A stretch of DNA of 64,000 nucleotides from Bacteroidota bacterium (GTDB lineage Bacteria > Bacteroidota > Bacteroidia > M30B66). The notes under the pieces were generated by a model. It worked only from the letters and a program-made list of their open reading frames with translations, did no database searches and had not been told where the DNA came from. Of this stretch, positions 1 to 64,000 are shown in pieces. The DNA is taken from positions 1 through 64,000 of the forward strand of contig JAIXUS010000042.1 of the NCBI GenBank assembly GCA_027483445.1. The letters are read 5' to 3'. Position 1 is the first letter of the stretch. The number at the start of each line of letters is the position of its first letter. The position numbers and the translations under genes are program-made.

Positions 1-444
1 AAAGCAGTGCTTCTTCTGTTGTAGAAGTGGTAGAATTCCCCAATCCAACTGCACCGGTTATTACCGCCGGTGGTACCATGCAGTTTTGTGAAGGCGGCAG
101 TGTAGAACTAACCTCAAACTACACAAGCGGAAGCCTCTGGAGCAACGGTGCCAACACACAGAGCATCATCGTCGACAATAGCGCCTCATTGAGCGTAGTC
201 CACACCGATGCCAATGGCTGCCAAAGCAGTGCTTCTTCTGTTGTAGAAGTGATAGAATTCCCCAATCCAACTGCACCGGTTATTACCGCCGGTGGTACCA
301 TACAGTTTTGTGAAGGCGGCAGTGTAGAACTAACCTCAAACTACACAAGCGGAAACCTTTGGAGCAACGGGGCCACCACACAGAGCATCATCGTCGACAA
401 TAGCGCCTCATTGAGCGTTGTCCACACCGATGCCAATGGCTGCC
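1..444 (+). repeat. In-frame 222-bp tandem repeat inside the T9SS protein
   Basis: The sequence starting AAAGCAGTGCTTCTTCTG recurs at 1, 223 and 445, a period of 222 bp (74 codons). Copies 1-222 and 223-444 differ at only about eight positions, so the duplication is recent or kept uniform by gene conversion. The third unit after 445 has diverged. The array probably continues upstream of the window. Confidence 0.9.
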
Positions 445-1454
445 AAAGCAGTGCTTCTTCTGTTGTAGAAGTGGTAGAAAATGCGAATCCTGCTGCACCC
501 GTCGTTTCCAGTTCTGGAAGCACGACCATTTGTAGTGGTGGAGCGATAACGCTCAGCTCATCGTATGAGAATGGTAATGTTTGGAGCACCGGCTCTCAGG
601 ATGCCAGTATTCAGGTGAGCGTTGCCGGTACTTACACTGTAGTGCACACCGACGCCAATGGCTGTCAGTCGCCTGCCTCTTTACCGGTCGAAGTTGTTGT
701 AAATCCTGGCGTTTCGCCGTGTAGCTTCTCAGAACTTACCGCCACCAAATCGTACAACCCGACGGTATTTAACGACGGGTTGATAAGCTTTTGCTCACCG
801 GTAACTTTGCAGGTTCCACCGCGCATTGATGTAATTTCGGGTAACGCCGGTAACCACTGGTCGTTTATTCGTTACACCAACGAGAATGGACAAAACATCA
901 CGCTGGTGTACCGCGGAGGCTCCTCGCAGGCACATCCTTCTGGTACAAACCAGATTAACCTTGGGCAGCGGTGGAATTACTTTGGGGCTTACCTGAACTA
1001 CAATGGAGCATTACCGCCCAATCAGCCTAATATCGGATTGTTTGCCAACCAGCCATTTACCACAAGTGCATTGCGCTTAACCGTGAATGGCTCTAACCGT
1101 TTTGGAACCACAGGCGGCCGGGCCCGATTTGTAAATCAAACCTTAGGCTGTAACCAAGCTCGTTATGCCAAAGCTGAAGAAATAAGCGGCGACGAAAACG
1201 CATTAAGCTGGATGGAAGAGTCCGCCTTTGTGGTTTACCCAAACCCGAGCAACAGCGAATTTCTACTGGAAACCTTCGCAGAGATGGGCAATTTGCAAAT
1301 CGAAGTTTGGGATGCCAGCGGGCGTTTAATCGAGCGCCACAACACGAATAACAGCAGCCGTGTTCAACTAGGTGCCAATTGGAAGCCTGGCGTTTACATT
1401 GTTCGTTTGTTTGGGGATGACTTCTCGGAGACTACACGACTGATCAAGAACTAA
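3..1454 (+). CDS. Repeat-rich secreted protein with T9SS sorting domain (5' end outside window)
   Basis: The reading frame is open to the left edge, so only the C-terminal part is seen; the GTG at 27 is inside the gene and is not a real start. Two almost identical 74-residue units, each with an FCEGGSVELTS strand motif and a HTDANGCQS end, are followed by one diverged unit (roughly 480-700). These look like Ig-like/PKD-type beta-sandwich repeats of Bacteroidota adhesins. A unique domain of about 150 residues (about 715-1150) follows, rich in aromatic residues and Asn. The last 80 residues are a T9SS type A sorting domain: a VVYPNPSN motif, then IEVWDASGRLIE and a GVYIVRLF strand, ending in Lys-Asn. 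Inferred role: cell-surface or secreted adhesin exported by T9SS. The passenger function is not known. Confidence 0.85.
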   Translation, partial: SSASSVVEVVEFPNPTAPVITAGGTMQFCEGGSVELTSNYTSGSLWSNGANTQSIIVDNSASLSVVHTDANGCQSSASSVVEVIEFPNPTAPVITAGGTIQFCEGGSVELTSNYTSGNLWSNGATTQSIIVDNSASLSVVHTDANGCQSSASSVVEVVENANPAAPVVSSSGSTTICSGGAITLSSSYENGNVWSTGSQDASIQVSVAGTYTVVHTDANGCQSPASLPVEVVVNPGVSPCSFSELTATKSYNPTVFNDGLISFCSPVTLQVPPRIDVISGNAGNHWSFIRYTNENGQNITLVYRGGSSQAHPSGTNQINLGQRWNYFGAYLNYNGALPPNQPNIGLFANQPFTTSALRLTVNGSNRFGTTGGRARFVNQTLGCNQARYAKAEEISGDENALSWMEESAFVVYPNPSNSEFLLETFAEMGNLQIEVWDASGRLIERHNTNNSSRVQLGANWKPGVYIVRLFGDDFSETTRLIKN

Positions 1455-1472
1455 ACTTCTTCCACCCATTTT

Positions 1473-1508
1473 AAGCAACCCGGCAGCAATGTCGGGTTGC
1501 TTTGTTTT
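1473..1508 (+). terminator. Rho-independent terminator after the T9SS protein
   Basis: Perfect 10-bp stem AAGCAACCCG (1473-1482) and CGGGTTGCTT (1493-1502) with a 10-nt loop, followed by TGTTTTT. It sits 18 nt after the stop codon. Confidence 0.85.
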
Positions 1509-1794
1509 TGGCCGGATTTGAGTACGATTGTAAGTGCCGGATTTAAATCGAACCAATTGAAAAGCACAGAATCAACCTGTTTTCGGCGTTTTTGGGTGGT
1601 GTTGGTTGATGTTACATGCTTTGGATTCAAGGAAAGCAATATGATTCCCATGACGTTGAACTTTTTGAATCTGAGATTTTCTTTCTACCGAAGTTTTGCC
1701 TCTGCTGCTCTTCTTCTGACATTTTCGGAAGGCCTTTAGAATTTGCCGTTTAGAACGATTTTATAAGTTGATGCAGCGAATGTCATCTTTCCCG
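1509..1794. other. Intergenic region, possible relic of the small mobile element
   Basis: No gene is supported here. The stretch 1690-1739 (TCTGCTGC, then TTCTGACATTTTCGGAAGGCC) weakly resembles the right end of the element at 2373-2620 (TTCTGACTTTTTCAGTAGGCC) and may be a decayed fragment. This is a weak similarity seen by eye. Confidence 0.3.
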
Positions 1795-1826
1795 TATCTT
1801 AGCGAACAATCTGAAAACGAATGTTC

Positions 1827-2216
1827 ATGAAAACCTTATTGTCAGTTGCATTATTCTTAGCCTCTTTCGGTGTACATGCACAAAATTCAAAGTTGATTGC
1901 CGTAATGAGCATCAGCAACTCTTGTGCGGTAACCTCGTCCAATCTAAATCGCATTGAAGCCGAAGTGAAGTCTCAGTATAGCGCTCAAGAGGTTCAATGG
2001 ATGGTTTTGGATTTGAGCACTGAACAAAGCAGACAGGCCGATTTGAAAATTTTGAAGGAGAATCGACTTGGTTTGCTCGATAAAAATACCAAGACGGGAA
2101 TTATCAGCCTATACGATGCTACCACGAAACGCCCTATAACGCAACTTCAGTTTACCAAAACCACTCCTGAACTCATTGCTGCTTTCCAAAAAGCACTAAG
2201 TCTGGTGAAGCCTTGA
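1827..2216 (+). CDS. Small secreted protein, possibly thioredoxin-like
   Basis: The protein has about 129 residues starting MKTLLSVALFL. An alternative ATG lies two codons upstream at 1821. The N-terminus is a signal peptide ending near VHAQ/N. The mature part alternates predicted strands and helices: a LIAVMSIS strand, a helix after SNLNRIEAE, WMVLDLS, and TGIISLYDATT. This order would fit a thioredoxin-like fold of the DUF4174 kind, but there is no CxxC motif and only one Cys (SNSCAV). The family is not identified. A possible -7 element TATCTTAG (1795-1802) precedes it and a strong terminator follows, so it is probably monocistronic. Confidence 0.7.
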   Translation: MKTLLSVALFLASFGVHAQNSKLIAVMSISNSCAVTSSNLNRIEAEVKSQYSAQEVQWMVLDLSTEQSRQADLKILKENRLGLLDKNTKTGIISLYDATTKRPITQLQFTKTTPELIAAFQKALSLVKP

Positions 2217-2237
2217 TTTTGAAACTAATATTCTGTT

Positions 2238-2260
2238 AAGCCGGTTTTCCGGCTTTTTTT
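2238..2260 (+). terminator. Rho-independent terminator
   Basis: Stem AAGCCGG (2238-2244), TTTT loop, CCGGCTT (2249-2255), running into seven Ts. It lies 21 nt after the stop of the small secreted protein. Confidence 0.9.
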
Positions 2261-2372
2261 GTTTCTCAAAAGGCCACATTAAAGTATGTGAGGCTTCACT
2301 TTCAGGCTGTTAGGTAAGTTCGGTTGATGGATGTGCCCACACTTGTTGTGGATTGAGCGTTGATTGGCTAAT

Positions 2373-2620
2373 TAGGGCTTACTGAAAAACACCCAATGGT
2401 TTTATTTATAGCAGCTTAGTCCCTGTTTGAATGAGGCTTAATGCAAGAGTTTTTAGTCTAGCTTTTGAAAATCCATGCACGCTTGAATTCATGGAGCTCA
2501 GTTTTTCGTTAGCCAGAAATGCCGCATCTGCTTCGTTGCCCGCGGCTCGCAGTATTCAATATACAGCTTCGCCTAGTCGCCTCGCATTTGCCGCATTTCT
2601 GACTTTTTCAGTAGGCCCTA
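2373..2620 (-). mobile_element. MITE-like element, copy A (248 bp)
   Basis: The ends are TAGGGCTTACTGAAAAA (2373-2389) and TTTTTCAGTAGGCCCTA (2604-2620), a 17-bp terminal inverted repeat with one mismatch. The interior matches the element at 59755-59962 in reverse orientation along its whole length, but carries about 40 extra bases between two copies of TGCGAG. An internal inverted repeat (GTCAGAAATGC against GCATTTCTGGC, read on the minus strand) would fold one half into a hairpin. It encodes no transposase, so it is best described as a non-autonomous element mobilised by an IS elsewhere. Confidence 0.75.
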
Positions 2621-2676
2621 GATATTAAGGGTTTTAGCTGAATTTTAGATAATCCGGTTCTAAGCATGGAAGACCT

Positions 2677-2684
2677 TACCTTTG
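2677..2684 (+). promoter_or_regulatory. -7 promoter element of hemJ, leaderless spacing
   Basis: TACCTTTG fits the Bacteroidota TAnnTTTG -7 consensus. Only four bases (CCGC) separate it from the ATG at 2689, so transcription should start at or next to the start codon. No convincing -33 TTG was seen. Confidence 0.55.
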
Positions 2685-2688
2685 CCGC

Positions 2689-3234
2689 ATGGATTACTTC
2701 CTGCTGAAGTCGTTGCACATCATTTTTGTGGTTACCTGGTTTGCGGCGTTGTTTTATATGCCAAGGCTTTTTGTATACGATGTAGAGGCAAGGAATAAAC
2801 CCAACCCGGAGCAAGACATTCTGCTTCAACAACTGCAGGTTATGCAGCGCCGACTTTGGTTTGGTATTTCGTGGCCCAGTATGGTGCTTACCCTTATTCT
2901 TGGCTCATGGCTGGCCGTGCTCCGCGATTACGACCCGTTAAATCCTTTGTTTTATTGGCTTAACCTGAAAATCGCGCTGGTGGCCTTGTTGGTGGTTTAT
3001 CATATTGCCTGCCATCAGATTATGCTAAAACTTCGACGCAACATTGTTCCATGGGGCTCTCAGGGTATGCGTATTTGGAATGAAGTGCCAACCTTATTAC
3101 TCTTTGCGGTGGTGTTTTTGGTTGTGTACCAACAAACCAGCGGGCTGTGGTACGGTGTAGGCGGACTGTTAGGCCTGCTGCTGGTTATTTTAGCTGGAAT
3201 TAAAGGGTATCGTTTGCTGAGAAAAGACCCATAA
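2689..3234 (+). CDS. hemJ: Protoporphyrinogen IX oxidase HemJ (UPF0093/CopD-like)
   Basis: Membrane protein of 181 residues. HemJ oxidises protoporphyrinogen IX to protoporphyrin IX, the penultimate step of haem synthesis, in the inner membrane. It starts with the family signature LKSLHIIFVVTWFAALFYMP, containing the conserved His. LNLKIALVALLVVYHIACHQI carries the conserved Lys and a second His. Four to five membrane segments are visible and the length is normal. The gene is monocistronic and sits far from the other haem genes here (hemA and hemCD near 41-43 kb). The start is fixed by a TACCTTTG promoter element only 4 nt upstream. Confusion with CopD copper-resistance proteins is possible, but the N-terminal motif favours HemJ. 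Confidence 0.8.
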   Translation: MDYFLLKSLHIIFVVTWFAALFYMPRLFVYDVEARNKPNPEQDILLQQLQVMQRRLWFGISWPSMVLTLILGSWLAVLRDYDPLNPLFYWLNLKIALVALLVVYHIACHQIMLKLRRNIVPWGSQGMRIWNEVPTLLLFAVVFLVVYQQTSGLWYGVGGLLGLLLVILAGIKGYRLLRKDP

Positions 3235-3344
3235 GTTGAAGTCGGTGTTTGTCGCAGCCCCTCATGTATCACCACTTCCATTCACCCATTTACAACTGAT
3301 TCTCCACGCTAAACCAAGAGCAGTGAGGCCACTTTAACCCGTGA

Positions 3345-3399
3345 GCGCCCAGGATTGGAGCAAGCTGCCGTGCAGCGCGGAAAGCCTGAAATGGCGCCC
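3345..3399 (+). repeat. GGCGCC-bounded REP-like repeat, copy 1
   Basis: GCGCCC at 3345, then GATTGGAGCAAGCTGCCGTG and CAGCGCGGAAAGC, and GGCGCC at 3393-3398. It matches the repeats at 48088-48144 (reverse) and 51143-51198 closely across about 55 bp, with a central GCTnCCGTGnAGC hairpin. It lies between hemJ and the convergent SPOR-domain gene. The rest of this intergenic stretch (3235-3502) shows no gene. Confidence 0.7.
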
Positions 3400-3502
3400 C
3401 CAAAAAGACCAACGCCCATTGTAGAGCCGGTAGTAGAATACTGAAATCAACGTTTAGGACGGCCTAAAGGCTTGAAAAACAGTGTGAAATGTACAGTTTG
3501 TT

Positions 3503-4438
3503 TTACCGGATGAGCATCCAGGCTTCTTCGTTGAGGCCTTTGCGGATGGCGTCGAGTTCGGCTGTAGCCGACTGAACATCAGGGTAACTGTCGTAAACCA
3601 CGCGGAAGAGCCCGGCTGGTGTGCGGTCTAAGATACGGGCATCAAAGCCTTTATCGACAAGGTATTGCACCATGCCATCGGCGTTGCTTTGGGTAGAATA
3701 ACAACCGGCTACCAGAAAAATCCGGGCGGTTTCTGCCGAAAAATTATCAGACTGGGCACTTTCAAAACTGAGCGCTTTTCGAACATTGCGGGCATTTACG
3801 CTATACCCGTCGATTCGTTTTGCGCTTAAACTCACAGTTGGCGAAGGCAGCAATTCGAGTGTTTGCTGGTTCACGGTTGAGTTGCCAGGAATGAGGAACC
3901 AGGCTGCGGCCAGTAAAGTGGCGGCTGCAGCGGGGAGGTAAAAGCGGCGGTTTGATTTGCGCAGCGGTTGAGGGGCTTCCACCGCGACTTCGGGCATTTT
4001 GCGCTCTGTTGGCTGAACGCGCTGAATTGGAGCCGCCTGTATGGCCGAAAGCCCATACGCTTCTGAAAGGAGATTCAACTGCATTTGTTGGCGAAACAGC
4101 AAATTCCGCTCGATGTCGGAGCTAAAAAAGCCCAGTTCTCCCAATTCAACGCGTTCGCCAGCTTGGAGGCGTTCGTGCAGCACACGGCTGTAATCGAGCA
4201 ACCAGTTGCGGGCTTCGGCGTAATGGGTTTTAAGGCGCAATTGAATACGCGAAATCAACAAACCATCGTCGGTTTGTAGGTTTCGGTTAAACAACACGTG
4301 TTTGTGCGGTGGCTGGAAGATGTGTGTAACCGGATGCACCGACGCCGGCGCATAGCCTGCCACGAAGCCTCCGAAACCGGGAACAATCACACAATCGTGA
4401 ACGCGGAGAAGCGAACAAACTTCGGCCGAAATCAACAT
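3503..4438 (-). CDS. HU-CCDC81-like/SPOR domain membrane protein
   Basis: About 311 residues from ATG 4438. A start at 4492, directly after the kdsB stop, is also open, but MLIS followed by HDCVIVPGFGGFVAGY fits the usual N-terminus of this Bacteroidota family, and the bases before 4438 are A-rich. The N-terminal 130 residues resemble the tandem prokaryotic HU-like (CCDC81) domains. A Pro/Gln-rich linker follows, then one membrane segment (RRFYLPAAAATLLAAAWFLIP), then a C-terminal SPOR domain (FLVAGCYSTQSNADGMVQYL onward). SPOR domains bind denuded septal peptidoglycan, so a role in linking envelope and nucleoid or in division is an inference. It probably forms an operon with kdsB. Confidence 0.75.
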   Translation of the reverse strand: MLISAEVCSLLRVHDCVIVPGFGGFVAGYAPASVHPVTHIFQPPHKHVLFNRNLQTDDGLLISRIQLRLKTHYAEARNWLLDYSRVLHERLQAGERVELGELGFFSSDIERNLLFRQQMQLNLLSEAYGLSAIQAAPIQRVQPTERKMPEVAVEAPQPLRKSNRRFYLPAAAATLLAAAWFLIPGNSTVNQQTLELLPSPTVSLSAKRIDGYSVNARNVRKALSFESAQSDNFSAETARIFLVAGCYSTQSNADGMVQYLVDKGFDARILDRTPAGLFRVVYDSYPDVQSATAELDAIRKGLNEEAWMLIR

Positions 4439-4492
4439 TGTTTTGTGAGAAAATTCGCTGTGTTGCACGGCGTAAAGGTAGGCAAAGGGCAT

Positions 4493-5230
4493 TTAAGGCG
4501 CAAAATGCTTTAGAATTTTATCCAAATCTTCCGGAGTATCAACGCTCCAACTTTCATGTTGGCTAAGAGCGGTTCTAATCCGAAGTCCATTTTCGAGCCA
4601 GCGCAGCTGTTCGAGCATTTCGGCGTTTTCGAGGGGCGAAGGAGGCAGATTCGCCACACGGGCCAGCGTTTCGGCGCGATACCCATAAATACCAATGTGC
4701 TGTTTGAAATGTTCAAGTTGGAATTTGGTGTGGTCGCGCGTAAACGGAATCACGGCTCTTGAGAAATACAATGCGTCGCCAAGCGCATTTACCACCACCT
4801 TAATCGTGCTTGTTTTTTCGAGACTTTCACGGTCGGCAAACAACTTTACCAGAGTAGCCAGCTCCACCTCAGGGGCATCAAAACAGCTCACCAGCGTGTC
4901 TATTTGTGCCGGATCAATAAAGGGTTCGTCGCCCTGAATGTTCACCACCACAGCATCTGGCGAAAGTTCCAGCCGCTGTGCCACCTCTGCACAACGGTCG
5001 GTTCCGCTGGGGTGCTCGCTACGGGTAAGCATAACTTTAGCGCCAATGCGCAGAGCTTCAGCTACAATACGAGTATCGTCAGTAGCAATAATCACCTCTC
5101 GAAGCCTTTTCGATTTACACGCCTGTTCCCACACGCGCGCAATCATGGTTTTGCCCAGAATATCGACTAGCGGTTTTCCCGGAAACCTGCTGCTGGCGAA
5201 GCGTGCCGGGATAATTCCAATACAATCCAT
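4493..5230 (-). CDS. kdsB: 3-deoxy-manno-octulosonate cytidylyltransferase
   Basis: KdsB activates Kdo as CMP-Kdo for lipid A inner-core assembly in the cytoplasm. The 245-residue length is typical. Motifs: IIPARFASSRFPGKPL at the N-terminus (CTP binding), TDD, HPSGTDR, NIQGDEPF (metal/nucleotide binding), HIGIYGYR, and QLRWLENG near the end. The start ATG 5230 gives the standard MDCIGIIPAR N-terminus. The bases 5240-5260 contain a GTACTTTGC that resembles a shortened -7 element on the minus strand. It is transcribed ahead of the SPOR protein. Confidence 0.95.
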   Translation of the reverse strand: MDCIGIIPARFASSRFPGKPLVDILGKTMIARVWEQACKSKRLREVIIATDDTRIVAEALRIGAKVMLTRSEHPSGTDRCAEVAQRLELSPDAVVVNIQGDEPFIDPAQIDTLVSCFDAPEVELATLVKLFADRESLEKTSTIKVVVNALGDALYFSRAVIPFTRDHTKFQLEHFKQHIGIYGYRAETLARVANLPPSPLENAEMLEQLRWLENGLRIRTALSQHESWSVDTPEDLDKILKHFAP

Positions 5231-5311
5231 AACTTAAATTCAAGCCGCAAAGTACAGCAAAAGCCCTTGTTCTATGAGGTCAATCTCCATTATATGTCTA
5301 TGTCCTTTTTC

Positions 5312-5426
5312 TAGGGCGTTCCCCCGGTGGGCCGGGGTCGCGTTTTCCATTTCAAGTCCTCACACACTCCGCTGCGCTTCGTGTGCTGCGGGCTTTCCAT
5401 TTCAACCGCTAACGCGGGCCCCGCTT
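5312..5426. repeat. GC-rich intergenic repeat of the 'gggcgt...ctttccat' type
   Basis: The stretch contains TAGGGCGTTCCCCCGG, then GGCCGGGGTCGCGTTTTCC, and CTGCGGGCTTTCCATTTCA, ending near CGCGGGCCCCGCTT. Short inverted repeats are dense, for example CCCCGGTGGGCCGGGG and GCGGGCCCCGC. The composition is far more GC-rich than the flanks. The region 13345-13520, read on the minus strand, has a similar order of motifs. The rest of 5231-5577 shows no gene. Confidence 0.45.
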
Positions 5427-5577
5427 ACCTGTGGGGCTTTTTGAATCATCAAGAAGCAGTACGAAAGATGGTTGATTCTTACTTACGGTGTATCCAATTG
5501 AGTGGTGACTCGGTACAAGTAAGCGAACTCAAGTTCTTGTTCTATGCAAAAGCCTTTTACGCATCAATTCAATTCGT

Positions 5578-6711
5578 ATGAGAGCCTTTTTTGTTGCGCT
5601 GCTTTGCTTGAAGAACCTGCTGTTTGTCGAGGCCCAGTCTTTAACCTTATTGTCCGACAGTAAAACCTGGTCGTGTTACGGCGACTTCTTCTTTCTCAAT
5701 GTTAAATACCGTCTTTCTGGCGATACGCTTTTGCAGGGCGACAGCTATCGAAAGGTATGGGCCTGCACCGATACTTTACCCTTTGGCTTCGACCAATCGA
5801 GGGCTAGCTACAAATCGTCGGTGCGAGAATCGAATGGTAAAGTTTGGGTTATTGAAGCCGGCTTTTCAACACCTCAGTTGCTTTACGATTTCAACAAGCA
5901 AGCCGGCGATACCATCCGGTTTTACCGGCCAATAGGTAACCTTAACCAGGGCGTTTTACCGAATTATGTAATTGGAAAGGTATACAAAACCGACCTTGTT
6001 AACATACAGGGCGTTTCTCGTAGGCGATTGTTTATTCACGACCCTCAAATCGTTGCGATGGTTCCTCCACAGGCCTACAGCCAGCTTGATGTTCAGGCCG
6101 ATATTTGGATTGAGGGCCTTGGTGGGCGCAGTGGTTTGTTTGCAAGAATGCCTCAATGGGGAATTGTTGGCCCACAGCCCTATTTGCTTACCTGCGTCGA
6201 AGAGAACGGACAGTTGATTTACTCGCACACATCCACAGGATATACGGTACACAGCAACGACCCCTGCTTTGTAATTCCAGCGGGAGGCAATACCGGTGGT
6301 GGTGGAAATGGCGGTTCTGGAGGTTCTGGTGGAAGTGGCGGTTCTGGTGGTTCAGGTGGAAGCGGTACTGGAGGTGGCAGTGGCAGTGGATCGGGTGGAA
6401 GCGGATCAGGCGACAGTACGAATACCGGCAACGACAGTTTAATAACCGCTAACCCGTTTGGTATATCGCCCAAACCTTGGTCGTTGCACCCCAATCCAGC
6501 TCAAAGCGAATGTGTAATTTCGGGACTAGAGGGCCCGGTTTGGGTGGAAGTTCGTTCCCGCGATGGCCGTCTAATTCTTTCAAGGCCAATGCAACCCATG
6601 CACAGTCGGGTTATTGTTCACGTAGCCGACTGGCCTAGCGGACTTTATCACCTGAGCTTGAGAGGGGCGAATCATTGGCAATCGTTTCGTTTGATGGTGC
6701 AACAGGAGTAA
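5578..6711 (+). CDS. Secreted protein with Gly/Ser linker and T9SS sorting domain
   Basis: The protein has 377 residues with a signal peptide (MRAFFVALLCLKNLLFVEAQ) and a passenger domain of about 220 residues with several Cys and many aromatics; its family was not recognised. A low-complexity linker of about 50 residues (6290-6415) made of GGS/GSG repeats follows. The last 90 residues are a T9SS type A domain: SLHPNPAQSE, WVEVRSRDGRLI, and a SGLYHLSL strand. Export across the inner membrane by Sec and across the outer membrane by T9SS is inferred. The start is the only sensible ATG before the signal peptide. Confidence 0.85.
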   Translation: MRAFFVALLCLKNLLFVEAQSLTLLSDSKTWSCYGDFFFLNVKYRLSGDTLLQGDSYRKVWACTDTLPFGFDQSRASYKSSVRESNGKVWVIEAGFSTPQLLYDFNKQAGDTIRFYRPIGNLNQGVLPNYVIGKVYKTDLVNIQGVSRRRLFIHDPQIVAMVPPQAYSQLDVQADIWIEGLGGRSGLFARMPQWGIVGPQPYLLTCVEENGQLIYSHTSTGYTVHSNDPCFVIPAGGNTGGGGNGGSGGSGGSGGSGGSGGSGTGGGSGSGSGGSGSGDSTNTGNDSLITANPFGISPKPWSLHPNPAQSECVISGLEGPVWVEVRSRDGRLILSRPMQPMHSRVIVHVADWPSGLYHLSLRGANHWQSFRLMVQQE

Positions 6712-7140
6712 AGAATGGGTTCAGTCTCATTCCAATTGCCTTGCGCAAATGGCTGCCATTTCCATAGATTTTTTGGGTAGCCCTTGCAGAGTATAACCGG
6801 CGAGTTGCTTTTGGTTGCTTATTCATAATTGAGTTGAACGGGTGAATGTCCTGCTACGCTCAAATTCGTTTGAAAGTGCTGTTAAAGTTGGGGATTTACT
6901 CAAATGGAAGTAGTGTATTGGGCTGATTAATTTTCATTTGGGTCTGCTTTCTGACAAGCCGTTAAACAAAAATTGCAATTAGCGAAAGTGGTTTTTATCA
7001 TTATTCAAAGCGGTTTTTCTTCCGGACACTTTCCAAGTTAGGAGCACTTTGCCGAATACCTTACATAGGGTGTATCTCCCAAAAGCGCAAATGGGTATAC
7101 AGGGTAAATGAATCACATTGACAAACCTTAACAAAACCGT
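6712..7140. other. 429-bp intergenic region without recognised features
   Basis: No ORF with coding character, terminator or repeat was recognised. The last 30 bases are A-rich (ACCTTAACAAAACCGT) and suit translation initiation of the next gene. Confidence 0.5.
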
Positions 7141-7563
7141 ATGAAAAAGAAATTCGGAATTGCATTGGCTTGTTTGGCCGGAATGGCCGTTCAGGCGCAG
7201 CATGTAGAGTCAAGTCCTACTACAGTCCATGTCGACGAAACAGGCATATTTGAAGAGCAGCGAGAAGCTGTTTCAGGCGAGGAGTCGGAGGTTGACAAAG
7301 AGGTAACCTCATTGTCGGCGGCATTGTCGGCCAATCTTATCTTGTTTCCTAACCCGGCAGAAGATCAGTTTATCATAAAGCCAATTTTACGCCGCAGTTT
7401 GGTGGGGATTTTCAAGTTAGATGGGACGAAGTTGTACGAAGAATGGCATCAGCCGGTAGGCCAGGTGTTGAATATTGAATTCCGTGGATTAGACCCGGGA
7501 ATGTACATCGTTCGAGTGAGCAATCCGGTTCAACAAAGGCGTTTCAGACTGCAGGTTGAGTAA
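7141..7563 (+). CDS. Mini T9SS cargo: signal peptide, acidic spacer and sorting domain only
   Basis: The protein has 140 residues. A signal peptide (MKKKFGIALACLAGMAVQAQ) is followed by about 45 acidic, unstructured residues rich in Glu and Ser, then directly by a T9SS type A sorting domain: LILFPNPAEDQ, VGIFKLDGTKLYE, PGMYIVRVSN. There is no room for a catalytic passenger. Possible roles are a surface-attached peptide, a competitor or regulator of sortase PorU, or the remnant of a larger protein. It is monocistronic, with its own terminator downstream. Confidence 0.8.
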   Translation: MKKKFGIALACLAGMAVQAQHVESSPTTVHVDETGIFEEQREAVSGEESEVDKEVTSLSAALSANLILFPNPAEDQFIIKPILRRSLVGIFKLDGTKLYEEWHQPVGQVLNIEFRGLDPGMYIVRVSNPVQQRRFRLQVE

Positions 7564-7592
7564 TTCAACTGCATCAAAATACATCGTGCGTG

Positions 7593-7636
7593 AAAAGAAG
7601 CCTGTCGGCCCTTCGGGTGTCCGGCGGGCTTTTCTC
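7593..7636 (+). terminator. Rho-independent terminator
   Basis: AAAAGAAGCCTGTCGG (7593-7608) pairs, with G-T wobbles, with CCGGCGGGCTTTTCT (7621-7635). The loop is rich in C and G. It lies about 30 nt after the stop of the mini T9SS protein. Confidence 0.75.
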
Positions 7637-7749
7637 GTTAAGGATTCGATGCAAGGGTGTTTGTTCGGCTTGCGTTAGGAGGCCTACTCGTTCGGAGTAT
7701 AGCATGATAATTTGAAGTTAACCCAATTATTAGGAGTGCAGCCTGAAGC

Positions 7750-8130
7750 TCAGCGGCGTGGGCCTTTGGGATTTGAAGCTGTATGCGGGTCTTGTTCGAT
7801 GAGATGAGCAATGATGCGGTCTTTTTCGACCAGTTGTTTTCGAAGGAATTGGATTTCTTGTTCAAGGTGGTGAACAAACTCAACGGTGTACATCGATCTC
7901 TCTCTTCCGGGTTTTACTTCATGCCCGAAAAGGAGTATTTCGACCGGTACTTCGAGTGCCATTGCAATTTTGGCCAGGCGTTCAAGCGTGAGTGGAGCCA
8001 GTCCCTTTTCCAGTCTGTGGTACGATGAAGTATCGATGCCAATCACGGAGGCCATATATTCCTGCGAGATGCTTTTCATGCTTCTGGCCTCCCTGATATT
8101 GTCGCAGACTTTGTTAATATACTGAACCAT
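7750..8130 (-). CDS. XRE-family transcriptional regulator with coiled-coil tail
   Basis: 126 residues from ATG 8130 (MVQYINKVCDNIREARS); the frame is open further up to 8220, but those codons overlap the operator and are unlikely to be translated. Residues about 8-65 form a Cro/CI-type helix-turn-helix: SISQEYMASVIGIDTSSYHRLEKG followed by LTLERLAKIAMALEVPVEIL. The tail (YTVEFVHHLEQEIQFLRKQLVEKDRI) is a predicted coiled coil for dimerisation. It is divergently arranged with the 8384 gene, with a double palindrome between them, and so probably represses itself and that cluster. It resembles XRE proteins found throughout Bacteroidota. Confidence 0.8.
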   Translation of the reverse strand: MVQYINKVCDNIREARSMKSISQEYMASVIGIDTSSYHRLEKGLAPLTLERLAKIAMALEVPVEILLFGHEVKPGRERSMYTVEFVHHLEQEIQFLRKQLVEKDRIIAHLIEQDPHTASNPKGPRR

Positions 8131-8183
8131 GCGCTTAATTAACGAATCATTCTCTGAATATGCAAATTTATTGACTTGAAAAA

Positions 8184-8222
8184 TTTTGCGTGTGGCGCAA
8201 AACTTTTGCATGTGGCGCAAAA
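8184..8222. promoter_or_regulatory. Tandem palindromic operator of the XRE regulator (putative)
   Basis: Two 19-bp dyads, TTTTGCG-TGTGG-CGCAAAA (8184-8202, perfect) and TTTTGCA-TGTGG-CGCAAAA (8204-8222, one mismatch), share the same 5-base centre. Their centres are exactly 20 bp apart, close to two helical turns. They lie about 55-90 bp upstream of the XRE start and 160-200 bp upstream of the divergent gene. Binding by the XRE protein is inferred from position. Confidence 0.65.
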
Positions 8223-8243
8223 CAACCTGCTATACGGTCGGCT

Positions 8244-8251
8244 TAAGTTTG
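8244..8251 (+). promoter_or_regulatory. Possible -7 element for the 8384 cluster
   Basis: TAAGTTTG fits TAnnTTTG and lies 22 bp after the second operator dyad, so a bound repressor could block the -33 region. It would give an untranslated leader of about 125 nt before ATG 8384. Confidence 0.4.
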
Positions 8252-8383
8252 TAAAACCGAAACACGAAGTCGAAAGGAGGTTAGCCATGACATAGAAACC
8301 GCAATTCAATTAACGCATCTGTATCTGGAGGGATTTTCTGCTTACCCTAAATCGGGCAGAACAATCATTTCCAAACAACAACC

Positions 8384-8839
8384 ATGAAACAATTCATTTT
8401 TACCACAGTAATTGCATTTTGCTTTTTATCGAATCTCGGATTTGCAGGAACCAATAAATCGTTTGAACCAACCGACATTATCATCACGATTGACGTCGAT
8501 GGTGAAATCGGAATAAAAGATAAGAAATGCCGAGGTATTAGTCTGGAATGCCTCGATTGGGGAGGTATAAACATTGATATTGTGAAGGCTCAACTCACCG
8601 AACCAGTTAAACCCGGCAAAGAGAGAATCCAACTTCAAGTCGTTTCAGGCGGAAAAATTAAAATGACTTTTATCAATTCTGAGACAGGTGATTTTGAACT
8701 CCAAAAAGATTTTGTGTTTAACGAGAAAATTGCAAACGCATTAGGGTATAAGAATATCACCCTATTGCAAGGGAAATACAGAACGGCTAAGAACAGGAGT
8801 GGATTCACCGAAGTCATCGTAGACGCCCGACTTAAATAA
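8384..8839 (+). CDS. Small secreted protein of unknown function
   Basis: The protein has 151 residues with a signal peptide (MKQFIFTTVIAFCFLSNLGFAG). The mature part is rich in short beta-strand stretches (DIIITIDVDGEIGI, IQLQVVSGGKIKMTFIN) and has two Cys residues (KKCRGISLEC) that might form a disulphide. No family was recognised. It is the first of three same-strand genes (8384, 8891, 9534) with 51- and 4-nt gaps, facing away from the XRE regulator, so it is probably controlled by the operator at 8184-8222. The DNA is more AT-rich than its neighbours. Confidence 0.7.
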   Translation: MKQFIFTTVIAFCFLSNLGFAGTNKSFEPTDIIITIDVDGEIGIKDKKCRGISLECLDWGGINIDIVKAQLTEPVKPGKERIQLQVVSGGKIKMTFINSETGDFELQKDFVFNEKIANALGYKNITLLQGKYRTAKNRSGFTEVIVDARLK

Positions 8840-8890
8840 AAATTCGCATTTTGAAGGAGGAGTAATTCCTCCTTCTTTCAACCAAACCTC

Positions 8891-9529
8891 ATGAAAACAA
8901 ACACGCTATTGCTTCTTTGCCTAAACCTTTTTATTTTCTCAGGCTGCATTCAAATCGTCAAAGTCATTCATGGAGCTCATCAACCCCGACAGGAGAAAGT
9001 CGAATTTATTCGACAATTCGCACAGAAGAAGGGCATTCAAATCGAGGGTACTGCAATGATTGCCGAAGATTCGATTCTGTATTCATTTGTAAAAAGGCTC
9101 AATGAGGCGGTGCTTTTTGATAAAAATGGCTATCAAATACTCTACAATCAAAATTTTGACAACCCCAATTGCGGCGGGAATATTGAAAATTTTTTAGGAG
9201 GCCTCGATACTATTACCTATGCAACGCGCGATTCAGGGAACACCATTCAAAAAGAGGCCGGAATGTGGGTGAAATTTGGTTCAAAAGAAGCTTTTGACAG
9301 TGGTTTTAACCCCTCTAAATATGATTATTATGTAGCCTACTATTGGAATACTTTTTCCGGAAATCCCAATCACCGTGACGCCATTAAGAATCTACAGCAA
9401 GTAATTGATCTCAATAAAAGGATTTCAGTTAAGATGATTTTGGTCAACCAGGATATTCGTGACGGAATCGATGAACAAAAATTCGTTCAAACCGCCAAGC
9501 GCTATGGATTTGATGCTGAAGTAAAGTAG
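8891..9529 (+). CDS. Lipoprotein of unknown function
   Basis: The protein has 212 residues. MKTNTLLLLCLNLFIFSGC is a lipoprotein signal peptide with a lipobox at FSGC. The mature part has mixed helix and strand and contains many aromatics (KYDYYVAYYWNTF). Its C-terminus reads FVQTAKRYGFDAEVK. No family was recognised. It is the second gene of the cluster following the 8384 gene, preceded by a GGAGGAGTAA-like purine run around 8855. Codon use is AT-rich like its neighbour, which hints at accessory origin. Confidence 0.7.
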   Translation: MKTNTLLLLCLNLFIFSGCIQIVKVIHGAHQPRQEKVEFIRQFAQKKGIQIEGTAMIAEDSILYSFVKRLNEAVLFDKNGYQILYNQNFDNPNCGGNIENFLGGLDTITYATRDSGNTIQKEAGMWVKFGSKEAFDSGFNPSKYDYYVAYYWNTFSGNPNHRDAIKNLQQVIDLNKRISVKMILVNQDIRDGIDEQKFVQTAKRYGFDAEVK

Positions 9530-9533
9530 CCTA

Positions 9534-10514
9534 ATGAGTTTTCGGATCAGCCCCAGGGCCACCCTTTTAGCGTTGAATGCAGCATTTGTTATTTTGGCAA
9601 TGCTCCCATCATTCGCCCAATCTGATCCGTGCAAGCCGTCTTTTTTGCATCAGTTTAGTCATGCCGTTCAACAATGCGATACTACTTCTAAAACCGCAAC
9701 TTCAAAGGCGCCTCCCAAAAAGAGCTCAATGCAATACGACTTTCGGGTTAATCTTGGAGCTATCGTCCTAAGCCGATCGATTGCCCAAACGGGCTATTGC
9801 AAACTGTCAACAAATCTGAGCACGCATGTTTTATGGAAATTCCCCCGCCGAAAAACAGCCAGCGAAATTGAAATACGCGACGAGTCCGGAGCCGTATTTA
9901 TTCCCGATAGCCTTATTGAAAAAGTGCAGGATCAGTTGCGAATTAAACTTTCCCATAGTCACAAAATAAACGATTCAGCGAGGGTGTTGGGAAGTACGTC
10001 AATGGTTCTTACAACGGAGAAATTCAATGGAATGACAAGCTACACGAAGCTGAATCCCGGCACAGTAAACAGTGGATTTCTCAGTCCCGGAGAACTGGTG
10101 AGCTCTGCCGGGTTCAAATTGCAATCGTTTGGCTGGGGGCATATCGAATTGGGACTAGCCGCATTCAAAGTGACGTGGGTGGCAAACAAAAAGCTTTACG
10201 ACATTCAGCAAACCGCAGTTTTGCATCAAGTGAGGCGCGAGCAAAAAGCTAAAATAGATGGTGGTCTTTCTCTGCAAACCCAAATCGATAGACGGCTCAG
10301 TAAACAAGTCCGTTGGGAAAGCAGATTACTGTTGTTTGCCGGTGTGGGAGAGAATACCAGTCGCGATATTGAGTTCCGAAACGAATGGTTGATTAACCCG
10401 GATGGCTCTTTCAAAACAAGCCTTCGCTCTGTTTACTCATACAAGAAAGGACGCTGGCCACCCGGCAATCTTACCGGTGAATTCACCATAGGAATGAATC
10501 TTAGCAAGCCTTAA
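9534..10514 (+). CDS. Secreted protein, probable outer-membrane beta-barrel
   Basis: The protein has 326 residues. The N-terminus is a signal peptide (RATLLALNAAFVILAMLPSFAQ), followed by a linker with a KTATSKAPPKKS stretch. From about residue 65 the sequence alternates polar and non-polar residues (YDFRVNLGAIVLS, HIELGLAAFKVTWV, WESRLLLFAGVG, LTGEFTIGMNLS), as expected of a transmembrane barrel. No family was recognised. The start lies 4 nt after the lipoprotein stop, so the two are translated from one mRNA. The three genes may form one envelope complex: periplasmic or secreted protein, lipoprotein and barrel. Confidence 0.65.
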   Translation: MSFRISPRATLLALNAAFVILAMLPSFAQSDPCKPSFLHQFSHAVQQCDTTSKTATSKAPPKKSSMQYDFRVNLGAIVLSRSIAQTGYCKLSTNLSTHVLWKFPRRKTASEIEIRDESGAVFIPDSLIEKVQDQLRIKLSHSHKINDSARVLGSTSMVLTTEKFNGMTSYTKLNPGTVNSGFLSPGELVSSAGFKLQSFGWGHIELGLAAFKVTWVANKKLYDIQQTAVLHQVRREQKAKIDGGLSLQTQIDRRLSKQVRWESRLLLFAGVGENTSRDIEFRNEWLINPDGSFKTSLRSVYSYKKGRWPPGNLTGEFTIGMNLSKP

Positions 10515-10568
10515 GCCCAAGGGTAAAGACTTAATAATTCGGGTCCTCTTCCGGAATAGTTAGATGCT

Positions 10569-10694
10569 GGGCTTGCTGAAAAGGGCTGAATTGGTGGGTT
10601 TTTCAAAAGCTCGACCGAAAAATCCTTGTTTCCAACAACGCATATGAGGTATAGAAAATTGAAAATCAAATTATTGGGTGTTTGGGGTTGGGCC
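10569..10694 (+). mobile_element. Decayed copy B of the MITE-like element
   Basis: It begins GGGCTTGCTGAAAA and contains TTTTTCAAAAGCTCGACCGA, which matches the element at 59755-59962 (TTTTCAAAAGCTCGACTAAA) in the same orientation. It ends ATTATTGGGTGTTTGGGGTT, then GGGCC, against ACTATTGAGTGTTTTTCAGT, then AAGCCC. Most of the left half is deleted. The remaining intergenic bases 10695-10861 show no gene. Confidence 0.6.
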
Positions 10695-10861
10695 TGGTTT
10701 TATGGAAGCGCCTTAACACACTTTTTAGTCTCGTGATTTTTCCGAAATGTTTGAAAGTATTAAATTCCCGTTCTTTGAAGGGCTTTCGGGAGTGCTTAAT
10801 GCCGGTTGAAAAGGCCGGAAAGCTTTGAACGAAAGCAATTTTCGAATTTCGTTAAAGTCTC

Positions 10862-11461
10862 ATGCAGCAACACAAAGTACTTATATTGTTTTTCCACCCG
10901 CGTTTCGAAAACAGCAAGGCCAATAAAGTGCTCTTGGAAGCTTTGTTGGCTGAACCTGAATTTTCCGTTTGTGATCTTTATGAGCTGTATCCAGATTTTA
11001 ACATCGATGTAAAAGCCGAGCAAGCCAAGCTGCTCTCGCATGAAATTATAGTTTGGATGCACCCTTTCTATTGGTATTCATGTCCGCCACTCATGAAACA
11101 ATGGATCGATTTGGTATTGGCATTTCACTGGGCTTATGGCCCCGGAGGCGATTTTTTAAAAGGGAAGAAAATCCTCAATGTCATTACTTCAGGTGGAGGC
11201 TTCGATGCCTATCAGCATGGCGGTAGAAACCGGTTTACTTACCGCGAGTACCTTATTCCCTTCGAACAAACGGCAACATTATGCAATATGCAGTATCTGC
11301 CCCCATTTATTGTTCCCGGAGCTCCAAGGCTGGAGGCGGAGAATCTAAAGAACTATGCAGTGCAGCTTGTTGGTGTACTTAAAATGCTTGGCTCAGGAAG
11401 CCTCAATTTTGAAGCCCTGCAACAGCACGATTATCTCAATGCAATTACAACAACTCACTAA
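10862..11461 (+). CDS. kefF: KefF-like NAD(P)H:quinone oxidoreductase (flavodoxin fold)
   Basis: The protein has 199 residues. An N-terminal flavodoxin-like fold is visible: HKVLILFFHPRFENSKAN (FMN phosphate loop), WMHPFYWYSCPPLMKQWIDLVL (family signature), then FHWAYGPGG and LKGKKILNVITSGG. KefF/KefG proteins are cytoplasmic FMN enzymes that bind and activate the KefC/KefB K+ efflux channel during electrophile stress. The adjacent kefC-like gene starts 2 nt after the stop, which supports this. The start ATG 10862 fits the fold; the overlapping ORF at 10806 is out of frame. Confidence 0.85.
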   Translation: MQQHKVLILFFHPRFENSKANKVLLEALLAEPEFSVCDLYELYPDFNIDVKAEQAKLLSHEIIVWMHPFYWYSCPPLMKQWIDLVLAFHWAYGPGGDFLKGKKILNVITSGGGFDAYQHGGRNRFTYREYLIPFEQTATLCNMQYLPPFIVPGAPRLEAENLKNYAVQLVGVLKMLGSGSLNFEALQQHDYLNAITTTH

Positions 11462-11463
11462 TC

Positions 11464-13320
11464 ATGGAAGGCGGTATTTTAGGTAATGCATTGGTATTCC
11501 TTGGCATTTCGTTGCTCACTGTGCCCATTTCCAAGCGATTAGGAATTGGAAGCGTGCTTGGCTATCTTATTGGTGGTGTGCTTATTGGGCCGTATATACT
11601 TGGCTTTATCGGGCACGAGGGTGAAGACATTATGCATGCCGCTGAGTTTGGAGTGGTAATGATGCTTTTTGTGATCGGGCTCGAACTTAACCCCGCCTCA
11701 TTTTGGAAGATGCGCAAAAGCATAGTAGGCATGGGCCTCAGTCAGATGTTGGCCTCCACAGCCTTAATATTTGGCTTGTTAATGTTTGCTTTCCCATTGC
11801 ATTGGACAGCCTCAATAGCGCTCTCTTTGAGTTTAGCCATGTCGTCGACAGCTATTGTACTTCAAATTTTGAAGGAGAAAAACCTTGGAAGAACAGAAGC
11901 GGGCATCTCTTCGTTTTCCATTTTGCTCTTTCAGGATATTGCGGTAATTCCCATTTTGGCAATCATTCCTTTACTGGCCACCGCTCCGGTCATCAGCAAC
12001 GCTGCAAATAGTCATACCAACTGGGTTGAGCAACTCGATGCGCCCTATTCAACACTCGTTATTCTTGCTGCGGTGGCTGGCGTGCTTGTGGCTGGCAAGT
12101 TCCTTATAACACCGATGCTTCGCTGGCTGGCCAAGGCTTACATGCGCGAACTGTTTACGGCGGCAACGCTGTTTATTGTGATTGGTGTGGCCTGGCTTAT
12201 GGAAAAGGTGGGTATTAGCGCGGCATTGGGTACTTTCATTGCCGGCCTTATGTTAGCCAACAGCGAATTCAGGCATGAGCTGGAAACCGATATCGAGCCT
12301 TTCAAAGGCGTACTTCTTGGTCTTTTTTTCACCGCTGTGGGTTCCACCATCAACTTTGAGCTCATTGCAGCGAGCGCACTGCCCTTGTTTTCTTTCGTGT
12401 TTGGACTCATGTTGATTAAGGGTGCAGTGCTTTATGCCATCGCGAAGGTGTTTAAATTGCGTCTCGACCAGCAGTTTTTCCTCGCATTGTTGCTTAGCCA
12501 GGTTGGTGAATTTGCCTTCGTTTTGCTTACCACCATTGGTCAGTATCGTTTGCTCGACAAAGGACAGATCGACTTTTTTATGGCTGCCGTAACCCTTTCG
12601 ATGGTGGTATCGCCTGTTTTACTCTTTCTATTTGAGCGTTTTGTGAGCAGGAGGCTCAATAACCGAGCTGCTGTTGAACCTAAAGCCTTCGACCATATCG
12701 ATGAGCACCATTCTGTAGTGATGGCCGGGTTTGGGCATTTTGGAAACACCTTGGGCCGTTTTTTAAGGGCTAACGGGGTTTCGGCCACAATTCTCGACAA
12801 CGACAGCGACCGCGTGGCTTTTCTGGGCAAGATGGGATTTAAAGTGTTTTATGGGGATGCCACACGCCTCGACTTGCTGCACACGGCCGGATTGAAAGAG
12901 GCTAAAGTATTTATATCAACCCTCGATGATCCGGAGAAAAACCGCGAACTGGCCGAAACCGTGCGATCTCACTTTCCCCACGTGCGGATCTTCATGCGGT
13001 CGAGGAACCGCTCTGATGCTTACGAATTGATCGATTTGGATGTGCCGCATATCTACCGTGAGTCGTTGCACACCTCCGTACAGATGGGCGTGGATGTATT
13101 GGAGAAACTTGGTTTTCGAAAGTATACGGCCACCCGAAAAGCGGCAGAGTTTATCCGTTACGATGAAGCGGCATTGTCGAAATTGGCCTCTAAGCGAAGA
13201 GGTTCATCGTCGTCGTACATCGACAGTGTGCGCGAAGAAATTGCCATGCAAGAGCGGTTGTTGCAGGAAGACGACCTCTTCTTATCCGACAGCAACGACC
13301 ACGCCTGGGATCGCTCTTAA
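11464..13320 (+). CDS. kefC: KefC-type monovalent cation:proton antiporter with TrkA-N domain
   Basis: The protein has 618 residues. Residues 1-385 form a CPA2 sodium/proton exchanger-like membrane domain of about 12 segments (GYLIGGVLIGPYILGFI, GVVMMLFVIGLELNP, SMSSTAIVLQIL near residue 125). Residues about 415-535 form a Rossmann RCK/TrkA-N domain: HSVVMAGFGHFGNTLGRFL with a GxGxxG-like turn, GDATRLDLLHTAGL. The C-terminal 70 residues are charged and probably coiled. The predicted role is K+ efflux coupled to H+ uptake, gated by nucleotide or glutathione adducts together with KefF. Its last codons run into a GC-rich repeat. Confidence 0.9.
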   Translation: MEGGILGNALVFLGISLLTVPISKRLGIGSVLGYLIGGVLIGPYILGFIGHEGEDIMHAAEFGVVMMLFVIGLELNPASFWKMRKSIVGMGLSQMLASTALIFGLLMFAFPLHWTASIALSLSLAMSSTAIVLQILKEKNLGRTEAGISSFSILLFQDIAVIPILAIIPLLATAPVISNAANSHTNWVEQLDAPYSTLVILAAVAGVLVAGKFLITPMLRWLAKAYMRELFTAATLFIVIGVAWLMEKVGISAALGTFIAGLMLANSEFRHELETDIEPFKGVLLGLFFTAVGSTINFELIAASALPLFSFVFGLMLIKGAVLYAIAKVFKLRLDQQFFLALLLSQVGEFAFVLLTTIGQYRLLDKGQIDFFMAAVTLSMVVSPVLLFLFERFVSRRLNNRAAVEPKAFDHIDEHHSVVMAGFGHFGNTLGRFLRANGVSATILDNDSDRVAFLGKMGFKVFYGDATRLDLLHTAGLKEAKVFISTLDDPEKNRELAETVRSHFPHVRIFMRSRNRSDAYELIDLDVPHIYRESLHTSVQMGVDVLEKLGFRKYTATRKAAEFIRYDEAALSKLASKRRGSSSSYIDSVREEIAMQERLLQEDDLFLSDSNDHAWDRS

Positions 13321-13344
13321 AGCACCACTTTACCATCAAATTTT

Positions 13345-13520
13345 GGGGGCAGGCAGCGCCAGCGGGTGCAGCGGATACCCCGCAAAAACAGAGTGAGTGT
13401 GGGAGTGAGCGCGAGAGGGTTGCGCGCGGAGGCGGCTCTGTTTTGAGGAGTAGCAGCGAAAAACGCGGTGCCCGGAGATGCAGCATCAATGTACCGTGGT
13501 GCTGAGCGAGGCAGGCGCCC
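13345..13520 (-). repeat. GC-rich intergenic repeat region after kefC
   Basis: It lies between the convergent kefC and DUF4199 genes. Read on the minus strand it gives GGGCGCCTGCCTCGCTCAGC, then CTCCGGGCACCGCGTTTTTC and GCGGGGTATCCGCTGCA. This order of motifs resembles the element at 5312-5426. Short inverted repeats are frequent. No terminator with a T-run and no coding sequence was seen. Confidence 0.35.
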
Positions 13521-13551
13521 AACCGAAACAATGGAAACGGTAATGTTTATT

Positions 13552-14061
13552 TCAGACTTTGCCTAAGGGGTATTTTCGGGCCATCATTCGGGCCATCATG
13601 GCGGCGTAGAACACGCCAAGTACCAAGATGCCCGCAAAAGTGAACACGAGCCACGACATTTCGAAGGGGAATTCAGCGGTTGAAAGGCGCCAGGCATCGA
13701 TGTTGGTCTGTGGCGTTTTTTGAGCGACCATGTCGGCTACCCGTTGTTCAACAAACCGTGCCTTAAACTGGGTGTCGAGGAAAAACAGATAGATGTAGAT
13801 AAACAACGAATAGGTGAGCGAAAACAGGGCAGCAACAGACATGCCTGAGCGGAATGCCTCTTTGAACGGCACTCCTGCGCTGTAGCTGAGTTTGCGGCGC
13901 TCCTCCATGGTGCGGTACATGCCGATGAGCAGGAAGCCGAGTATGGGTAGCAAGGGATATTTGCCCAAAAAACCATCTACCCAGCCGGTGAGGAGCAACA
14001 GGGTTTTCCAGATGACCGAGAGACCGAGTACTAAAGCGGCGCCTTTGGTTTCGGGTTTCAT
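13552..14061 (-). CDS. DUF4199 membrane protein
   Basis: The protein has 169 residues with four predicted membrane segments (GAALVLGLSVIWKTLLLLTG, YPLLPILGFLLIGMY, MSVAALFSLTYSLFIYIYLF, WLVFTFAGILVLGVFYAAMM). It has the DUF4199 arrangement: RRKLSYSAGVPFKEAFRSGM after the second segment, then a variable loop. The function of this Bacteroidota family is unknown. The ATG follows the rho stop codon after 3 nt, so it is co-transcribed with rho. Confidence 0.8.
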   Translation of the reverse strand: MKPETKGAALVLGLSVIWKTLLLLTGWVDGFLGKYPLLPILGFLLIGMYRTMEERRKLSYSAGVPFKEAFRSGMSVAALFSLTYSLFIYIYLFFLDTQFKARFVEQRVADMVAQKTPQTNIDAWRLSTAEFPFEMSWLVFTFAGILVLGVFYAAMMARMMARKYPLGKV

Positions 14062-14064
14062 GAC

Positions 14065-16002
14065 TTAACTGTTCATTGAAATGAGGAACTCTTCGTTGCT
14101 GATGGTGCCATTCATGTGGTTGCGGATGAACTCCATGGCTTCGATTGTATTCATGTCGCTGAGGTGATTGCGGAGAATCCACATGCGCTGCAATGTTTCC
14201 TTGTCGACCAGCAGATCGTCGCGTCGTGTTGATGACGACACCAAGTCGATGGCCGGGAACACACGCTTGTTGGCCAGTTTACGATCGAGTTGAAGCTCCA
14301 TGTTACCGGTTCCTTTGAATTCTTCGAAGATTACCTCGTCCATTTTCGAGCCGGTATCGATGAGCGCGGTTGCGATAATGGTCAAAGAGCCTCCGTTTTC
14401 AATTTTACGGGCCGCGCCAAAGAAGCGCTTCGGTTTTTGGAGTGCATTCGCATCGACCCCGCCGGAGAGCACTTTGCCTGAGGCCGGCTGCACTGTGTTG
14501 TAGGCGCGGGCAAGGCGGGTAATGGAATCAAGGAGGATGACAACATCGTGACCGCATTCAACCATTCGTTTCGCTTTTTCGAGGACGATGTTGGCAATTT
14601 TCACATGTCGGTCGGCCGGTTCATCAAAGGTTGAAGAAACCACTTCGGCTCTTACGCTACGGGCCATGTCGGTTACCTCTTCAGGCCGTTCGTCGACCAA
14701 AAGAATGATGAGATAAACTTCAGGATGATTATCGGCGATAGCATTGGCTACTTCCTTGAGCAAGACTGTTTTACCGGTTTTCGGCTGCGCCACGATGAGT
14801 CCGCGCTGGCCTTTACCGATAGGGGTAAACAGGTCCATTACGCGGGTCGACATGGTTCCATGTTTATGTCCGGTGAGGCGAATTTTCTCATCGGGGAACA
14901 TGGGTGTGAGGTAGTCGAACGGAATTCGGTCGCGCACGGAGGCCGGATCGCGGCCGTTGATTTTATCGATGCGTACGAGCGGGAAGTATTTTTCGCCTTC
15001 TCGCGGAGCACGCACGGCACCGTTTACGGTATCGCCGGTTTTGAGTCCGTGCAATTTTACCTGTGCCTGTGTAACATATACGTCGTCGGGCGAAGGCAGG
15101 TAGTTGTAGTCTGAGGAGCGGAGAAAACCGAATCCTTCCGGGGCGAGTTCGAGCACGCCTTCGGAAATTACGAGCAGTTCGGGAGCGGCAAAAGCATCGG
15201 GTGCCGGAGGTGGAGCCTGTTCGTTTTGTTGACGGTGTGGATTGGGGTTTTGTTGGCGCTGTTGAAAGTTCTGGCGGTCGCGTTGTTGAAAGCTCTGGCG
15301 GTCGCGCTGCGGGTTTTGTTGGTGTTGTGTATTGGGGTTTCCTTGTTGAGAGAAGGATTGCTGTTGCTGATGTTGATGCTTGGGTTGTGCTTGAGGGGGC
15401 GATTCCTGAGCCTGTTGTGGAGCAGGGGGCTGATAATTGGCTAATCCTTCGCTTTTCCGGTCGTATTCGACACGTGGAGGACGGTTTCCGGGTTCTCTTT
15501 GTTGTTTAATTTCAGGAGCAGTCGCCTCTGGAGCAGCGGCCTCGGCGGGTTTTGGGTTTCTTTCGCGGCGGTTACGTCGATTTTTTTCGTCGTTTGACCC
15601 TAAATCCTTATTCTCTGTGTCTTTGGGTGCGATTTCAGGTGCCGGAATCTCGGATTGAGCGGTTTCTGCCACGGGTTTAACGGCCGGCTTACGTCCTCGT
15701 TTTGCGGGTTGTTCTTTGGTTGTGGGCAATTCATTAGGCTTAGGGCCTGTAAGCGCTTCGTTGGCCAATTCGCGTACTTTGGCAGGATCGAGGCCCAGTT
15801 TCACATTTTGAACGCTATCGGCCGTGCTATTTTCTTTCTTCTTCAAGTTGCGGGTTACATCGGGCTTTACAGCCTGTTCGTCGAGAATTTTATAAACCAG
15901 TTCATTTTTTTTGAGTGCGTCGGCCTTTGAAATCTTCAGTTCGGTGGCAATTTCACGCAATTCGCCAACAAGCTTGGAGTTGAGCTCCTGGATGGTATAC
16001 AT
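14065..16002 (-). CDS. rho: Transcription termination factor Rho with long low-complexity insertion
   Basis: The protein has 645 residues, against about 420 for E. coli Rho. Residues 1-43 are the SAP-like Rho-N domain ([19 protein letters not shown]). Residues about 45-275 are a disordered insertion: a charged part with KRGRK and RRNRRERN, then a Gln/Asn/Pro-rich stretch (about 190-270) with runs such as [12 protein letters not shown]. The RNA-binding cold-shock domain starts near 276 ([16 protein letters not shown]). The hexameric ATPase core has the Walker [16 protein letters not shown], Walker [16 protein letters not shown] and a [12 protein letters not shown]-loop region. Rho is an RNA translocase that ends untranslated transcripts. 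It heads a small operon with DUF4199. Confidence 0.95.
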
Positions 16003-16147
16003 GAGAAGGAAACAAAAATCAGGGGGAGGGGTTTAACCGGAAAACGACTTGCCGGTGATTTGGGTAGTTTCACCCTTAATCCAGTGCAATAATACGATTA
16101 TTTCGGTACAGCCAAAGTTTAGGCGAAATTTTTACCGCCCCGAATGC

Positions 16148-16155
16148 TATTTTTG
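16148..16155 (+). promoter_or_regulatory. -7 element for the DUF4293/polysaccharide operon
   Basis: TATTTTTG matches TAnnTTTG and lies 18 nt before the DUF4293 ATG at 16174. It is in the intergenic space divergent from rho. Confidence 0.6.
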
Positions 16156-16173
16156 CAGCCCTTTAATTTTAGT

Positions 16174-16599
16174 ATGATTCAACGCATTCAATCAGTATAT
16201 CTTTTTTTGTCGGCTGTTGCCTTATTTTGCTTCGGGTTGTTCCCATTAGCTGAGTTGCACAATCCTCAAACACAAGACTATGTAAGTTTAGGCGGGCCCT
16301 CAGCTTTGAATACATTTATACCGGCATTGGTTTCCAGCCTTATTTCGATAAGTGCCATTTTCCTCTACCGCAACCGAAAGGCTCAGATGCGACTCTGCCT
16401 TGTTTTGCTGGTATTAAGCATCGTTCTCAGCGGTGGTTCTGCTTACGGAATTGTTCAACAGGCTGGAGCTTTATCGGCAGAGGTTTCATGGAAATTTGGG
16501 CTTTTTTTTCCGCTACTTGCAGTGGCTTTTCTCTTATTGGCCTGGCGAGGTGTTCGGAGCGATGACCAATTGATTCGTTCGGCCGACCGCCTCAGATAA
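16174..16599 (+). CDS. DUF4293 membrane protein
   Basis: 141 residues from ATG 16174; the longer ORF from 16144 would overlap the promoter element, and MIQRIQSVYLFLSAVAL is the usual family start. Four membrane segments are arranged in two hairpins (YLFLSAVALFCFGLFPL, NTFIPALVSSLISISAIFLY, LCLVLLVLSIVLSGG, FGLFFPLLAVAFLLLAWRGV). The family is found next to rho in many Bacteroidota, as here. The function is unknown. The Wzx-like gene starts 6 nt after its stop. Confidence 0.8.
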   Translation: MIQRIQSVYLFLSAVALFCFGLFPLAELHNPQTQDYVSLGGPSALNTFIPALVSSLISISAIFLYRNRKAQMRLCLVLLVLSIVLSGGSAYGIVQQAGALSAEVSWKFGLFFPLLAVAFLLLAWRGVRSDDQLIRSADRLR

Positions 16600-16605
16600 G
16601 CAATC

Positions 16606-18045
16606 ATGCAAAAGACCTTCATCAAGAATCTCGCATTGCTCATTGCCCTAAATCTGCTTATCAAGCCGTTTTGGGTTTTTGGTATTGAGCGCGAAGTGCA
16701 AGAAGTGGTGAAGACAGAGAATTACGGGCTTTATTTTGCCTTGTTCAACTTCTCGTTCTTATTGAATATTCTGCTCGATTTTGGGATTACCAATTTCAAC
16801 AACAAGAACATCGCCCAAAACAACCACCTGATAACCAAGCATTTTTCAAGCATTTTGGTGCTGAAGCTTTTGCTAGGTGGCATTTTTATGATAGTAACGC
16901 TGCTGCTGGGGTTTTTTCTCGGCTACGAGGGGCGAGAGCTGCATTTGTTGGGAATGATGGGGCTCAATCAGTTTTTGGCCTTCATGATCATGTATCTGCG
17001 GTCGAACCTGGCGGGATTACATTTGTTCACCACCGATAGTATCATTTCGGTTCTCGACCGGTCGTTGATGATTTTGTTCTGTGGTCTTTTGCTTTGGGGA
17101 AATGTGCTCGATAGGCCAATGACCATTGAGCTCTTTGTATACACCCAAAATTTTTCTTACGCTATAACGGCACTCATCACTCTGGCAATTGTGATGCGTA
17201 AAGCCAAGTTTACCCGGTTAAAGTGGCATTACCCTTTCTTTTTACTGATTTTAAGAAAGAGTTTTCCTTACGCAATTTTGGTGTTGTTGATGACCTTCTA
17301 CAACCGCGTTGATGCCGTTATGCTTGAGCGAATGCTGCCCGACGGTAAACTCGAAAGCGGAATTTATGCGGCAGCATACAGGGTGCTGGACTCTGCCAAT
17401 ATGTTCTCTTTTTTATTCGCCGGTTTGTTGCTTCCGATGTTTTCGAGAATGATTCGCTTCCAGGAATCGGTTGAGCAGCTTACTAAGCTTGCATTTACCA
17501 TTCTTATTACACCATCGGTTGTTGTTGTTGTTGCCTCGTTGTTTTATGGCGAAGACTTAATGCGCTTACTGTATGCCCATCATGCTGCGGAATCGGCTGA
17601 GGTTTTCGGAATTATAATGGGTTGCTTTGTTGCGACATCGTTAACCTACATTTTCGGAACGCTCTTAACGGCCAACGGCAATCTGATGCATCTCAACCTG
17701 ATGGCCGCTTCGGGAATGGTGCTTAACCTGTTGCTCAATTTAATTCTCATCCCTCACTTTAAGGCAGTAGGAGCCGCATGGTCGAGTTTGACCACTCAGT
17801 TCATCACGGCCCTACTACAAATTTATCTGGCACAGCGCATCTTTAAGTTTAGGGTTAACATTCGTTTGCTGGTGCAGCTTGTGCTCTTTGTTGTTTCGGT
17901 ATTTTTGATTGGCAGCCTCTGCCGTTCGTTTTTCAGCAATTGGGTTTATGGTGTACTTACTTTACTGATTGTCGGAGGCCTTTCATCATTCGCCATCGGT
18001 TTGTTGCATGTAAAGTCGATACTTCGGGTAATGAAGTATGGATAG
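16606..18045 (+). CDS. Wzx-like polysaccharide flippase (MOP/MATE superfamily)
   Basis: The protein has 479 residues with about 14 predicted membrane helices. The N-terminal part (LLIKPFWVFGIEREVQEVVK, NYGLYFALFNFSFLLNILLD, FGITNFNNKNIAQN) is typical of polysaccharide export proteins of the RfbX/Wzx type, and the last third looks like the polysaccharide biosynthesis C-terminal domain. The expected role is translocation of lipid-linked oligosaccharide across the inner membrane. It is followed by a Wzz-like protein and an O-antigen ligase or polymerase, which supports a surface-glycan role. Glycosyltransferases are absent from the cluster. Confidence 0.8.
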   Translation: MQKTFIKNLALLIALNLLIKPFWVFGIEREVQEVVKTENYGLYFALFNFSFLLNILLDFGITNFNNKNIAQNNHLITKHFSSILVLKLLLGGIFMIVTLLLGFFLGYEGRELHLLGMMGLNQFLAFMIMYLRSNLAGLHLFTTDSIISVLDRSLMILFCGLLLWGNVLDRPMTIELFVYTQNFSYAITALITLAIVMRKAKFTRLKWHYPFFLLILRKSFPYAILVLLMTFYNRVDAVMLERMLPDGKLESGIYAAAYRVLDSANMFSFLFAGLLLPMFSRMIRFQESVEQLTKLAFTILITPSVVVVVASLFYGEDLMRLLYAHHAAESAEVFGIIMGCFVATSLTYIFGTLLTANGNLMHLNLMAASGMVLNLLLNLILIPHFKAVGAAWSSLTTQFITALLQIYLAQRIFKFRVNIRLLVQLVLFVVSVFLIGSLCRSFFSNWVYGVLTLLIVGGLSSFAIGLLHVKSILRVMKYG

Positions 18046-18074
18046 TGCAGCCTGTCAGAAAGGTAGATATTATG

Positions 18075-18082
18075 TACATTTG
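18075..18082 (+). promoter_or_regulatory. -7 element for the Wzz-like gene
   Basis: TACATTTG matches TAnnTTTG, 32 nt before ATG 18115. It suggests that the Wzz-ligase pair can be transcribed separately from the flippase. Confidence 0.55.
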
Positions 18083-18114
18083 CCCGCGACCTTAACGCAA
18101 CAGCATTCCCATTC

Positions 18115-19146
18115 ATGGAAAACAATACTAACGGCAGCCTTTTCGACTCCACCAATTTGATTTTGTTTCTTTGGTCGAAACGGAAGCCAATTCTAATAGC
18201 CACTGCATTAGCAGCCGTAGCCTCCATCATTTTTTCCTCGGAGTTTTTCATTAGGCCAAAGTTCAAGTCCAGCGTTATCCTTTTCCCAACCACTAACAGC
18301 TCGATTTCAAAGTCATTGCTGAGTGAAAACCAGTTTGAAAAAGAGAACATTCTGCAATTTGGTGAAGAAGAGCAGGTTGAGCAAATGATGCAGATTCTCA
18401 ACTCTGATGAGATTCGTGAACGAGTTATTGAGAAGTTTGATTTGATGAAGCATTATCGAATTGATCCTGATGCGCGTTACCCGCGCACTGAGCTCAATCG
18501 AAAATTTGAAGAGAACATTTCCTTTAATCGTACCGAGTATTTGTCGGTGCGTATAGATGTGATGGACGAAGATCCGGGTTTGGCGGCCATTATGGCCAAC
18601 GAGATTGCCTCACTGCTCGACACAGTGAAAACGCGTATGCAACATGAGCGCGCCCGCAAGGCCTTGGCCATCGTAGAGAAGGAATACCGCGATTTTGAAA
18701 GATATCTCAAAGCCCGCGAAGATACCCTCAAGCGACTTCGTTTATTGGGAGTTTTGGATTACACCTCTCAGGTAGAGCGTCTGAGCGAGGCTTATGGTAA
18801 GGCACTTGTCGAAAACAATACCCGGGCTCTGGCCACCATTCAGGAGCAAATGAACATTCTTGCCCAGTATGGCGGTGTTTCTATGTCTATCGAACAAGAC
18901 ATGGAGCACGACCGTAAGAATTTAAGCCAACTAAAAACCAAGTTTGAAGAAGCCAAGGTGGATGCGAGTGAGAAGATTCCCCACAAGTTTGTGGTGAATT
19001 TGGCCAAGCCCGCCGAAAAAAAATCATATCCAGTACGCTGGCTTATTGTCGTTGTTTCGACCCTCGCAACGGCATTGCTCGCCATAGTGATTGTGCTGTT
19101 AATGGAGAATATCCGCAGAATTCGCAGCCGGATGCATGTGGCCTAA
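18115..19146 (+). CDS. Wzz/GumC-like chain-length determinant protein
   Basis: The protein has 343 residues. It has the two-helix topology of polysaccharide co-polymerases: an N-terminal membrane helix (KPILIATALAAVASIIFSS) and a C-terminal one (RWLIVVVSTLATALLAIVIV), with a long helical periplasmic domain (RARKALAIVEKEYRDFERYL, LEAYG-type coils). The cytoplasmic tail is short and there is no tyrosine kinase domain. The predicted role is control of O-antigen or capsule chain length together with the polymerase/ligase encoded next. It overlaps the next gene by 11 nt. Confidence 0.8.
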   Translation: MENNTNGSLFDSTNLILFLWSKRKPILIATALAAVASIIFSSEFFIRPKFKSSVILFPTTNSSISKSLLSENQFEKENILQFGEEEQVEQMMQILNSDEIRERVIEKFDLMKHYRIDPDARYPRTELNRKFEENISFNRTEYLSVRIDVMDEDPGLAAIMANEIASLLDTVKTRMQHERARKALAIVEKEYRDFERYLKAREDTLKRLRLLGVLDYTSQVERLSEAYGKALVENNTRALATIQEQMNILAQYGGVSMSIEQDMEHDRKNLSQLKTKFEEAKVDASEKIPHKFVVNLAKPAEKKSYPVRWLIVVVSTLATALLAIVIVLLMENIRRIRSRMHVA

Positions 19147-20611
19147 GCAGTTGAAAAATATTCTCTCCGATGGCGGACTCGCACGTTGGATGTACGGCAT
19201 TATTGCAGCGTTTATTGCAGTAAACAGCTACCTGCTAACTCAGGAGTTTTATCTGCTGCCCATTCTGCCATTGGTGCTGTTTATCATTTTCGCAGCCATC
19301 GTTTCTATCGATAAGCTCGTTTATTTTATTTTGTTTTTCACGCCATTCTCGCTTACTGCCGAGTTTAGTGAGTTTGCGGCGCTTACCCTTCCCACCGAGC
19401 CCTTGCTCTTTGGCGTAATGTTGGTCTTCTTTTTCAAACTGCTTTTCGAAGGAGGCTTCGACCGTCGAATTACCCGACATCCGGTTACTTTGGCCATTTT
19501 GTTTCACCTGGTGTGGATGTTTTTTACCACCCTCACCTCCACAATGCCCCTGGTTTCGCTCAAGTATTTTATTGCCCGACTTTGGTTTGTGGTGAGCTTT
19601 TACTTTGTGGCTACCCAAATTTTTCGGGATTCTTCCAGCATCCGAACGTGGATTTGGACCTTCACCGTGCCCTTGAGTATTGTGATTTTATATTCTGTTG
19701 CACAGTTTTTTGCCTATAACATCGATAAGAACGCGCTTTACTGGGTAATGCAGCCTTTCTTTAAAGACCACACTATTTATGGGGCTGTAATTGCCATGGT
19801 TTTGCCGGTCATGTTTGTGTTTTCGTTCGACAAAAGCTACACACCCAAATACCGATTTATTTCTTTTGGTTTCTTTATGATTATCCTCATTGGTGTTGTG
19901 GTTTCCTACACCAGAGCGGCGTGGCTCAGCATTGCGGGAGCATATTGCATCTATCTGCTGTACCTGCTTCGGATCAATTGGAAGCTTGTCGCCTTTGGGG
20001 GAATCATTGCGCTGGCCGGAGTAATTCACTATCAGGACGAAATCATGCTCAAGCTTGGGCGTAACAAGCAAAGCTCCTCTCAAGACCTGGCCAAACACCT
20101 CAAGTCGGTTTCGAACATTAAGTCCGATGCCTCCAACCTTGAACGCATCAACCGTTGGAGTTCAGCTTTGCGCATGTTTCGCGACAAGCCACTCACCGGT
20201 TTTGGCCCTGGAACGTACCGTTTTCAGTATGCCCCGTACCAAAGGTCGTATGAGTTGACCTATGTGAGCACCAATGCCGGCACCTTGGGCAACGCGCACA
20301 GCGAATATTTGGGACCACTCTCTGAGCAGGGTGTTTTGGGTACCTTGAGCATGTTAAGTATCGTGATTTTAACCATCATAACCGGATCGCGACTCTATCA
20401 TAAAGCCCGTAATCTTCAGGTGAAATACTTATCTATTGGAATTTTACTGGGCTTGTTTACGTATTTCCTGCACGGGTTTTTGAACAACTTCCTCGATCAG
20501 GATAAGGCTTCTGCGCCTTTTTGGTCGATGATTGCCATTTTGGTTGCGCTGGATGTTTACCACAACAAACCGCTTGAGCAAAGCCCATCAAAAGAAGCGG
20601 CAGGTGAGTAA
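19136..20611 (+). CDS. O-antigen ligase/polymerase family membrane protein
   Basis: The protein has 491 residues with about 12 membrane helices and a large periplasmic loop (about residues 305-410) that contains the Wzy_C/WaaL-type features: RINRWSSALRMFRDKPLTGF, GPGTYRF, and NAHSEYLGPLSEQG with the conserved His. Such proteins polymerise O units or transfer O-antigen to lipid A-core. The two functions cannot be told apart by sequence alone. The start overlaps the Wzz-like gene. The stop region overlaps the 3' end of the convergent phosphatase gene by 24 bp. Confidence 0.85.
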   Translation: MWPKQLKNILSDGGLARWMYGIIAAFIAVNSYLLTQEFYLLPILPLVLFIIFAAIVSIDKLVYFILFFTPFSLTAEFSEFAALTLPTEPLLFGVMLVFFFKLLFEGGFDRRITRHPVTLAILFHLVWMFFTTLTSTMPLVSLKYFIARLWFVVSFYFVATQIFRDSSSIRTWIWTFTVPLSIVILYSVAQFFAYNIDKNALYWVMQPFFKDHTIYGAVIAMVLPVMFVFSFDKSYTPKYRFISFGFFMIILIGVVVSYTRAAWLSIAGAYCIYLLYLLRINWKLVAFGGIIALAGVIHYQDEIMLKLGRNKQSSSQDLAKHLKSVSNIKSDASNLERINRWSSALRMFRDKPLTGFGPGTYRFQYAPYQRSYELTYVSTNAGTLGNAHSEYLGPLSEQGVLGTLSMLSIVILTIITGSRLYHKARNLQVKYLSIGILLGLFTYFLHGFLNNFLDQDKASAPFWSMIAILVALDVYHNKPLEQSPSKEAAGE

Positions 20612-21811
20612 GGCGATGTCGTCGATGAATGGTTGATTGCCTTTGTATGAAGCCAAATAGCGAATCAGCATTTCGTTAAAGGCCGAAGAGGAAAGCCCTG
20701 TGTTCTGACGAAGTAGTTGTTCCAATTGCTCAATGCCAAAATCAACTCCTCCTTCATTTTCCTGTTCTACCAAACCGTCGGTGTAACACACAATCATGGC
20801 ACCGGGCCCTATGGTTAATTCACCGCATTCAAGGCGAAAAAGTTTTTCAAGCATTCCAAGGCCGGTGGTGCCTTTGTCGAGAACCGTAATTTCGTTGCCA
20901 CACAGCATTACCGGTGGGTTATGGCCCGCATTGATGTACTCAAGCTTTCGCTCGCTGATCGTGTACTTTGCCAGAAAAAAGGTGATAAACTTCTCTCCCT
21001 TTGCACTTTGAGCCACACGGTCGTTCATATCGGTAATGATGGCGCGCAAATCAGACGTTGTAGCGACCCTGGCTCTAAGATAGGCCTGAAAATTTGCCAT
21101 TAGCAGTGCGGCCGGTAAGCCCTTGCCGGAAACATCGCCCATGCAAAAAAGCACTTCATCGTCGTTGAGTCGAATGAAATCGTAATAGTCGCCTCCAATT
21201 TGCCTCACCGGCCTGTAAACTGCCGCAAAATCGAAGTGCTCGTCGAGTGGGAGCGATGAGGGAATAAAAAGCGACTGTACTTCGCGCGCCATATCGAGCT
21301 CACGGCGAAGCATTTCCTGCTGCACATTTTCTCGGAAGAGCCGCTTATTTTCGATGGCCACAGCGATAACATTCGATATTGTTTGCACAAATTCTAAATC
21401 GATTTTTCGCTCGGTGAGTAAGGTGGTTCTGTCGAGATTGCCAATAAGCAAATAGCTCAGGGCCTTTCCTTTGTGTTCAACCGGAATAACAATATCGAAG
21501 GGCTGAAGGCAGGCCAAATGGCTTCCGTTAAGGATTGTTACATCGTGTATGTCGGCCAGATCGCGCTCAGGTCTAATGGCGTCTATACTGGCTTCTGCAT
21601 CAATACATACGGGCCACTTCCACATGTCGGTTCTGGAGCAGAAGGCGAGCCTGGTGAATCCGCACTGTCGGGTGAGAATGTATTCATACACGCTAAAAAG
21701 CTCCTTTTCGGGCGTGTTATTGTTGATGGCACGCGTAACCTGAAGCAGGGCGTACAACTGATCGCGATAACGCTGATCGGTTGATGCAATTGCTTTTATC
21801 TCCTGCTCCAT
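20588..21811 (-). CDS. PP2C-type (SpoIIE/RsbU) phosphatase with GAF-like domain
   Basis: The protein has 407 residues. Residues about 12-165 look like a GAF sensor (LYALLQVTRAINNN, VIPVEHKGKALSYLLIGNLD, FVQTISNVIAVAIENKRLF). A helical linker (REMLRRELDMAREVQSLFIP) leads to the PP2C SpoIIE domain from about 205: IGGDYYDFIRL, CMGDVSGKGLPAALLMANFQ, FFLAKYTI, YINAGHNPP, MIVCYTDGLVE, with the metal-binding Asp residues present. Such enzymes dephosphorylate anti-sigma-factor antagonists in partner-switching pathways; no kinase or antagonist gene is nearby. It lies 18 nt downstream of lpxD and is likely co-transcribed. Confidence 0.85.
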   Translation of the reverse strand: MEQEIKAIASTDQRYRDQLYALLQVTRAINNNTPEKELFSVYEYILTRQCGFTRLAFCSRTDMWKWPVCIDAEASIDAIRPERDLADIHDVTILNGSHLACLQPFDIVIPVEHKGKALSYLLIGNLDRTTLLTERKIDLEFVQTISNVIAVAIENKRLFRENVQQEMLRRELDMAREVQSLFIPSSLPLDEHFDFAAVYRPVRQIGGDYYDFIRLNDDEVLFCMGDVSGKGLPAALLMANFQAYLRARVATTSDLRAIITDMNDRVAQSAKGEKFITFFLAKYTISERKLEYINAGHNPPVMLCGNEITVLDKGTTGLGMLEKLFRLECGELTIGPGAMIVCYTDGLVEQENEGGVDFGIEQLEQLLRQNTGLSSSAFNEMLIRYLASYKGNQPFIDDIALLTCRFF

Positions 21812-21829
21812 GATGATTACCTGCTGAAT

Positions 21830-22774
21830 TTATTGCTTTTCCAAGGCCTTAAGGCGCTCTAAAATATCGGGAATCTGTTTGAGATAGGCCAACTCGCGCA
21901 TTTTAGCTCTGGCTTCTCCCACGGGGTAACCAAAATAAGTTTCTCCGGCGTCGAGCGATTTAGGTACTCCTGATTGTGCCAACACCACCGCTTTTTTCCC
22001 TATGGTAAGGTCTTTTGAAACGCCCACCTGGCCCCACAAAATCACCTCGTCTTCAATATGAGCCACGCCGGCAACACCCACCTGAGCGGCAAACAAACAA
22101 TGCTCTCCAACAACGGTGTCGTGCCCAACATGTATTTGATTGTCGAACTTAGTGCCCTTACCAATCACAGTATCGCCGGTTACTCCACGGTCGATGGTAC
22201 AGCCGGCGCCAATTTCAACGTCATCACCAATAACTACCCTGCCACAACTGCGCATTTTATCGTAGCCCTCGGGCCGCCGCTTAAAGTAAAATGCATCGGC
22301 TCCGATTACAGTGCCGGCATGAATAACTACGCGGTCGCCGATAATGGTGTGGTCGTAAATGGTTACGTTAGGGTGAATCAGGCAATCGCGGCCGATAACC
22401 ACATGGTTTCCCACAAAACTACCCGGCTGTATATGTGTGCCTTCGCCAATTGCAGCCAATGGGCTAATCATCCGTTCGGATGGCTGATACGGCATGAAGA
22501 AATCGACCAGAAAATTGTAATCCCTGAAAGGATCATCGCTGATTAACAAAGCTTTCCCTGGAGGGCAGTCGACCTCTTTATTAATGAGGATGGTTGTTGC
22601 CGAAGAGTTCAGGCATTTATCGTAGTACTTCGGATGGTCGACAAACGAGAGGTCGCCGGCCTCTACCTTATGAATTTCGTTAAGGCCCGAAATCGGGTGG
22701 TTGGGATTGCCAACGGCTTTGGCACCAATAAGTTCAGCAATTTCCGCAAGGCTTCGTGAAGGCTCCAGTTTCAT
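21830..22774 (-). CDS. lpxD: UDP-3-O-(3-hydroxyacyl)glucosamine N-acyltransferase (LpxD)
   Basis: 314 residues from ATG 22774 (MKLEPSRSLAEIAELIG); the TTG upstream is less likely. LpxD adds the N-linked hydroxyacyl chain in lipid A synthesis. The N-terminal uridine-binding domain (ISGLNEIHKVEAGDLSFVDH) is followed by a left-handed beta-helix of hexapeptide repeats (IGRDCLIHPNVTIYDHTIIG, IGAGCTIDRGVTGDTVIGKG) with the catalytic-type His in NQIHVGHDTVVGEHC. The length is slightly short for LpxD. Bacteroidota often carry a second LpxD-like paralogue, so the main or paralogue assignment is open. Confidence 0.8.
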   Translation of the reverse strand: MKLEPSRSLAEIAELIGAKAVGNPNHPISGLNEIHKVEAGDLSFVDHPKYYDKCLNSSATTILINKEVDCPPGKALLISDDPFRDYNFLVDFFMPYQPSERMISPLAAIGEGTHIQPGSFVGNHVVIGRDCLIHPNVTIYDHTIIGDRVVIHAGTVIGADAFYFKRRPEGYDKMRSCGRVVIGDDVEIGAGCTIDRGVTGDTVIGKGTKFDNQIHVGHDTVVGEHCLFAAQVGVAGVAHIEDEVILWGQVGVSKDLTIGKKAVVLAQSGVPKSLDAGETYFGYPVGEARAKMRELAYLKQIPDILERLKALEKQ

Positions 22775-22863
22775 ACGTGTCGAACAATGCCGCAAGGTAA
22801 TGTAATTTTACGCCTCGCTTCACAGACAACAATCGGAGGCTGTCGGAGTTTTAGCTAAACACA

Positions 22864-23763
22864 ATGACCATTCGCGAGGCCCTTACCCTGCTCGAGCTCC
22901 AAGCGCCTGTTACTCATGAACAGGTTCGGAAGGCTTTTCGCAGGTTGGCCAAACAGTGGCACCCCGATTTACAGCCCAATCTTCTGGCGCAGCAACGCGC
23001 TTCGGAGGTGTTCATTCAACTGCGAAAAGCCTGCGATTATCTGCTGGAACGTAGCGAAGAGGCCATCAACCACCCGGGCCCTGAACGCCGAATAATCCAT
23101 CGGGTGCGCCGAACATCGCCGGTGCAGAAATCACCCGTTCCGGTTGTTCATCATCCACTCTTTCAGGAAGTTGAAAACGTTGCCCGCCTGTTTAGACTCA
23201 TTGGCCGAAAGGAGAAGAAGAATGCCTTTTTCCGTCGTTGGGGCGCCTTTCAATTCTCGCCCGGCTCCTGGCTTGGTAAAATGTATGAAGTCCTGATTGA
23301 GCGCCGTTTCCCTTCTGAAGATCGGCTCGATGGCTTGGCCTACGCTTTATTCAGACTTTTCCATGTGCTTTGGGGTAGTATTTTTCTCATTGTCTTGTTT
23401 ATCGGCCTTTCTTTGGCCGGACTCCTTTCGGTGGCCATCTTGTTTCCACCGGTAATGGGCTTTTTGGGCGTTTACACGGTGTATCACTTTGCCCTTGAAA
23501 AAAGTGTGCGAAAACTCAACAAGTCCATCGTGCCGGGTAACCGACTTTCGTGGATCAATGCCCGGTCGAAATACCTGTTCATTCGCAGTATACCCTTGTT
23601 GCCCATGTTGGCCCTGGCCGCCCTTTGCCTGTTTCTCAGTTTAAGCGGAACCTTCTATGTGCGAAGTTTAGCCATCTGCTTTAGCTTGATGATTATCATG
23701 TTGGTTTTGAGCGTGGTATACGAATGGCTGCATTTTTATCGAATTAGGCAGATGGCCGGTTAG
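22864..23763 (+). CDS. J-domain membrane protein
   Basis: The protein has 299 residues. Residues 1-65 form a DnaJ domain with the diagnostic HPD in RLAKQWHPDLQPN. A basic linker follows (RRIIHRVRRTSPVQKS). The C-terminal half has four predicted membrane helices in two pairs (LWGSIFLIVLFIGLSLAGLL, FPPVMGFLGVYTVYHFAL, FIRSIPLLPMLALAALCLFL, LAICFSLMIIMLVLSVVY). J domains stimulate DnaK ATPase, so this protein may recruit DnaK to the inner membrane. No known family with this layout was recognised. It is divergent from lpxD. Confidence 0.7.
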   Translation: MTIREALTLLELQAPVTHEQVRKAFRRLAKQWHPDLQPNLLAQQRASEVFIQLRKACDYLLERSEEAINHPGPERRIIHRVRRTSPVQKSPVPVVHHPLFQEVENVARLFRLIGRKEKKNAFFRRWGAFQFSPGSWLGKMYEVLIERRFPSEDRLDGLAYALFRLFHVLWGSIFLIVLFIGLSLAGLLSVAILFPPVMGFLGVYTVYHFALEKSVRKLNKSIVPGNRLSWINARSKYLFIRSIPLLPMLALAALCLFLSLSGTFYVRSLAICFSLMIIMLVLSVVYEWLHFYRIRQMAG

Positions 23764-23833
23764 GTGTGGATGACCTTTTCAACCGCCTTAAACCTGAAAA
23801 ATCCTTTAGATTTACCGCAACTTTTCCTTCCAT

Positions 23834-24325
23834 ATGCTTCGAATTCTTTCCCTCGCTTTAATCGTATTGTTTTCGGCCTGCGGCCCGACGGAAAAAGGCA
23901 GCCCTGTGGCGTACAACGACAGTTTGGTTGTTCAACAAATGAAAGTGGCAGAGGCCTCCGATCGGATGCTTGAAGTACTCGATACTTACGTGAAAGAAGA
24001 CATGGAGACTGTTTACGGACGATTCACGGAGGCCATTGAAAAAGCCCTTGAACGCACCGAAGCCTTGGGCGCCTATGGTGAAGATGATACCTTCAGACAG
24101 GCAACACTTTCCTATTTGAATACTTTTAAAGACCTGGCCTCCAACCAGTATCGCGAAGCCCTCCAATTGCTTTCTAAAGGCGATAGTGCTTACACGCCGG
24201 TAGATGAGAAACGCATTGAGTTGCTGTACAAGGAAATTGATGCGCGCAGTGCAAAAGTTACAGAGGCCTGCCGTGAAGCTCAGGAAGCCTTTGCCCGCAA
24301 GTACAATCTTCAATTGAATCCTTGA
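23834..24325 (+). CDS. Lipoprotein, possibly LIC11966-like
   Basis: The protein has 163 residues. The signal peptide MLRILSLALIVLFSAC ends in a lipobox (FSAC). The mature part is almost entirely helical (VAYNDSLVVQQMKVAEASDR, then long amphipathic stretches) and ends FARKYNLQLNP. The YND motif after the lipid anchor and the helical architecture recall LIC11966-type surface lipoproteins of Bacteroidota, but this is a memory-based match. The next gene starts 6 nt after the stop, so both may share one mRNA. Confidence 0.65.
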   Translation: MLRILSLALIVLFSACGPTEKGSPVAYNDSLVVQQMKVAEASDRMLEVLDTYVKEDMETVYGRFTEAIEKALERTEALGAYGEDDTFRQATLSYLNTFKDLASNQYREALQLLSKGDSAYTPVDEKRIELLYKEIDARSAKVTEACREAQEAFARKYNLQLNP

Positions 24326-24331
24326 GTTGTG

Positions 24332-24862
24332 ATGACCATAAACGCCGATACCCCTGCTTCAAGATTTCCCATTGGCCGTTTTGCAGAGCCGGAAAGCCAT
24401 ACAGCCGAAGATTTAAGGCTTTGGATTGAGCAAATCTCCCATCTCCCGCATCACCTGCTGAAAGTGGTGCAAGAGCTTAGCGATACTCAGCTCGATACGC
24501 CTTACCGCGAAGGTGGTTGGACAGGGCGGCAGGTTATTCACCATTTGGCCGACTCTCACCTGAATTGCCTCACGAGGGTCAAACTCGTTTTAACCGAAGA
24601 AAACCCGGTAATTAAACCGTACAACGAAAACGCTTGGGCAAAACTTCCCGATTATGCTGAAAGTATCGACAGCGCACTCGATATCATCAGAGGAGTGCAT
24701 CACAAGCTGTCTGTTGTGTTAAAGGCCTGTCGGCCCGATGACTTTGAGCGTCTTTACACCCATCCACAATACGGTTACACCCGCTCGCTGGCTTATCTCT
24801 GTGCATTGTATGCCTGGCATGGGGCTCATCATACTGCACATCTTCGATTGCTGATGAAGTAA
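24332..24862 (+). CDS. YfiT/DinB-family putative metal-dependent transferase or hydrolase
   Basis: About 176 residues from ATG 24332 (a GTG directly upstream is also in frame). The motifs are those of the Bacillus YfiT/BstA group of the DinB superfamily: FPIGRFAEPE at the N-terminus, YREGGWTGRQVIHHLADSHL with the first metal-binding His, and YAWHGAHHTAHL with the other two His. DinB-fold proteins bind one divalent metal by three His; members act as thiol-dependent (for example bacillithiol) S-transferases. The substrate here is unknown. The gene lies between a lipoprotein gene and asnS. Confidence 0.85.
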   Translation: MTINADTPASRFPIGRFAEPESHTAEDLRLWIEQISHLPHHLLKVVQELSDTQLDTPYREGGWTGRQVIHHLADSHLNCLTRVKLVLTEENPVIKPYNENAWAKLPDYAESIDSALDIIRGVHHKLSVVLKACRPDDFERLYTHPQYGYTRSLAYLCALYAWHGAHHTAHLRLLMK

Positions 24863-24878
24863 ATCGGAACGCCTTTCC

Positions 24879-24886
24879 TATTTTTG
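24879..24886 (+). promoter_or_regulatory. -7 element of asnS
   Basis: TATTTTTG matches TAnnTTTG, 24 nt before ATG 24911, in the short gap after the YfiT-like gene. Confidence 0.6.
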
Positions 24887-24910
24887 CGGCCTTATTGTAA
24901 TCACGATACT

Positions 24911-26347
24911 ATGGCCCTTAACACACCTCTGCGCATTGCCGATATTCTTCTTACCCAGCCCGAAGACCAAATTCTGAGTGTATCAGGATGGGTGCGCACC
25001 AAGCGGGGAAATAAAGAGGTGGCGTTTATTGCCATCAGTGATGGCTCAACCATTCATACCCTGCAGTTGGTTGCAGAAGTGAGCCGCTTTGATGAGGAGC
25101 TGATGAAGAAGATTCAAACCGGAGCAGCCATCCGCGTTCGCGGAAAACTGGTAGCCTCTCAGGGCTCCGGTCAGGCTGTTGAGCTTCTCGCCGAAGAACT
25201 CACAGTGCTGGGGGAGGCCCCAGCTGAGGATTATCCGCTTCAAAAGAAGAAGCATACTTTGGAGTTTCTGCGCGAAATTGCCCATCTGCGCCCGCGCACC
25301 AATACATTCGGCGCCATTTTTCGCATTCGTCACACTCTTGCATACGCAATTCATCACTACTTCAACAGCAAGCACTTTTACTATGTACATGCTCCAATCA
25401 TAACCGGCTCCGATGCTGAGGGTGCCGGTGAGATGTTTCGGGTGAGTACATTGGATGCCGGCAATCCACCCCGAAAAGAAGACGGAACCGTCGACTTTAG
25501 TCAGGATTTCTTCGGAAAAGAAGCCAACCTCACTGTTTCCGGGCAACTTGAGGCCGAGCTGGCAGCCTTGGCGCTCTCCCGGGTGTACACTTTTGGTCCA
25601 ACATTCCGCGCGGAGAACTCAAATACGACGCGACACCTTGCTGAGTTTTGGATGATTGAACCGGAGGCGGCGTTTTTTGAGCTGGAAGACAACATGAATC
25701 TGGCCGAAGATTTCCTGAAATACCTCATTGCATACGTGTTGGAAAACAACGCCGATGATCTGGCCTTTTTGGAAAAGCGTCTGTTGGAGGAGGAAAGTCA
25801 GATTGCCAAAGATCAACGAAGTCCAATGCCATTGCTAGAGAAACTGCGCTTTGTGTTGGAAAACCCCTTTGAGCGCATTACCTACACCGAAGCGATTAGC
25901 ATTTTGGAACGTTCCGGCAAGAAGTTCGAATTTCCCGTGAAGTGGGGCATCGACCTTCAAAGCGAGCATGAGCGTTATCTGGTAGAAAAACACTTCAAGA
26001 AGCCGGTAATCCTCACCAATTATCCGAAAGACATTAAGGCTTTTTACATGAAGCAAGATGCCGATGGAAAGACTGTTCGGGCTATGGATGTTCTTTTTCC
26101 CGGAATTGGAGAAATTATCGGGGGCTCACAGCGCGAAGAAGAGTACGACAAGCTTAGTCGTCGTGTGGATGAAATGGGCATTCACCGCGAAAGCCTTTGG
26201 TGGTATCTCGAAACCCGAAAATTCGGAACTGTGCCGCACAGCGGGTTTGGCTTAGGTTTCGAGCGCCTTGTGTTGTTTGTAACCGGCATGGGGAATATCC
26301 GCGATGTGATTCCTTTTCCAAGAACCCCGCGCAATTTGGAATTTTAA
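24911..26347 (+). CDS. asnS: Asparaginyl-tRNA synthetase
   Basis: 478 residues from ATG 24911; the upstream in-frame codons overlap the promoter element. The N-terminal OB-fold anticodon-binding domain ([20 protein letters not shown]) is followed by the class II catalytic core: [15 protein letters not shown] (motif 1 region), [20 protein letters not shown] (motif 2), and [20 protein letters not shown] (motif 3). It charges tRNA-Asn in the cytoplasm. An insertion typical of bacterial AsnRS lies near residues 280-330. The gene precedes rpoN, with one opposite-strand gene between, a common neighbourhood in Bacteroidota. Its stop overlaps the convergent DUF6134 gene by 4 nt. Confidence 0.95.
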
Positions 26348-26928
26348 GGTTCGCGCAACCTGAATTTCACCCGCGAAGCCATCATTTCGGTTTCCATTTC
26401 AGTACACACCCCGTTGAGGTAGCGGAAGGTATTTACCGACCCGTTGGGTTGCTTTACTTCATAGGCGCCCTGCCCAACCGACTTAATGGTTACGTAGGTG
26501 CCGAGGCGTTCAGAAAAAATGGTGCTTCTGTTGGTGGGCTCGAAGTGGTAAAGTAAGCCTACACTAAATTGGATTGGATTGGGAATTACTTTTCCGCTGG
26601 CTGCATCAGAATCGACCCGATAGCGGTTGTTTTGCCACGAGATGGTTACCCATTCTTTCAGTTTATTGTTGATGAGCTTTTCGGAACTGGCAAATACCAA
26701 ACGGTTATGATGGTAGCGCACCCGAATGTCGGAAACCACTTCGCGAAATGGAAAGCTGAGGCGGGTTACCAGAGAAATCACCCTTGTGCTGTCGTTTGGG
26801 TATTGACACAAGGCATTGAGCTGACCCACCTCGGCGCCTGAAACAAACACAGAGTAGGTGAGGTGACGGGCACTGGCAGGACTTAATAAGAGCAGAACAA
26901 GAAGGCTGCTAAGCAAAAACTGTATCAT
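26344..26928 (-). CDS. DUF6134-like secreted protein
   Basis: The protein has 194 residues with a signal peptide ([20 protein letters not shown]). The mature domain is beta-rich ([53 protein letters not shown]), with [24 protein letters not shown] at the end, resembling DUF6134 periplasmic proteins of Bacteroidota. The function is unknown. It overlaps the 3' end of asnS, sharing a TTAA that gives both stop codons. Confidence 0.65.
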
Positions 26929-27078
26929 TGAAACACTGCGCTTCGGAAACTATTCCAACACCAATCCCATTCAAATCTGTGAAGCCGTTTCTAAAGCTTC
27001 AGCAAAGTAGGCATAATTCCTGAGATGTGCGGGAAAAGCCCGTCAAAATCGTTCAAAAATTAATAAAATTGCAGTGTC

Positions 27079-28551
27079 ATGTTAAAACAGGGTCTTCAGC
27101 AAAAGCTTCTTCAGAAACTCTCTCCACAGCAAATTCAGCTGATGAAACTTCTCCAGGTGCCTACCGTTGCGCTGGAGCAGCGGATTAAGGAGGAACTGGA
27201 AATCAATCCGGCGCTGGAGGAGGGCGGCGAAAGCAACGAACAGGATGAGGTTTCGGAAGACCCATTTGCATCGGCCAACGATGGTGATGAGGAAGCGCAC
27301 GAAGATCAAAATCGCGATGATTTTGATTTGTCGGCCTACCTCGACGATGATGAGACTCCCGCGTATAAACTGCAGGCCAACAATTATAGCCCCGACGACG
27401 AACGTAAAGAAGTGCCTTTTGCCGGAGGAGTTACTTTTCAGGAGCAACTCAAGGCGCAATTGCAACTTCGCGACCTCGACCCAAGGCAATATGCCATTGC
27501 GGAGTATTTAATTGGTAATCTCGATGAGGATGGCTATTTGCGCCGGGAATTATTTGCCATTGTTGATGACTTAGCCTTTTCTCAAAACATCGAAACAAGC
27601 GAAACAGAGCTCGAACAAATTCTGGGCGTGGTTCAACAGCTAGATCCTCCCGGAGTTGGCGCCCGCGATTTACAAGAATGCCTGTTGCTCCAGCTCAAGC
27701 GGAAGCATCAGACTGTGGAGCTTAAAACGGCGGCCATTATCCTGAAAGAGTGCATGGAGGAATTTTCGCGTAAACACTACGACAAGGTGGCTAAAAAGCT
27801 GGAGTTGAGCGACGAAGAGCTGAGGCTGGCCATCAAGGAAATTCTTCGCTTGAATCCACGTCCAGGAAATTCAGAAAGCAGCTCAGCGAAGAGCACCGAG
27901 CACATTATTCCTGACTTTATTCTGATTAACAACGAAGGTCAGCTGGAGCTCCAGCTCAACTCGCGCAATGCGCCTGATTTGAAAATTAGCCGGACATATC
28001 AGGAGATGCTTGACCATTACAGCAAATCCAAAAAAATCTCCGGAAAAGAGCAAAAGGAAGCGATTCTGTTTGTGAAGCAAAAAATCGACTCGGCTCGATG
28101 GTTTATTGATGCCATCCGCCAGCGGCAACAAACACTTATGCTCACCATGAATGCCATCTTGGAGTACCAATACGAGTATTTTTTGTCGGGCGATGAGACC
28201 AAGCTTAGGCCCATGATTCTTAAAGACATTGCCGAACAGGTTGGCCTCGATATTTCTACCATCTCACGCGTGGCCAACAGCAAGTATATTCAAACATCGT
28301 TTGGAACCAAGTTGCTGAAGAGCTTTTTCTCCGAGTCGTTATCGACCGACAGCGGCGAGGAAGTTTCGACACGGGAAGTAAAAAAGATTTTGGAGGAAAC
28401 CATTGGCGCTGAAGACAAGCGAAAGCCGGTAACGGACGACAAGCTGGCCAAAATCCTAAAAGAGAAAGGGTATAACATTGCAAGGCGCACTGTGGCAAAA
28501 TACCGTGAGCAACTTAACATTCCGGTGGCACGCCTTCGCAAGGAAATCTAA
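27079..28551 (+). CDS. rpoN: RNA polymerase sigma-54 factor
   Basis: The protein has 490 residues. Region I is Gln/Leu-rich (LKQGLQQKLLQKLSPQQIQL, then LLQVPTVALEQRIKEELEIN). Region II is acidic (about residues 50-95, many Asp and Glu). The core-binding domain contains QLDPPGVGARDLQECLLLQL. The DNA-binding part has a helix-turn-helix (DISTISRVANSKYIQTSFGT) and ends with the RpoN box ARRTVAKYREQLNI. Sigma-54 directs enhancer-dependent transcription; no enhancer-binding activator lies in the window. A TAAAATTG at 27064-27071 is a possible -7 element. Confidence 0.95.
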   Translation: MLKQGLQQKLLQKLSPQQIQLMKLLQVPTVALEQRIKEELEINPALEEGGESNEQDEVSEDPFASANDGDEEAHEDQNRDDFDLSAYLDDDETPAYKLQANNYSPDDERKEVPFAGGVTFQEQLKAQLQLRDLDPRQYAIAEYLIGNLDEDGYLRRELFAIVDDLAFSQNIETSETELEQILGVVQQLDPPGVGARDLQECLLLQLKRKHQTVELKTAAIILKECMEEFSRKHYDKVAKKLELSDEELRLAIKEILRLNPRPGNSESSSAKSTEHIIPDFILINNEGQLELQLNSRNAPDLKISRTYQEMLDHYSKSKKISGKEQKEAILFVKQKIDSARWFIDAIRQRQQTLMLTMNAILEYQYEYFLSGDETKLRPMILKDIAEQVGLDISTISRVANSKYIQTSFGTKLLKSFFSESLSTDSGEEVSTREVKKILEETIGAEDKRKPVTDDKLAKILKEKGYNIARRTVAKYREQLNIPVARLRKEI

Positions 28552-28565
28552 TGCTTCTTTAAACC

Positions 28566-29156
28566 ATGATGCGATTTTTAGCCTTAGGCGATTCTTACAC
28601 CATCGGCGAAGCTGTATTGCCAGAGGAAAGGTGGGGTCATCAGCTTTGCGCCCAAATGCGCCAAAACGGTATAGAGATCGGTGATCCCGAAATTATTGCA
28701 CAAACAGGTTGGACTACCGACGAGTTGTTGATCGCCATTCAAGAGCGCTCCCCGAAAGGGCCGTATGATTGGGTGAGTTTGCTCATTGGAGTGAACAACC
28801 AGTATCGTGGCTATTCTTTGGAGGTGTACGCCGCCGAATTCAAGCATTTACTGGAGATGGCCATAGGCTTTGCAGGTGGTAATGCTCAACATGTGTTGGT
28901 TCTCTCAATTCCAGATTGGGGTGTTACCCCATTTGCAGAAGGTCGTGACCGTGTGCAAATTTCGCATGAAATTGACGAATTTAATGTGGTGAATGCCCGT
29001 TTAACTAAAGCTGCGGGGGCTTATTACGTAGACATTACCCCTCATTCACGCATGAATGGAGCAATTGAGGTTGCTGGCGACGGACTTCATCCATCAGGAG
29101 CGATGTATAGCTACTGGAGCGCGTTGGCCTGGGAAACGGTTAGTCGGAATAGCTAA
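28566..29156 (+). CDS. SGNH/GDSL-family hydrolase
   Basis: The protein has 196 residues starting with tandem ATGs. The SGNH blocks are visible: FLALGDSYTIGEA (block I, catalytic Ser), the Gly of block II near IAQTGWTTDE, LIGVNNQYRG (block III, catalytic Asn), and DGLHPSGAMY (block V, Asp and His). Such enzymes are esterases or lipases of varied substrate. No signal peptide is present, so it is cytoplasmic. It follows rpoN by 14 nt and is probably co-transcribed. The stop overlaps the convergent LuxR-type gene by 4 nt. Confidence 0.9.
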   Translation: MMRFLALGDSYTIGEAVLPEERWGHQLCAQMRQNGIEIGDPEIIAQTGWTTDELLIAIQERSPKGPYDWVSLLIGVNNQYRGYSLEVYAAEFKHLLEMAIGFAGGNAQHVLVLSIPDWGVTPFAEGRDRVQISHEIDEFNVVNARLTKAAGAYYVDITPHSRMNGAIEVAGDGLHPSGAMYSYWSALAWETVSRNS

Positions 29157-29929
29157 GGATTAGGTGCGTATTGGTCGAGGATTCGCGAAGCGTGAATCAT
29201 ATTTTTCACCCCAAGCTTCATCAGCACTTTTTTGCGGTGAACCTTCACTGTGTTTATGGTGATTTTCAGTTTATCGGCAATTTCTTTTGAGGAGAGCCCG
29301 GCCCGAATAAGTTGTAAAACCTCTAATTCGCGGTAGCTTAACGAACTCAAGAGTTCGGTTTGGATGTCGGGAAAAATCTCAATAATCCGTGTCGGCGTTT
29401 CAATGAGTCCCATCACCTTCATAGGGTGCTGGTCGCCAAAAAGTTCCATCACCATTCCTACATCAACCATCTTTTCTCCATTGTCGAAAAAGTAGATTTT
29501 GTTGGTTTGCATCACCCACATGTAAGTTCCCTTGGCTCGCTTTGCCCTAAAAAACAAGCGGAACTGCATTTCGGCCTTCTCGTTTTCTTTCAGTTTAAGA
29601 AATTCTGAGACCGATTTTGTGGTGATATTCAAGCAACTTAAAAAGTCGTCGGGGTGAAGCGCTTCTCTCAAAAACTCAAAGCCCGAGTCGCGAATTACTT
29701 CGGGGCGAGTTTGAAAGATTACCGGGAAATACCGATTAAAATAGAGGTAGTTCGCCTGCTTGTAATCGTAAACAAAAGCGGCTATATAGGCATCAGCTAC
29801 TTCTTCAAGAGACGGTTTAAGTGATGCAATCAGTTCATCCACATCTCTATTAATTCGCGCTGAACGGGTATGATTAAGCCAACGCCTTAATTCTTCTTTG
29901 GCCTTTACTGGAGATTTTTTCACACTCAT
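29153..29929 (-). CDS. LuxR-family regulator with N-terminal PAS-like domain
   Basis: The protein has 258 residues. The C-terminal 65 residues form a GerE/LuxR helix-turn-helix (LSYRELEVLQLIRAGLSSKE, IADKLKITINTVKVHRKKVL). The middle (about 60-185) resembles a PAS fold with a long helical lead (YFPVIFQTRPEVIRDSGF, AEMQFRLFFRAKRAKGTYMW). No receiver domain or phosphorylatable Asp is present, so activation by ligand or protein contact is more likely than by a kinase. The same layout is widespread among Bacteroidota regulators. The target genes are unknown. Confidence 0.85.
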   Translation of the reverse strand: MSVKKSPVKAKEELRRWLNHTRSARINRDVDELIASLKPSLEEVADAYIAAFVYDYKQANYLYFNRYFPVIFQTRPEVIRDSGFEFLREALHPDDFLSCLNITTKSVSEFLKLKENEKAEMQFRLFFRAKRAKGTYMWVMQTNKIYFFDNGEKMVDVGMVMELFGDQHPMKVMGLIETPTRIIEIFPDIQTELLSSLSYRELEVLQLIRAGLSSKEIADKLKITINTVKVHRKKVLMKLGVKNMIHASRILDQYAPNP

Positions 29930-29998
29930 TTTATATCAGGTGGGTAATGTAGTAAGAAATGTTGAATTACAACCCTGCCGAGCAAGGTGAATATCCTG

Positions 29999-30029
29999 TT
30001 GATAATTAACAACAGTCGCCTTACATTTG
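29999..30029 (+). promoter_or_regulatory. Promoter of the suf genes
   Basis: TTG at 29999-30001, 20 bp, then TACATTTG (30022-30029) fits the Bacteroidota -33/-7 layout. It would give a leader of about 80 nt before ATG 30118. Between the divergent LuxR gene and sufA no other element was seen. Confidence 0.6.
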
Positions 30030-30117
30030 CCAAGAATTTAGAACCAATCTAAATTAATCGGTCCGCAATGCAACATTTAAGGGTCGATATCTGTTAACTT
30101 GTTAATTGAATTCAACG

Positions 30118-30444
30118 ATGATCACAGTATCTGAATCAGCAAAACAAAAACTGGAGAACCTCCGCACGGAAAGCGGATTTTCTAGCGATAGTTTTTTGCG
30201 CGTGGGTGTAGAAGGTGGAGGCTGTTCTGGCTTGTCGTACAAGCTAGACTTCGACAGTTCCATGCGCGATGGCGACCAGCTCTTCGAAGACAAGGGCGTT
30301 AAAATTTTGGTTGACAAGAAAAGTTTCCTTTATCTGGTAGGCACCGAGCTCGACTACAGCGGTGGACTTAACGGGAAGGGCTTTGCATTTAACAATCCCA
30401 ATGCCTCACGCACCTGCGGGTGTGGTGAAAGCTTTGCGGTGTAA
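30118..30444 (+). CDS. Iron-sulphur cluster carrier, SufA/ErpA/HesB family
   Basis: 108 residues from ATG 30118 ([15 protein letters not shown]); a TTG four codons upstream is less likely. The A-type carrier Cys residues are present: [14 protein letters not shown] and [10 protein letters not shown]. The protein transfers Fe-S clusters from the SufBCD scaffold to target proteins in the cytoplasm. Its place 11 nt before sufB supports a suf role. SufA, ErpA and IscA cannot be told apart by sequence alone. Confidence 0.9.
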
Positions 30445-30455
30445 TACCTATACGC

Positions 30456-31904
<1,449 letters not shown>

Positions 31905-31952
31905 AATTTTTCTGAATTAAACGAGGAGTACGTACTTTCGTCTGCACCCTGC

Positions 31953-33122
31953 ATGCGAAGTAACGCTCTCCTCGTTTTTCTTTTTCTTCTTGCCGGTGCA
32001 ACTTCCCTACCTGCACAGACCGAAGATCCACTGGTAAGGTCTTACCAATACTATGTTACTGCCAGTTGGGACAGCCTTTACCTGCAACAGAAAACACTTC
32101 AGCGCCAAATGCAAGGCCTGCAATCGTATTACCTCTCTTACCGTTTAGGTGAGGCGGCCTGGCATAAAGGCGATTTTCGCAAGGCGGCCTTTCACTTTCA
32201 GCGCGCTAGTCGCCTCAATTCAGCCGACACCTTCTCCCTACAATTCCTACAGCGCAGTTTACTCTTTGCCGGATTAAGCGATGAAGCTACAGCCATCCTT
32301 CCCAAACTCAGACACAACCGTTCTCATCAGGTTATGCCTGCTCGAGCTAACCATCAGCACCACTTGTTTGCAGAGTTTGGCTTACGGTCCTCCTCCAACG
32401 ACTCTGTAGGTGAACTGCGCTATGGCTTTTTTAACGCCAATGTTGCCCTCCACCCGAAATGGCATCTTGGCGTAGCCTATACTTTGCTGGAACAAGGCTG
32501 GTACTTCGGTAAGGTATCGCAAACCAATTATCTCAGTCGCCTAAAGTTTATCGGTTCGCCGTATTGGCAAGCCGAGGTATATGGCGCTTACCTCGATCTT
32601 CAGGTCGACTTTTCTTCGGGCATCACGCAGTTCGACCAATTTATGTATTCAGGAGCTCAACTTCGTTTTCAGCAAGCAGCCTGGAGTGCCGACGTAGGTT
32701 ATTGCTTCTCGAATTTTAATCTCCGTAGCCAGCACCTTTCTCAACTGGGGTTTCGCTGGTTTCCAGCGGTGCGTCGAACATGGTCGTTGCATGGCACCAC
32801 CTGGCTTCAATGGCTCGATGGGAGCACATCAACCGCTTATCGTTTCGGCTTAAGTACAGCCCTCGGAAAACGTTTTTGGCTCAATGCTGACGCGCTTTGG
32901 GGCAACATTGCTTTTTTGGTGGAGGATGCCGGTTTCCTCCCCAACAACTCACCCGATTTGTGTCAGTGGAGATTTCGAAGTACGCTCGGCTTTTTCCCCG
33001 CTAAACGTTGGGAGCTTTATCTAACGGCCAGCGCCGAGCAACGAAAAGAATCTTTCAGAGGCTTTACCTATCAGCTGTGGAGTCTTTTCCCGGGACTCAA
33101 GTTCTATCCCTTCCGAAAATAA
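31953..33122 (+). CDS. TPR-like/beta-barrel envelope protein
   Basis: The protein has 389 residues with a signal peptide (LLVFLFLLAGATSLPAQ). Residues about 25-110 contain helical TPR-like repeats (SYYLSYRLGEAAWHKGDFRK, AAFHFQRASRLNSAD). From about 135 to the end, alternating strands (RYGFFNANVALHPKWHLGVA, WSADVGYCFSNF, WELYLTASAEQRKESF) suggest an outer-membrane barrel, with the C-terminus at LKFYPFRK. A TACTTTCG at 31933-31940 is a near-consensus -7 element, so it is probably not part of the suf operon. No family name was recognised. Its stop lies 7 nt from the convergent EamA gene. Confidence 0.65.
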   Translation: MRSNALLVFLFLLAGATSLPAQTEDPLVRSYQYYVTASWDSLYLQQKTLQRQMQGLQSYYLSYRLGEAAWHKGDFRKAAFHFQRASRLNSADTFSLQFLQRSLLFAGLSDEATAILPKLRHNRSHQVMPARANHQHHLFAEFGLRSSSNDSVGELRYGFFNANVALHPKWHLGVAYTLLEQGWYFGKVSQTNYLSRLKFIGSPYWQAEVYGAYLDLQVDFSSGITQFDQFMYSGAQLRFQQAAWSADVGYCFSNFNLRSQHLSQLGFRWFPAVRRTWSLHGTTWLQWLDGSTSTAYRFGLSTALGKRFWLNADALWGNIAFLVEDAGFLPNNSPDLCQWRFRSTLGFFPAKRWELYLTASAEQRKESFRGFTYQLWSLFPGLKFYPFRK

Positions 33123-33129
33123 TATACGC

Positions 33130-34017
33130 TCACGCTTTTTGACTGAAGCGTTTGTAGAGGATTTCGCCCAACAAGGCCAACATAATCAGCGCTGCACCGG
33201 CATAAAAGCCCCAACCCAGTTCGCGGTATTCTGCAAAAAACAGGAAGGCCAATGCGATTCCATACACCGGCTCAAGGTTGATGGCCAGGTTTACCGTGAA
33301 AGGAGAAAGAAAGCGCAATGAGCTCAATGAGAGGTTAAAAGCTACCACGGTACAGAAGAAACTGAGTAGAAAAAGATAGAACCAATCGCTTGTAGTGGGA
33401 AAGTGGCTAACCGAGGGCAACCATTGCAGCAAAAATGGCAAAGCACAGCTGAGTAAAACAAAGCCCGTCGATAACTCATACAAAGAGAGCAGTCGAGAGT
33501 CGTAGCGCCCCACAAGTTTCTTGTTGAGCACCGTAAAAAGCGCACTAAAGAAGGCTGATGCCAGGCCAATAGCAATTCCGAAGCTATGTTGCTGCTGGTC
33601 TTCGGCCATTAGATAAACCCCGGCAATTACGATAAGCGAAAAAAAGCCTTCCCAGAGCGAAAACGGCCGTTTCAATAACAAGGGTTCTAAAAAAGCCGTA
33701 AACAGGGTAATCGACGAAAGGCAAATCATGGCCACCGACACCGAGGCATACTTAATGGAACCATAAAAGAGAATCCAGTGCACCACAATGGCCGATGAAA
33801 CACCAGTTATGTGCAGTATTTCTTTTCTGCTGAGCCACTTCCATTGTCCAATCCAACGCACGTAGGCAAACATGAGCACAACAGTCATCGCCATGCGGTA
33901 CCATACCAACAAAGTGGCATCGAGTCGAATGAGTTCGCCCAACACACCGGTAAAGCCAAAGAGGAAAACAGCAGTATGAAGCTGAACGTAAGCTTTACGG
34001 GTTTCGGCTGGTTTCAT
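33130..34017 (-). CDS. EamA-family (DMT) transporter
   Basis: The protein has 295 residues with ten predicted membrane helices in two EamA repeats (FLFGFTGVLGELIRLDATLL in the first, LASAFFSALFTVLNKKLVGR at the start of the second). DMT transporters export amino acids, nucleobases or other small metabolites; the substrate cannot be told. It is the last gene of a three-gene unit with the MBL hydrolase and the esterase-like protein, 32 nt after the latter. Confidence 0.9.
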   Translation of the reverse strand: MKPAETRKAYVQLHTAVFLFGFTGVLGELIRLDATLLVWYRMAMTVVLMFAYVRWIGQWKWLSRKEILHITGVSSAIVVHWILFYGSIKYASVSVAMICLSSITLFTAFLEPLLLKRPFSLWEGFFSLIVIAGVYLMAEDQQQHSFGIAIGLASAFFSALFTVLNKKLVGRYDSRLLSLYELSTGFVLLSCALPFLLQWLPSVSHFPTTSDWFYLFLLSFFCTVVAFNLSLSSLRFLSPFTVNLAINLEPVYGIALAFLFFAEYRELGWGFYAGAALIMLALLGEILYKRFSQKA

Positions 34018-34049
34018 GGTAGGCTTAGAGGCAACAAGGGTTCATAATA

Positions 34050-35267
34050 TTAGGGTGCCACGACCATCAGTCGCCAGACTTCTTGGTTAGAAATGCAGAA
34101 ATAATTACCAGGAACTTCGGGTGCTATTCCGCTTGAAAATGAGCTGCCCAGCATATTGATGATTTGATAGGAAGATTCAACTTTGGGCAACCCTTCTCCC
34201 GGTCGGGCTGTCCATTGGAGTGCGGGCTTTTTCAGCAAAGGCATCGGATTGGCCAAGACCAATGGGCAATCCATCTGATGATTAAAGAAAATGGCCATCC
34301 TGTTTACCAGATCTTCGAAAAAAGGAAAACACGGATCATGGAGATTATGTCCGCAAACAGTTGTATTGTAAGTAACTTGTTCTGCCTCAATGCCGGCATC
34401 TATAAATTCCGATGAAAGCGCGCCGGTGCCGCAGGCGTTTGGGAAAACCGCACAATTGTCGAAGTTCCACCACACTGAGCAATTGTTGTAAGGAATCAAG
34501 TATGGATCGGCCTCATTGTTTAGCGCCAGCAGCGGCGGCTTTGCTCCGTTACTTAGGTTTTGTGGCAAAAAAACCGATGCCGCCAAAGTACTCACGGCTT
34601 TTATCGCATTGGATTGATTAGGGTATGCTCCGGAAAAAGGTTCGCCTAAGTCGGCTCTGGCAAACAAATTACCGTTAAAATCAATCGCATTCAATGGTCC
34701 ACATACTTCGGGTTTTTCGCTAATCTGGTCGGTATAAGCCATTCCAACTGCGGCATAGCCTCCGGCACTCCACCCTGCAACAAAAACAAGCGAGGTGTCG
34801 ATGTTCCATATTTCCGCCTGGCTGCGAAAGAATCTCACTGCTGTTAGGCCATCCTGCACCGCTCTATACCATGCTCTGTAAGTTTCTGCTGAGTCGACCG
34901 GGCAGGTAGAGCCGCCAATCCAGCCCAGGCGGTATGAGATGCTGGCTGCAACATAGCCTCTTCGTGCAAATTGCTGGGCTAAAGGGTCCATCAAATCGGG
35001 AAAGCCTGCGGTAAAGCCTCCACCATGTAGCAAGATTAACAGAGGTTTTCGGCTACAGGTGTCGCCGTTGGCTGTCCACACGCGAGCTACACCATTTACT
35101 TCGGTGCCATCAAACCGAGAAAGCCCCTCGGTATATTCAACAACTTGAAGAGACGCGGTAGGGAACATTGCTTCGATATGCTCTGAGCAACAGCTTTGTG
35201 CATCAGCACTTAAACAAAGAAACAAGCTCCACAAGCGCCCCAGTAAAACAAAGGTTGATTTATGCAT
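34050..35267 (-). CDS. Secreted alpha/beta hydrolase (carboxylesterase-like) with partial T9SS-like tail
   Basis: The protein has 405 residues with a signal peptide (LLGRLWSLFLCLSADAQ). The hydrolase signature is clear: LLILLHGGGFTAGF (oxyanion hole), FVAGWSAGGYAAVGMAY (nucleophile elbow, catalytic Ser) and a His late in the domain (TTVCGHNLHDPCF). Several Cys may form disulphides. The last 60 residues (YQIINMLGSSFSSGI, PGNYFCIS, EVWRLMVV) look like the second half of a T9SS type A domain without the YPNP start. The substrate is unknown. It lies 10 nt after the MBL hydrolase gene. Confidence 0.75.
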   Translation of the reverse strand: MHKSTFVLLGRLWSLFLCLSADAQSCCSEHIEAMFPTASLQVVEYTEGLSRFDGTEVNGVARVWTANGDTCSRKPLLILLHGGGFTAGFPDLMDPLAQQFARRGYVAASISYRLGWIGGSTCPVDSAETYRAWYRAVQDGLTAVRFFRSQAEIWNIDTSLVFVAGWSAGGYAAVGMAYTDQISEKPEVCGPLNAIDFNGNLFARADLGEPFSGAYPNQSNAIKAVSTLAASVFLPQNLSNGAKPPLLALNNEADPYLIPYNNCSVWWNFDNCAVFPNACGTGALSSEFIDAGIEAEQVTYNTTVCGHNLHDPCFPFFEDLVNRMAIFFNHQMDCPLVLANPMPLLKKPALQWTARPGEGLPKVESSYQIINMLGSSFSSGIAPEVPGNYFCISNQEVWRLMVVAP

Positions 35268-35277
35268 CCTTTTGGGG

Positions 35278-35922
35278 TTATTGGCTCAATAAAAACGGAT
35301 TGTTTTTCCGCTCAAAACCTATACTGGTATCGGGTCCGTGGCCTGAGCAAACCCGGTAATCGTCGGGCAAACTCATCAGCGAAGTTTGAATGGAGTCAAT
35401 CAAAGTGTGGTAATCGCCGCCCGGTAAATCAGTTCTACCAATCGAGCCTTTGAACAGAACATCGGCGGCAATAACGGTTTTCGAGGCATGGTGAATCAGG
35501 CAAACTTCTCCGGGCGTATGTCCGGGCGTAAACCGTATTTCAAAAGGCTCATCTTCCAAAAGCAGTGTTGTGCCGGTAAGTGTTGTAAGTTCTGGTTGTG
35601 GCAATTCTCCCAATCGAATGCCCCAAAGCTGCCCATACTGCGGAGCGGCAAGGTAAATTTCCAGGTCGAGTGGATGCAGCAAGGGTTGCAGGTTCCATTT
35701 TTTTTGTACAAAAGCATTTCCCAAAATATGGTCGATGTGCGCATGAGTGTTAATCAATGCCACAGGCTTTAATGTGCGCGACTCAATAAACTCAAGAAGT
35801 TGCTCCTCTTCGGTTGCGCCATAACAACCCGGATCGATAATCCAGCAATGGCCCGAAGAGTGGCTTACAATCCACGTATTCTCAGCAAATGGGCCAAAAG
35901 TCAACGACTCAAAATGTAACAC
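35278..35922 (-). CDS. MBL-fold hydrolase (glyoxalase II-like)
   Basis: The gene starts at GTG 35922 (LHFESLTFGPFAENTW); the ATG at 35943 lies upstream of the promoter element and is unlikely. The protein has 214 residues. Metal ligands are present: NTHAHIDHILG, FTPGHTPGEV, and VIAADVLFKGSIGRTDL, with a final SGHGPDTSIGFERKNNPFL. The family hydrolyses thioesters such as S-lactoylglutathione, but here it is more likely a general MBL hydrolase. It is the first gene of a three-gene operon (esterase, EamA transporter). Confidence 0.85.
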   Translation of the reverse strand: MLHFESLTFGPFAENTWIVSHSSGHCWIIDPGCYGATEEEQLLEFIESRTLKPVALINTHAHIDHILGNAFVQKKWNLQPLLHPLDLEIYLAAPQYGQLWGIRLGELPQPELTTLTGTTLLLEDEPFEIRFTPGHTPGEVCLIHHASKTVIAADVLFKGSIGRTDLPGGDYHTLIDSIQTSLMSLPDDYRVCSGHGPDTSIGFERKNNPFLLSQ

Positions 35923-35926
35923 TGCG

Positions 35927-35934
35927 CAAAGGTA
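35927..35934 (-). promoter_or_regulatory. -7 element of the MBL hydrolase operon, leaderless spacing
   Basis: On the minus strand TACCTTTG (35934-35927) is followed by CGCA and the GTG start at 35922. The same 4-base spacing occurs at hemJ. Confidence 0.55.
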
Positions 35935-35971
35935 TTCAATCATTCCACCCGATTTCGGTACTTTTACCGCT

Positions 35972-38900
35972 ATGCTCAGGCATTTCTGTTTTTTCTTTTA
36001 TATGGTTTTGCTGTTTTTCGCCTTTCCGGCGGATGGCCAGTTCTATACAGGCTCGCAGCTCGACTTTGGGAAAAATCGCGTGCAATACAATCCAGTTGTT
36101 TGGGAGTTTTATCGATACAAAAGCTTCGATGTCTTTTTCTACACTGGCGGCAAGGAGCTTTCGCATTTAACGGCAGAGGCCGCACAGCGGATGATTACCG
36201 ACTTTGAGGCCCGGTTTAACTATAGCCTTGAGAATCGTCCGCAAATTATTCTCTTTACCCGATTAAGCGACCTAAAGCAAACCAACCTGGGCACCGCTCC
36301 CGAGTTGGCCAATAACCCCGGAGGCCTCAGCAGAACCGCCGGAAATAAAATTTTGCTAAACCTCGAAAGCGGAACAGTGGCCTTTCTAAGCCAATTGCGT
36401 ATGGGCTTGTGTGCCGCCTTTGTGCAGGAACTGCTTTATGGAGGGAATTTGCGCGAACGGGTAAGGAGCAAAGCCGTACTCACCTTACCGCCTTGGTTCG
36501 AAAAGGGATTGATTCGCTACCTCTGTGAACCTTGGACAAGCGACGAAATCAGCAGGGTGCGCGATGGGTTCATCCACAACCGCTACTTGCATCTAGCCCG
36601 GCTCGATGGCGAAGAAGCCCTCCTGGCCGGAAAATCTTTTTGGGCCTTTATTGGCGCCGTGTATGGCGAGAAAGTGATTCCCGATATACTCGAGGCTACC
36701 CGCGCCAACCGCAACGTAGATGGCGGATTGCAAGCTGCATTGTCGATGGCTACACGGGGATTGATTCAGGAATGGCTTAATTATCTCGATAAGAATTACT
36801 TCGCGGTCGAAAAGGAAGTTCAAGCCGAGCAACGTAAAGCCATCCAGGGGAAACCCCGCCGCAGCTATTCTTACCCGCAATTGGCCCTAAGCCGCGACGG
36901 AAAAAAGCTGGCCTGGGTTCGCAACGAATTCGGAAAAGTGAGAATCTACCTGAGCGATAGCGCCGGAAAAAACCGCAGCATAATCTTTAGCGCCGGTTTC
37001 AAACTACGTGGTCTAAACGATTACACCTGGCCTGTACTGGCCTGGCATCCACAACATTTATTGGTGTTTACCGACGAACACAAAGGCCGCCTGAGAATCC
37101 ACTTTTACAACCCCGAAACAAAGTCCCGAGAAACCAAGTTCCTCAACGACATGAGCAAAGTACACTCTATCGATGTTTCTCCCGATGGTAAAACACTCTT
37201 GGTTTGTGGCATTAGAAACGGACAAAGCGACATTTTCCTGTATAACAACATTGCCAATACCTGGCAAGCACTCAGTCAGGACCGTTGGGACGAAGCCCAT
37301 GCCCGTTGGCTGCCCGATGGCGAACATATCGTATTCAGCTCTAACCGAACCACCGATAGTCTGTTTCCCAAGTTAAAGGTTCGTGTTCCACTCTTTCCCG
37401 AAGCCAACCACGATCTGTTTCAGCTCAATGTATACGATAAAAGTGTTGCGCTCCGAAGGCTCACCCAAACGCCCGAAATACATGAACACTCAGCCGAAGT
37501 GCTGAATAACCAGAGTTTACGTTATTTGAGCAATGCCAACGGTGTAACCAATCTTTATGCTGGCTTTTTCGACAGCACTATTGCCTACATCGACACGAGC
37601 ATACATTACCGGTATTTTCTACGTTCGCAGGCACTTACCAACAATGCACGCTCTATTGAGCAACACAGCTGTGCGCCCGACGGAAGCGCTCTGGAATTGG
37701 TTTACAACCGCGGGAGCTGGAACCTGTATAAACGCCCTGCCGAAGCCGTATGGTCATCCGGTGTTAACCGGCCAAACCTACCTGATTTACCTTCTGCTGC
37801 TCGGCTGGAGACCCGGCCTAAAACTGAGAAAGACACCCTCTCAGAAACCAATTCAGTGATTCGGCGTTACGTTTTCGCCGAGAAGGAACAACAACAGGGC
37901 GGGCTTAAACCAGCAAGTACGTCTCAAGCCGCAGATACGTTCCGACTCACCAAGCAGAGGATGTATGAAACGGCTTGGTATACCGAAGGACTAAGCACTC
38001 GAATCGACCGGAGTTTCCTCAATCAAACCTATCAGCCTTATTCTGAAGGGGGCTACTTTAATCCGGCTTTGAATGGATTATTCAGGATTAGCCTGGCCGA
38101 TTTGTTCGAAGACTACCGCATTATTGGAGGTTTTCGTTTGGCTTCCAACCTCACCGGGAACGAGTATCTCGTTAGCGTGCAACATCTGCGCAACCGGAAC
38201 GACCACCTGCTCACCTTTCACCGACAGGGCATTCAAACAGCCAGCACAACCGGAAGCCGAACCTTGCTCCACAGCCTTCAATACGGCTTCACCCGTCCGG
38301 TTAGCCCACTGTTCCGCTTGCACATGTCGGCTATGGTAAGGCACGATCAGACCGAGTTTCTTTCGACCGATTTAGCCAATCTGAATCGTAGGCCTCAGGG
38401 CAATTTTTGGGCGCAAGCCAAGGCGGAAATCGTTTTCGACAACCACTTCTCGGAAGGCCCCAACCTGATGTCGGGTGAACGCATTAAGGCCACTTTGGAG
38501 CACTTCCGCGACCCTGCCAATGGCCAAAGATCAACCACAGTATTGGGTTTTGATGCCCGACATTATAGCCTGATCACCCGCGAGTTAATGCTGGGCGCTC
38601 GATTGGCCGGCGCAACTTCAGTAGGGCCCGGAAAAGTGCTGTTCTACCTTGGCGGCGTGGATGGATGGCTAATTCCACGCTTCGACAATTCTGTGTCGCC
38701 ATCAACCCAGAATTATCTGTTTCAAACCCTTGCGACGCCCGTGAGAGGATTCATACAAAACATCCGAAACGGAAATAGCTTTGCCGTAAGCAATGTAGAA
38801 TTGCGCTGGAACCTGATTCGTTTCTTCGCCCGTTACCCTTTGCGTAACGAGTTTCTCAATTCTATGCAATTGCTGGGCTTCGCCGATGGCGGCACGGCCT

Positions 38901-39133
38901 TCACAGGTCCATCGCCCTACTCAGAGGAAAACACCTTTAACCAAAAAGTTATTGAAAGCGGACCTATAAAAGTAACCTTGAAGAATCAGGAGGAGCCACT
39001 CGTAATGGGTTTCGGTACAGGCTTGAGAGTGAGGTTGTTTGGTTATTTTGTGCGGGCCGATTATGCCTGGGGAATTCTCGACGGTCGAAGAATGCCCGGG
39101 GTTTTCTACCTTTCGCTGGCCAACGACTTTTAA
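35972..39133 (+). CDS. Large envelope protein: peptidase-MA-like, WD40/TolB-like propeller and C-terminal beta-barrel
   Basis: The protein has 1053 residues with a signal peptide (FFYMVLLFFAFPADGQ). Residues about 30-290 resemble a peptidase MA-like domain: EFYRYKSFDVFFYTGGKE and FVQELLYGG, although the usual HExxH is replaced by VQELL, so it is probably not catalytic. Residues about 300-620 are TolB/PD40-type propeller blades (LALSRDGKKLAWVRNEFGKV, SIDVSPDGKTLLVCGI, ARWLPDGEHIVFSSNRTTDS). From about 680 the sequence is strand-rich and resembles the Omp85/surface-antigen barrel, ending in SLANDF with a terminal Phe. A near-consensus TACTTTTA sits 5 nt before the ATG. The function is unknown. 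Confidence 0.75.
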   Translation: MLRHFCFFFYMVLLFFAFPADGQFYTGSQLDFGKNRVQYNPVVWEFYRYKSFDVFFYTGGKELSHLTAEAAQRMITDFEARFNYSLENRPQIILFTRLSDLKQTNLGTAPELANNPGGLSRTAGNKILLNLESGTVAFLSQLRMGLCAAFVQELLYGGNLRERVRSKAVLTLPPWFEKGLIRYLCEPWTSDEISRVRDGFIHNRYLHLARLDGEEALLAGKSFWAFIGAVYGEKVIPDILEATRANRNVDGGLQAALSMATRGLIQEWLNYLDKNYFAVEKEVQAEQRKAIQGKPRRSYSYPQLALSRDGKKLAWVRNEFGKVRIYLSDSAGKNRSIIFSAGFKLRGLNDYTWPVLAWHPQHLLVFTDEHKGRLRIHFYNPETKSRETKFLNDMSKVHSIDVSPDGKTLLVCGIRNGQSDIFLYNNIANTWQALSQDRWDEAHARWLPDGEHIVFSSNRTTDSLFPKLKVRVPLFPEANHDLFQLNVYDKSVALRRLTQTPEIHEHSAEVLNNQSLRYLSNANGVTNLYAGFFDSTIAYIDTSIHYRYFLRSQALTNNARSIEQHSCAPDGSALELVYNRGSWNLYKRPAEAVWSSGVNRPNLPDLPSAARLETRPKTEKDTLSETNSVIRRYVFAEKEQQQGGLKPASTSQAADTFRLTKQRMYETAWYTEGLSTRIDRSFLNQTYQPYSEGGYFNPALNGLFRISLADLFEDYRIIGGFRLASNLTGNEYLVSVQHLRNRNDHLLTFHRQGIQTASTTGSRTLLHSLQYGFTRPVSPLFRLHMSAMVRHDQTEFLSTDLANLNRRPQGNFWAQAKAEIVFDNHFSEGPNLMSGERIKATLEHFRDPANGQRSTTVLGFDARHYSLITRELMLGARLAGATSVGPGKVLFYLGGVDGWLIPRFDNSVSPSTQNYLFQTLATPVRGFIQNIRNGNSFAVSNVELRWNLIRFFARYPLRNEFLNSMQLLGFADGGTAFTGPSPYSEENTFNQKVIESGPIKVTLKNQEEPLVMGFGTGLRVRLFGYFVRADYAWGILDGRRMPGVFYLSLANDF

Positions 39134-39150
39134 ACTTAAGCTTTGTGAAA

Positions 39151-39519
39151 ATGGACACCAATACCTTAATCATTCTCCTCCTGGTGGGGCTTTTTGCCGG
39201 TTTCTCTAGCGGTATGATTGGCATCGGAGGAGGAATAATTATCGTTCCAGCGCTGGTTTACTTTCTTTCTTTATCTCAACATCAAGCCCAAGGCGTAAGT
39301 ATTGGCATGCTCCTGATGCCTGTAGGCTTTTTGGCCGCTTACAATTATTACAAGCAGGGAAACCTAAACTTCAACTACAGCCTGATTATTGGAATTACCT
39401 TTATTGCCGGCGCCTACTTTGGCTCTAAAGTATCTCTAGCCTTAGACCCATCGCTGATGCGTAGAATTTTCGGGGTTGTAATTTTATTGATTGCCCTCAA
39501 AATGATCTTCAACAAATAG
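39151..39519 (+). CDS. Half-size TauE/SafE-like membrane protein
   Basis: 122 residues from ATG 39151 (a GTG two codons upstream is also open). Four membrane helices: LIILLLVGLFAGFSSGMIGI with a glycine-rich GIGGGIIIVPALVYFL motif typical of TauE/SafE repeats, SIGMLLMPVGFLAAYNYYKQ, YSLIIGITFIAGAYFGSKVS, and IFGVVILLIALKMIF. Full TauE/SafE transporters have two such halves and about 250 residues, so this one may dimerise. The substrate (sulphite or an organosulphonate in the family) is unknown. It sits 17 nt after the large envelope gene and 7 nt before the amidohydrolase. Confidence 0.75.
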   Translation: MDTNTLIILLLVGLFAGFSSGMIGIGGGIIIVPALVYFLSLSQHQAQGVSIGMLLMPVGFLAAYNYYKQGNLNFNYSLIIGITFIAGAYFGSKVSLALDPSLMRRIFGVVILLIALKMIFNK

Positions 39520-39526
39520 TGCGCAC

Positions 39527-40714
39527 ATGATTTCAATTGAAGCCGTAAGAAACCGTGCAGCACAATTGTTTCCGCTTCTATCGGAAGTGCGTCGGCATCT
39601 TCATGCCCACCCCGAACTTTCCTTTCAAGAGTTCGAAACCTCTGAATTCCTCCAAAAAAAGTTGGGCGAACATCAAATCCCTTTTCAGGATGGATGGGTA
39701 GAAACGGGAATTTTAGCACAGATTGAAGGTCGAAATGCCGGTAAACATGTAGCGCTTAGAGGCGACATGGATGCTTTGCCAATTCAGGAACTTAGCGAGG
39801 TGAGCTATGCCTCGCGCAACGAGGGAATTATGCATGCTTGTGGACATGATGTTCACAGCACTTGTCTTTTAGGGGCAGGAATTCTCTTGAATGAGTTAAA
39901 AGGCTTTTGGGATGGAAAGTTGAGCCTTGTATTTCAGCCGGGCGAAGAGAAGCTACCCGGTGGGGCGAGCAAAATGCTTCAAGCCGGCCTTTTTCAAAAC
40001 GACGCCCCTGATGCCATCATTGCCCTTCATGTGTTTCCAGAATTGGAAGCCGGAAAAATCGGATTTCGCCCCGGCATGTACATGGCCTCCACCGATGAAC
40101 TGTATTTCAAGGTTAAAGGCCAAGGCGGGCATGCCGCGATGCCTCATCAGCTGCGCGACCCTGTTTTTGCGGCGGCTCAACTTGTTTTGGCCCTTCAGCA
40201 GGTTAGCAGCCGTTTAGGGCCTCCTGCCGTGCCTACAGTCTTGTCGATTGGGAGCGTGCACGCAAATGGAACTACCAATGTGATTCCTTCGGAGGTTAAC
40301 CTCTCCGGTACGTTCAGAACGATGCAAGAGGATTGGCGCAAACAGGCACACCAGCACATTGAGCGCATTGCCCGCGAAACCGGTGCGCAGTGCGGTGTAG
40401 AAATCGAAGTGGAAATCAGAAAGGGCTACCCTATGTTGGAAAACGACCCCCACGTTACTTCTCTGGCTCGCCAAGCCGGTGTTGAGTTATTGGGAGAGGA
40501 CTCTGTGGCCGACCTCGCCTTGCGTATGACAGCCGAAGATTTCGCCTGGTTCGCTCAACGCTTCCCGGCTTGCTTTTATCGGCTCGGAACCCGTGCTGAC
40601 GATGGGCGCTTTTCGGCCGGCGTTCATACTCCGCAGTTCGACATCGACGAGCAAGCTTTGATTACAGGCGTGGCCAGCCTAAGCTGGATTGCCTTAAAAC
40701 TATTGAAAAGCTGA
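39527..40714 (+). CDS. M20-family amidohydrolase (N-acyl-amino-acid or hippurate hydrolase type)
   Basis: The protein has 395 residues, the normal length. Metal and catalytic motifs: RRHLHAHPELSFQEFETSEF at the N-terminus, ALRGDMDALPIQE, MHACGHDVHSTCLLGAG (metal-binding Cys and His), FQPGEEKLPGGASKM (catalytic Glu), and MTAEDFAWFAQRFP near the end. The lid domain has GQGGHAAMP. The enzyme cleaves N-acyl amides in the cytoplasm. It ends the run of three plus-strand genes beginning at 35972. Confidence 0.9.
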   Translation: MISIEAVRNRAAQLFPLLSEVRRHLHAHPELSFQEFETSEFLQKKLGEHQIPFQDGWVETGILAQIEGRNAGKHVALRGDMDALPIQELSEVSYASRNEGIMHACGHDVHSTCLLGAGILLNELKGFWDGKLSLVFQPGEEKLPGGASKMLQAGLFQNDAPDAIIALHVFPELEAGKIGFRPGMYMASTDELYFKVKGQGGHAAMPHQLRDPVFAAAQLVLALQQVSSRLGPPAVPTVLSIGSVHANGTTNVIPSEVNLSGTFRTMQEDWRKQAHQHIERIARETGAQCGVEIEVEIRKGYPMLENDPHVTSLARQAGVELLGEDSVADLALRMTAEDFAWFAQRFPACFYRLGTRADDGRFSAGVHTPQFDIDEQALITGVASLSWIALKLLKS

Positions 40715-40833
40715 TCCGTCAAGTCCTGGCTTCTTCAAATCAACGCCAAACCGCTCAAGCATTATGGCCAAATTTGAGAAGTGCTTTTACCCGCCTTGCG
40801 CGGCGATGCATTAAATCTTCGGGAATTTTCGAC

Positions 40834-42390
40834 TTAAAGACCGGTTACCAAATCGCTCAGCGCTTCCTCGTTGGTAAACGGTGCCTGATGCACGTATTTC
40901 AAGCCCAGAGCCCGCAAGGCCTCCGAAGTTGTACGCCCGATAGAAACATACTGCCCGTTGGGTAATCCGCACGATTGGTAAAATGCAGTAACAGAAGCCG
41001 GACTGGTAAACACGTAGACATCGGCCTGTTCTTCAAGCTGTATTTTCCTTGGCTGAGGCTCATACACCACAACTTCATGCACAGCGGCATGTCCTTCGAG
41101 CGTTTTTTGAACCGTACGAAGGCTTTCAGACGATATCGGAAAAAGCACTTGTTGCCCCTTGGCTTTTTCGAGGAAGGCCAGGGCCGTATCGCGTGTAGAC
41201 CCGTCGCTGCCAACGAAGTCGGCCTGATAGCCTTCCGAGCGAAGCGCTGCGGCAGTGCCTGAGCCCAAAGCCGCGAGTCGCGTGCCTGTAGGGATTGATA
41301 GCGATTGCTGGAAAAAATGCTCAACCGTTCGCTTACTGCTGAAGAAAATCCACTCCGTATAAGGAATTACAGGAACTTCGATAGTTGAGTAGGCTATGGG
41401 GTTGATGGCCGTAGTCTTATAGCCGAGTTGTTGCATCCTTTTGATGAACAAAGGCGATTCTTCAGGTTCACGGCTGATGTAAACATGCTTGCTTTCACTA
41501 CGTCGAAGAGCCAACAGCGCTTTTTCGGCCAACAGCTTGGGTTGGGCCGACTCTACATATACCCTTCGAAAGGCCGAACCGTCGAGTGGCAGAAGCGAAG
41601 CCCAAAGGCGAAAGCCCCGCGATGTACTTTCGCACCAGGCGCCCAAAGGCAATTGGCAACCTCCGTCGAGTTGGTTTAGTATGCGACGCTCCGCGTAGAT
41701 GGCCTCAGCAACTTCTGAATGGTGAATCGCCCGTAAAACCTCATGCATACGGTCGTCAGATTCTCTAATCTGATACGCCAAAACACCTTGTGCTGGTGCC
41801 GGTATAAATTGGTAGGGCGGAAGTATACTCCGAATTAACGGATTCAGATTCAGCTGCAGCCTGTTTAGTCCTGCCGACGCAAGCATGATAGCGTCGTATT
41901 CTTTAGCATGCAGTTTTTGCACCCGAGTAGGAACATTCCCACGTAAGTCGCGAATCTCAAGATCGGGTCGAATCTCGAGCAACTGTGATTTTCTTCTCAG
42001 CGATGAGGTTCCAACCACAGCCCCCATTTTTAAGCCTAAAGGCTGGAGCGGATCGGCGGCGTCGGGTTGAATGAGAAGCGATTCAGAACAGTCTTCCCGA
42101 TACGAAACTGCGGCAATTGCAAGTCCGGGAGCCGAAACAGTCGGAAGATCCTTGTGTGAGTGAACGGCCAAGTCAATGCTTTGGTCGAGAAGGGCCTCTT
42201 CCAGCTCTTTGGTGAAAAAGCCTTTACCCTCGAGCTTATCGAATGAGAGGTGTTGGATTTTATCGCCCTGCGTTTTAATCACCCTAATTTCTACAATGTA
42301 TCCTAGGGCTTCGAGTTGTTCGCGGGTAAAATGTGCTTGCCAGAGCGCCAGGTCGCTGCCTCTGGAGCCAATAACGATGCTTTTGTTCAT
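40834..42390 (-). CDS. hemC: Bifunctional porphobilinogen deaminase / uroporphyrinogen-III synthase (HemC-HemD fusion)
   Basis: 518 residues from ATG 42390; the longer upstream frame is an artefact overlapping hemA. Residues 1-300 are HemC: IGSRGSDLALWQAHF, VHSHKDLPT (catalytic Asp region), GTSSLRRKSQLLEIRPDLEI (substrate-binding Arg), and DGGCQLPLGAWC, whose Cys245 would bind the dipyrromethane cofactor. Residues about 305-518 are HemD: HVYISREPEESPLFIKRMQQ, EWIFFSSKRTVEHFFQQ, ADVYVFTSPASVTAFYQSCG, YVSIGRTTSEALRALG. The enzyme would turn porphobilinogen into uroporphyrinogen III in one chain. The start overlaps the hemA stop as ATGA, so translation is coupled. Confidence 0.9.
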   Translation of the reverse strand: MNKSIVIGSRGSDLALWQAHFTREQLEALGYIVEIRVIKTQGDKIQHLSFDKLEGKGFFTKELEEALLDQSIDLAVHSHKDLPTVSAPGLAIAAVSYREDCSESLLIQPDAADPLQPLGLKMGAVVGTSSLRRKSQLLEIRPDLEIRDLRGNVPTRVQKLHAKEYDAIMLASAGLNRLQLNLNPLIRSILPPYQFIPAPAQGVLAYQIRESDDRMHEVLRAIHHSEVAEAIYAERRILNQLDGGCQLPLGAWCESTSRGFRLWASLLPLDGSAFRRVYVESAQPKLLAEKALLALRRSESKHVYISREPEESPLFIKRMQQLGYKTTAINPIAYSTIEVPVIPYTEWIFFSSKRTVEHFFQQSLSIPTGTRLAALGSGTAAALRSEGYQADFVGSDGSTRDTALAFLEKAKGQQVLFPISSESLRTVQKTLEGHAAVHEVVVYEPQPRKIQLEEQADVYVFTSPASVTAFYQSCGLPNGQYVSIGRTTSEALRALGLKYVHQAPFTNEEALSDLVTGL

Positions 42391-43619
42391 GCTTCTCTGG
42401 AGTCGAGTAGAATTTCGCGGGCCATTTTCATCGGCATCGAGATGTACTTCTTTTCCAGATAGGTAAGCATTTTCTCTAAGACCTCCCGACCGCTGTCGTC
42501 GAGACTGCTCAATTCGCGCGCAAACACCGTTGTGGTAGCATGTTCGCGAATCTCTCTTACCATGCGAGGCACTTCTTTCATGGCCAGTTCGACTTGGCGC
42601 TGACGGTATAAATTGCGGAATTCCTGCATTTGTTCGGCGAGGATAGCCTCGCATTGCTGGAGGGCATTCCGCCTTAAGGCAAGATTTTCTTCCGCAGCTT
42701 GTTTCAACGACTCCACCAAAATGGGGGTCACTGAAAATTGGCGGTAAACAGCAGGGTCAACATCAGCCGGAATGGCTAAATCGACCACTATTTTGGAGGA
42801 TGTATCGCCCTGAAGCAAACGACCGTAAAGCTCAGGGTCGATGATATGGTTGGCGGCGGCAGTACAGGCAATAAGAACATCAAAGCCGCTGGTGTAGTGT
42901 GGCAAAGCGTCTAAGGCAAAAGCGGAGCCGTTCAAGGAGGCTGCTAGCGTTTCCGCATTCTTTACACTGCGGTTAAACAATACAAACTTGTGATAGCCTT
43001 GTTTTTTCAGGTATTTGCACAAATTGGTATTGGTTTGTCCCGTTCCGATGACCAGAATACGGGCGTTTTTGGGAACATTCAGCCCTTTGAGTGTTCTGTG
43101 TGCCAAAGAAACAACCGATACTGGATTTCGCGAAACGCTAGTGTCGGTAAAGACGCGTTTTGCCGTTTCGATCGTCGATTTAAGCAACAGTCGAATAAAA
43201 TCACCCGAGAGTTCCATCGCTACCGATTCTTCAAAGGCTGTTCTTACCTGCGTGATGATTTCACGCTCGCCGACCACAAGCGAATCCAAAGATGAGGCTA
43301 CACTAAAAAAATGGTGGACAGCCTGATCGCCTCTAAAAAACAGAGCACGCTGAGCGGCATCATGTTGAATAGTCGTCTTTTTTTCGGCCAGTAAGCAATT
43401 GAAGAAGCGGAACAGAAAATCAGATTCGTGTAGAAAGTCGCTAACCACCAAAAATTCTACGCGGTTACACGTGCTCAAGTACATGAGCTCCTTAATTTGC
43501 ATAGTGTTCCGGAGATTTTCGAGCACATCTTTGCGCTGATCAGGAGCAATATGAAACTGCCCCACCTGATCTAAAGAAGTGTTCTTGTGCGTGAATGCTA
43601 TGATTCCGAAATCTTTCAT
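42387..43619 (-). CDS. hemA: Glutamyl-tRNA reductase
   Basis: The protein has 410 residues. It reduces glutamyl-tRNA to glutamate-1-semialdehyde, the first step of C5-pathway haem synthesis. The catalytic motif MYLSTCNRVEFLVV (Cys nucleophile) is present, followed by the NADPH domain (NARILVIGTGQTNTNLCKYL) and a C-terminal dimerisation helix (LAEQMQEFRNLYRQRQVELA). The start matches the family, and a TACTTTTG element lies 15 nt upstream. It is first in the hemA-hemCD operon, which again shows that this organism makes 5-aminolevulinate from glutamate. Confidence 0.95.
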   Translation of the reverse strand: MKDFGIIAFTHKNTSLDQVGQFHIAPDQRKDVLENLRNTMQIKELMYLSTCNRVEFLVVSDFLHESDFLFRFFNCLLAEKKTTIQHDAAQRALFFRGDQAVHHFFSVASSLDSLVVGEREIITQVRTAFEESVAMELSGDFIRLLLKSTIETAKRVFTDTSVSRNPVSVVSLAHRTLKGLNVPKNARILVIGTGQTNTNLCKYLKKQGYHKFVLFNRSVKNAETLAASLNGSAFALDALPHYTSGFDVLIACTAAANHIIDPELYGRLLQGDTSSKIVVDLAIPADVDPAVYRQFSVTPILVESLKQAAEENLALRRNALQQCEAILAEQMQEFRNLYRQRQVELAMKEVPRMVREIREHATTTVFARELSSLDDSGREVLEKMLTYLEKKYISMPMKMAREILLDSREA

Positions 43620-43634
43620 GCTTTAACTACGCCA

Positions 43635-43642
43635 CAAAAGTA
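43635..43642 (-). promoter_or_regulatory. -7 element of hemA
   Basis: TACTTTTG on the minus strand matches TAnnTTTG and lies 15 nt upstream of ATG 43619. The intergenic stretch 43643-43990 is AT-rich with no recognised gene. Confidence 0.6.
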
Positions 43643-43993
43643 CCGTGAGAGCCCGGCTTCTTTTGTCATTGGATTGTCAAAGGGCCTCCGGAAAAGCGCA
43701 TTGACGCCTTATTTAAACTCAGTTTAAATAAACAAAGCTCCTCAGCGAAATGTCAAAAAAGACTGGGGATAGCGATTGTTTCGCTTTCGAACAGGAATTA
43801 ACTCTTATGAAAAAATATTTTTTTTTTCAATACTCCTTTGGGGTGATTATTTTGATAAAACCCAAAGGGAATCGATTCAAATATTTGAATTTCAGTTAAA
43901 TAGTCATTTTCGGTGTAGAATTATTTACTTTAGAACTACTCTGTTTTTGTCGTTAGACTTACAAAAATAAGATGATAATATTATTTATGTTTT

Positions 43994-44001
43994 TAATTTT
44001 G
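43994..44001 (+). promoter_or_regulatory. -7 element of the XRE gene at 44036
   Basis: TAATTTTG matches TAnnTTTG and lies 34 nt before the ATG. The upstream 300 bp are strongly AT-rich. Confidence 0.5.
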
Positions 44002-44035
44002 ACAAATAATAAACCAACGTCAATAATTAACCCCC

Positions 44036-44548
44036 ATGAAAAAACAAGCAGACAGACTTCGCCTTATTCGCGTTTCCAAAGGCATGAGTCAAGAGAATGT
44101 TGCCAAGGCACTAGACATTACTGTTGGTGCTTATTCGAAAATTGAAAGAGGTGTTACCAAGTTAAGCCTGAACAGATTAGGCGACCTGGCCCGTATTTTC
44201 GACATTGATCTGAACGATCTCATCCGTTATCTCAACGGCGAATCAGATACCCTTGACAATAAGCTCAATATTCCTGGAGCAGGGCAATCCAGCAACTTCG
44301 GTGGCAGTGTTGCTCCCGACTCGGAGGTAGCTTTGTTGCGTAAAATCATCAACCTCTACGACGAGAGTCGTGAGCTGAATACCAAAACGGTAATTCGAAA
44401 CATGTTCGAAAACAACAATGTGAATATCGGTAGCTTTCTTGATGTGATGAAAGATTGCTCAAATCATCTGGCTTCCCGCAAGCTTGATGCCTCGCAAATC
44501 ACCAACTTTAACAAAGGCCTCGAAAAGCTTGTTGAACTGCTCTCCTAA
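44036..44548 (+). CDS. XRE-family transcriptional regulator
   Basis: The protein has 170 residues. Residues about 5-65 form a Cro/CI helix-turn-helix (LRLIRVSKGMSQENVAKALD, ITVGAYSKIERGVTKLSLNR), followed by IFDIDLNDLIRYL. The remaining 100 residues include a polar linker (NIPGAGQSSNFGGSVAPDSE) and helices that end in FNKGLEKLVELLS; this part may bind a ligand or partner. No operator was recognised. A strong terminator follows, so it is a single-gene unit. It is longer than, and not very similar to, the XRE protein at 7750. Confidence 0.8.
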   Translation: MKKQADRLRLIRVSKGMSQENVAKALDITVGAYSKIERGVTKLSLNRLGDLARIFDIDLNDLIRYLNGESDTLDNKLNIPGAGQSSNFGGSVAPDSEVALLRKIINLYDESRELNTKTVIRNMFENNNVNIGSFLDVMKDCSNHLASRKLDASQITNFNKGLEKLVELLS

Positions 44549-44563
44549 TTAGAACAGTTTGCT

Positions 44564-44598
44564 AAAGCCCACGGTAGTCATGCTGCCGTGGGCTTTTT
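44564..44598 (+). terminator. Rho-independent terminator of the XRE gene
   Basis: Perfect 11-bp stem AAAGCCCACGG (44564-44574) and CCGTGGGCTTT (44586-44596), then further Ts. Confidence 0.9.
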
Positions 44599-44599
44599 G

Positions 44600-44607
44600 T
44601 ATGTTTG
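44600..44607 (+). promoter_or_regulatory. -7 element of the glycosyltransferase gene
   Basis: TATGTTTG follows the terminator T-run directly and lies 16 nt before ATG 44624, so the -33 region would fall inside the terminator stem. Confidence 0.5.
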
Positions 44608-44623
44608 AGCGAAATATTCCGCT

Positions 44624-45394
44624 ATGCTTCCCCTTTCGGTGGTCATTATCACCTTTAATGAAGAACGAAACATCGCCCGTTGCATTGAATCGGTGATTAA
44701 CCTTGCTCAGGAAATTGTGGTGGTTGATTCTTTTTCGACCGACCGAACAGAAGCCATCTGCAGAAGTAAGCCCAACGTAAAATTCATTCAGCATGCTTTC
44801 GAAGGGCACATCCAACAGAAGAACTTCGCTCTCGATCAGGCATCAAATACTTGGGTGCTCTCGCTCGATGCCGATGAAGCATTGTCGGAAACGCTTCGAA
44901 ACAACATCAATCAGGCTTTGCAAAACCCGCAAGCCAACGGCTACACCTTTAACCGGTTGAGCAATTATTGCGGAAAGTGGATTCGCCACGGAAGCTGGTA
45001 CCCCGACACCAAGCTTAGGTTATTTGACCGCAGAAAAGTGCGGTGGACCGGTGTTAATCCACACGATAAAGCCGATTTTGTTGCTCACGATAAGGCCATC
45101 CACCTGAAAGGTGACCTTTACCATTACTCCTATTATTCTGTAGAGGAGCATACCCGAAAACTCGACTATTTCTCGACCCTTGCCGCCACGGCCTATTTAG
45201 AAAAAGGTAAAAAAGCCGGTTGGTTTCAGTTGTTGGTCAATCCATCATTTGCTTTTTTTCGCGACTACGTTCTGCGCTTGGGATTCCTCGATGGCTACGA
45301 AGGTTGGCTTATTGCCCGACTAACAGCCATTTACACTTTCCAGAAGTACGCAAAGCTAAAAGCACTGCATCGAAACGCAGCGGCTACTGTTTAA
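44624..45394 (+). CDS. Family 2 glycosyltransferase (WaaE/KdtX-like)
   Basis: The protein has 256 residues. GT-A fold: LSVVIITFNEERNIARCIES (nucleotide binding), EIVVVDSFSTDRTEAIC, and VLSLDADEALSETLRNNI with the DxD metal motif. The middle (NRLSNYCGKWIRHGSWYPDT, KLRLFDRRKVRW) is typical of WaaE, which adds a glucose to the heptose of the LPS inner core. The nearby gmhA (heptose synthesis) supports a core-LPS role. It starts with an isolated TATGTTTG promoter and is followed by a small protein gene and gmhA. Confidence 0.85.
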   Translation: MLPLSVVIITFNEERNIARCIESVINLAQEIVVVDSFSTDRTEAICRSKPNVKFIQHAFEGHIQQKNFALDQASNTWVLSLDADEALSETLRNNINQALQNPQANGYTFNRLSNYCGKWIRHGSWYPDTKLRLFDRRKVRWTGVNPHDKADFVAHDKAIHLKGDLYHYSYYSVEEHTRKLDYFSTLAATAYLEKGKKAGWFQLLVNPSFAFFRDYVLRLGFLDGYEGWLIARLTAIYTFQKYAKLKALHRNAAATV

Positions 45395-45399
45395 CTTTG
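45392..45399 (+). promoter_or_regulatory. -7 element of the 45404 gene, leaderless spacing
   Basis: TAACTTTG is followed by CAGC and ATG 45404. It overlaps the stop codon of the upstream glycosyltransferase gene (TAA, 45392-45394). The spacing is the same as at hemJ and the MBL hydrolase. Confidence 0.5.
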
Positions 45400-45403
45400 C
45401 AGC

Positions 45404-45763
45404 ATGCAGGATTTGGAAAAACACCGTGAATCGCTCACCGAACTGGAGCAAAACCTGAAGATTTACAAAGAGTCTATCCGCGAAATTGCCGAAGAAATCG
45501 TCCAGGCCGAGGTGTCGAAGTACCCCATTTTCGTGGCATCGCGCGAAACTGTTAGTTTAGGAAAGATGGTCATCGACAAAGAAGAACTCGCCCTCGAATG
45601 GTCCATTTTTGCCTCCACTTTGGAGGAATTTGTCCGCCGTAAGATAATCCCACAGGAAAAGCTCAATGCCTTCCGCTCCGCCTGGAAAAATCCTGAAACA
45701 CATTGTTGCATTTTTGCGCTGATCGACAATACCGCCACATTTATATATGTACCCTACGACTAA
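45404..45763 (+). CDS. Conserved-looking small protein of unknown function
   Basis: The protein has 119 residues and no signal peptide. The N-terminal 40 residues are a predicted coiled coil ([20 protein letters not shown]). The rest is mixed ([20 protein letters not shown], then [20 protein letters not shown], then TFIYVPYD). No family was recognised. It overlaps gmhA by 17 nt, so both are translated from one mRNA and it may relate to heptose metabolism. Confidence 0.7.
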
Positions 45764-46340
45764 CGACCTTGTGCGCGCACAGCTCACCGAAGCCCGGAAT
45801 GTTCTCGAAGCCTTTTTGCAGAATCCCGAAAACATTGCCGCCATCGAAAAAGCCATCCACCTAATGGCCCATGCCCTTAAACAAGGCAGAAAGTTGATCT
45901 CCTGTGGCAATGGAGGCTCCATGTGCGATGCCATGCACTTTGCCGAAGAACTGAGCGGTCGCTTTCGAAACAATCGGAGCGCTTTGGCTGCACTGTCGAT
46001 CTCAGACCCCTCGCACTTGAGCTGCGTGGCCAACGATTATGGCTACCAATTCGTGTTTTCGCGCTATCTCGAAGCGCTGGGGCAATCGGGCGATGTGCTT
46101 TTGGCCATTAGCACCAGCGGAAATTCGGCCAACGTAATCGAAGCCGCAAAAGTGGCCAAGCAACGGGGCTTGAATGTGGTTGCCCTAACCGGAAAAGACG
46201 GTGGCGCCTTGTCTCCACTGGCCGACGTCGAAATCAGAGCGCCACACAGCAGCTATGCCGATCGGGTGCAGGAAATCCACATTAAAGTAATCCACTGCCT
46301 TATTCTTGGAATTGAGCAGCTCATGTTCCCGGAAAATTGA
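45747..46340 (+). CDS. gmhA: D-sedoheptulose 7-phosphate isomerase
   Basis: The protein has 197 residues with a SIS domain. GmhA converts sedoheptulose 7-phosphate to D-glycero-D-manno-heptose 7-phosphate, the first step to LPS heptose. Signature parts: [60 protein letters not shown], and the C-terminal helix [20 protein letters not shown] with the catalytic Glu and His. It starts 17 nt inside the previous gene. It belongs with the WaaE-like transferase and kdsB in core-LPS synthesis. Confidence 0.9.
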
Positions 46341-46422
46341 TTTTTTCGCGTTGAATAGCAGTTGTTTAGGTAGATTTCTTGCAAAAATGCCATCAGCCCA
46401 TTTTTACTGTAAGGGCATTCCC

Positions 46423-46430
46423 TAATTTTG
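46423..46430 (+). promoter_or_regulatory. -7 element of comM
   Basis: TAATTTTG matches TAnnTTTG, 71 nt before ATG 46502. The leader can form a small hairpin (CGCAGC with GCTGCG) shortly before the start. Confidence 0.5.
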
Positions 46431-46501
46431 AATTGTTCCGAAAACATGTTGTCCGTGCCTGAACCGCAGCCGGGTTTATTGCTGCGTAATGTTCAAACAA
46501 C

Positions 46502-48040
46502 ATGCTTGTTAAAGTTTTCGGAAGTGCCGTTCAAGGCATCCATGCCAACACTATTACCGTTGAAGTTTCTGTAGTTCAAGGCATCAAGTTTTTTCTCGTT
46601 GGCCTTGCCGATACCGCCATTCGAGAAAGTCAGCAGCGCATCGAGTCGGCCTTGCTCCACAACGGCTATCGAATGCCCGGCAAGAAAATCGTCGTAAACC
46701 TGGCTCCAGCCGACATTCGTAAAGAGGGGGCTGCCTACGATTTGCCCATTGCCTTGGGCATTCTTGCGGCATCGGCTCAGATTCCTGAAGAGCGCCTGAC
46801 CGATTATATTGTAATGGGAGAGCTTTCGCTCGATGGTGGCCTGCTTCCTATGCGTGGCGCATTGCCTATGGCTGTTCAGGCGCGCAAAGAAGGATTCAAA
46901 GGAATCATTTTACCCGCCGAAAATGCTCCTGAAGCAGCCATGGTCGAAGGCATCGACATTATTCCAGCAGACCATTTGCAGGACGTTGTAGCGTTTTTCT
47001 CCGGTACCCGCGAAATCGCAAGCTACCAAGCCCCCGATGCACCGGTACTGATTTCGAATTCGCTCAGCGAAATGGTCGATTTTAGCGACGTTAAGGGGCA
47101 GGAAAACATCAAACGTGCAATGGAGATTGCTGCAGCCGGTGGGCACAATCTCATTCTGATTGGGCCTCCGGGTGCCGGTAAAACAATGCTAGCCCGCCGA
47201 ATCCCAACCATTCTGCCTCCACTCACACTCGACGAGGCGCTCGAAACCACCAAAATCCATTCGGTGGCCGGAAAGCTTGGTAAAACCGGAACATTGCTCA
47301 AAACCAGACCATTCCGAAGCCCACATCATACCATTTCTGATGTCGCCCTGGTAGGCGGTGGAACCCATCCACAGCCGGGAGAAATTTCGCTGGCCCACAA
47401 TGGAGTGCTGTTTCTCGATGAGTTACCGGAGTTCAAGCGAGCCGTTCTCGAGGTGATGCGGCAGCCGCTCGAAGACCGCGTGGTGCACATTTCCCGGGCT
47501 CGCTTCACCATTGAATATCCGGCCAGCTTTATGCTTGTGGCTTCCATGAATCCCTGTCCTTGCGGATACCACAACCATCCTGAGAAAGACTGCACCTGCG
47601 CCCCCGGCGTGGTTCAACGGTATTTAAACCGTATTTCAGGGCCATTGCTCGATCGCATCGATTTGCATGTTGAGGTAACGCCAGTGGCCTTTGAAGAGCT
47701 GAGCAGCGCCCGTGCGGGCGAACGCAGCGACCATATCCGAGAGCGTGTAGTAGCCTGCCGCGAAATTCAACGAGAACGCTTTTCGGCCTTCGGAGGCATT
47801 CATTGCAATGCCCAAATGTCGAGTCGCGGAATACGCAAGCATTGTCAGCTCGATGAGGGCGGACAAATCCTGCTCAAAGTGGCCATGGAAAAGCTCAACC
47901 TCTCGGCAAGGGCCTACGACCGCATTCTTAAGGTGGCGCGCACCATAGCCGATCTCGAGCAATCCAAGTCCATCCGTACCGAACACCTCGCCGAAGCCAT
48001 TCAAATGCGCTCTCTCGACCGCGGGAATTGGGCAGGTTAA
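46502..48040 (+). CDS. comM: YifB/ComM-family Mg-chelatase-like AAA+ ATPase
   Basis: The protein has 512 residues. The N-terminal Lon-protease-like fold domain ([40 protein letters not shown]) is followed by the AAA+ core: Walker [21 protein letters not shown], Walker [21 protein letters not shown], and the zinc-like cluster in [19 protein letters not shown]. ComM is a hexameric branch-migration helicase that acts in natural transformation. No other competence genes are nearby. A long non-coding region follows. Confidence 0.95.
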
Positions 48041-48087
48041 GCCAGCAAAGAATTGATGGTTCTTATACCCATGCTGATTCTTTTTTT

Positions 48088-48202
48088 GGGCGCCAATTTC
48101 GCGCTTTCCGCGCTACACGGTAGCTTGCTCCAATCGCGGGCGCCTCGCGGTAACATTGGGATGAAGGAGTGTTTAGTCCTTAGTCTTTAGCGGATTTAGG
48201 TT
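48088..48202 (-). repeat. GGCGCC-bounded REP-like repeat, copy 2 (extended)
   Basis: The core (48088-48144) read on the minus strand is GGCGCCCGCGATTGGAGCAA, then GCTACCGTGTAGCGCGGAAA and GCGCGAAATTGGCGCC. It is nearly identical to copy 3. Similarity continues to about 48202: on the minus strand AACCTAAATCC and AAGGACTAAACAC parallel copy 3. It lies just after comM. Confidence 0.7.
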
Positions 48203-48239
48203 AACATTTGAATGCTCTTCACTGATGAGCGGGGTGAAA

Positions 48240-48274
48240 CGTATAGCGTATTTCGTAATTCGTATTGCGTTTAT
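48240..48274 (+). repeat. Five CGTAnnn-like heptamers
   Basis: CGTATAG, CGTATTT, CGTAATT, CGTATTG, CGTTTAT follow each other without a gap at 48240-48274, a strict 7-bp period next to REP-like copy 2. The purpose is unknown; it may be a slippage product. Confidence 0.6.
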
Positions 48275-48556
48275 TGCTGTCCTTGCCCAAAATAGCGCTG
48301 ACCGTTTTACTTCAACATGGATTTATTTCCATCGGGCAATTATGAGCTCGCGGCTCTTCTCTTGGGCTACTGTATAACGTGAATAAATGCAGCTGTTTCA
48401 AATTTGATTTTGTCGTTTGAACTGCTCAATTCCAATTTTCAGAGAAACTCAAATTGCCCGAAAACACCTATCAGAATAATTCAATACCCTAAAAATGAAC
48501 CGTAAAGCCGCGTGTTGGCTACGGGAAATGCTGCGGGCCATGCGCAGGCGGGAATT

Positions 48557-48620
48557 CCGAACGGCTTAGAAAGACCACAAAATCTCCCGCGACCGTTTGT
48601 GTGTCTTTCTAGTCGTTTGG
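48557..48620. other. Long hairpin in the comM-blh intergenic region
   Basis: CCGAACGGCTTAGAAAGACC (48557-48576) with ACAAA pairs with TTTGTGTGTCTTTCTAGTCG (48596-48615) with TTTGG, around a 15-nt loop, with one bulge and a few wobbles. There is no T-run, so it is not an ordinary terminator. The remaining bases of 48041-48841 hold the repeats listed above and no gene that could be supported. Confidence 0.55.
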
Positions 48621-48841
48621 GAGGGCGCGGGGATTGGCTTCTTAACCTTACCGAGAGCTATTAGAAGACAACTGCTAATAATGTATTCCCTGTATTACAC
48701 TTGAGCCTGAGGGTGCTTGTAAATTCAAACGATTTCCTAAGTGATTCGTAGTGGGCTGCTTTAAAGTCTTTGAATTAATGTTTTTATGAATGGCAACATT
48801 GAGGATTTTGAGCGGCATTACAAATGTTGCTCAACTTAGTT

Positions 48842-49765
48842 CTATTCAGCGGCCCTTAGCTGAGCACTAAAGCGAAACATTTTCGACATCACCAGCAAAT
48901 GGGGCAGGGTAATTATGGCGATGAAAATAAATAGAACCGGCAAAGGGTCTAGGTGCTGAAAAGATTTCCACCACAACCATCCGGTAATCATCAGCACGAC
49001 CAATGCAAGCAGGGTAAAGGGCATTGTTTTTCGCCACAACAACCAGGGTGAAGTGTCTTTTCCCAAATGCAAATGAATATGATGAAAAGTGTTGATGGCA
49101 TGAAACCCACCGAAGTATAAAGCAAAGGCGGGTAAAAGTGGTAGAAAATAAGCCACTGCCATTACAGCAATCCATGGAATCCAGCGTTTGTAGCCCAAGG
49201 TAATTGGCTTTTGCCATTGCGCAGCAGCGTGAAAAGCAAGAATCAACGCAAATAACACAAATAAAAGCGGTGTTTGATGAACCACCATCCACTGCCACGC
49301 AGTATTTGAAAGGGCGTTGCTTCGGGAAATACGATCAATCAGTTCAGCTGTAAAAAAGGGCTCTCGAAGCAATAAGAAGAAGAGAACTGCGGCTCCGAGC
49401 GCAGCTTTAAAAATGTCCCAAAGCCAATGCACAGGGGCCGGCTCCGTATCGGATTCGCCAAAGTGCCATGCCGAAAGAATAAGAAAAAGCAAAAGACTCA
49501 AGGCTGGAAACAGATACCACAGCAGGCCATAGACCGCCATTTGCAGCACATAAATGAAAAGAAACCTTGGCAACAGGAATTTTTGCTCGTGTAAACTGAG
49601 GTTGCGGGCTTCTACCAAATGGTCTACGGCCCCGTGCGGAATGCCTGTAAAGACGATTAGCAAACCGAAAAAGGCATAGTCTACAGCTTCCGGAATGGCC
49701 ATCAATTTGTGTCCCAGCGCCAGCAAAGCACCCAATGCAAGCACTACATAACGCAAATTTCGCAT
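48842..49765 (-). CDS. blh: Brp/Blh-family beta-carotene 15,15'-dioxygenase
   Basis: 307 residues from ATG 49765; a start at 49795 would overlap crtY. The integral membrane protein has about eight helices. Conserved His-rich family motifs are present: FTGIPHGAVDHLVEA, ILSAWHFGESDTEP, YFGGFHAINTFHHIHLHLG and ITLPHLLVMSKMF, which supply the iron ligands. Blh cleaves beta-carotene into two retinal molecules, the chromophore of microbial rhodopsins. It starts 4 nt downstream of the lycopene cyclase stop, so the two make one operon. No rhodopsin gene is in the window. Confidence 0.9.
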   Translation of the reverse strand: MRNLRYVVLALGALLALGHKLMAIPEAVDYAFFGLLIVFTGIPHGAVDHLVEARNLSLHEQKFLLPRFLFIYVLQMAVYGLLWYLFPALSLLLFLILSAWHFGESDTEPAPVHWLWDIFKAALGAAVLFFLLLREPFFTAELIDRISRSNALSNTAWQWMVVHQTPLLFVLFALILAFHAAAQWQKPITLGYKRWIPWIAVMAVAYFLPLLPAFALYFGGFHAINTFHHIHLHLGKDTSPWLLWRKTMPFTLLALVVLMITGWLWWKSFQHLDPLPVLFIFIAIITLPHLLVMSKMFRFSAQLRAAE

Positions 49766-49769
49766 GTCG

Positions 49770-50948
49770 CTAAGTAGTGGAAAACACGGGTTCACTTTTT
49801 AACAAGGATTTCTGAGCGCTTTTGGGTCGGCGGGCAAATAAAGCCTGAATGAAGATGCGTTTGGGCAAAGTGGAAAAAATAAGAAGCTCTTCTGGGAGTT
49901 TGGTTTCTTCGTCCATAAAGCGGATCACCTGCTCCATTTTCTGACCGGCGAACAGTTGGGTAAAAATGCTTTTGCAAGCCTCCGGATGGTATTGGATAAT
50001 CCACAGCAACAAGCTGTCGTACCAAGCAAAGCGTTTGCTGCTTCCAGCCCGCTGAGGAGTCTTATTATTAAACCAGGCTTCTGCCAGCGCTTCACTGTCG
50101 TGGCGCATGCGGCGAAACGCATAGCCCGTTCCGGCTTTTACCATACCACCTAAGGTGCCGATGTTGATTTCGCCGCAAGGTCCCGTGGCTGAAAAAACAT
50201 CTAGCTGCATGGGTATCTTTCCATTTTCGGCCCGCGTTATCCTGTAGCCGGTGCCGTATTTCTTCTCAATATATACTTTCAATTCTGCTTCGTAGGTCTG
50301 CGCTTCCCAAAGTGTGCTGCCAAAAAAGGTATATTCCACCAAGGCAGAACGGGAGCTCAACGGAAGCACATACATAAAGCTGAAGCCTTTGTCTTGCGGA
50401 ACATCAAAATCCATCAGTACCACCGTTTCAGGATCGTGCACGGGTTGATCCCATTCGATAAACCAACCGCGGAAATGCTGCCATACTTCCACTTTGGGAG
50501 GCGCGGGCGTAAATCCGCTGTTGTAAACCTGCGCGGTATGATAGCTTCCTTGTTGGGTGTGCACGGTAAATCGTCCCGGACGACCTTCTATGCCGGTAAC
50601 TGGGGCCAGCAAATGATGAACATTTTGGTGAACAGGTAAAAATTGCTCGGTGAAATAGGCAAAAAAAGCTTCTCCCGGAATGTAGTGGTAGGGGCGTTTG
50701 ATTAAGGTCTCTGTTTTTGTGAGTGTAGACGATAACACCGCCATTTTGTTCCAGGTTTGTTTCACCATGCTCTGGTAAGGCCGGGGCATTTCCTTTTCCC
50801 AGAAACACCACGAGCGATCAAGCTTTGCCCCTTCGCCCAGAAGGAGTATGTTGATTGTATCGAAACCTTTGCGGCGCGAAAGTGCTTCAAGCAGCATCAT
50901 CGATGCACAGCCGTCGCCTATAATGATAATGTCGTAAGTCGCCGGCAT
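49770..50948 (-). CDS. crtY: Lycopene beta-cyclase (CrtY family)
   Basis: 392 residues from ATG 50948 (MPATYDIIIIGDGCASMMLL); an ATG at 50969 is also in frame. The N-terminal dinucleotide-binding motif (IIIIGDGCASMMLLEALSRR) is followed by KLDRSWCFWEKEM, a family motif near the FAD site, and by VVLMDFDVP and FMYVLPLSSRSALVEYTFFG, as in CrtY-type cyclases. IGTLGGMVKAGTGYAFRRM is the second flavin-contact region. The enzyme makes beta-carotene from lycopene and feeds the blh product encoded next. Phytoene-to-lycopene genes are not here. Confidence 0.85.
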   Translation of the reverse strand: MPATYDIIIIGDGCASMMLLEALSRRKGFDTINILLLGEGAKLDRSWCFWEKEMPRPYQSMVKQTWNKMAVLSSTLTKTETLIKRPYHYIPGEAFFAYFTEQFLPVHQNVHHLLAPVTGIEGRPGRFTVHTQQGSYHTAQVYNSGFTPAPPKVEVWQHFRGWFIEWDQPVHDPETVVLMDFDVPQDKGFSFMYVLPLSSRSALVEYTFFGSTLWEAQTYEAELKVYIEKKYGTGYRITRAENGKIPMQLDVFSATGPCGEINIGTLGGMVKAGTGYAFRRMRHDSEALAEAWFNNKTPQRAGSSKRFAWYDSLLLWIIQYHPEACKSIFTQLFAGQKMEQVIRFMDEETKLPEELLIFSTLPKRIFIQALFARRPKSAQKSLLKSEPVFSTT

Positions 50949-51085
50949 ATGCAGTGTGTTATTAAGCATACAACTGCTCATTCAGCACAAATGTTCGCAA
51001 TGAGGGCTTTATCTGGAGTTTACGTGTTTATTGTTATCCCCTTAAACACGTTGTGCCTTTTTTCAGTGCGGAGTGTTCCAGTGCT

Positions 51086-51198
51086 AACCTAAACCCTTCT
51101 GTAGATTAAGGACTAAAGACGTATTTCCCCTCTCACCGCGATGCGCCCGCGATTGGAGCAAGCTACCGTGTAGCGTGGAAAGCGCGAATTTGGCGCCC
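51086..51198 (+). repeat. GGCGCC-bounded REP-like repeat, copy 3 (extended)
   Basis: The core 51143-51198 reads GCGCCCGCGATTGGAGCAAG, then CTACCGTGTAGCGTGGAAAG and CGCGAATTTGGCGCCC. The upstream extension (from AACCTAAACCC at 51086) matches copy 2. It lies in the space between the divergent crtY and ALDH genes. Confidence 0.7.
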
Positions 51199-51252
51199 TG
51201 TAATAATTGAAAATCAACAGAGCGGCTTAGGGCTTGAGCGTAGTGTTTTTTC

Positions 51253-51260
51253 TACCTTTG
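51253..51260 (+). promoter_or_regulatory. -7 element of the aldehyde dehydrogenase gene
   Basis: TACCTTTG matches TAnnTTTG; TTG at 51234-51236 could serve as the -33 element with a 16-bp gap. It lies 27 nt before ATG 51288. The REP-like copy 3 ends 35 bp upstream of the TTG. Confidence 0.65.
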
Positions 51261-51287
51261 CAGCGTTTTTCAAAACTCCCAAACACC

Positions 51288-52841
51288 ATGAGCACCGCCA
51301 CTTTAGCGAACACCAACATAGAGCCTGTATTGAAAGCCCTTGGCATTGAACCTGAAAACACCGGCGTTTCTACCGGAGCGCAATGGTACGAAGGCTCGGG
51401 CAAGTGGATTGAGTCGCACTCGCCCGTTGATGGAAAGCTGATTGCCCGTGTGAAATGCGCCGGCGAATTCGATTACGAAATGGTGGTGAAGCAGGCCGAA
51501 GAGGCATTTAAAATTTGGCGCAGCATTCCGGCTCCCAAGCGGGGAGAAATTGTTCGCCAAATGGGCGACGCGCTCCGCGAAAAGAAAGATGCGCTGGGCC
51601 GTCTGGTTTCCTACGAAATGGGCAAAAGCCTCCAGGAAGGCTGGGGCGAGGTGCAGGAGATGATCGACATTTGCGACTTTGCGACCGGACTCTCGCGCCA
51701 ACTGTACGGCTTAACGATGCACAGCGAACGTCCGAACCACCGCATGTACGAGCAATGGCATCCGCTCGGTATCGTGGGCATTATTTCGGCCTTTAATTTT
51801 CCGGTTGCCGTATGGTCGTGGAACTCAATGATTGCCTGGGTTTGCGGAGATGTGTGCATTTGGAAGCCTTCTTCTAAAACACCGCTCTGCGCTATCGCCT
51901 GCCAAAATATTATTCGCGATGTGCTCAAGAAAAACAATGTGCCTGAGGGGGTATCGAACCTTGTAATCGGCAATGCATCGGGCGATTTACTCAACAACGA
52001 TAAGCGTGTGCCGCTGGTGTCGTTTACGGGTTCAACCCGCATTGGTCGTCACGTTTCCCAAACGGTGGCCGCCCGCTTTGGTCGCACCATTCTCGAACTG
52101 GGAGGCAACAACGCCATTATTGTAACCCCCGATGCCGACCTGAAAATGGTACTCGTAGGCTCGGTGTTTGGCGCTGTGGGTACTGCCGGTCAGCGTTGCA
52201 CCTCTACCCGCCGCTTGATTGTGCACGAGAGCATTTACAACAAGGTGTGCGAAGTGCTCAAAGGTGCGTATGCACAGTTGAACATTGGCAATCCGCTCGA
52301 CCAGCACAACCACGTTGGACCGTTGATCGACACCAAGGCTGTGGAAGATTATCTGAAAGCCATTGAAAAAGCCAAGACCGAAGGTGGAAAGGTGCTCGTA
52401 GAAGGCGGCGTTTTGAGTGGCGAAAGCTACGAGAGCGGATGCTACGTGAAACCATGCATTATCGAGGCCGAGAACCACTACGAAATTGTGCAGGAAGAAA
52501 CGTTCGCGCCTATCCTGTATTTATTGAAATACTCGACCATTGAGGAAGCCATTGCACTTCAAAATGGTGTGCCGCAAGGCTTGTCATCGTCGATTTTCAC
52601 TACCAACATGCGCGAAATGGAGCTCTTCCTTTCGGCGGCCGGCTCCGACTGTGGCATTGCCAATGTGAACATCGGCACTTCGGGTGCTGAGATTGGCGGG
52701 GCTTTCGGTGGCGAAAAAGAAACCGGTGGCGGGCGCGAGTCGGGCTCCGATGCCTGGAAGGCCTACATGCGCCGCCAAACCAATACCATTAACTACGGTA
52801 CACAACTTCCACTTGCACAAGGTATTCAGTTTAACTTTTAG
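51288..52841 (+). CDS. Aldehyde dehydrogenase, ALDH7 type (aminoadipate-semialdehyde dehydrogenase-like)
   Basis: 517 residues from ATG 51288; the longer frame from 51234 would include the promoter. ALDH signatures: [40 protein letters not shown] (cofactor loop), [12 protein letters not shown] (catalytic Glu), and [15 protein letters not shown] (catalytic Cys). The C-terminal [20 protein letters not shown] motif is typical of ALDH7A1/AmaB, which oxidise alpha-aminoadipate semialdehyde in lysine catabolism. Substrate use is inferred from similarity only. Its stop overlaps the next gene. Confidence 0.9.
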
Positions 52842-53391
52842 TCCGCGCAAGGCGGGATGGCTTTTCGGGTGCTTTGCCACCTTTTGGGGCTGTTCGGCAC
52901 CTGAAACTGCGCAAGTTGAACGGGCGTTCGACCTTCCGGCCTTTTTTCAGGCTGAGCAAAAGCGCCTCGATGCCTTGTCGATTCAAGTGCTTAAAACGGT
53001 GGAGGTGAACGGCCGATTGGCAGCTTACAATACCGACACGATTCGTTGGGCTGATGAGCTGGCCTTACCGGCATCGCTCGACCTGAATAAGCCGGCATGG
53101 ATTGGTAAGTATCGCGAAGAGCGTGTAAGCACGGGCAATGAAAAAACGCTGCGTTATTTTCCAACCGATCAGAATATCCCGTTGCGCTTTGCCGAGGTAA
53201 GGCTTGATGCCGAGGGGCGCCTGCAATCGGCCGAAGGCTACCGCACGGAGTCATCGTTAATCACAGAAACCTCGGTACACTGGTGGTACTATCCCGATTC
53301 GTTGTATCGAATAATGGGTACGGAACGTTTGCGCGGACTTCAGCCCAATCGGTATTCGGTAGAAGGGCGGTTGGTAGGGAGTTCGCGTTGA
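52813..53391 (+). CDS. Lipoprotein of unknown function
   Basis: The frame has no ATG near the lipobox; the best start is TTG 52813 ([14 protein letters not shown]), overlapping the end of the ALDH gene by 29 nt. The sequence [19 protein letters not shown] looks like a lipoprotein signal with a lipobox at FWGC. The mature part has about 165 residues with strands such as [17 protein letters not shown] and [18 protein letters not shown] and ends [11 protein letters not shown]. The family was not recognised. Its TGA stop coincides with the start of the first CT/GA repeat unit. Confidence in the start is low. Confidence 0.55.
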
Positions 53392-53850
53392 ATTTACCTC
53401 TCTCTCCTGTCTCTCTCCGCGGGCGAGAGACGATACTTCTTTGGTCAAACTGAATGCATTGGTGAAAGGAAAATTTCGGTAATTCTTCAATTGAGACCTC
53501 TCTCTCTTATCTCTCTCCGCAGGAGAGAGACGATACTGCAGGGCCAGACGGGGTTTGCAATGAAAGAAAAGTTTCGTCGTTGACGTGGATCGCTCTCGCT
53601 CTGAATTTACCTCTCTCTCCTGTCTCTCTCCGCGGGAGAGAGATGATACTTCACGGTAAAACGGAGTTTTTGGATGAAAGAGAAATTTCGTTTTTGACGT
53701 GGGTCGCTCTCGCTCTACACTCTCACTCTGACCTTCAGCGGGCGAGAGACGATACTGCAGGGCCAGACGGGGTTTTTGGGGTGAAAGAGAGAGGCCATCA
53801 ATGGCGTAGAATCGCTCTCGCTCTCAAACTCGCTCTGAATTTCAGTTGGT
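53389..53850. repeat. Tandem array of about 105-bp CT/GA-rich repeats
   Basis: Four imperfect units with hairpin centres at about 53417, 53517, 53630 and 53737 (periods 100-113 bp). Each holds a palindromic core of the type CTCTCTCCGCGGGAGAGAG, then ACGATACT and, further on, AGAAATTTCG-like and GACGTGG-TCGCTCTCGCT parts. A fifth partial end lies at 53820-53850. It fills the gap between the convergent lipoprotein gene and tag. The spacing and the similar spacers exclude a CRISPR array. Confidence 0.8.
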
Positions 53851-53871
53851 CGTTTGAGAATTTACCAGTGA

Positions 53872-54447
53872 TTATCCGCTCCTACGCCAGCAGTATTCGA
53901 GATGGTCGTTTACCATGCCTGCGGCCTGCATGTAAGCATAACAGATTGTGCTACCTACGAAAGTGAAGCCAGCCTTTTTTAACGCTTTGCTCATCGCGTC
54001 GCTTTCTGGAGAAGTAGCCGGAACCTCTTTCATGGTGCGCGGCCTTTGATCGAGGGTTTGGTGTTTGGTAAACTGCCAGATGAAAGCGTCGAAGCTGCCA
54101 TATTGCTTCTGGATTTCCAAGAAGGCTTTCGCATTGCGTATGGTGCCTTCAATCTTTAATCGGTTTCGAATAATACCCGGGTCTAGCATGAGTTGCTCCA
54201 CCTGGGCAATGCCAAAACGCGAAACCGCCTCCGCATCGAAGTCTGCAAAAGCCCTACGAAACCCTTCGCGCCGGTTTAAAATGGTTTGCCAGCTCAGTCC
54301 GGCCTGAAAGCTGTCTAACACCAGAAATTCAAAGTGTTTGCGGTCGTCGTGAACAGGCACACCCCATTCGTGGTCGTGATATTCACGCATGTTTTCAGTT
54401 TTGATGCACCAATCGCACCGGGGCTGATTTTCTAAAAGTGGATTCAT
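53872..54447 (-). CDS. tag: DNA-3-methyladenine glycosylase I
   Basis: The protein has 191 residues. Tag removes 3-methyladenine from alkylated DNA. Signature parts: CDWCIKTENMREYHDHEWGV at the N-terminus with zinc-ligand Cys and His, FEFLVLDSFQAGLSWQTILN (helix-hairpin-helix region), IIRNRLKIEGTIRNAKAF, and FTFVGSTICYAYMQAAGMVN with NDHLEYC near the C-terminus completing the zinc snap. It starts 26 nt from the divergent gene at 54474, so the promoters overlap. Confidence 0.95.
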   Translation of the reverse strand: MNPLLENQPRCDWCIKTENMREYHDHEWGVPVHDDRKHFEFLVLDSFQAGLSWQTILNRREGFRRAFADFDAEAVSRFGIAQVEQLMLDPGIIRNRLKIEGTIRNAKAFLEIQKQYGSFDAFIWQFTKHQTLDQRPRTMKEVPATSPESDAMSKALKKAGFTFVGSTICYAYMQAAGMVNDHLEYCWRRSG

Positions 54448-54458
54448 ACCAATTCGGA

Positions 54459-54466
54459 TATCTTTG
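54459..54466 (+). promoter_or_regulatory. -7 element of the 54474 gene
   Basis: TATCTTTG matches TAnnTTTG with only 7 nt to ATG 54474, so the mRNA leader would be very short. It sits in the 26-bp gap between divergent start codons. Confidence 0.5.
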
Positions 54467-54473
54467 AAGCCTT

Positions 54474-55976
54474 ATGGTAGGCAAAGTTATCTTTTCGTTT
54501 CTCTTAACAATCACCACAATCTCGGGGCTTTCAGCGCAGCCGGAAGAGCTGATCATGAACACTTTTTACGCTCTACCGGGAAAGACGAAGCCCGATTCTG
54601 CCGATTTATCAGCCCGTGGAGTCATCCGCCTGCAAGGCGACAGTATTGTGGTAGAGCTGCAGATTACCGACGATCAGGTTGTGCTAGGCGAAGACCGTGT
54701 TGATGTTTGGCTGGCCTTGCCTGAAGTGCAGTTTAGCGATTATTTGTTGGGGAAAAGTGGAGGAAAAACAAGAATTTTTCGCAATTCTTCCGAGTCTGGT
54801 GAGGTTGCCTCCTTGGAGCGATTCCTGAAGAATGGCGATTATCCCAAGCAGCGGAAACTCGCCGTTGATGGTGTTTCGCGCGAGGTTACTGTGCCGCCCG
54901 CCGATGCATTAATCGAAGATTATGTTCATTTTGGAATGGCGCAGTATAGCTTTCTCACCGGTGCCTCTTCTGCCAAACATGCCAACAGAGCGCAATATAA
55001 AGCCCTTGAATCTCAGCTCGAAGGAATACCCGACGACATGAGCGCATTTACTGCCGCACGCTTTGAACGGAGTGCCAACGGCTACACCCTAAAAATGGCC
55101 CTGCACCACCATTGTATGGTCTTCTCGGCTTTCCAGTTACCGGCCTTTAAAATTGTTGTAGATGTTTTTGATGTTGATGCCCCGGGCGATAAGCCTTTAC
55201 GGATGAGCAGCACCCCAAACCGCTTCACCCACCGCCCCTTTTACTTTCATTCGCTTAAGGCCGGAAGCCAATGGCGTTTTACACCGGCCGGAGTAGAGGA
55301 GGAGGCCCTGAAAAAAACGAGTATTCAACTGTTGGTGTTTCGAAAAAAGGGGCAATGGCAGGCCATGGGATTTGGTGCCGGAGCCATTATTTTCACCGAA
55401 GGCCTGGTGAGCGAAGCCGGTTTGGTAGAATACAACTTTTACCCCATCGAGTGTCGTTATCGTAAAATGGCGCCGCCATTCGATGCAGTGGAGGAAATTC
55501 GACTTCGGTACGACGATGTGAGTCCATTTGAACAACACGACATCTACTTTATTCAAAGCAACCAGGTAACCATTTCAAAAGGCTATCGCTATTTGTCGCC
55601 CGAGGCTGAAATCTTTGTGAATCAGCCGTTTTTTTTGCCCGACGGGCGGATGGCCTTCGTGCTCTACGATTACGAACCCGCCGACCATTTGGGCTGGGGC
55701 GAATATGGCCGCATGGCCGATGAATTTATCTACATTCAGGTGCCAGGCAGTACAAGCACACCTTTGTTTTCATGCGGATTGAGGCTCGAAGTACTGCGGA
55801 CCGCCAATTTTGGTGAGCTCGATAAACTGAGCTGCGAGCAAGTGAAGTCGGTTGGATTCGAATGGATTGAAAAAGGGAAGTCATTCAGCATCTCGGTCAA
55901 GGGAATTCAGCGAGATGCCGATAAGCAGATTGTTTTTGGGTTGGATGCTTCGGGAGTTTACCGACGGATTCCTTAG
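54474..55976 (+). CDS. Secreted protein of unknown function (500 residues)
   Basis: A signal peptide (KVIFSFLLTITTISGLSAQ) is followed by a beta-rich protein without a recognised family. Strand-like parts include SIVVELQITDDQVVLGEDRV, LKMALHHHCMVFSAF, and FKIVVDVFDVDAPGDKPLRM. The C-terminal part (SFSISVKGIQRDADKQIVFG) does not look like a T9SS sorting domain. It may be periplasmic. An independent promoter precedes it, and the S46 peptidase gene follows after a 75-nt gap. Confidence 0.7.
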   Translation: MVGKVIFSFLLTITTISGLSAQPEELIMNTFYALPGKTKPDSADLSARGVIRLQGDSIVVELQITDDQVVLGEDRVDVWLALPEVQFSDYLLGKSGGKTRIFRNSSESGEVASLERFLKNGDYPKQRKLAVDGVSREVTVPPADALIEDYVHFGMAQYSFLTGASSAKHANRAQYKALESQLEGIPDDMSAFTAARFERSANGYTLKMALHHHCMVFSAFQLPAFKIVVDVFDVDAPGDKPLRMSSTPNRFTHRPFYFHSLKAGSQWRFTPAGVEEEALKKTSIQLLVFRKKGQWQAMGFGAGAIIFTEGLVSEAGLVEYNFYPIECRYRKMAPPFDAVEEIRLRYDDVSPFEQHDIYFIQSNQVTISKGYRYLSPEAEIFVNQPFFLPDGRMAFVLYDYEPADHLGWGEYGRMADEFIYIQVPGSTSTPLFSCGLRLEVLRTANFGELDKLSCEQVKSVGFEWIEKGKSFSISVKGIQRDADKQIVFGLDASGVYRRIP

Positions 55977-56051
55977 TCTTTTCCATTCAACTCTTTGGTA
56001 CTTCGTTGCATTCTGAGTTTATTTGCGCTACAATTCATTTCTCCCAATTCC

Positions 56052-58238
56052 ATGAAAAAACTGATTACTTCCGGTCTGGTGTTGTTTGGCTTATTGCTTC
56101 AACTTCCGGTAAAGGCCGACGAAGGCATGTGGTTGCCCCTTTTTGTGAAGCGTCTTAATTACGACGACATGAAAAAGAAGGGCTGCAAACTCAGCGCCGA
56201 GGAAATTTATTCCATCAACAACTCCAGTCTTAAAGATGCCATTGTGATGCTTAGCGGTGGCAGCTGCACTGCTGAGGTAATTTCGACCGAGGGTCTGCTT
56301 CTTACGAATCACCACTGTGGTTACGAAGCCATCCAAACCAACTCCAGTGTTCAAAACAACTATTTAGCCGATGGATTTTATGCGAAAACCAAAGCCGATG
56401 AACTTCCGACAGGAGGCATTACTGCTTCGTTTCTAGTGCGCATCGACGACGTAACTCAACGCGTTTTGGCAGAATTAACGCCATCAATGAGCGAATCGGA
56501 GCGCACCGCTAAAGTGCGACAAATGGTTAAAACCATCGAAGGCGAAGCCACAAATGGAACGCATTACAATGCATCAGTAAAGTCGTTTTTCAATGGAAAC
56601 GAATATTATCTCTTCGTTTACGAAACCTACACCGATGTTCGCCTGGTTGGAGCGCCACCAGAATCAGTAGGGAAGTTTGGCGGCGACACCGACAACTGGA
56701 TGTGGCCTCGCCATACCGGCGATTTTACGCTCTTGCGCGTTTATGCCGGCAAAGACAATAAGCCTGCAGAACCTTCGGCCGATAATGTACCATACAAACC
56801 CCGTCATGCGCTTCCAATCTCACTTGATGGTGTGAAGGAAGGAGATTTTACCATGGTAATGGGCTACCCGGGCTCAACCGATCGTTACCTCACTTCGTAT
56901 GGCGTTCAAACCGCTCTCGACATTAGCAACCCGGCTATTGTAAAGCTTCGTGATAAGAAGCTTAAAATCATGAAAGAAGATATGGATGCGAGCACTGAGA
57001 TTCGCATTAAATATGCTTCAACCTACGCTCAGATTGCCAATTATTGGAAGTATTTCATTGGTCAAAGCCAGCAGCTTAAAAACAACAATGTGGTGGAGAA
57101 GAAGCGGGCGCTTGAAAATCAGTTTCGAACCTGGGTAGGGCAGGATCCTCAGCGTCAGGCCAAGTATGGCAATGTGCTCAACGATATCGAGTCGGCCTTC
57201 AACGATATGCGTAAGTATTCATTGAGCCGCGTATTTATGAACGAAGCGATCATTGGAGGTTCTTCAGCTACCTTGTTGGCACTAGAGGTTGGGCAAATGA
57301 AAACAATGCTTGCCGATACGTCTAATCCTGCGGCAATTGAAGAGGCCATTGCTGAGCTTCGACAAATGGGAGCTCAAGTGTTTAAGGATTACAACGAGCC
57401 CACCGACCGCAAGGTGCTCGAGGCCATGATCACCATGTACATGAACGAGGTGGCACGCGAGCAGCAAGCGAGTATTTTCGATACCATTCGCACTCGCTGG
57501 AATGGCGACGTGAAGGCTTATGTGAATGATATGTTTGCCCGTTCGGTATTCGCCAATGGACAAAAATTCAATCAGTTTCTCGATAAGCCTTCAGTTGAAG
57601 TGCTTGAGAACGACCCTGCAGTGGCCTATATTACCAGCGCCTACATGGGATTCTTGACAAATCAACGCCCTGCCATTGCCGAAATTCAAGCTAGAATTGA
57701 GCGCGGCAACCGCTTATTCGTAGCCGGCCTGCGTGAAATGATGCCGGAGAAAAAGTTCTACCCCAATGCCAATTCAACGATGCGTCTCACTTACGGCTCT
57801 GTTGAAGAGTACGATCCACGCGACGCTGTGGAATATGAAGAGGTAACCACGCTCAAAGGGGTGATTGAAAAAGAAGACCCAAGCAACCCTGAATTTGAGG
57901 TTCCGGCTAAACTGAAGCAGTTATACATAAGCAAGGACTTCGGAATTTATGGAGTGAACGGCGAATTAATCACTTGTTTTATATCAACCAACGACATCAC
58001 CGGTGGGAATTCCGGAAGCCCCGTAATTAATGGTCGTGGTCAGCTTATTGGCTGCGCCTTCGATGGCAACTGGGAAGCCATGAGTGGTGATATATTCTTT
58101 GAAGACAAAGTACAGCGTACCATTTCAGTAGACATTCGCTACGTTCTTTTCCTCATCGATAAACTTGGCGGCGCAGGGCATTTGGTCGACGAAATGAAGC
58201 TGCTCAGAAAAGGCAAAGAGGTAAAGCGCAACAGCTAA
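56052..58238 (+). CDS. S46-family dipeptidyl-peptidase (DPP7/DPP11 type)
   Basis: 728 residues from ATG 56052 (signal peptide MKKLITSGLVLFGLLLQLPV); the longer frame upstream is not likely. S46 enzymes are periplasmic serine exopeptidases that release dipeptides. The catalytic region TEGLLLTNHHCGYEAIQ holds the His, GKFGGDTDNWMWPRHTGDF the Asp region, and NDITGGNSGSPVING the Ser (about residue 654). The residue 18 after it is Gly (AFDGNWEAMSGD), where DPP7 has Gly and DPP11 has Arg, which suggests a DPP7-like preference for hydrophobic P1 residues. A terminator follows. Confidence 0.9.
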   Translation: MKKLITSGLVLFGLLLQLPVKADEGMWLPLFVKRLNYDDMKKKGCKLSAEEIYSINNSSLKDAIVMLSGGSCTAEVISTEGLLLTNHHCGYEAIQTNSSVQNNYLADGFYAKTKADELPTGGITASFLVRIDDVTQRVLAELTPSMSESERTAKVRQMVKTIEGEATNGTHYNASVKSFFNGNEYYLFVYETYTDVRLVGAPPESVGKFGGDTDNWMWPRHTGDFTLLRVYAGKDNKPAEPSADNVPYKPRHALPISLDGVKEGDFTMVMGYPGSTDRYLTSYGVQTALDISNPAIVKLRDKKLKIMKEDMDASTEIRIKYASTYAQIANYWKYFIGQSQQLKNNNVVEKKRALENQFRTWVGQDPQRQAKYGNVLNDIESAFNDMRKYSLSRVFMNEAIIGGSSATLLALEVGQMKTMLADTSNPAAIEEAIAELRQMGAQVFKDYNEPTDRKVLEAMITMYMNEVAREQQASIFDTIRTRWNGDVKAYVNDMFARSVFANGQKFNQFLDKPSVEVLENDPAVAYITSAYMGFLTNQRPAIAEIQARIERGNRLFVAGLREMMPEKKFYPNANSTMRLTYGSVEEYDPRDAVEYEEVTTLKGVIEKEDPSNPEFEVPAKLKQLYISKDFGIYGVNGELITCFISTNDITGGNSGSPVINGRGQLIGCAFDGNWEAMSGDIFFEDKVQRTISVDIRYVLFLIDKLGGAGHLVDEMKLLRKGKEVKRNS

Positions 58239-58258
58239 TCTTCACTTGAAATCACAGA

Positions 58259-58287
58259 AAGCCCTTCCACATTGGAGGGGCTTTTTT
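58259..58287 (+). terminator. Rho-independent terminator of the S46 peptidase gene
   Basis: AAGCCCTTCC (58259-58268), ACATT loop, GGAGGGGCTT (58274-58283), then a T-run. One G-T pair. Confidence 0.85.
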
Positions 58288-58341
58288 GCTTTGAGATACT
58301 AAGAATACCCTAAATTGAGTTTGGTTTGAAAACCCTTCGAC

Positions 58342-58992
58342 ATGATCCGATTGCCCCGTACACGTTTTTTAGCGGCTATTTTTCTGACATCGTTCGTTTT
58401 TACAAGCTCATCGAGGCTTGAGGCCCAAAGTAAACCGGGGCGGGTCAGCCTTGGGGTTCGGAGCACCCTTAGCTTGTTTAATCACAACGAAGCGTCGACC
58501 GGCTCAGGCGTTGGTGGGCAGTTCAGAGTACAATTGCTAAAACGCTTAAACACAGAATGGTTTGCCGACTACCTAACCAGTAAAGTGAGCGCAGGAACTT
58601 CAAGAAACGATTACCACATTGGCTGGTCGGTGATGTATTACCTTACCGATCCCATGGAATTTGAAAGGCGATTTACTCCATACGCACTTGCAGGTCATTG
58701 TTTCGATTATACCCAAATCCGGATTCATACCGAAGAGAACAAATCCATTGAAGCCTCTGCGCCAAGTTTTCGTTGGACCTCAGCAGTGCAGGCCGGATTT
58801 GGAACACATTTCAACATCAGTCCACGTTTCGATTTTTCTTTAAACGCTCAATACATGATGCACTTCGGAAAGCATCTGCATGTTGAAGAACTCCCCGACA
58901 GGATTCGGATTTATCGAGAAGACCATGGAGGTCTCGAGGGACATTTGTTGATTACCCTTAGTGCCAATTATAAATTCGGACGCCGATTATGA
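58342..58992 (+). CDS. Small outer-membrane beta-barrel protein
   Basis: The protein has 216 residues with a signal peptide (FLAAIFLTSFVFTSSSRLEAQ). The mature part has alternating strands and Gly turns as in OmpA/OmpW-like barrels (GRVSLGVRSTLSLFNHNEAS, VGGQFRVQLLKRLNTEWFAD, WTSAVQAGFGTHFNISPRFD, HLLITLSANYKFGRRL at the C-terminus). No ligand-binding motif was recognised. It overlaps the next gene by 4 nt (ATGA), so both are made together. Confidence 0.75.
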   Translation: MIRLPRTRFLAAIFLTSFVFTSSSRLEAQSKPGRVSLGVRSTLSLFNHNEASTGSGVGGQFRVQLLKRLNTEWFADYLTSKVSAGTSRNDYHIGWSVMYYLTDPMEFERRFTPYALAGHCFDYTQIRIHTEENKSIEASAPSFRWTSAVQAGFGTHFNISPRFDFSLNAQYMMHFGKHLHVEELPDRIRIYREDHGGLEGHLLITLSANYKFGRRL

Positions 58993-59567
58993 GACGTTGC
59001 TTAGTCTTTTGGTGTCTCCTTCCGTTCGTCTTAAATGCCCAACAGTCGTTTAAGAAATCGGGAGGATTGAGGGCAATGGCAACCTTTGCACCTGTTTGGA
59101 TGCCATTTAATGAGAATGTGTATTACAATCTCAATGGCAACTTCAACTTTTATCTCAGCGAAAATCTCTCCATACAAGGAGAGGGCAGCTATTTTTTAAA
59201 TACACTCAAGGCTGCGCGCCATGGGTTGCTGTCTCAACATAAGCTACTTGGAGGGCTCACCTATCACTTTTTAGCGAATAAGCCGTTTGATCCATTTTTG
59301 GGCTTTCATCCAGGTGTTGGGGTTCTTCGTTTTTCTAAGCCAAGCAACTTGATTCAAGTGGCCAATCCACCTGAATCTGATGTTGTACCCTTGTTGTCTG
59401 TGTCGGGAGGAGCAAACTATTATGTAGGCTCCATCTTTCACTTTTTCGCACACCTGCGTTATGCCGCCGGTAGAAGTCATGCGGCATACGGAGCATTGGA
59501 AAACCTAAGCGAGCTCCAATTAAGCGTTGGACTAGGATTAAACCTAGGCGTTAAGGTAAAGCACTAG
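58989..59567 (+). CDS. Second small outer-membrane beta-barrel protein
   Basis: The protein has 192 residues with a signal peptide (LVFWCLLPFVLNAQ). It has the same kind of strand pattern as its neighbour (YYNLNGNFNFYLSENLSIQG, GGLTYHFLANKPFDPFLGFH, HFFAHLRYAAGRS, ELQLSVGLGLNLGVKVKH). The ATGA overlap with the upstream gene suggests co-translation and possibly a shared function. The region 59568-59754 shows no gene; it has an imperfect inverted repeat (TGAGAAAAA against TTTTTTCTCA). Confidence 0.75.
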   Translation: MRRCLVFWCLLPFVLNAQQSFKKSGGLRAMATFAPVWMPFNENVYYNLNGNFNFYLSENLSIQGEGSYFLNTLKAARHGLLSQHKLLGGLTYHFLANKPFDPFLGFHPGVGVLRFSKPSNLIQVANPPESDVVPLLSVSGGANYYVGSIFHFFAHLRYAAGRSHAAYGALENLSELQLSVGLGLNLGVKVKH

Positions 59568-59754
59568 AGGTAATCTATCTCATACCGAAGTAATCAAAAT
59601 GCCTGCGTTTTAGCACCCTGGTTTTCTGCCTCTCATTAATTGTTTGGACGCTCACTCAAACCTACGGTACTGAGAAAAATCCGCAGGAATGCGAAAAAGT
59701 CTCAGCTAAATGAGAAATTTCTGCAGAGTTCCATTTTTTTCTCACAGTTAAATT

Positions 59755-59962
59755 GGGCTTACTGAAAAAGTCAGAAATGCAGCAGATGCGAGCCGCGGGC
59801 AACGAAGCAGATGCTGTATTTCTGGCTAACGAAAAATTGAACTTCATGAATTAAGCGTGCATGGATTTTCAAAAGCTCGACTAAAAACCCTTGCACTAGG
59901 TCTAATTCAAACAGAGGCTAAAGCGTTATCAATAAAACTATTGAGTGTTTTTCAGTAAGCCC
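59755..59962 (+). mobile_element. MITE-like element, copy C (208 bp)
   Basis: Perfect 15-bp terminal inverted repeats GGGCTTACTGAAAAA (59755-59769) and TTTTTCAGTAAGCCC (59948-59962). The interior matches copy A at 2373-2620 in the opposite orientation and the right half of copy B at 10569-10694. It lacks the 40-bp segment of copy A. An internal hairpin (AGAAATGCAGCA against TGCTGTATTTCT) lies near the left end. It has no coding capacity. Confidence 0.8.
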
Positions 59963-59982
59963 TAAGGATGGCATAAAACAAC

Positions 59983-60010
59983 AAAGGCCCCGACAAGTGT
60001 CGAGGCCTTT
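59983..60010. terminator. Bidirectional terminator beside the T9SS protein gene
   Basis: AAAGGCC-C-CGACA (59983-59995), two-base loop, TGTCG-A-GGCCTTT (59998-60010). It is 22 bp beyond the stop of the minus-strand T9SS gene, and the minus strand continues GTTGTTTT. Confidence 0.8.
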
Positions 60011-60032
60011 GCAATGTCGAGAGCGACGTTGA

Positions 60033-60776
60033 TTACTTCACAATGTTAACGCGAGTGGTGCGTGAGCGACCATCAACGTTTAATTTTACGAAGTACATAC
60101 CGCTGTTCAAGCCCGACATGTCCAAAGTCTGGTTGTAAGCACCAGGAAGGATTGAACCCATGTCGTTGAACATTACGCGCTGACCAAGAGCATTGTATAC
60201 TTCAATTACCGCAGTAGAAGGTGAAGATACATTGAAAGCTACGTTGGTAACATCGTTAGCTGGGTTAGGGTAAACACCGAAGTTAGTTACTACGTTAACC
60301 GCTTCGAAGCTTGCAGGAGTGCCATCGCACTGTGTGCAACGATCCCAGCAGAAAATGAAAGTCTGGTCAGTGGCAGGCACAACCATGGATCTGTTGAGTC
60401 CACCGTTACCATCATCAACACCGCAATCAGTTAATGTAGCAGCGCCTTCGTTTGTTCCCCAATCATTGTTAACAAACTTATAAAGTTGTGTTGCACCAAC
60501 TGCAGTTGAAGGGAAGGTCAAGGTAATCGACCAAATGTTCGATGATCCTTCCTGGGTCATTGCAGAGAATTCGTTTGAAGGAGTCCAGTTAACCATTGGA
60601 TTCGCTCCGTTTGTAACAGTGTTGTCAGCGAAATTGCCTCCTACGCGAATACCACCGGCCCCTAAGGTGTTGCCTACAAGGTAATCTGTAATGTCTACTT
60701 TCAAGGTTACATTAACCTGAGCGCTAACTGCCGTTGCGGTGAGCAGGGCAGCAGCAAGTGTGTAAAGTTTGTTCAT
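60033..60776 (-). CDS. T9SS-sorted secreted protein with possible glycan-binding domain
   Basis: The protein has 247 residues with a signal peptide (MNKLYTLAAALLTATAVSAQ). Residues about 20-145 resemble the E-set/starch-binding-like domains seen beside SusCD loci (VNVTLKVDITDYLV, GIRVGGNFADN, WSITLTFPSTAVGATQLYKF, VNNDWGTNEGAAT). FCWDRCTQC carries three closely spaced Cys. The last 85 residues are a T9SS type A domain (GVYPNPANDVTNVAFN, IEVYNALGQRVMF, SGMYFVKLNVDG). It follows susD by 155 nt with its own promoter (TAACTTTG) and a terminator between, so it may be a surface glycan-binding helper. Confidence 0.8.
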   Translation of the reverse strand: MNKLYTLAAALLTATAVSAQVNVTLKVDITDYLVGNTLGAGGIRVGGNFADNTVTNGANPMVNWTPSNEFSAMTQEGSSNIWSITLTFPSTAVGATQLYKFVNNDWGTNEGAATLTDCGVDDGNGGLNRSMVVPATDQTFIFCWDRCTQCDGTPASFEAVNVVTNFGVYPNPANDVTNVAFNVSSPSTAVIEVYNALGQRVMFNDMGSILPGAYNQTLDMSGLNSGMYFVKLNVDGRSRTTRVNIVK

Positions 60777-60808
60777 GGCTGTTTGTTTATTGTGTTTTTA
60801 TTGAGTTC

Positions 60809-60816
60809 CAAAGTTA
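60809..60816 (-). promoter_or_regulatory. -7 element of the T9SS protein gene
   Basis: TAACTTTG on the minus strand (60816-60809) matches TAnnTTTG, 32 nt before ATG 60776. Confidence 0.55.
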
Positions 60817-60886
60817 GAAAATGGTTAAGGAAATAGAAAGTGTCAGATAAACATTTTGAAAAATTGTTTTCCTCAACCCAAAGTGA

Positions 60887-60926
60887 AAAAAGCAGCCTTC
60901 AAAAAAGGGCTTAGAAGGCTGCTTTT
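60887..60926 (-). terminator. Rho-independent terminator of the susCD operon
   Basis: Plus-strand AAAAAGCAGCCTTC (60887-60900) pairs with GAAGGCTGCTTTT (60914-60926) around a 13-nt loop. It lies a few nt after the susD stop, and the T-run in the minus direction is present. Confidence 0.9.
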
Positions 60927-60931
60927 AATGT

Positions 60932-62551
60932 TTAGTATCCGGGGTTCTGACGCAAATTAGGGTTCGCATTCAATTCGGTAGCCGGAAGTGGGTACAAGTT
61001 CTGATGAACTGCTCCCGCCGCACCTTGCTGAGTGTTGCCCTTCCAAGTCCAAACATAAGCATTGGTCGTAAACTTCCCGAAACGAATCAAGTCAGTACGG
61101 CGGTAACCTTCCCAATATAATTCACGGGCACGCTCTGTTAAGACACCATCCAAATCAGGGAGAGCCGCAAAATTTTGCGAACTGTTACCATAGGCGCGTT
61201 CGCGGATGGCATTCAGATAATTCAATGCTGTAGATGCACTACCTCCACCTCCACGCAAATGCGCTTCGGCATACATGAGGTAAATATCCGCAAGGCGGAA
61301 CAGTGGGAAATCGGTATCTGCAAAACTGTTGTTGCCTCCCGGAGTGCCATCTGAGCGAAGGTTGCGGAATTTCTTCACGATAAACCCTTCATTGGTAGGC
61401 GTATTAGGCAACACGCTAATTTCCGGTGAACGACTCCCAATCACAAACTGAAAGCGGCTGTCGGCCGTGCTGTCGGGGAACATGTTCACCAATTCCTTGC
61501 AGGCAATCAATCCCTGCCATGCCTGAGTACTTCCTGTCGTATCCAGCAAGCTGGTGCCAGGGAATGCCGAGCCTTGCGCCGTAGCAGTAGTCGGGAAACC
61601 CGAAGCATTAATCAGGAATGTAGTAGAACCGTATGAAAGGGTAAAGCTTCCGTCGGAAGTTACAGGGAATATGATCTCTGGCGAATTGTGATTGTCGGCG
61701 CGAAACACATTGGTATACCGGGTATCAAGGCTGTATCCACCTTCGTTGATGACTTTTTCGCAATACGGAATCACATCAGCGTAGCGGTTTACACCAATCA
61801 TCGCTTCAGAATTCAAGTACATCTTTGCAAGTAATACCTGAGCAGCTGAACGGTTTGCGCGGGCGTACTCCGATTCGTTACGTGTAGGGAGTATGCTTTC
61901 AATGGCCAAGAGCTCCGACTCGGCAAAGTTAAACAAGGTCTCACGTCCGCTTTGCTCAGGAAATTCAGTGCCGGGGAAGCGGCTCTCATCGGTAATGTCT
62001 GGAATGTTTCCGAAGATATCAACGGCATGAAAAACGCTCAAAGCACGTAGGAAGCGCGCTTCAGCACGGTAAATACGAATCTTGGCCTTATCAGCATCCG
62101 AAAAACCACGCTCATCCAATAATTCATCTGTTGTTTGTTTGATGAACTCGTTGCAAGAAGTAATTTGGTAAAGGAAACGAAGGTAACCGCCTCGTACCCA
62201 TTGATTTCCATCCGACCAGGTCCATTTGCCCAAATCAGGAATACCGGTATCGTTCCAACGGCACTTGGCTTCGTCGGTTGGAAGCTCTTGCAAATTCCAG
62301 AACATCCGCAGGTACTGCGAAAATCCTTCATCTACAATGCTGGTCGCAATGTCGGCGTTACCGGCCGGCCCGGCCTGACCCGTAACGGCAAGTCCGGCGT
62401 AAAGCTTAGCCAACACGTGAATGTAGTTCTTCGGATCTTTATAAATCGTTGCCGAAGTTTGCTCATAAAATGGCTCACGGTCCAGGTCTTTCAGGCAAGA
62501 CGAGAGTAGGAAAGCTACTGTGAGACTAAAAATCAGTGATATTCTTTTCAT
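60932..62551 (-). CDS. SusD/RagB-family nutrient-binding outer-membrane lipoprotein
   Basis: The protein has 539 residues. The signal peptide MKRISLIFSLTVAFLLSSC ends in a lipobox (LSSC). SusD/RagB features: TSATIYKDPKNYIHVLAKLY at the N-terminus, TPR-like helices (YRAEARFLRALSVFHAVDIF with the typical RAEARFLRAL motif), and the C-terminal FPLFRLADIYLMYAEAHLRG and LTERARELYWEGYRRTDLIR motifs. The protein caps the SusC channel and binds the ligand; the substrate cannot be told. It starts 12 nt after the susC stop. Confidence 0.95.
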   Translation of the reverse strand: MKRISLIFSLTVAFLLSSCLKDLDREPFYEQTSATIYKDPKNYIHVLAKLYAGLAVTGQAGPAGNADIATSIVDEGFSQYLRMFWNLQELPTDEAKCRWNDTGIPDLGKWTWSDGNQWVRGGYLRFLYQITSCNEFIKQTTDELLDERGFSDADKAKIRIYRAEARFLRALSVFHAVDIFGNIPDITDESRFPGTEFPEQSGRETLFNFAESELLAIESILPTRNESEYARANRSAAQVLLAKMYLNSEAMIGVNRYADVIPYCEKVINEGGYSLDTRYTNVFRADNHNSPEIIFPVTSDGSFTLSYGSTTFLINASGFPTTATAQGSAFPGTSLLDTTGSTQAWQGLIACKELVNMFPDSTADSRFQFVIGSRSPEISVLPNTPTNEGFIVKKFRNLRSDGTPGGNNSFADTDFPLFRLADIYLMYAEAHLRGGGGSASTALNYLNAIRERAYGNSSQNFAALPDLDGVLTERARELYWEGYRRTDLIRFGKFTTNAYVWTWKGNTQQGAAGAVHQNLYPLPATELNANPNLRQNPGY

Positions 62552-62563
62552 GGTCTGCTTGAA

Positions 62564-64000
62564 TTAGAATTGGAAATTAGCACCTACAGAAATAGTTCTT
62601 GGGCGAGGGTAGATGGCATTGTCGATTCCGCTGAAAATCTCCGGATCGATTCCGCTGTACCCCGAAATTACGGCTAAGTTCTGCACTGCTCCGAAAACAC
62701 GCACGTTGATTTTCTTGTTCATTACCGGCCCAAAATTGTAGCCGATGGTAATGTTATCTAAGCGTAAGAAGCTGGCCTTCTCAACATAGTAATCAGATTG
62801 CAGCTGACGACTTTGGAAATCAGTTTCTAGAACATTTACAGAACCGTTGTTTACGTTGCCTTGTGGCGAAATAATGTTCTCTACAACACCGGTATTCGAG
62901 TTAAAGTTGTTGTAAACATAGTTTCCAAAGCTGGCTCGGGCAACCATGCTCATCGTCCAACGCTTGTAGCGTACCGAAGTATTAAATCCAAGCAACAACT
63001 GCGGCTGTGGATTTTTGTAGCGATAACGGTCCTGGTCGTTAATGATGCCGTCGGCATTCAAATCTTCGTAAGCATCAAGAAGCGTATATGGGTTTCCATC
63101 TGGACCTAGGTCGCCAGCTTCAATCGGCTTTCCGGCGGCATCATAGCGCTGCTTGTATACAAAGAAGGTATTGATGGGGAAACCAACTGTGTTCACCTGA
63201 ATAAAGCTACCCACGTTACCCGCAATGCCTCCGGTTTCTGTACCCAAATCGCTGGGGTCATCAAAGCGGTCGAGCGCCAAAACCTCATTGCGGTTGATGG
63301 TTGCATTCACACCCACTTGCAATTCGAAGTCTTTCTTCATCACCGGAACAGTATTCAAAACCACTTCCACACCGCGGTTTTCAATAGAACCTACGTTGGT
63401 TAACACGCGGGTCCCGAAATTAATCCCGGCAGGTATGGTAATTTCTGCGATAAGATCAGTGGTTTGCTTGTAATACACGTCAATGGCACCATTGATACGT
63501 CCATTGAAAAAGCCGAAGTCGAGACCTCCATTGTACGTGAAGGTTGATTCCCAACGGAACCGTGGATCGTAAACGTTCGGACGAAGGGTGTAAAACCACT
63601 GATTACCAAACTGGTACTGTGCGCTAAGCTCACCCTGAACATACAATGGAAGGAAATTGAAGTTGTTTCCAACATCTTGCTGACCAACCACACCGTATCC
63701 AATACGAAGTTTCAAGTCGCTCAGATTCTTCATTTTCTTGAAGACTTTCTCTTCTGCAATTCTCCAGGCCAAAGCAGCTGAAGGGAAGAAGCCCCAACGC
63801 TCTTCAGGCGCGAAACGCGATGAACCCTCATTGGCGAAGTTTACAGTTAACAAGTACTTCTGGTTAAAGGTGTAGTTTAAACGCCCATAAATCGAAATCA
63901 GGGTGTTTTGGGCTTTGGCAAAAGGGAATATCGGAGCCTGAGATCCAACAATGGTGTCGCCCTGCCCGTCTACCTCACGAATATTAGGCGATTCAAAATA
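62564..64000 (-). CDS. SusC/RagA-family TonB-linked outer-membrane transporter (5' end outside window)
   Basis: The frame stays open to the right edge, so this is the C-terminal 478 residues of a protein of about 1000; the TTG at 63853 is internal. The segment is the C-terminal barrel of SusC: RLNYTFNQKYLLTVNFANEG, SSRFAPEERWGFFPSAALAW, LSDLKLRIGYGVVGQQDVGN, GRINGAIDVYYKQTTDLIAE, VGFPINTFFVYKQRYDAAGK, and the final PRTISVGANFQF. It imports glycan or peptide fragments driven by TonB, paired with SusD. The plug domain and TonB box are not seen. Confidence 0.95.
   Translation of the reverse strand, partial: YFESPNIREVDGQGDTIVGSQAPIFPFAKAQNTLISIYGRLNYTFNQKYLLTVNFANEGSSRFAPEERWGFFPSAALAWRIAEEKVFKKMKNLSDLKLRIGYGVVGQQDVGNNFNFLPLYVQGELSAQYQFGNQWFYTLRPNVYDPRFRWESTFTYNGGLDFGFFNGRINGAIDVYYKQTTDLIAEITIPAGINFGTRVLTNVGSIENRGVEVVLNTVPVMKKDFELQVGVNATINRNEVLALDRFDDPSDLGTETGGIAGNVGSFIQVNTVGFPINTFFVYKQRYDAAGKPIEAGDLGPDGNPYTLLDAYEDLNADGIINDQDRYRYKNPQPQLLLGFNTSVRYKRWTMSMVARASFGNYVYNNFNSNTGVVENIISPQGNVNNGSVNVLETDFQSRQLQSDYYVEKASFLRLDNITIGYNFGPVMNKKINVRVFGAVQNLAVISGYSGIDPEIFSGIDNAIYPRPRTISVGANFQF

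Follow-up and report, generated by a model that had tools for sequence, protein, structure and literature searches.

The two adjacent palindromes at positions 8,184 to 8,222 of the window (the whole 64,000-nucleotide stretch of DNA analysed here) are a phylogenetic footprint and, as judged from their conservation, a real operator-like element. We consider it fairly likely, at a probability of roughly two in three, that they form the operator of an XRE activator dedicated to a single operon of exported proteins. The operator by itself is of a familiar type; what is new is the promoter combined, in this lineage, with a leader that carries a strong Shine-Dalgarno (SD) sequence and a Met-Thr-stop frame.

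Two sites at a fixed distance from the operon promoter

The regulator gene, the sites and the promoter elements lie as follows:

7753..8130 (stop to 7750), - strand: XRE regulator, 126 aa, HTH_3 followed by a C-terminal region with a conserved LExE..FLR
8163..8170, - strand: TAAATTTG, which may serve XRE as a -7 box, 13 bp from the distal site, a gap found in G000 and G004 only
8184..8202: distal palindrome, TTTTGCG-TGTGG-CGCAAAA, predicted centre at about -63 of the operon promoter
8204..8222: proximal palindrome, TTTTGCA-TGTGG-CGCAAAA, predicted centre at about -43 of the operon promoter
8244..8251, + strand: -7 box of the operon promoter, TAAGTTTG, 21 bp past the proximal site, the same box being present in 9/9 loci

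Both palindromes are located between the divergent start codons of the XRE gene (8130, - strand) and of operon gene 1 (8384, + strand). Their centres, 8193 and 8213, are exactly 20 bp apart, a single base separates the two sites, and the arms pair at 7/7 positions in the distal and 6/7 in the proximal copy. An earlier note had described two 19-bp palindromes 20 bp apart beside an XRE gene, and this description holds: a 19-mer repeat identical at 18/19 bases at offset 20 is unique to this place in the window and arose in none of 200 Markov-1 shuffles, and the pair is conserved across relatives. Looser palindrome tests came close to chance. Two palindromes of at least 6/7 spaced 19-23 bp apart were found once in the window versus 0.65 times per shuffle, an unimpressive test; two 7/7 palindromes were found neither in the window nor in 100 shuffles; and the motif with up to three mismatches, expected 0.27 times per window, reached two occurrences in 4/100 shuffles. 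The decisive evidence for the site is its conservation.

The order was represented by 10 genomes from 5 genera, and a strong XRE orthologue was found in nine of them; the tenth, G009, is 73% complete. Three of the relatives are MAGs (Bacteroidetes bacterium RE-18aug17-170, RE-26jul17-123, and MiE-14oct19-96, labelled Chitinophaga pinensis). The proximal site, TTTTGC-N7-GCAAAA, is present in all nine loci with an XRE orthologue, with 0 mismatches in eight and 1 in G006. With gaps of 18-23 bp allowed, the TAnnTTTG box follows after 20 bp in five loci and after 21 bp in four, a rule that agrees across the 5 genera. When the stretch between the site and gene 1 was shuffled, the box fell at 20 or 21 bp in 0-16 of 5000 trials per locus; these per-locus chances are not to be multiplied, since the loci are related (5/9 belong to one genus) and the test came after the rule had been noticed. 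The distal site lies 20 bp further in 8/9 loci and 21 bp further in G002, and carries at most three mismatches in 7/9. In G005 and G006 it has degenerated to 5 mismatches, and there the arms, too, diverge between the copies (7 and 6 of 12 positions alike).

Information content was computed over eight loci, leaving aside G004 as a near-duplicate. The proximal arms averaged 2.00 and 1.91 bits, the 7-base core 0.86, the distal site 1.16 and the flanks 0.53-0.61; the value for the -7 box, 1.54 bits, is partly fixed by how the loci were aligned. The TGTGG spacer had been put forward as conserved. It is indeed common to both copies here, but its low information relative to the arms contradicts this, and in 5/9 genomes (G001, G002, G005, G006 and G008) only 1-3 of the 7 core bases agree between the copies. 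Judging from the alignment, the kept feature is the pair of arms together with the distance to the -7 box, rather than the TGTGG core.

In Flavobacterium psychrophilum, TAnnTTTG spans -12 to -5 (PMC9723704). If this numbering is carried over, the proximal site would be centred at -42/-43 and the distal site at about -62/-63. A TTG at -38 to -28 was found in 0/9 of the operon promoters. The geometry is consequently of class II type, with a predicted site near -42 and no upstream element of the promoter's own. A dimer site at -42 on a promoter that lacks an upstream box is the classic activator arrangement, exemplified by lambda cI at PRM.

The XRE side is far less constrained: the distance from the distal site to the XRE start codon varies from 53 to 202 bp among the nine loci, and TAnnTTTG is absent between the sites and this start codon in six of them; where present, its gap is 13 bp in G000 and G004 and 20 bp in G007. 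As little is kept on this side, the operator belongs first to the operon. The earlier note had suggested two same-face sites tied to both the XRE gene and the exported-protein operon, which our data support, and joint control of the regulator and the cluster, which they support only in part, since the sites track the -7 box of the operon and not the XRE gene, on whose side the spacing varies and a TAnnTTTG is present in only 3/9 loci.

A scan of the genome had also been proposed, with random scatter of the motif as the outcome that would refute the proposal, and such scatter was absent both for the exact motif and for the site combined with the -7 box. In the window's genome (G000, a 4.26-Mb assembly of 87 contigs), the 19-mer with N at position 7 matched without mismatch at this locus only; up to three mismatches gave ten matches (nine places, one of them on both strands) versus five in the reversed control. 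The site followed by the -7 box (arms exact, gap 19-20) was found in 4/60 genomes, at this locus only, and 0 times in the control, a pattern that the 21-bp loci and G006 do not fit. TTTTGC-N7-GCAAAA without mismatch is present at three places genome-wide, of which two are this pair and the third is C17:13925. Up to one mismatch yields 46 places versus 22 in the reversed control, so that further targets beyond the operon are possible; a large regulon is unsupported. The C17 site (L006:1460-1519, extending to 13943) lies upstream of a 447-aa gene that we take to be DUF2851, with an imperfect TTTTGCG..CGCA about 40 bp away; inspection by eye revealed no TAnnTTTG at 20-21 bp from it.

The XRE protein as candidate activator

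The regulator matched PF01381, a helix-turn-helix family of the Cro/C1 type, with an E-value of 2.4e-10 (40.7 bits, cut-off 23), and a conserved palindromic operator is present near the XRE gene and its target at 9/9 orthologous loci. The orthologues carry IDTSSYHRLE or a close variant in the region of the recognition helix; the paralogue family of the order reads ITVGAYSKIE there. A second XRE-type gene in the window (44036-44548), with homologues in 10/10 genomes of the order, has a recognition helix of this latter type and lacks a tandem TTTTGC site. No tandem site was found beside XRE paralogues and weaker XRE matches in 21 loci of the order (L073-L093), several of which have a single site with at most two mismatches; one of them, L073 (the same as L038, in G009), shows a perfect, A-rich single match. 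Tandem sites were equally absent from seven loci of XRE relatives outside the order (L124-L130) and from 21 loci with homologues of gene 2 in genomes beyond the order (L103-L123, drawn from 32 genomes of this kind), and none was seen in other XRE loci (L027-L047), single sites with at most two mismatches occurring in some members of all three sets. The linkage between the tandem site and the XRE orthologue is thus good, and points to the XRE protein as the putative binder.

On the preferred reading, the palindromes would together serve as operator for the XRE protein encoded divergently beside them, whose dimers would sit at about -42/-43 and -62/-63 on the same face of the DNA, possibly bound cooperatively and under the influence of a signal. 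Since a -7 box is present but a TTG near -33 is not, recruitment of RNA polymerase by the bound dimers is most likely, in the manner of lambda cI at PRM, and the operon would be on only when the XRE protein is bound. The sites, their fixed distance from the -7 box, the missing TTG and the linkage to XRE orthologues are all directly observed; the binder and the sign of regulation we infer.

Lambda cI combines activation with cooperativity at OR2/OR1 and PRM. The resemblance of that system to the present one extends to HTH_3-type dimers, neighbouring palindromes, one of them at about -42, and a poor upstream box. The two differ in that the centre spacing is 20 bp here, the target is a chromosomal exported-protein operon with the Bacteroidota promoter TAnnTTTG, and there is no sign here of the XRE gene as main target.

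XRE proteins are often repressors, and a predicted site at -42 overlaps the -33 region, so repression also fits the geometry. Dimers could in that case cover the -33 region of the operon and, here, the XRE promoter as well, a signal releasing both. Indeed, in G000 and G004 the TAAATTTG box lies 13 bp from the distal site, which could thus also cover the XRE promoter, and the best NCBIfam match of the protein, although weak (45 bits versus a cut-off of 80), is to the RstR repressor family. However, with a TTG in none of the nine operon promoters there is little unaided promoter to repress, and the XRE-side arrangement is kept in 2/9 loci only. We thus regard a repressor as rather unlikely, and XRE autorepression as unproven.

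Among solved structures, the controller protein C.AhdI (1y7y, E 2e-8) is the sole relative at E<=1e-6, which brings to mind a switch in which a first dimer would activate and a second, of lower affinity, would repress at high concentration. C.AhdI and C.Esp1396I are likewise small XRE-type proteins that act at a promoter preceded by a pair of adjacent dimer sites and, for C.Esp1396I, PMC4041747 describes an activating OL next to a repressing OR; here, too, there are two sites per promoter. Those proteins, however, control their own C and R operon and repress from the proximal site, whereas the present sites track the divergent operon, and of the two it is the proximal, which that model would make the weak, repressing one, that is better kept. 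The neighbours in the eight relatives are the kdsB-like and exported-protein genes described below, in place of a restriction-modification operon under its own promoter, and no restriction-modification genes were recognised alongside, by eye and by match to the window. A switch of this kind appears improbable.

C.Csp231I offers another likeness, with inverted repeats around a 5-bp spacer (CTAAG-N5-CTTAG) and two sites per promoter; its recognition sequence is different and its 15-bp sites are 18 bp apart (PMC4321490), while the 19-bp sites described here are separated by 1 bp.

That the palindromes belong to another protein, or are a recent and unimportant tandem duplication beside the XRE gene by chance, is very hard to sustain: the copies do agree at 18/19 bases in G000 and one further perfect TTTTGC-N7-GCAAAA lies upstream of the 447-aa gene, but among relatives divergence between the copies is greater in the cores than in the arms, and neutral duplication does not explain a proximal site and -7 box kept in 9/9 loci; since most loci retain the arms but not the cores, we reject a functionless duplication.

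Activation by a dedicated XRE protein thus remains our preferred reading, and the locus offers clear activator geometry on a TAnnTTTG promoter. In the open-access literature (titles and the beginnings of abstracts), we found no described XRE operator of such kind in Bacteroidota.

The exported-protein cassette

Three genes follow the promoter:

8384..8839, + strand: operon gene 1, 151 aa, with a signal-peptide-like start, fast-changing, two invariant Cys
8891..9529, + strand: operon gene 2, 212 aa, with a lipoprotein-like start
9534..10514, + strand: operon gene 3, 326 aa, with a signal-peptide-like start

Homologues of genes 1 and 3 are present in the corresponding stretches of 8/8 relatives and those of gene 2 in 7/8, the eighth gene 2 (G002) having been found by a separate search. 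Across from the operon, a gene that we take to be kdsB-like is present in 6/8 relatives, namely those whose contig extends that far. The XRE proteins of G000 and G004 share 98% identity, their gene 1 products only about 30%. In G004, the promoter is followed by a gene 1-gene 2 pair whose gene 2 is 45% identical to that of G000; further downstream (L054:7659-9854) lie the truncated remains of a gene 1 of the G000 kind and then a gene 2 that is 89% identical. By analogy, this turnover of gene 1-gene 2 pairs may resemble that of loci with replaced effector-partner pairs. The locus provides a testable one-operon regulator, together with its defined operator, for a cassette of exported proteins that changes fast, in an order of Bacteroidota that has been little studied.

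Structure prediction and family searches brought little. The predicted fold of gene 1 (pLDDT 72.6) had no convincing match, either with Foldseek (best E 0.057) or with VIA-align (best Z 3.3, for 5t7a, rmsd 3.3 over 62 aligned positions), and the model of gene 2 was poor (pLDDT 38.9) and was set aside. Pfam matches of genes 1 and 2 were weak and each limited to one member (including PNK3P at 0.0031, DUF1030 at 0.0084, ETX_MTX2 at 0.025 and Thioredoxin at 0.17), and we claim none of them. An Rfam search of positions 7500-9500 of the window at E<=1 matched no family.

Strong Shine-Dalgarno and two-codon frame in the leader

Between the promoter and gene 1 lie:

8256..8383, + strand: predicted operon leader RNA, 128 nt, its start predicted from the -7 box with TAnnTTTG taken as -12 to -5 (PMC9723704)
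8272..8281, + strand: strong SD, GAAAGGAGGT, pairing at -17.0 kcal/mol with an assumed 16S tail
8287..8295, + strand: two-codon frame ATGACATAG, Met-Thr-stop, of the form ATG-AC(A/T)-TA(A/G) in 5/5 genomes of the genus

The predicted leaders of the nine loci measure 115-171 nt; for F. psychrophilum, the median 5' UTR reported in PMC9723704 is 24. In all five genomes of the genus, the leader contains an ATG-codon-stop frame with an SD: a strong SD (GAAAGGAGGT, AGAAAGGAGG or AGAGAGGAGG) is followed by Met-Thr-stop, with the ATG at a predicted +22 to +32, and in G000 the main start lies about 90 nt past the two-codon frame. A search for this pattern returned 5/10 genomes of the order, with one place each (listed twice in G001) and all at this locus, versus 3 matches in the reversed control. 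The changes within the frame are synonymous (ACA/ACT, TAG/TAA) and the spacing between SD and ATG has some slack, which suggests that the kept feature of the mini-frame is its translation.

In Bacteroidota, rpsU is often the gene with a strong SD, and the ribosomes of this lineage's relatives hide their anti-SD. The leader SDs pair at -16.3 to -17.0 kcal/mol, versus -2.9 to +1.3 kcal/mol for rpsU, which was found in eight genomes; these energies use the assumed 16S tail, a search of this assembly for 16S rRNA having found none. A strong SD is absent at rpsU in 8/8 genomes of the order where the gene was found (L158-L165). According to PMC9976891, the extended SD of rpsU in Bacteroidia pairs over 9-13 bp at -14 to -21 kcal/mol, and SD-dependent control appeared confined to rpsU among 200 Flavobacteriales surveyed. 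A strong SD kept outside rpsU in 5/5 genomes of a genus, and absent at rpsU itself wherever found, contrasts with that survey, and the leader is a natural place to ask if ribosomes of this sort make use of strong SDs at genes other than rpsU.

Strong SDs do occur elsewhere in the genome, so that the argument for the leader is one of conservation, not uniqueness. The pattern AAAGGAGG-N3-8-ATG was found 21 times versus 13 in the reversed control, and some of the strong SDs elsewhere seem to precede real genes, including one at -17.5 kcal/mol whose gene encodes a protein with a start that looks like MurG.

Outside the genus, the frame that starts at the leader's first ATG has two codons (Met-Lys) in G005 and G008, four in G006 and eight in G007. 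The best pairing energies of these leaders are -10.9 (G007), -10.3 (G005), -5.4 (G006) and -4.6 kcal/mol (G008); in G005 and G007 the best pairing falls past the first ATG, and no comparable SD lies ahead of the two-codon frames of G005 and G008. By shuffling, an early two-codon first frame arose in 1.4-5% of trials per leader, in a comparison made post hoc.

Three known elements bear comparison. The leader frame ATGACTTAA, with the same nine letters in G001, G002 and G003, is also that of minigene mg2 of axe-txe, which in E. coli reporters acts in cis to increase expression of the gene that follows, perhaps by shielding the RNA (PMC8708949). There the minigene lies 15 nt ahead of the main start, in contrast to about 90 nt in G000, and the phylum is different. 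A strong SD is likewise the mark of the Bacteroidota rpsU and of the STAB-SD of cry3A, the latter also placed near the RNA 5' end, where it binds 30S and blocks RNase J1 (PMC4113751). Unlike in those cases, the strong SD described here precedes a two-codon frame, and rpsU goes without one. No two-codon SD leader in Bacteroidota was found in the open-access literature (titles and the beginnings of abstracts).

In the genus, a second, post-transcriptional layer of control is probably added by the strong SD and the Met-Thr-stop frame, close to the predicted 5' end of the RNA. As to its nature, we prefer, with low confidence and by analogy, a 5'-end shield or gate. A more specific possibility, which we hold only tentatively, is that the SD/Met-Thr-stop element of the XRE-activated operon RNA also reads ribosome state. 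Ribosomes able to pair with the leader SD, for example those without bS21, would load there, halt once a single peptide bond has formed, and so act as a shield or gate on the operon RNA; the output of the operon would in this way depend on two inputs, the XRE signal and ribosome state.

An extra match of a looser SD pattern, on C79 (L049:1475-1627, - strand), was rejected, being short and leader-like but not a two-codon frame. It consists of a TAnnTTTG followed by GGGGAGG and CCATGACATAT, and lies at a contig end with no obvious gene behind it. Finally, a leader motif of roughly the form GGCAGCCnCGTTCGCCTCACCA, not seen in the window's genus, is shared between promoter and gene 1 by G005, G006 and G008 and is present in weaker form in G007.
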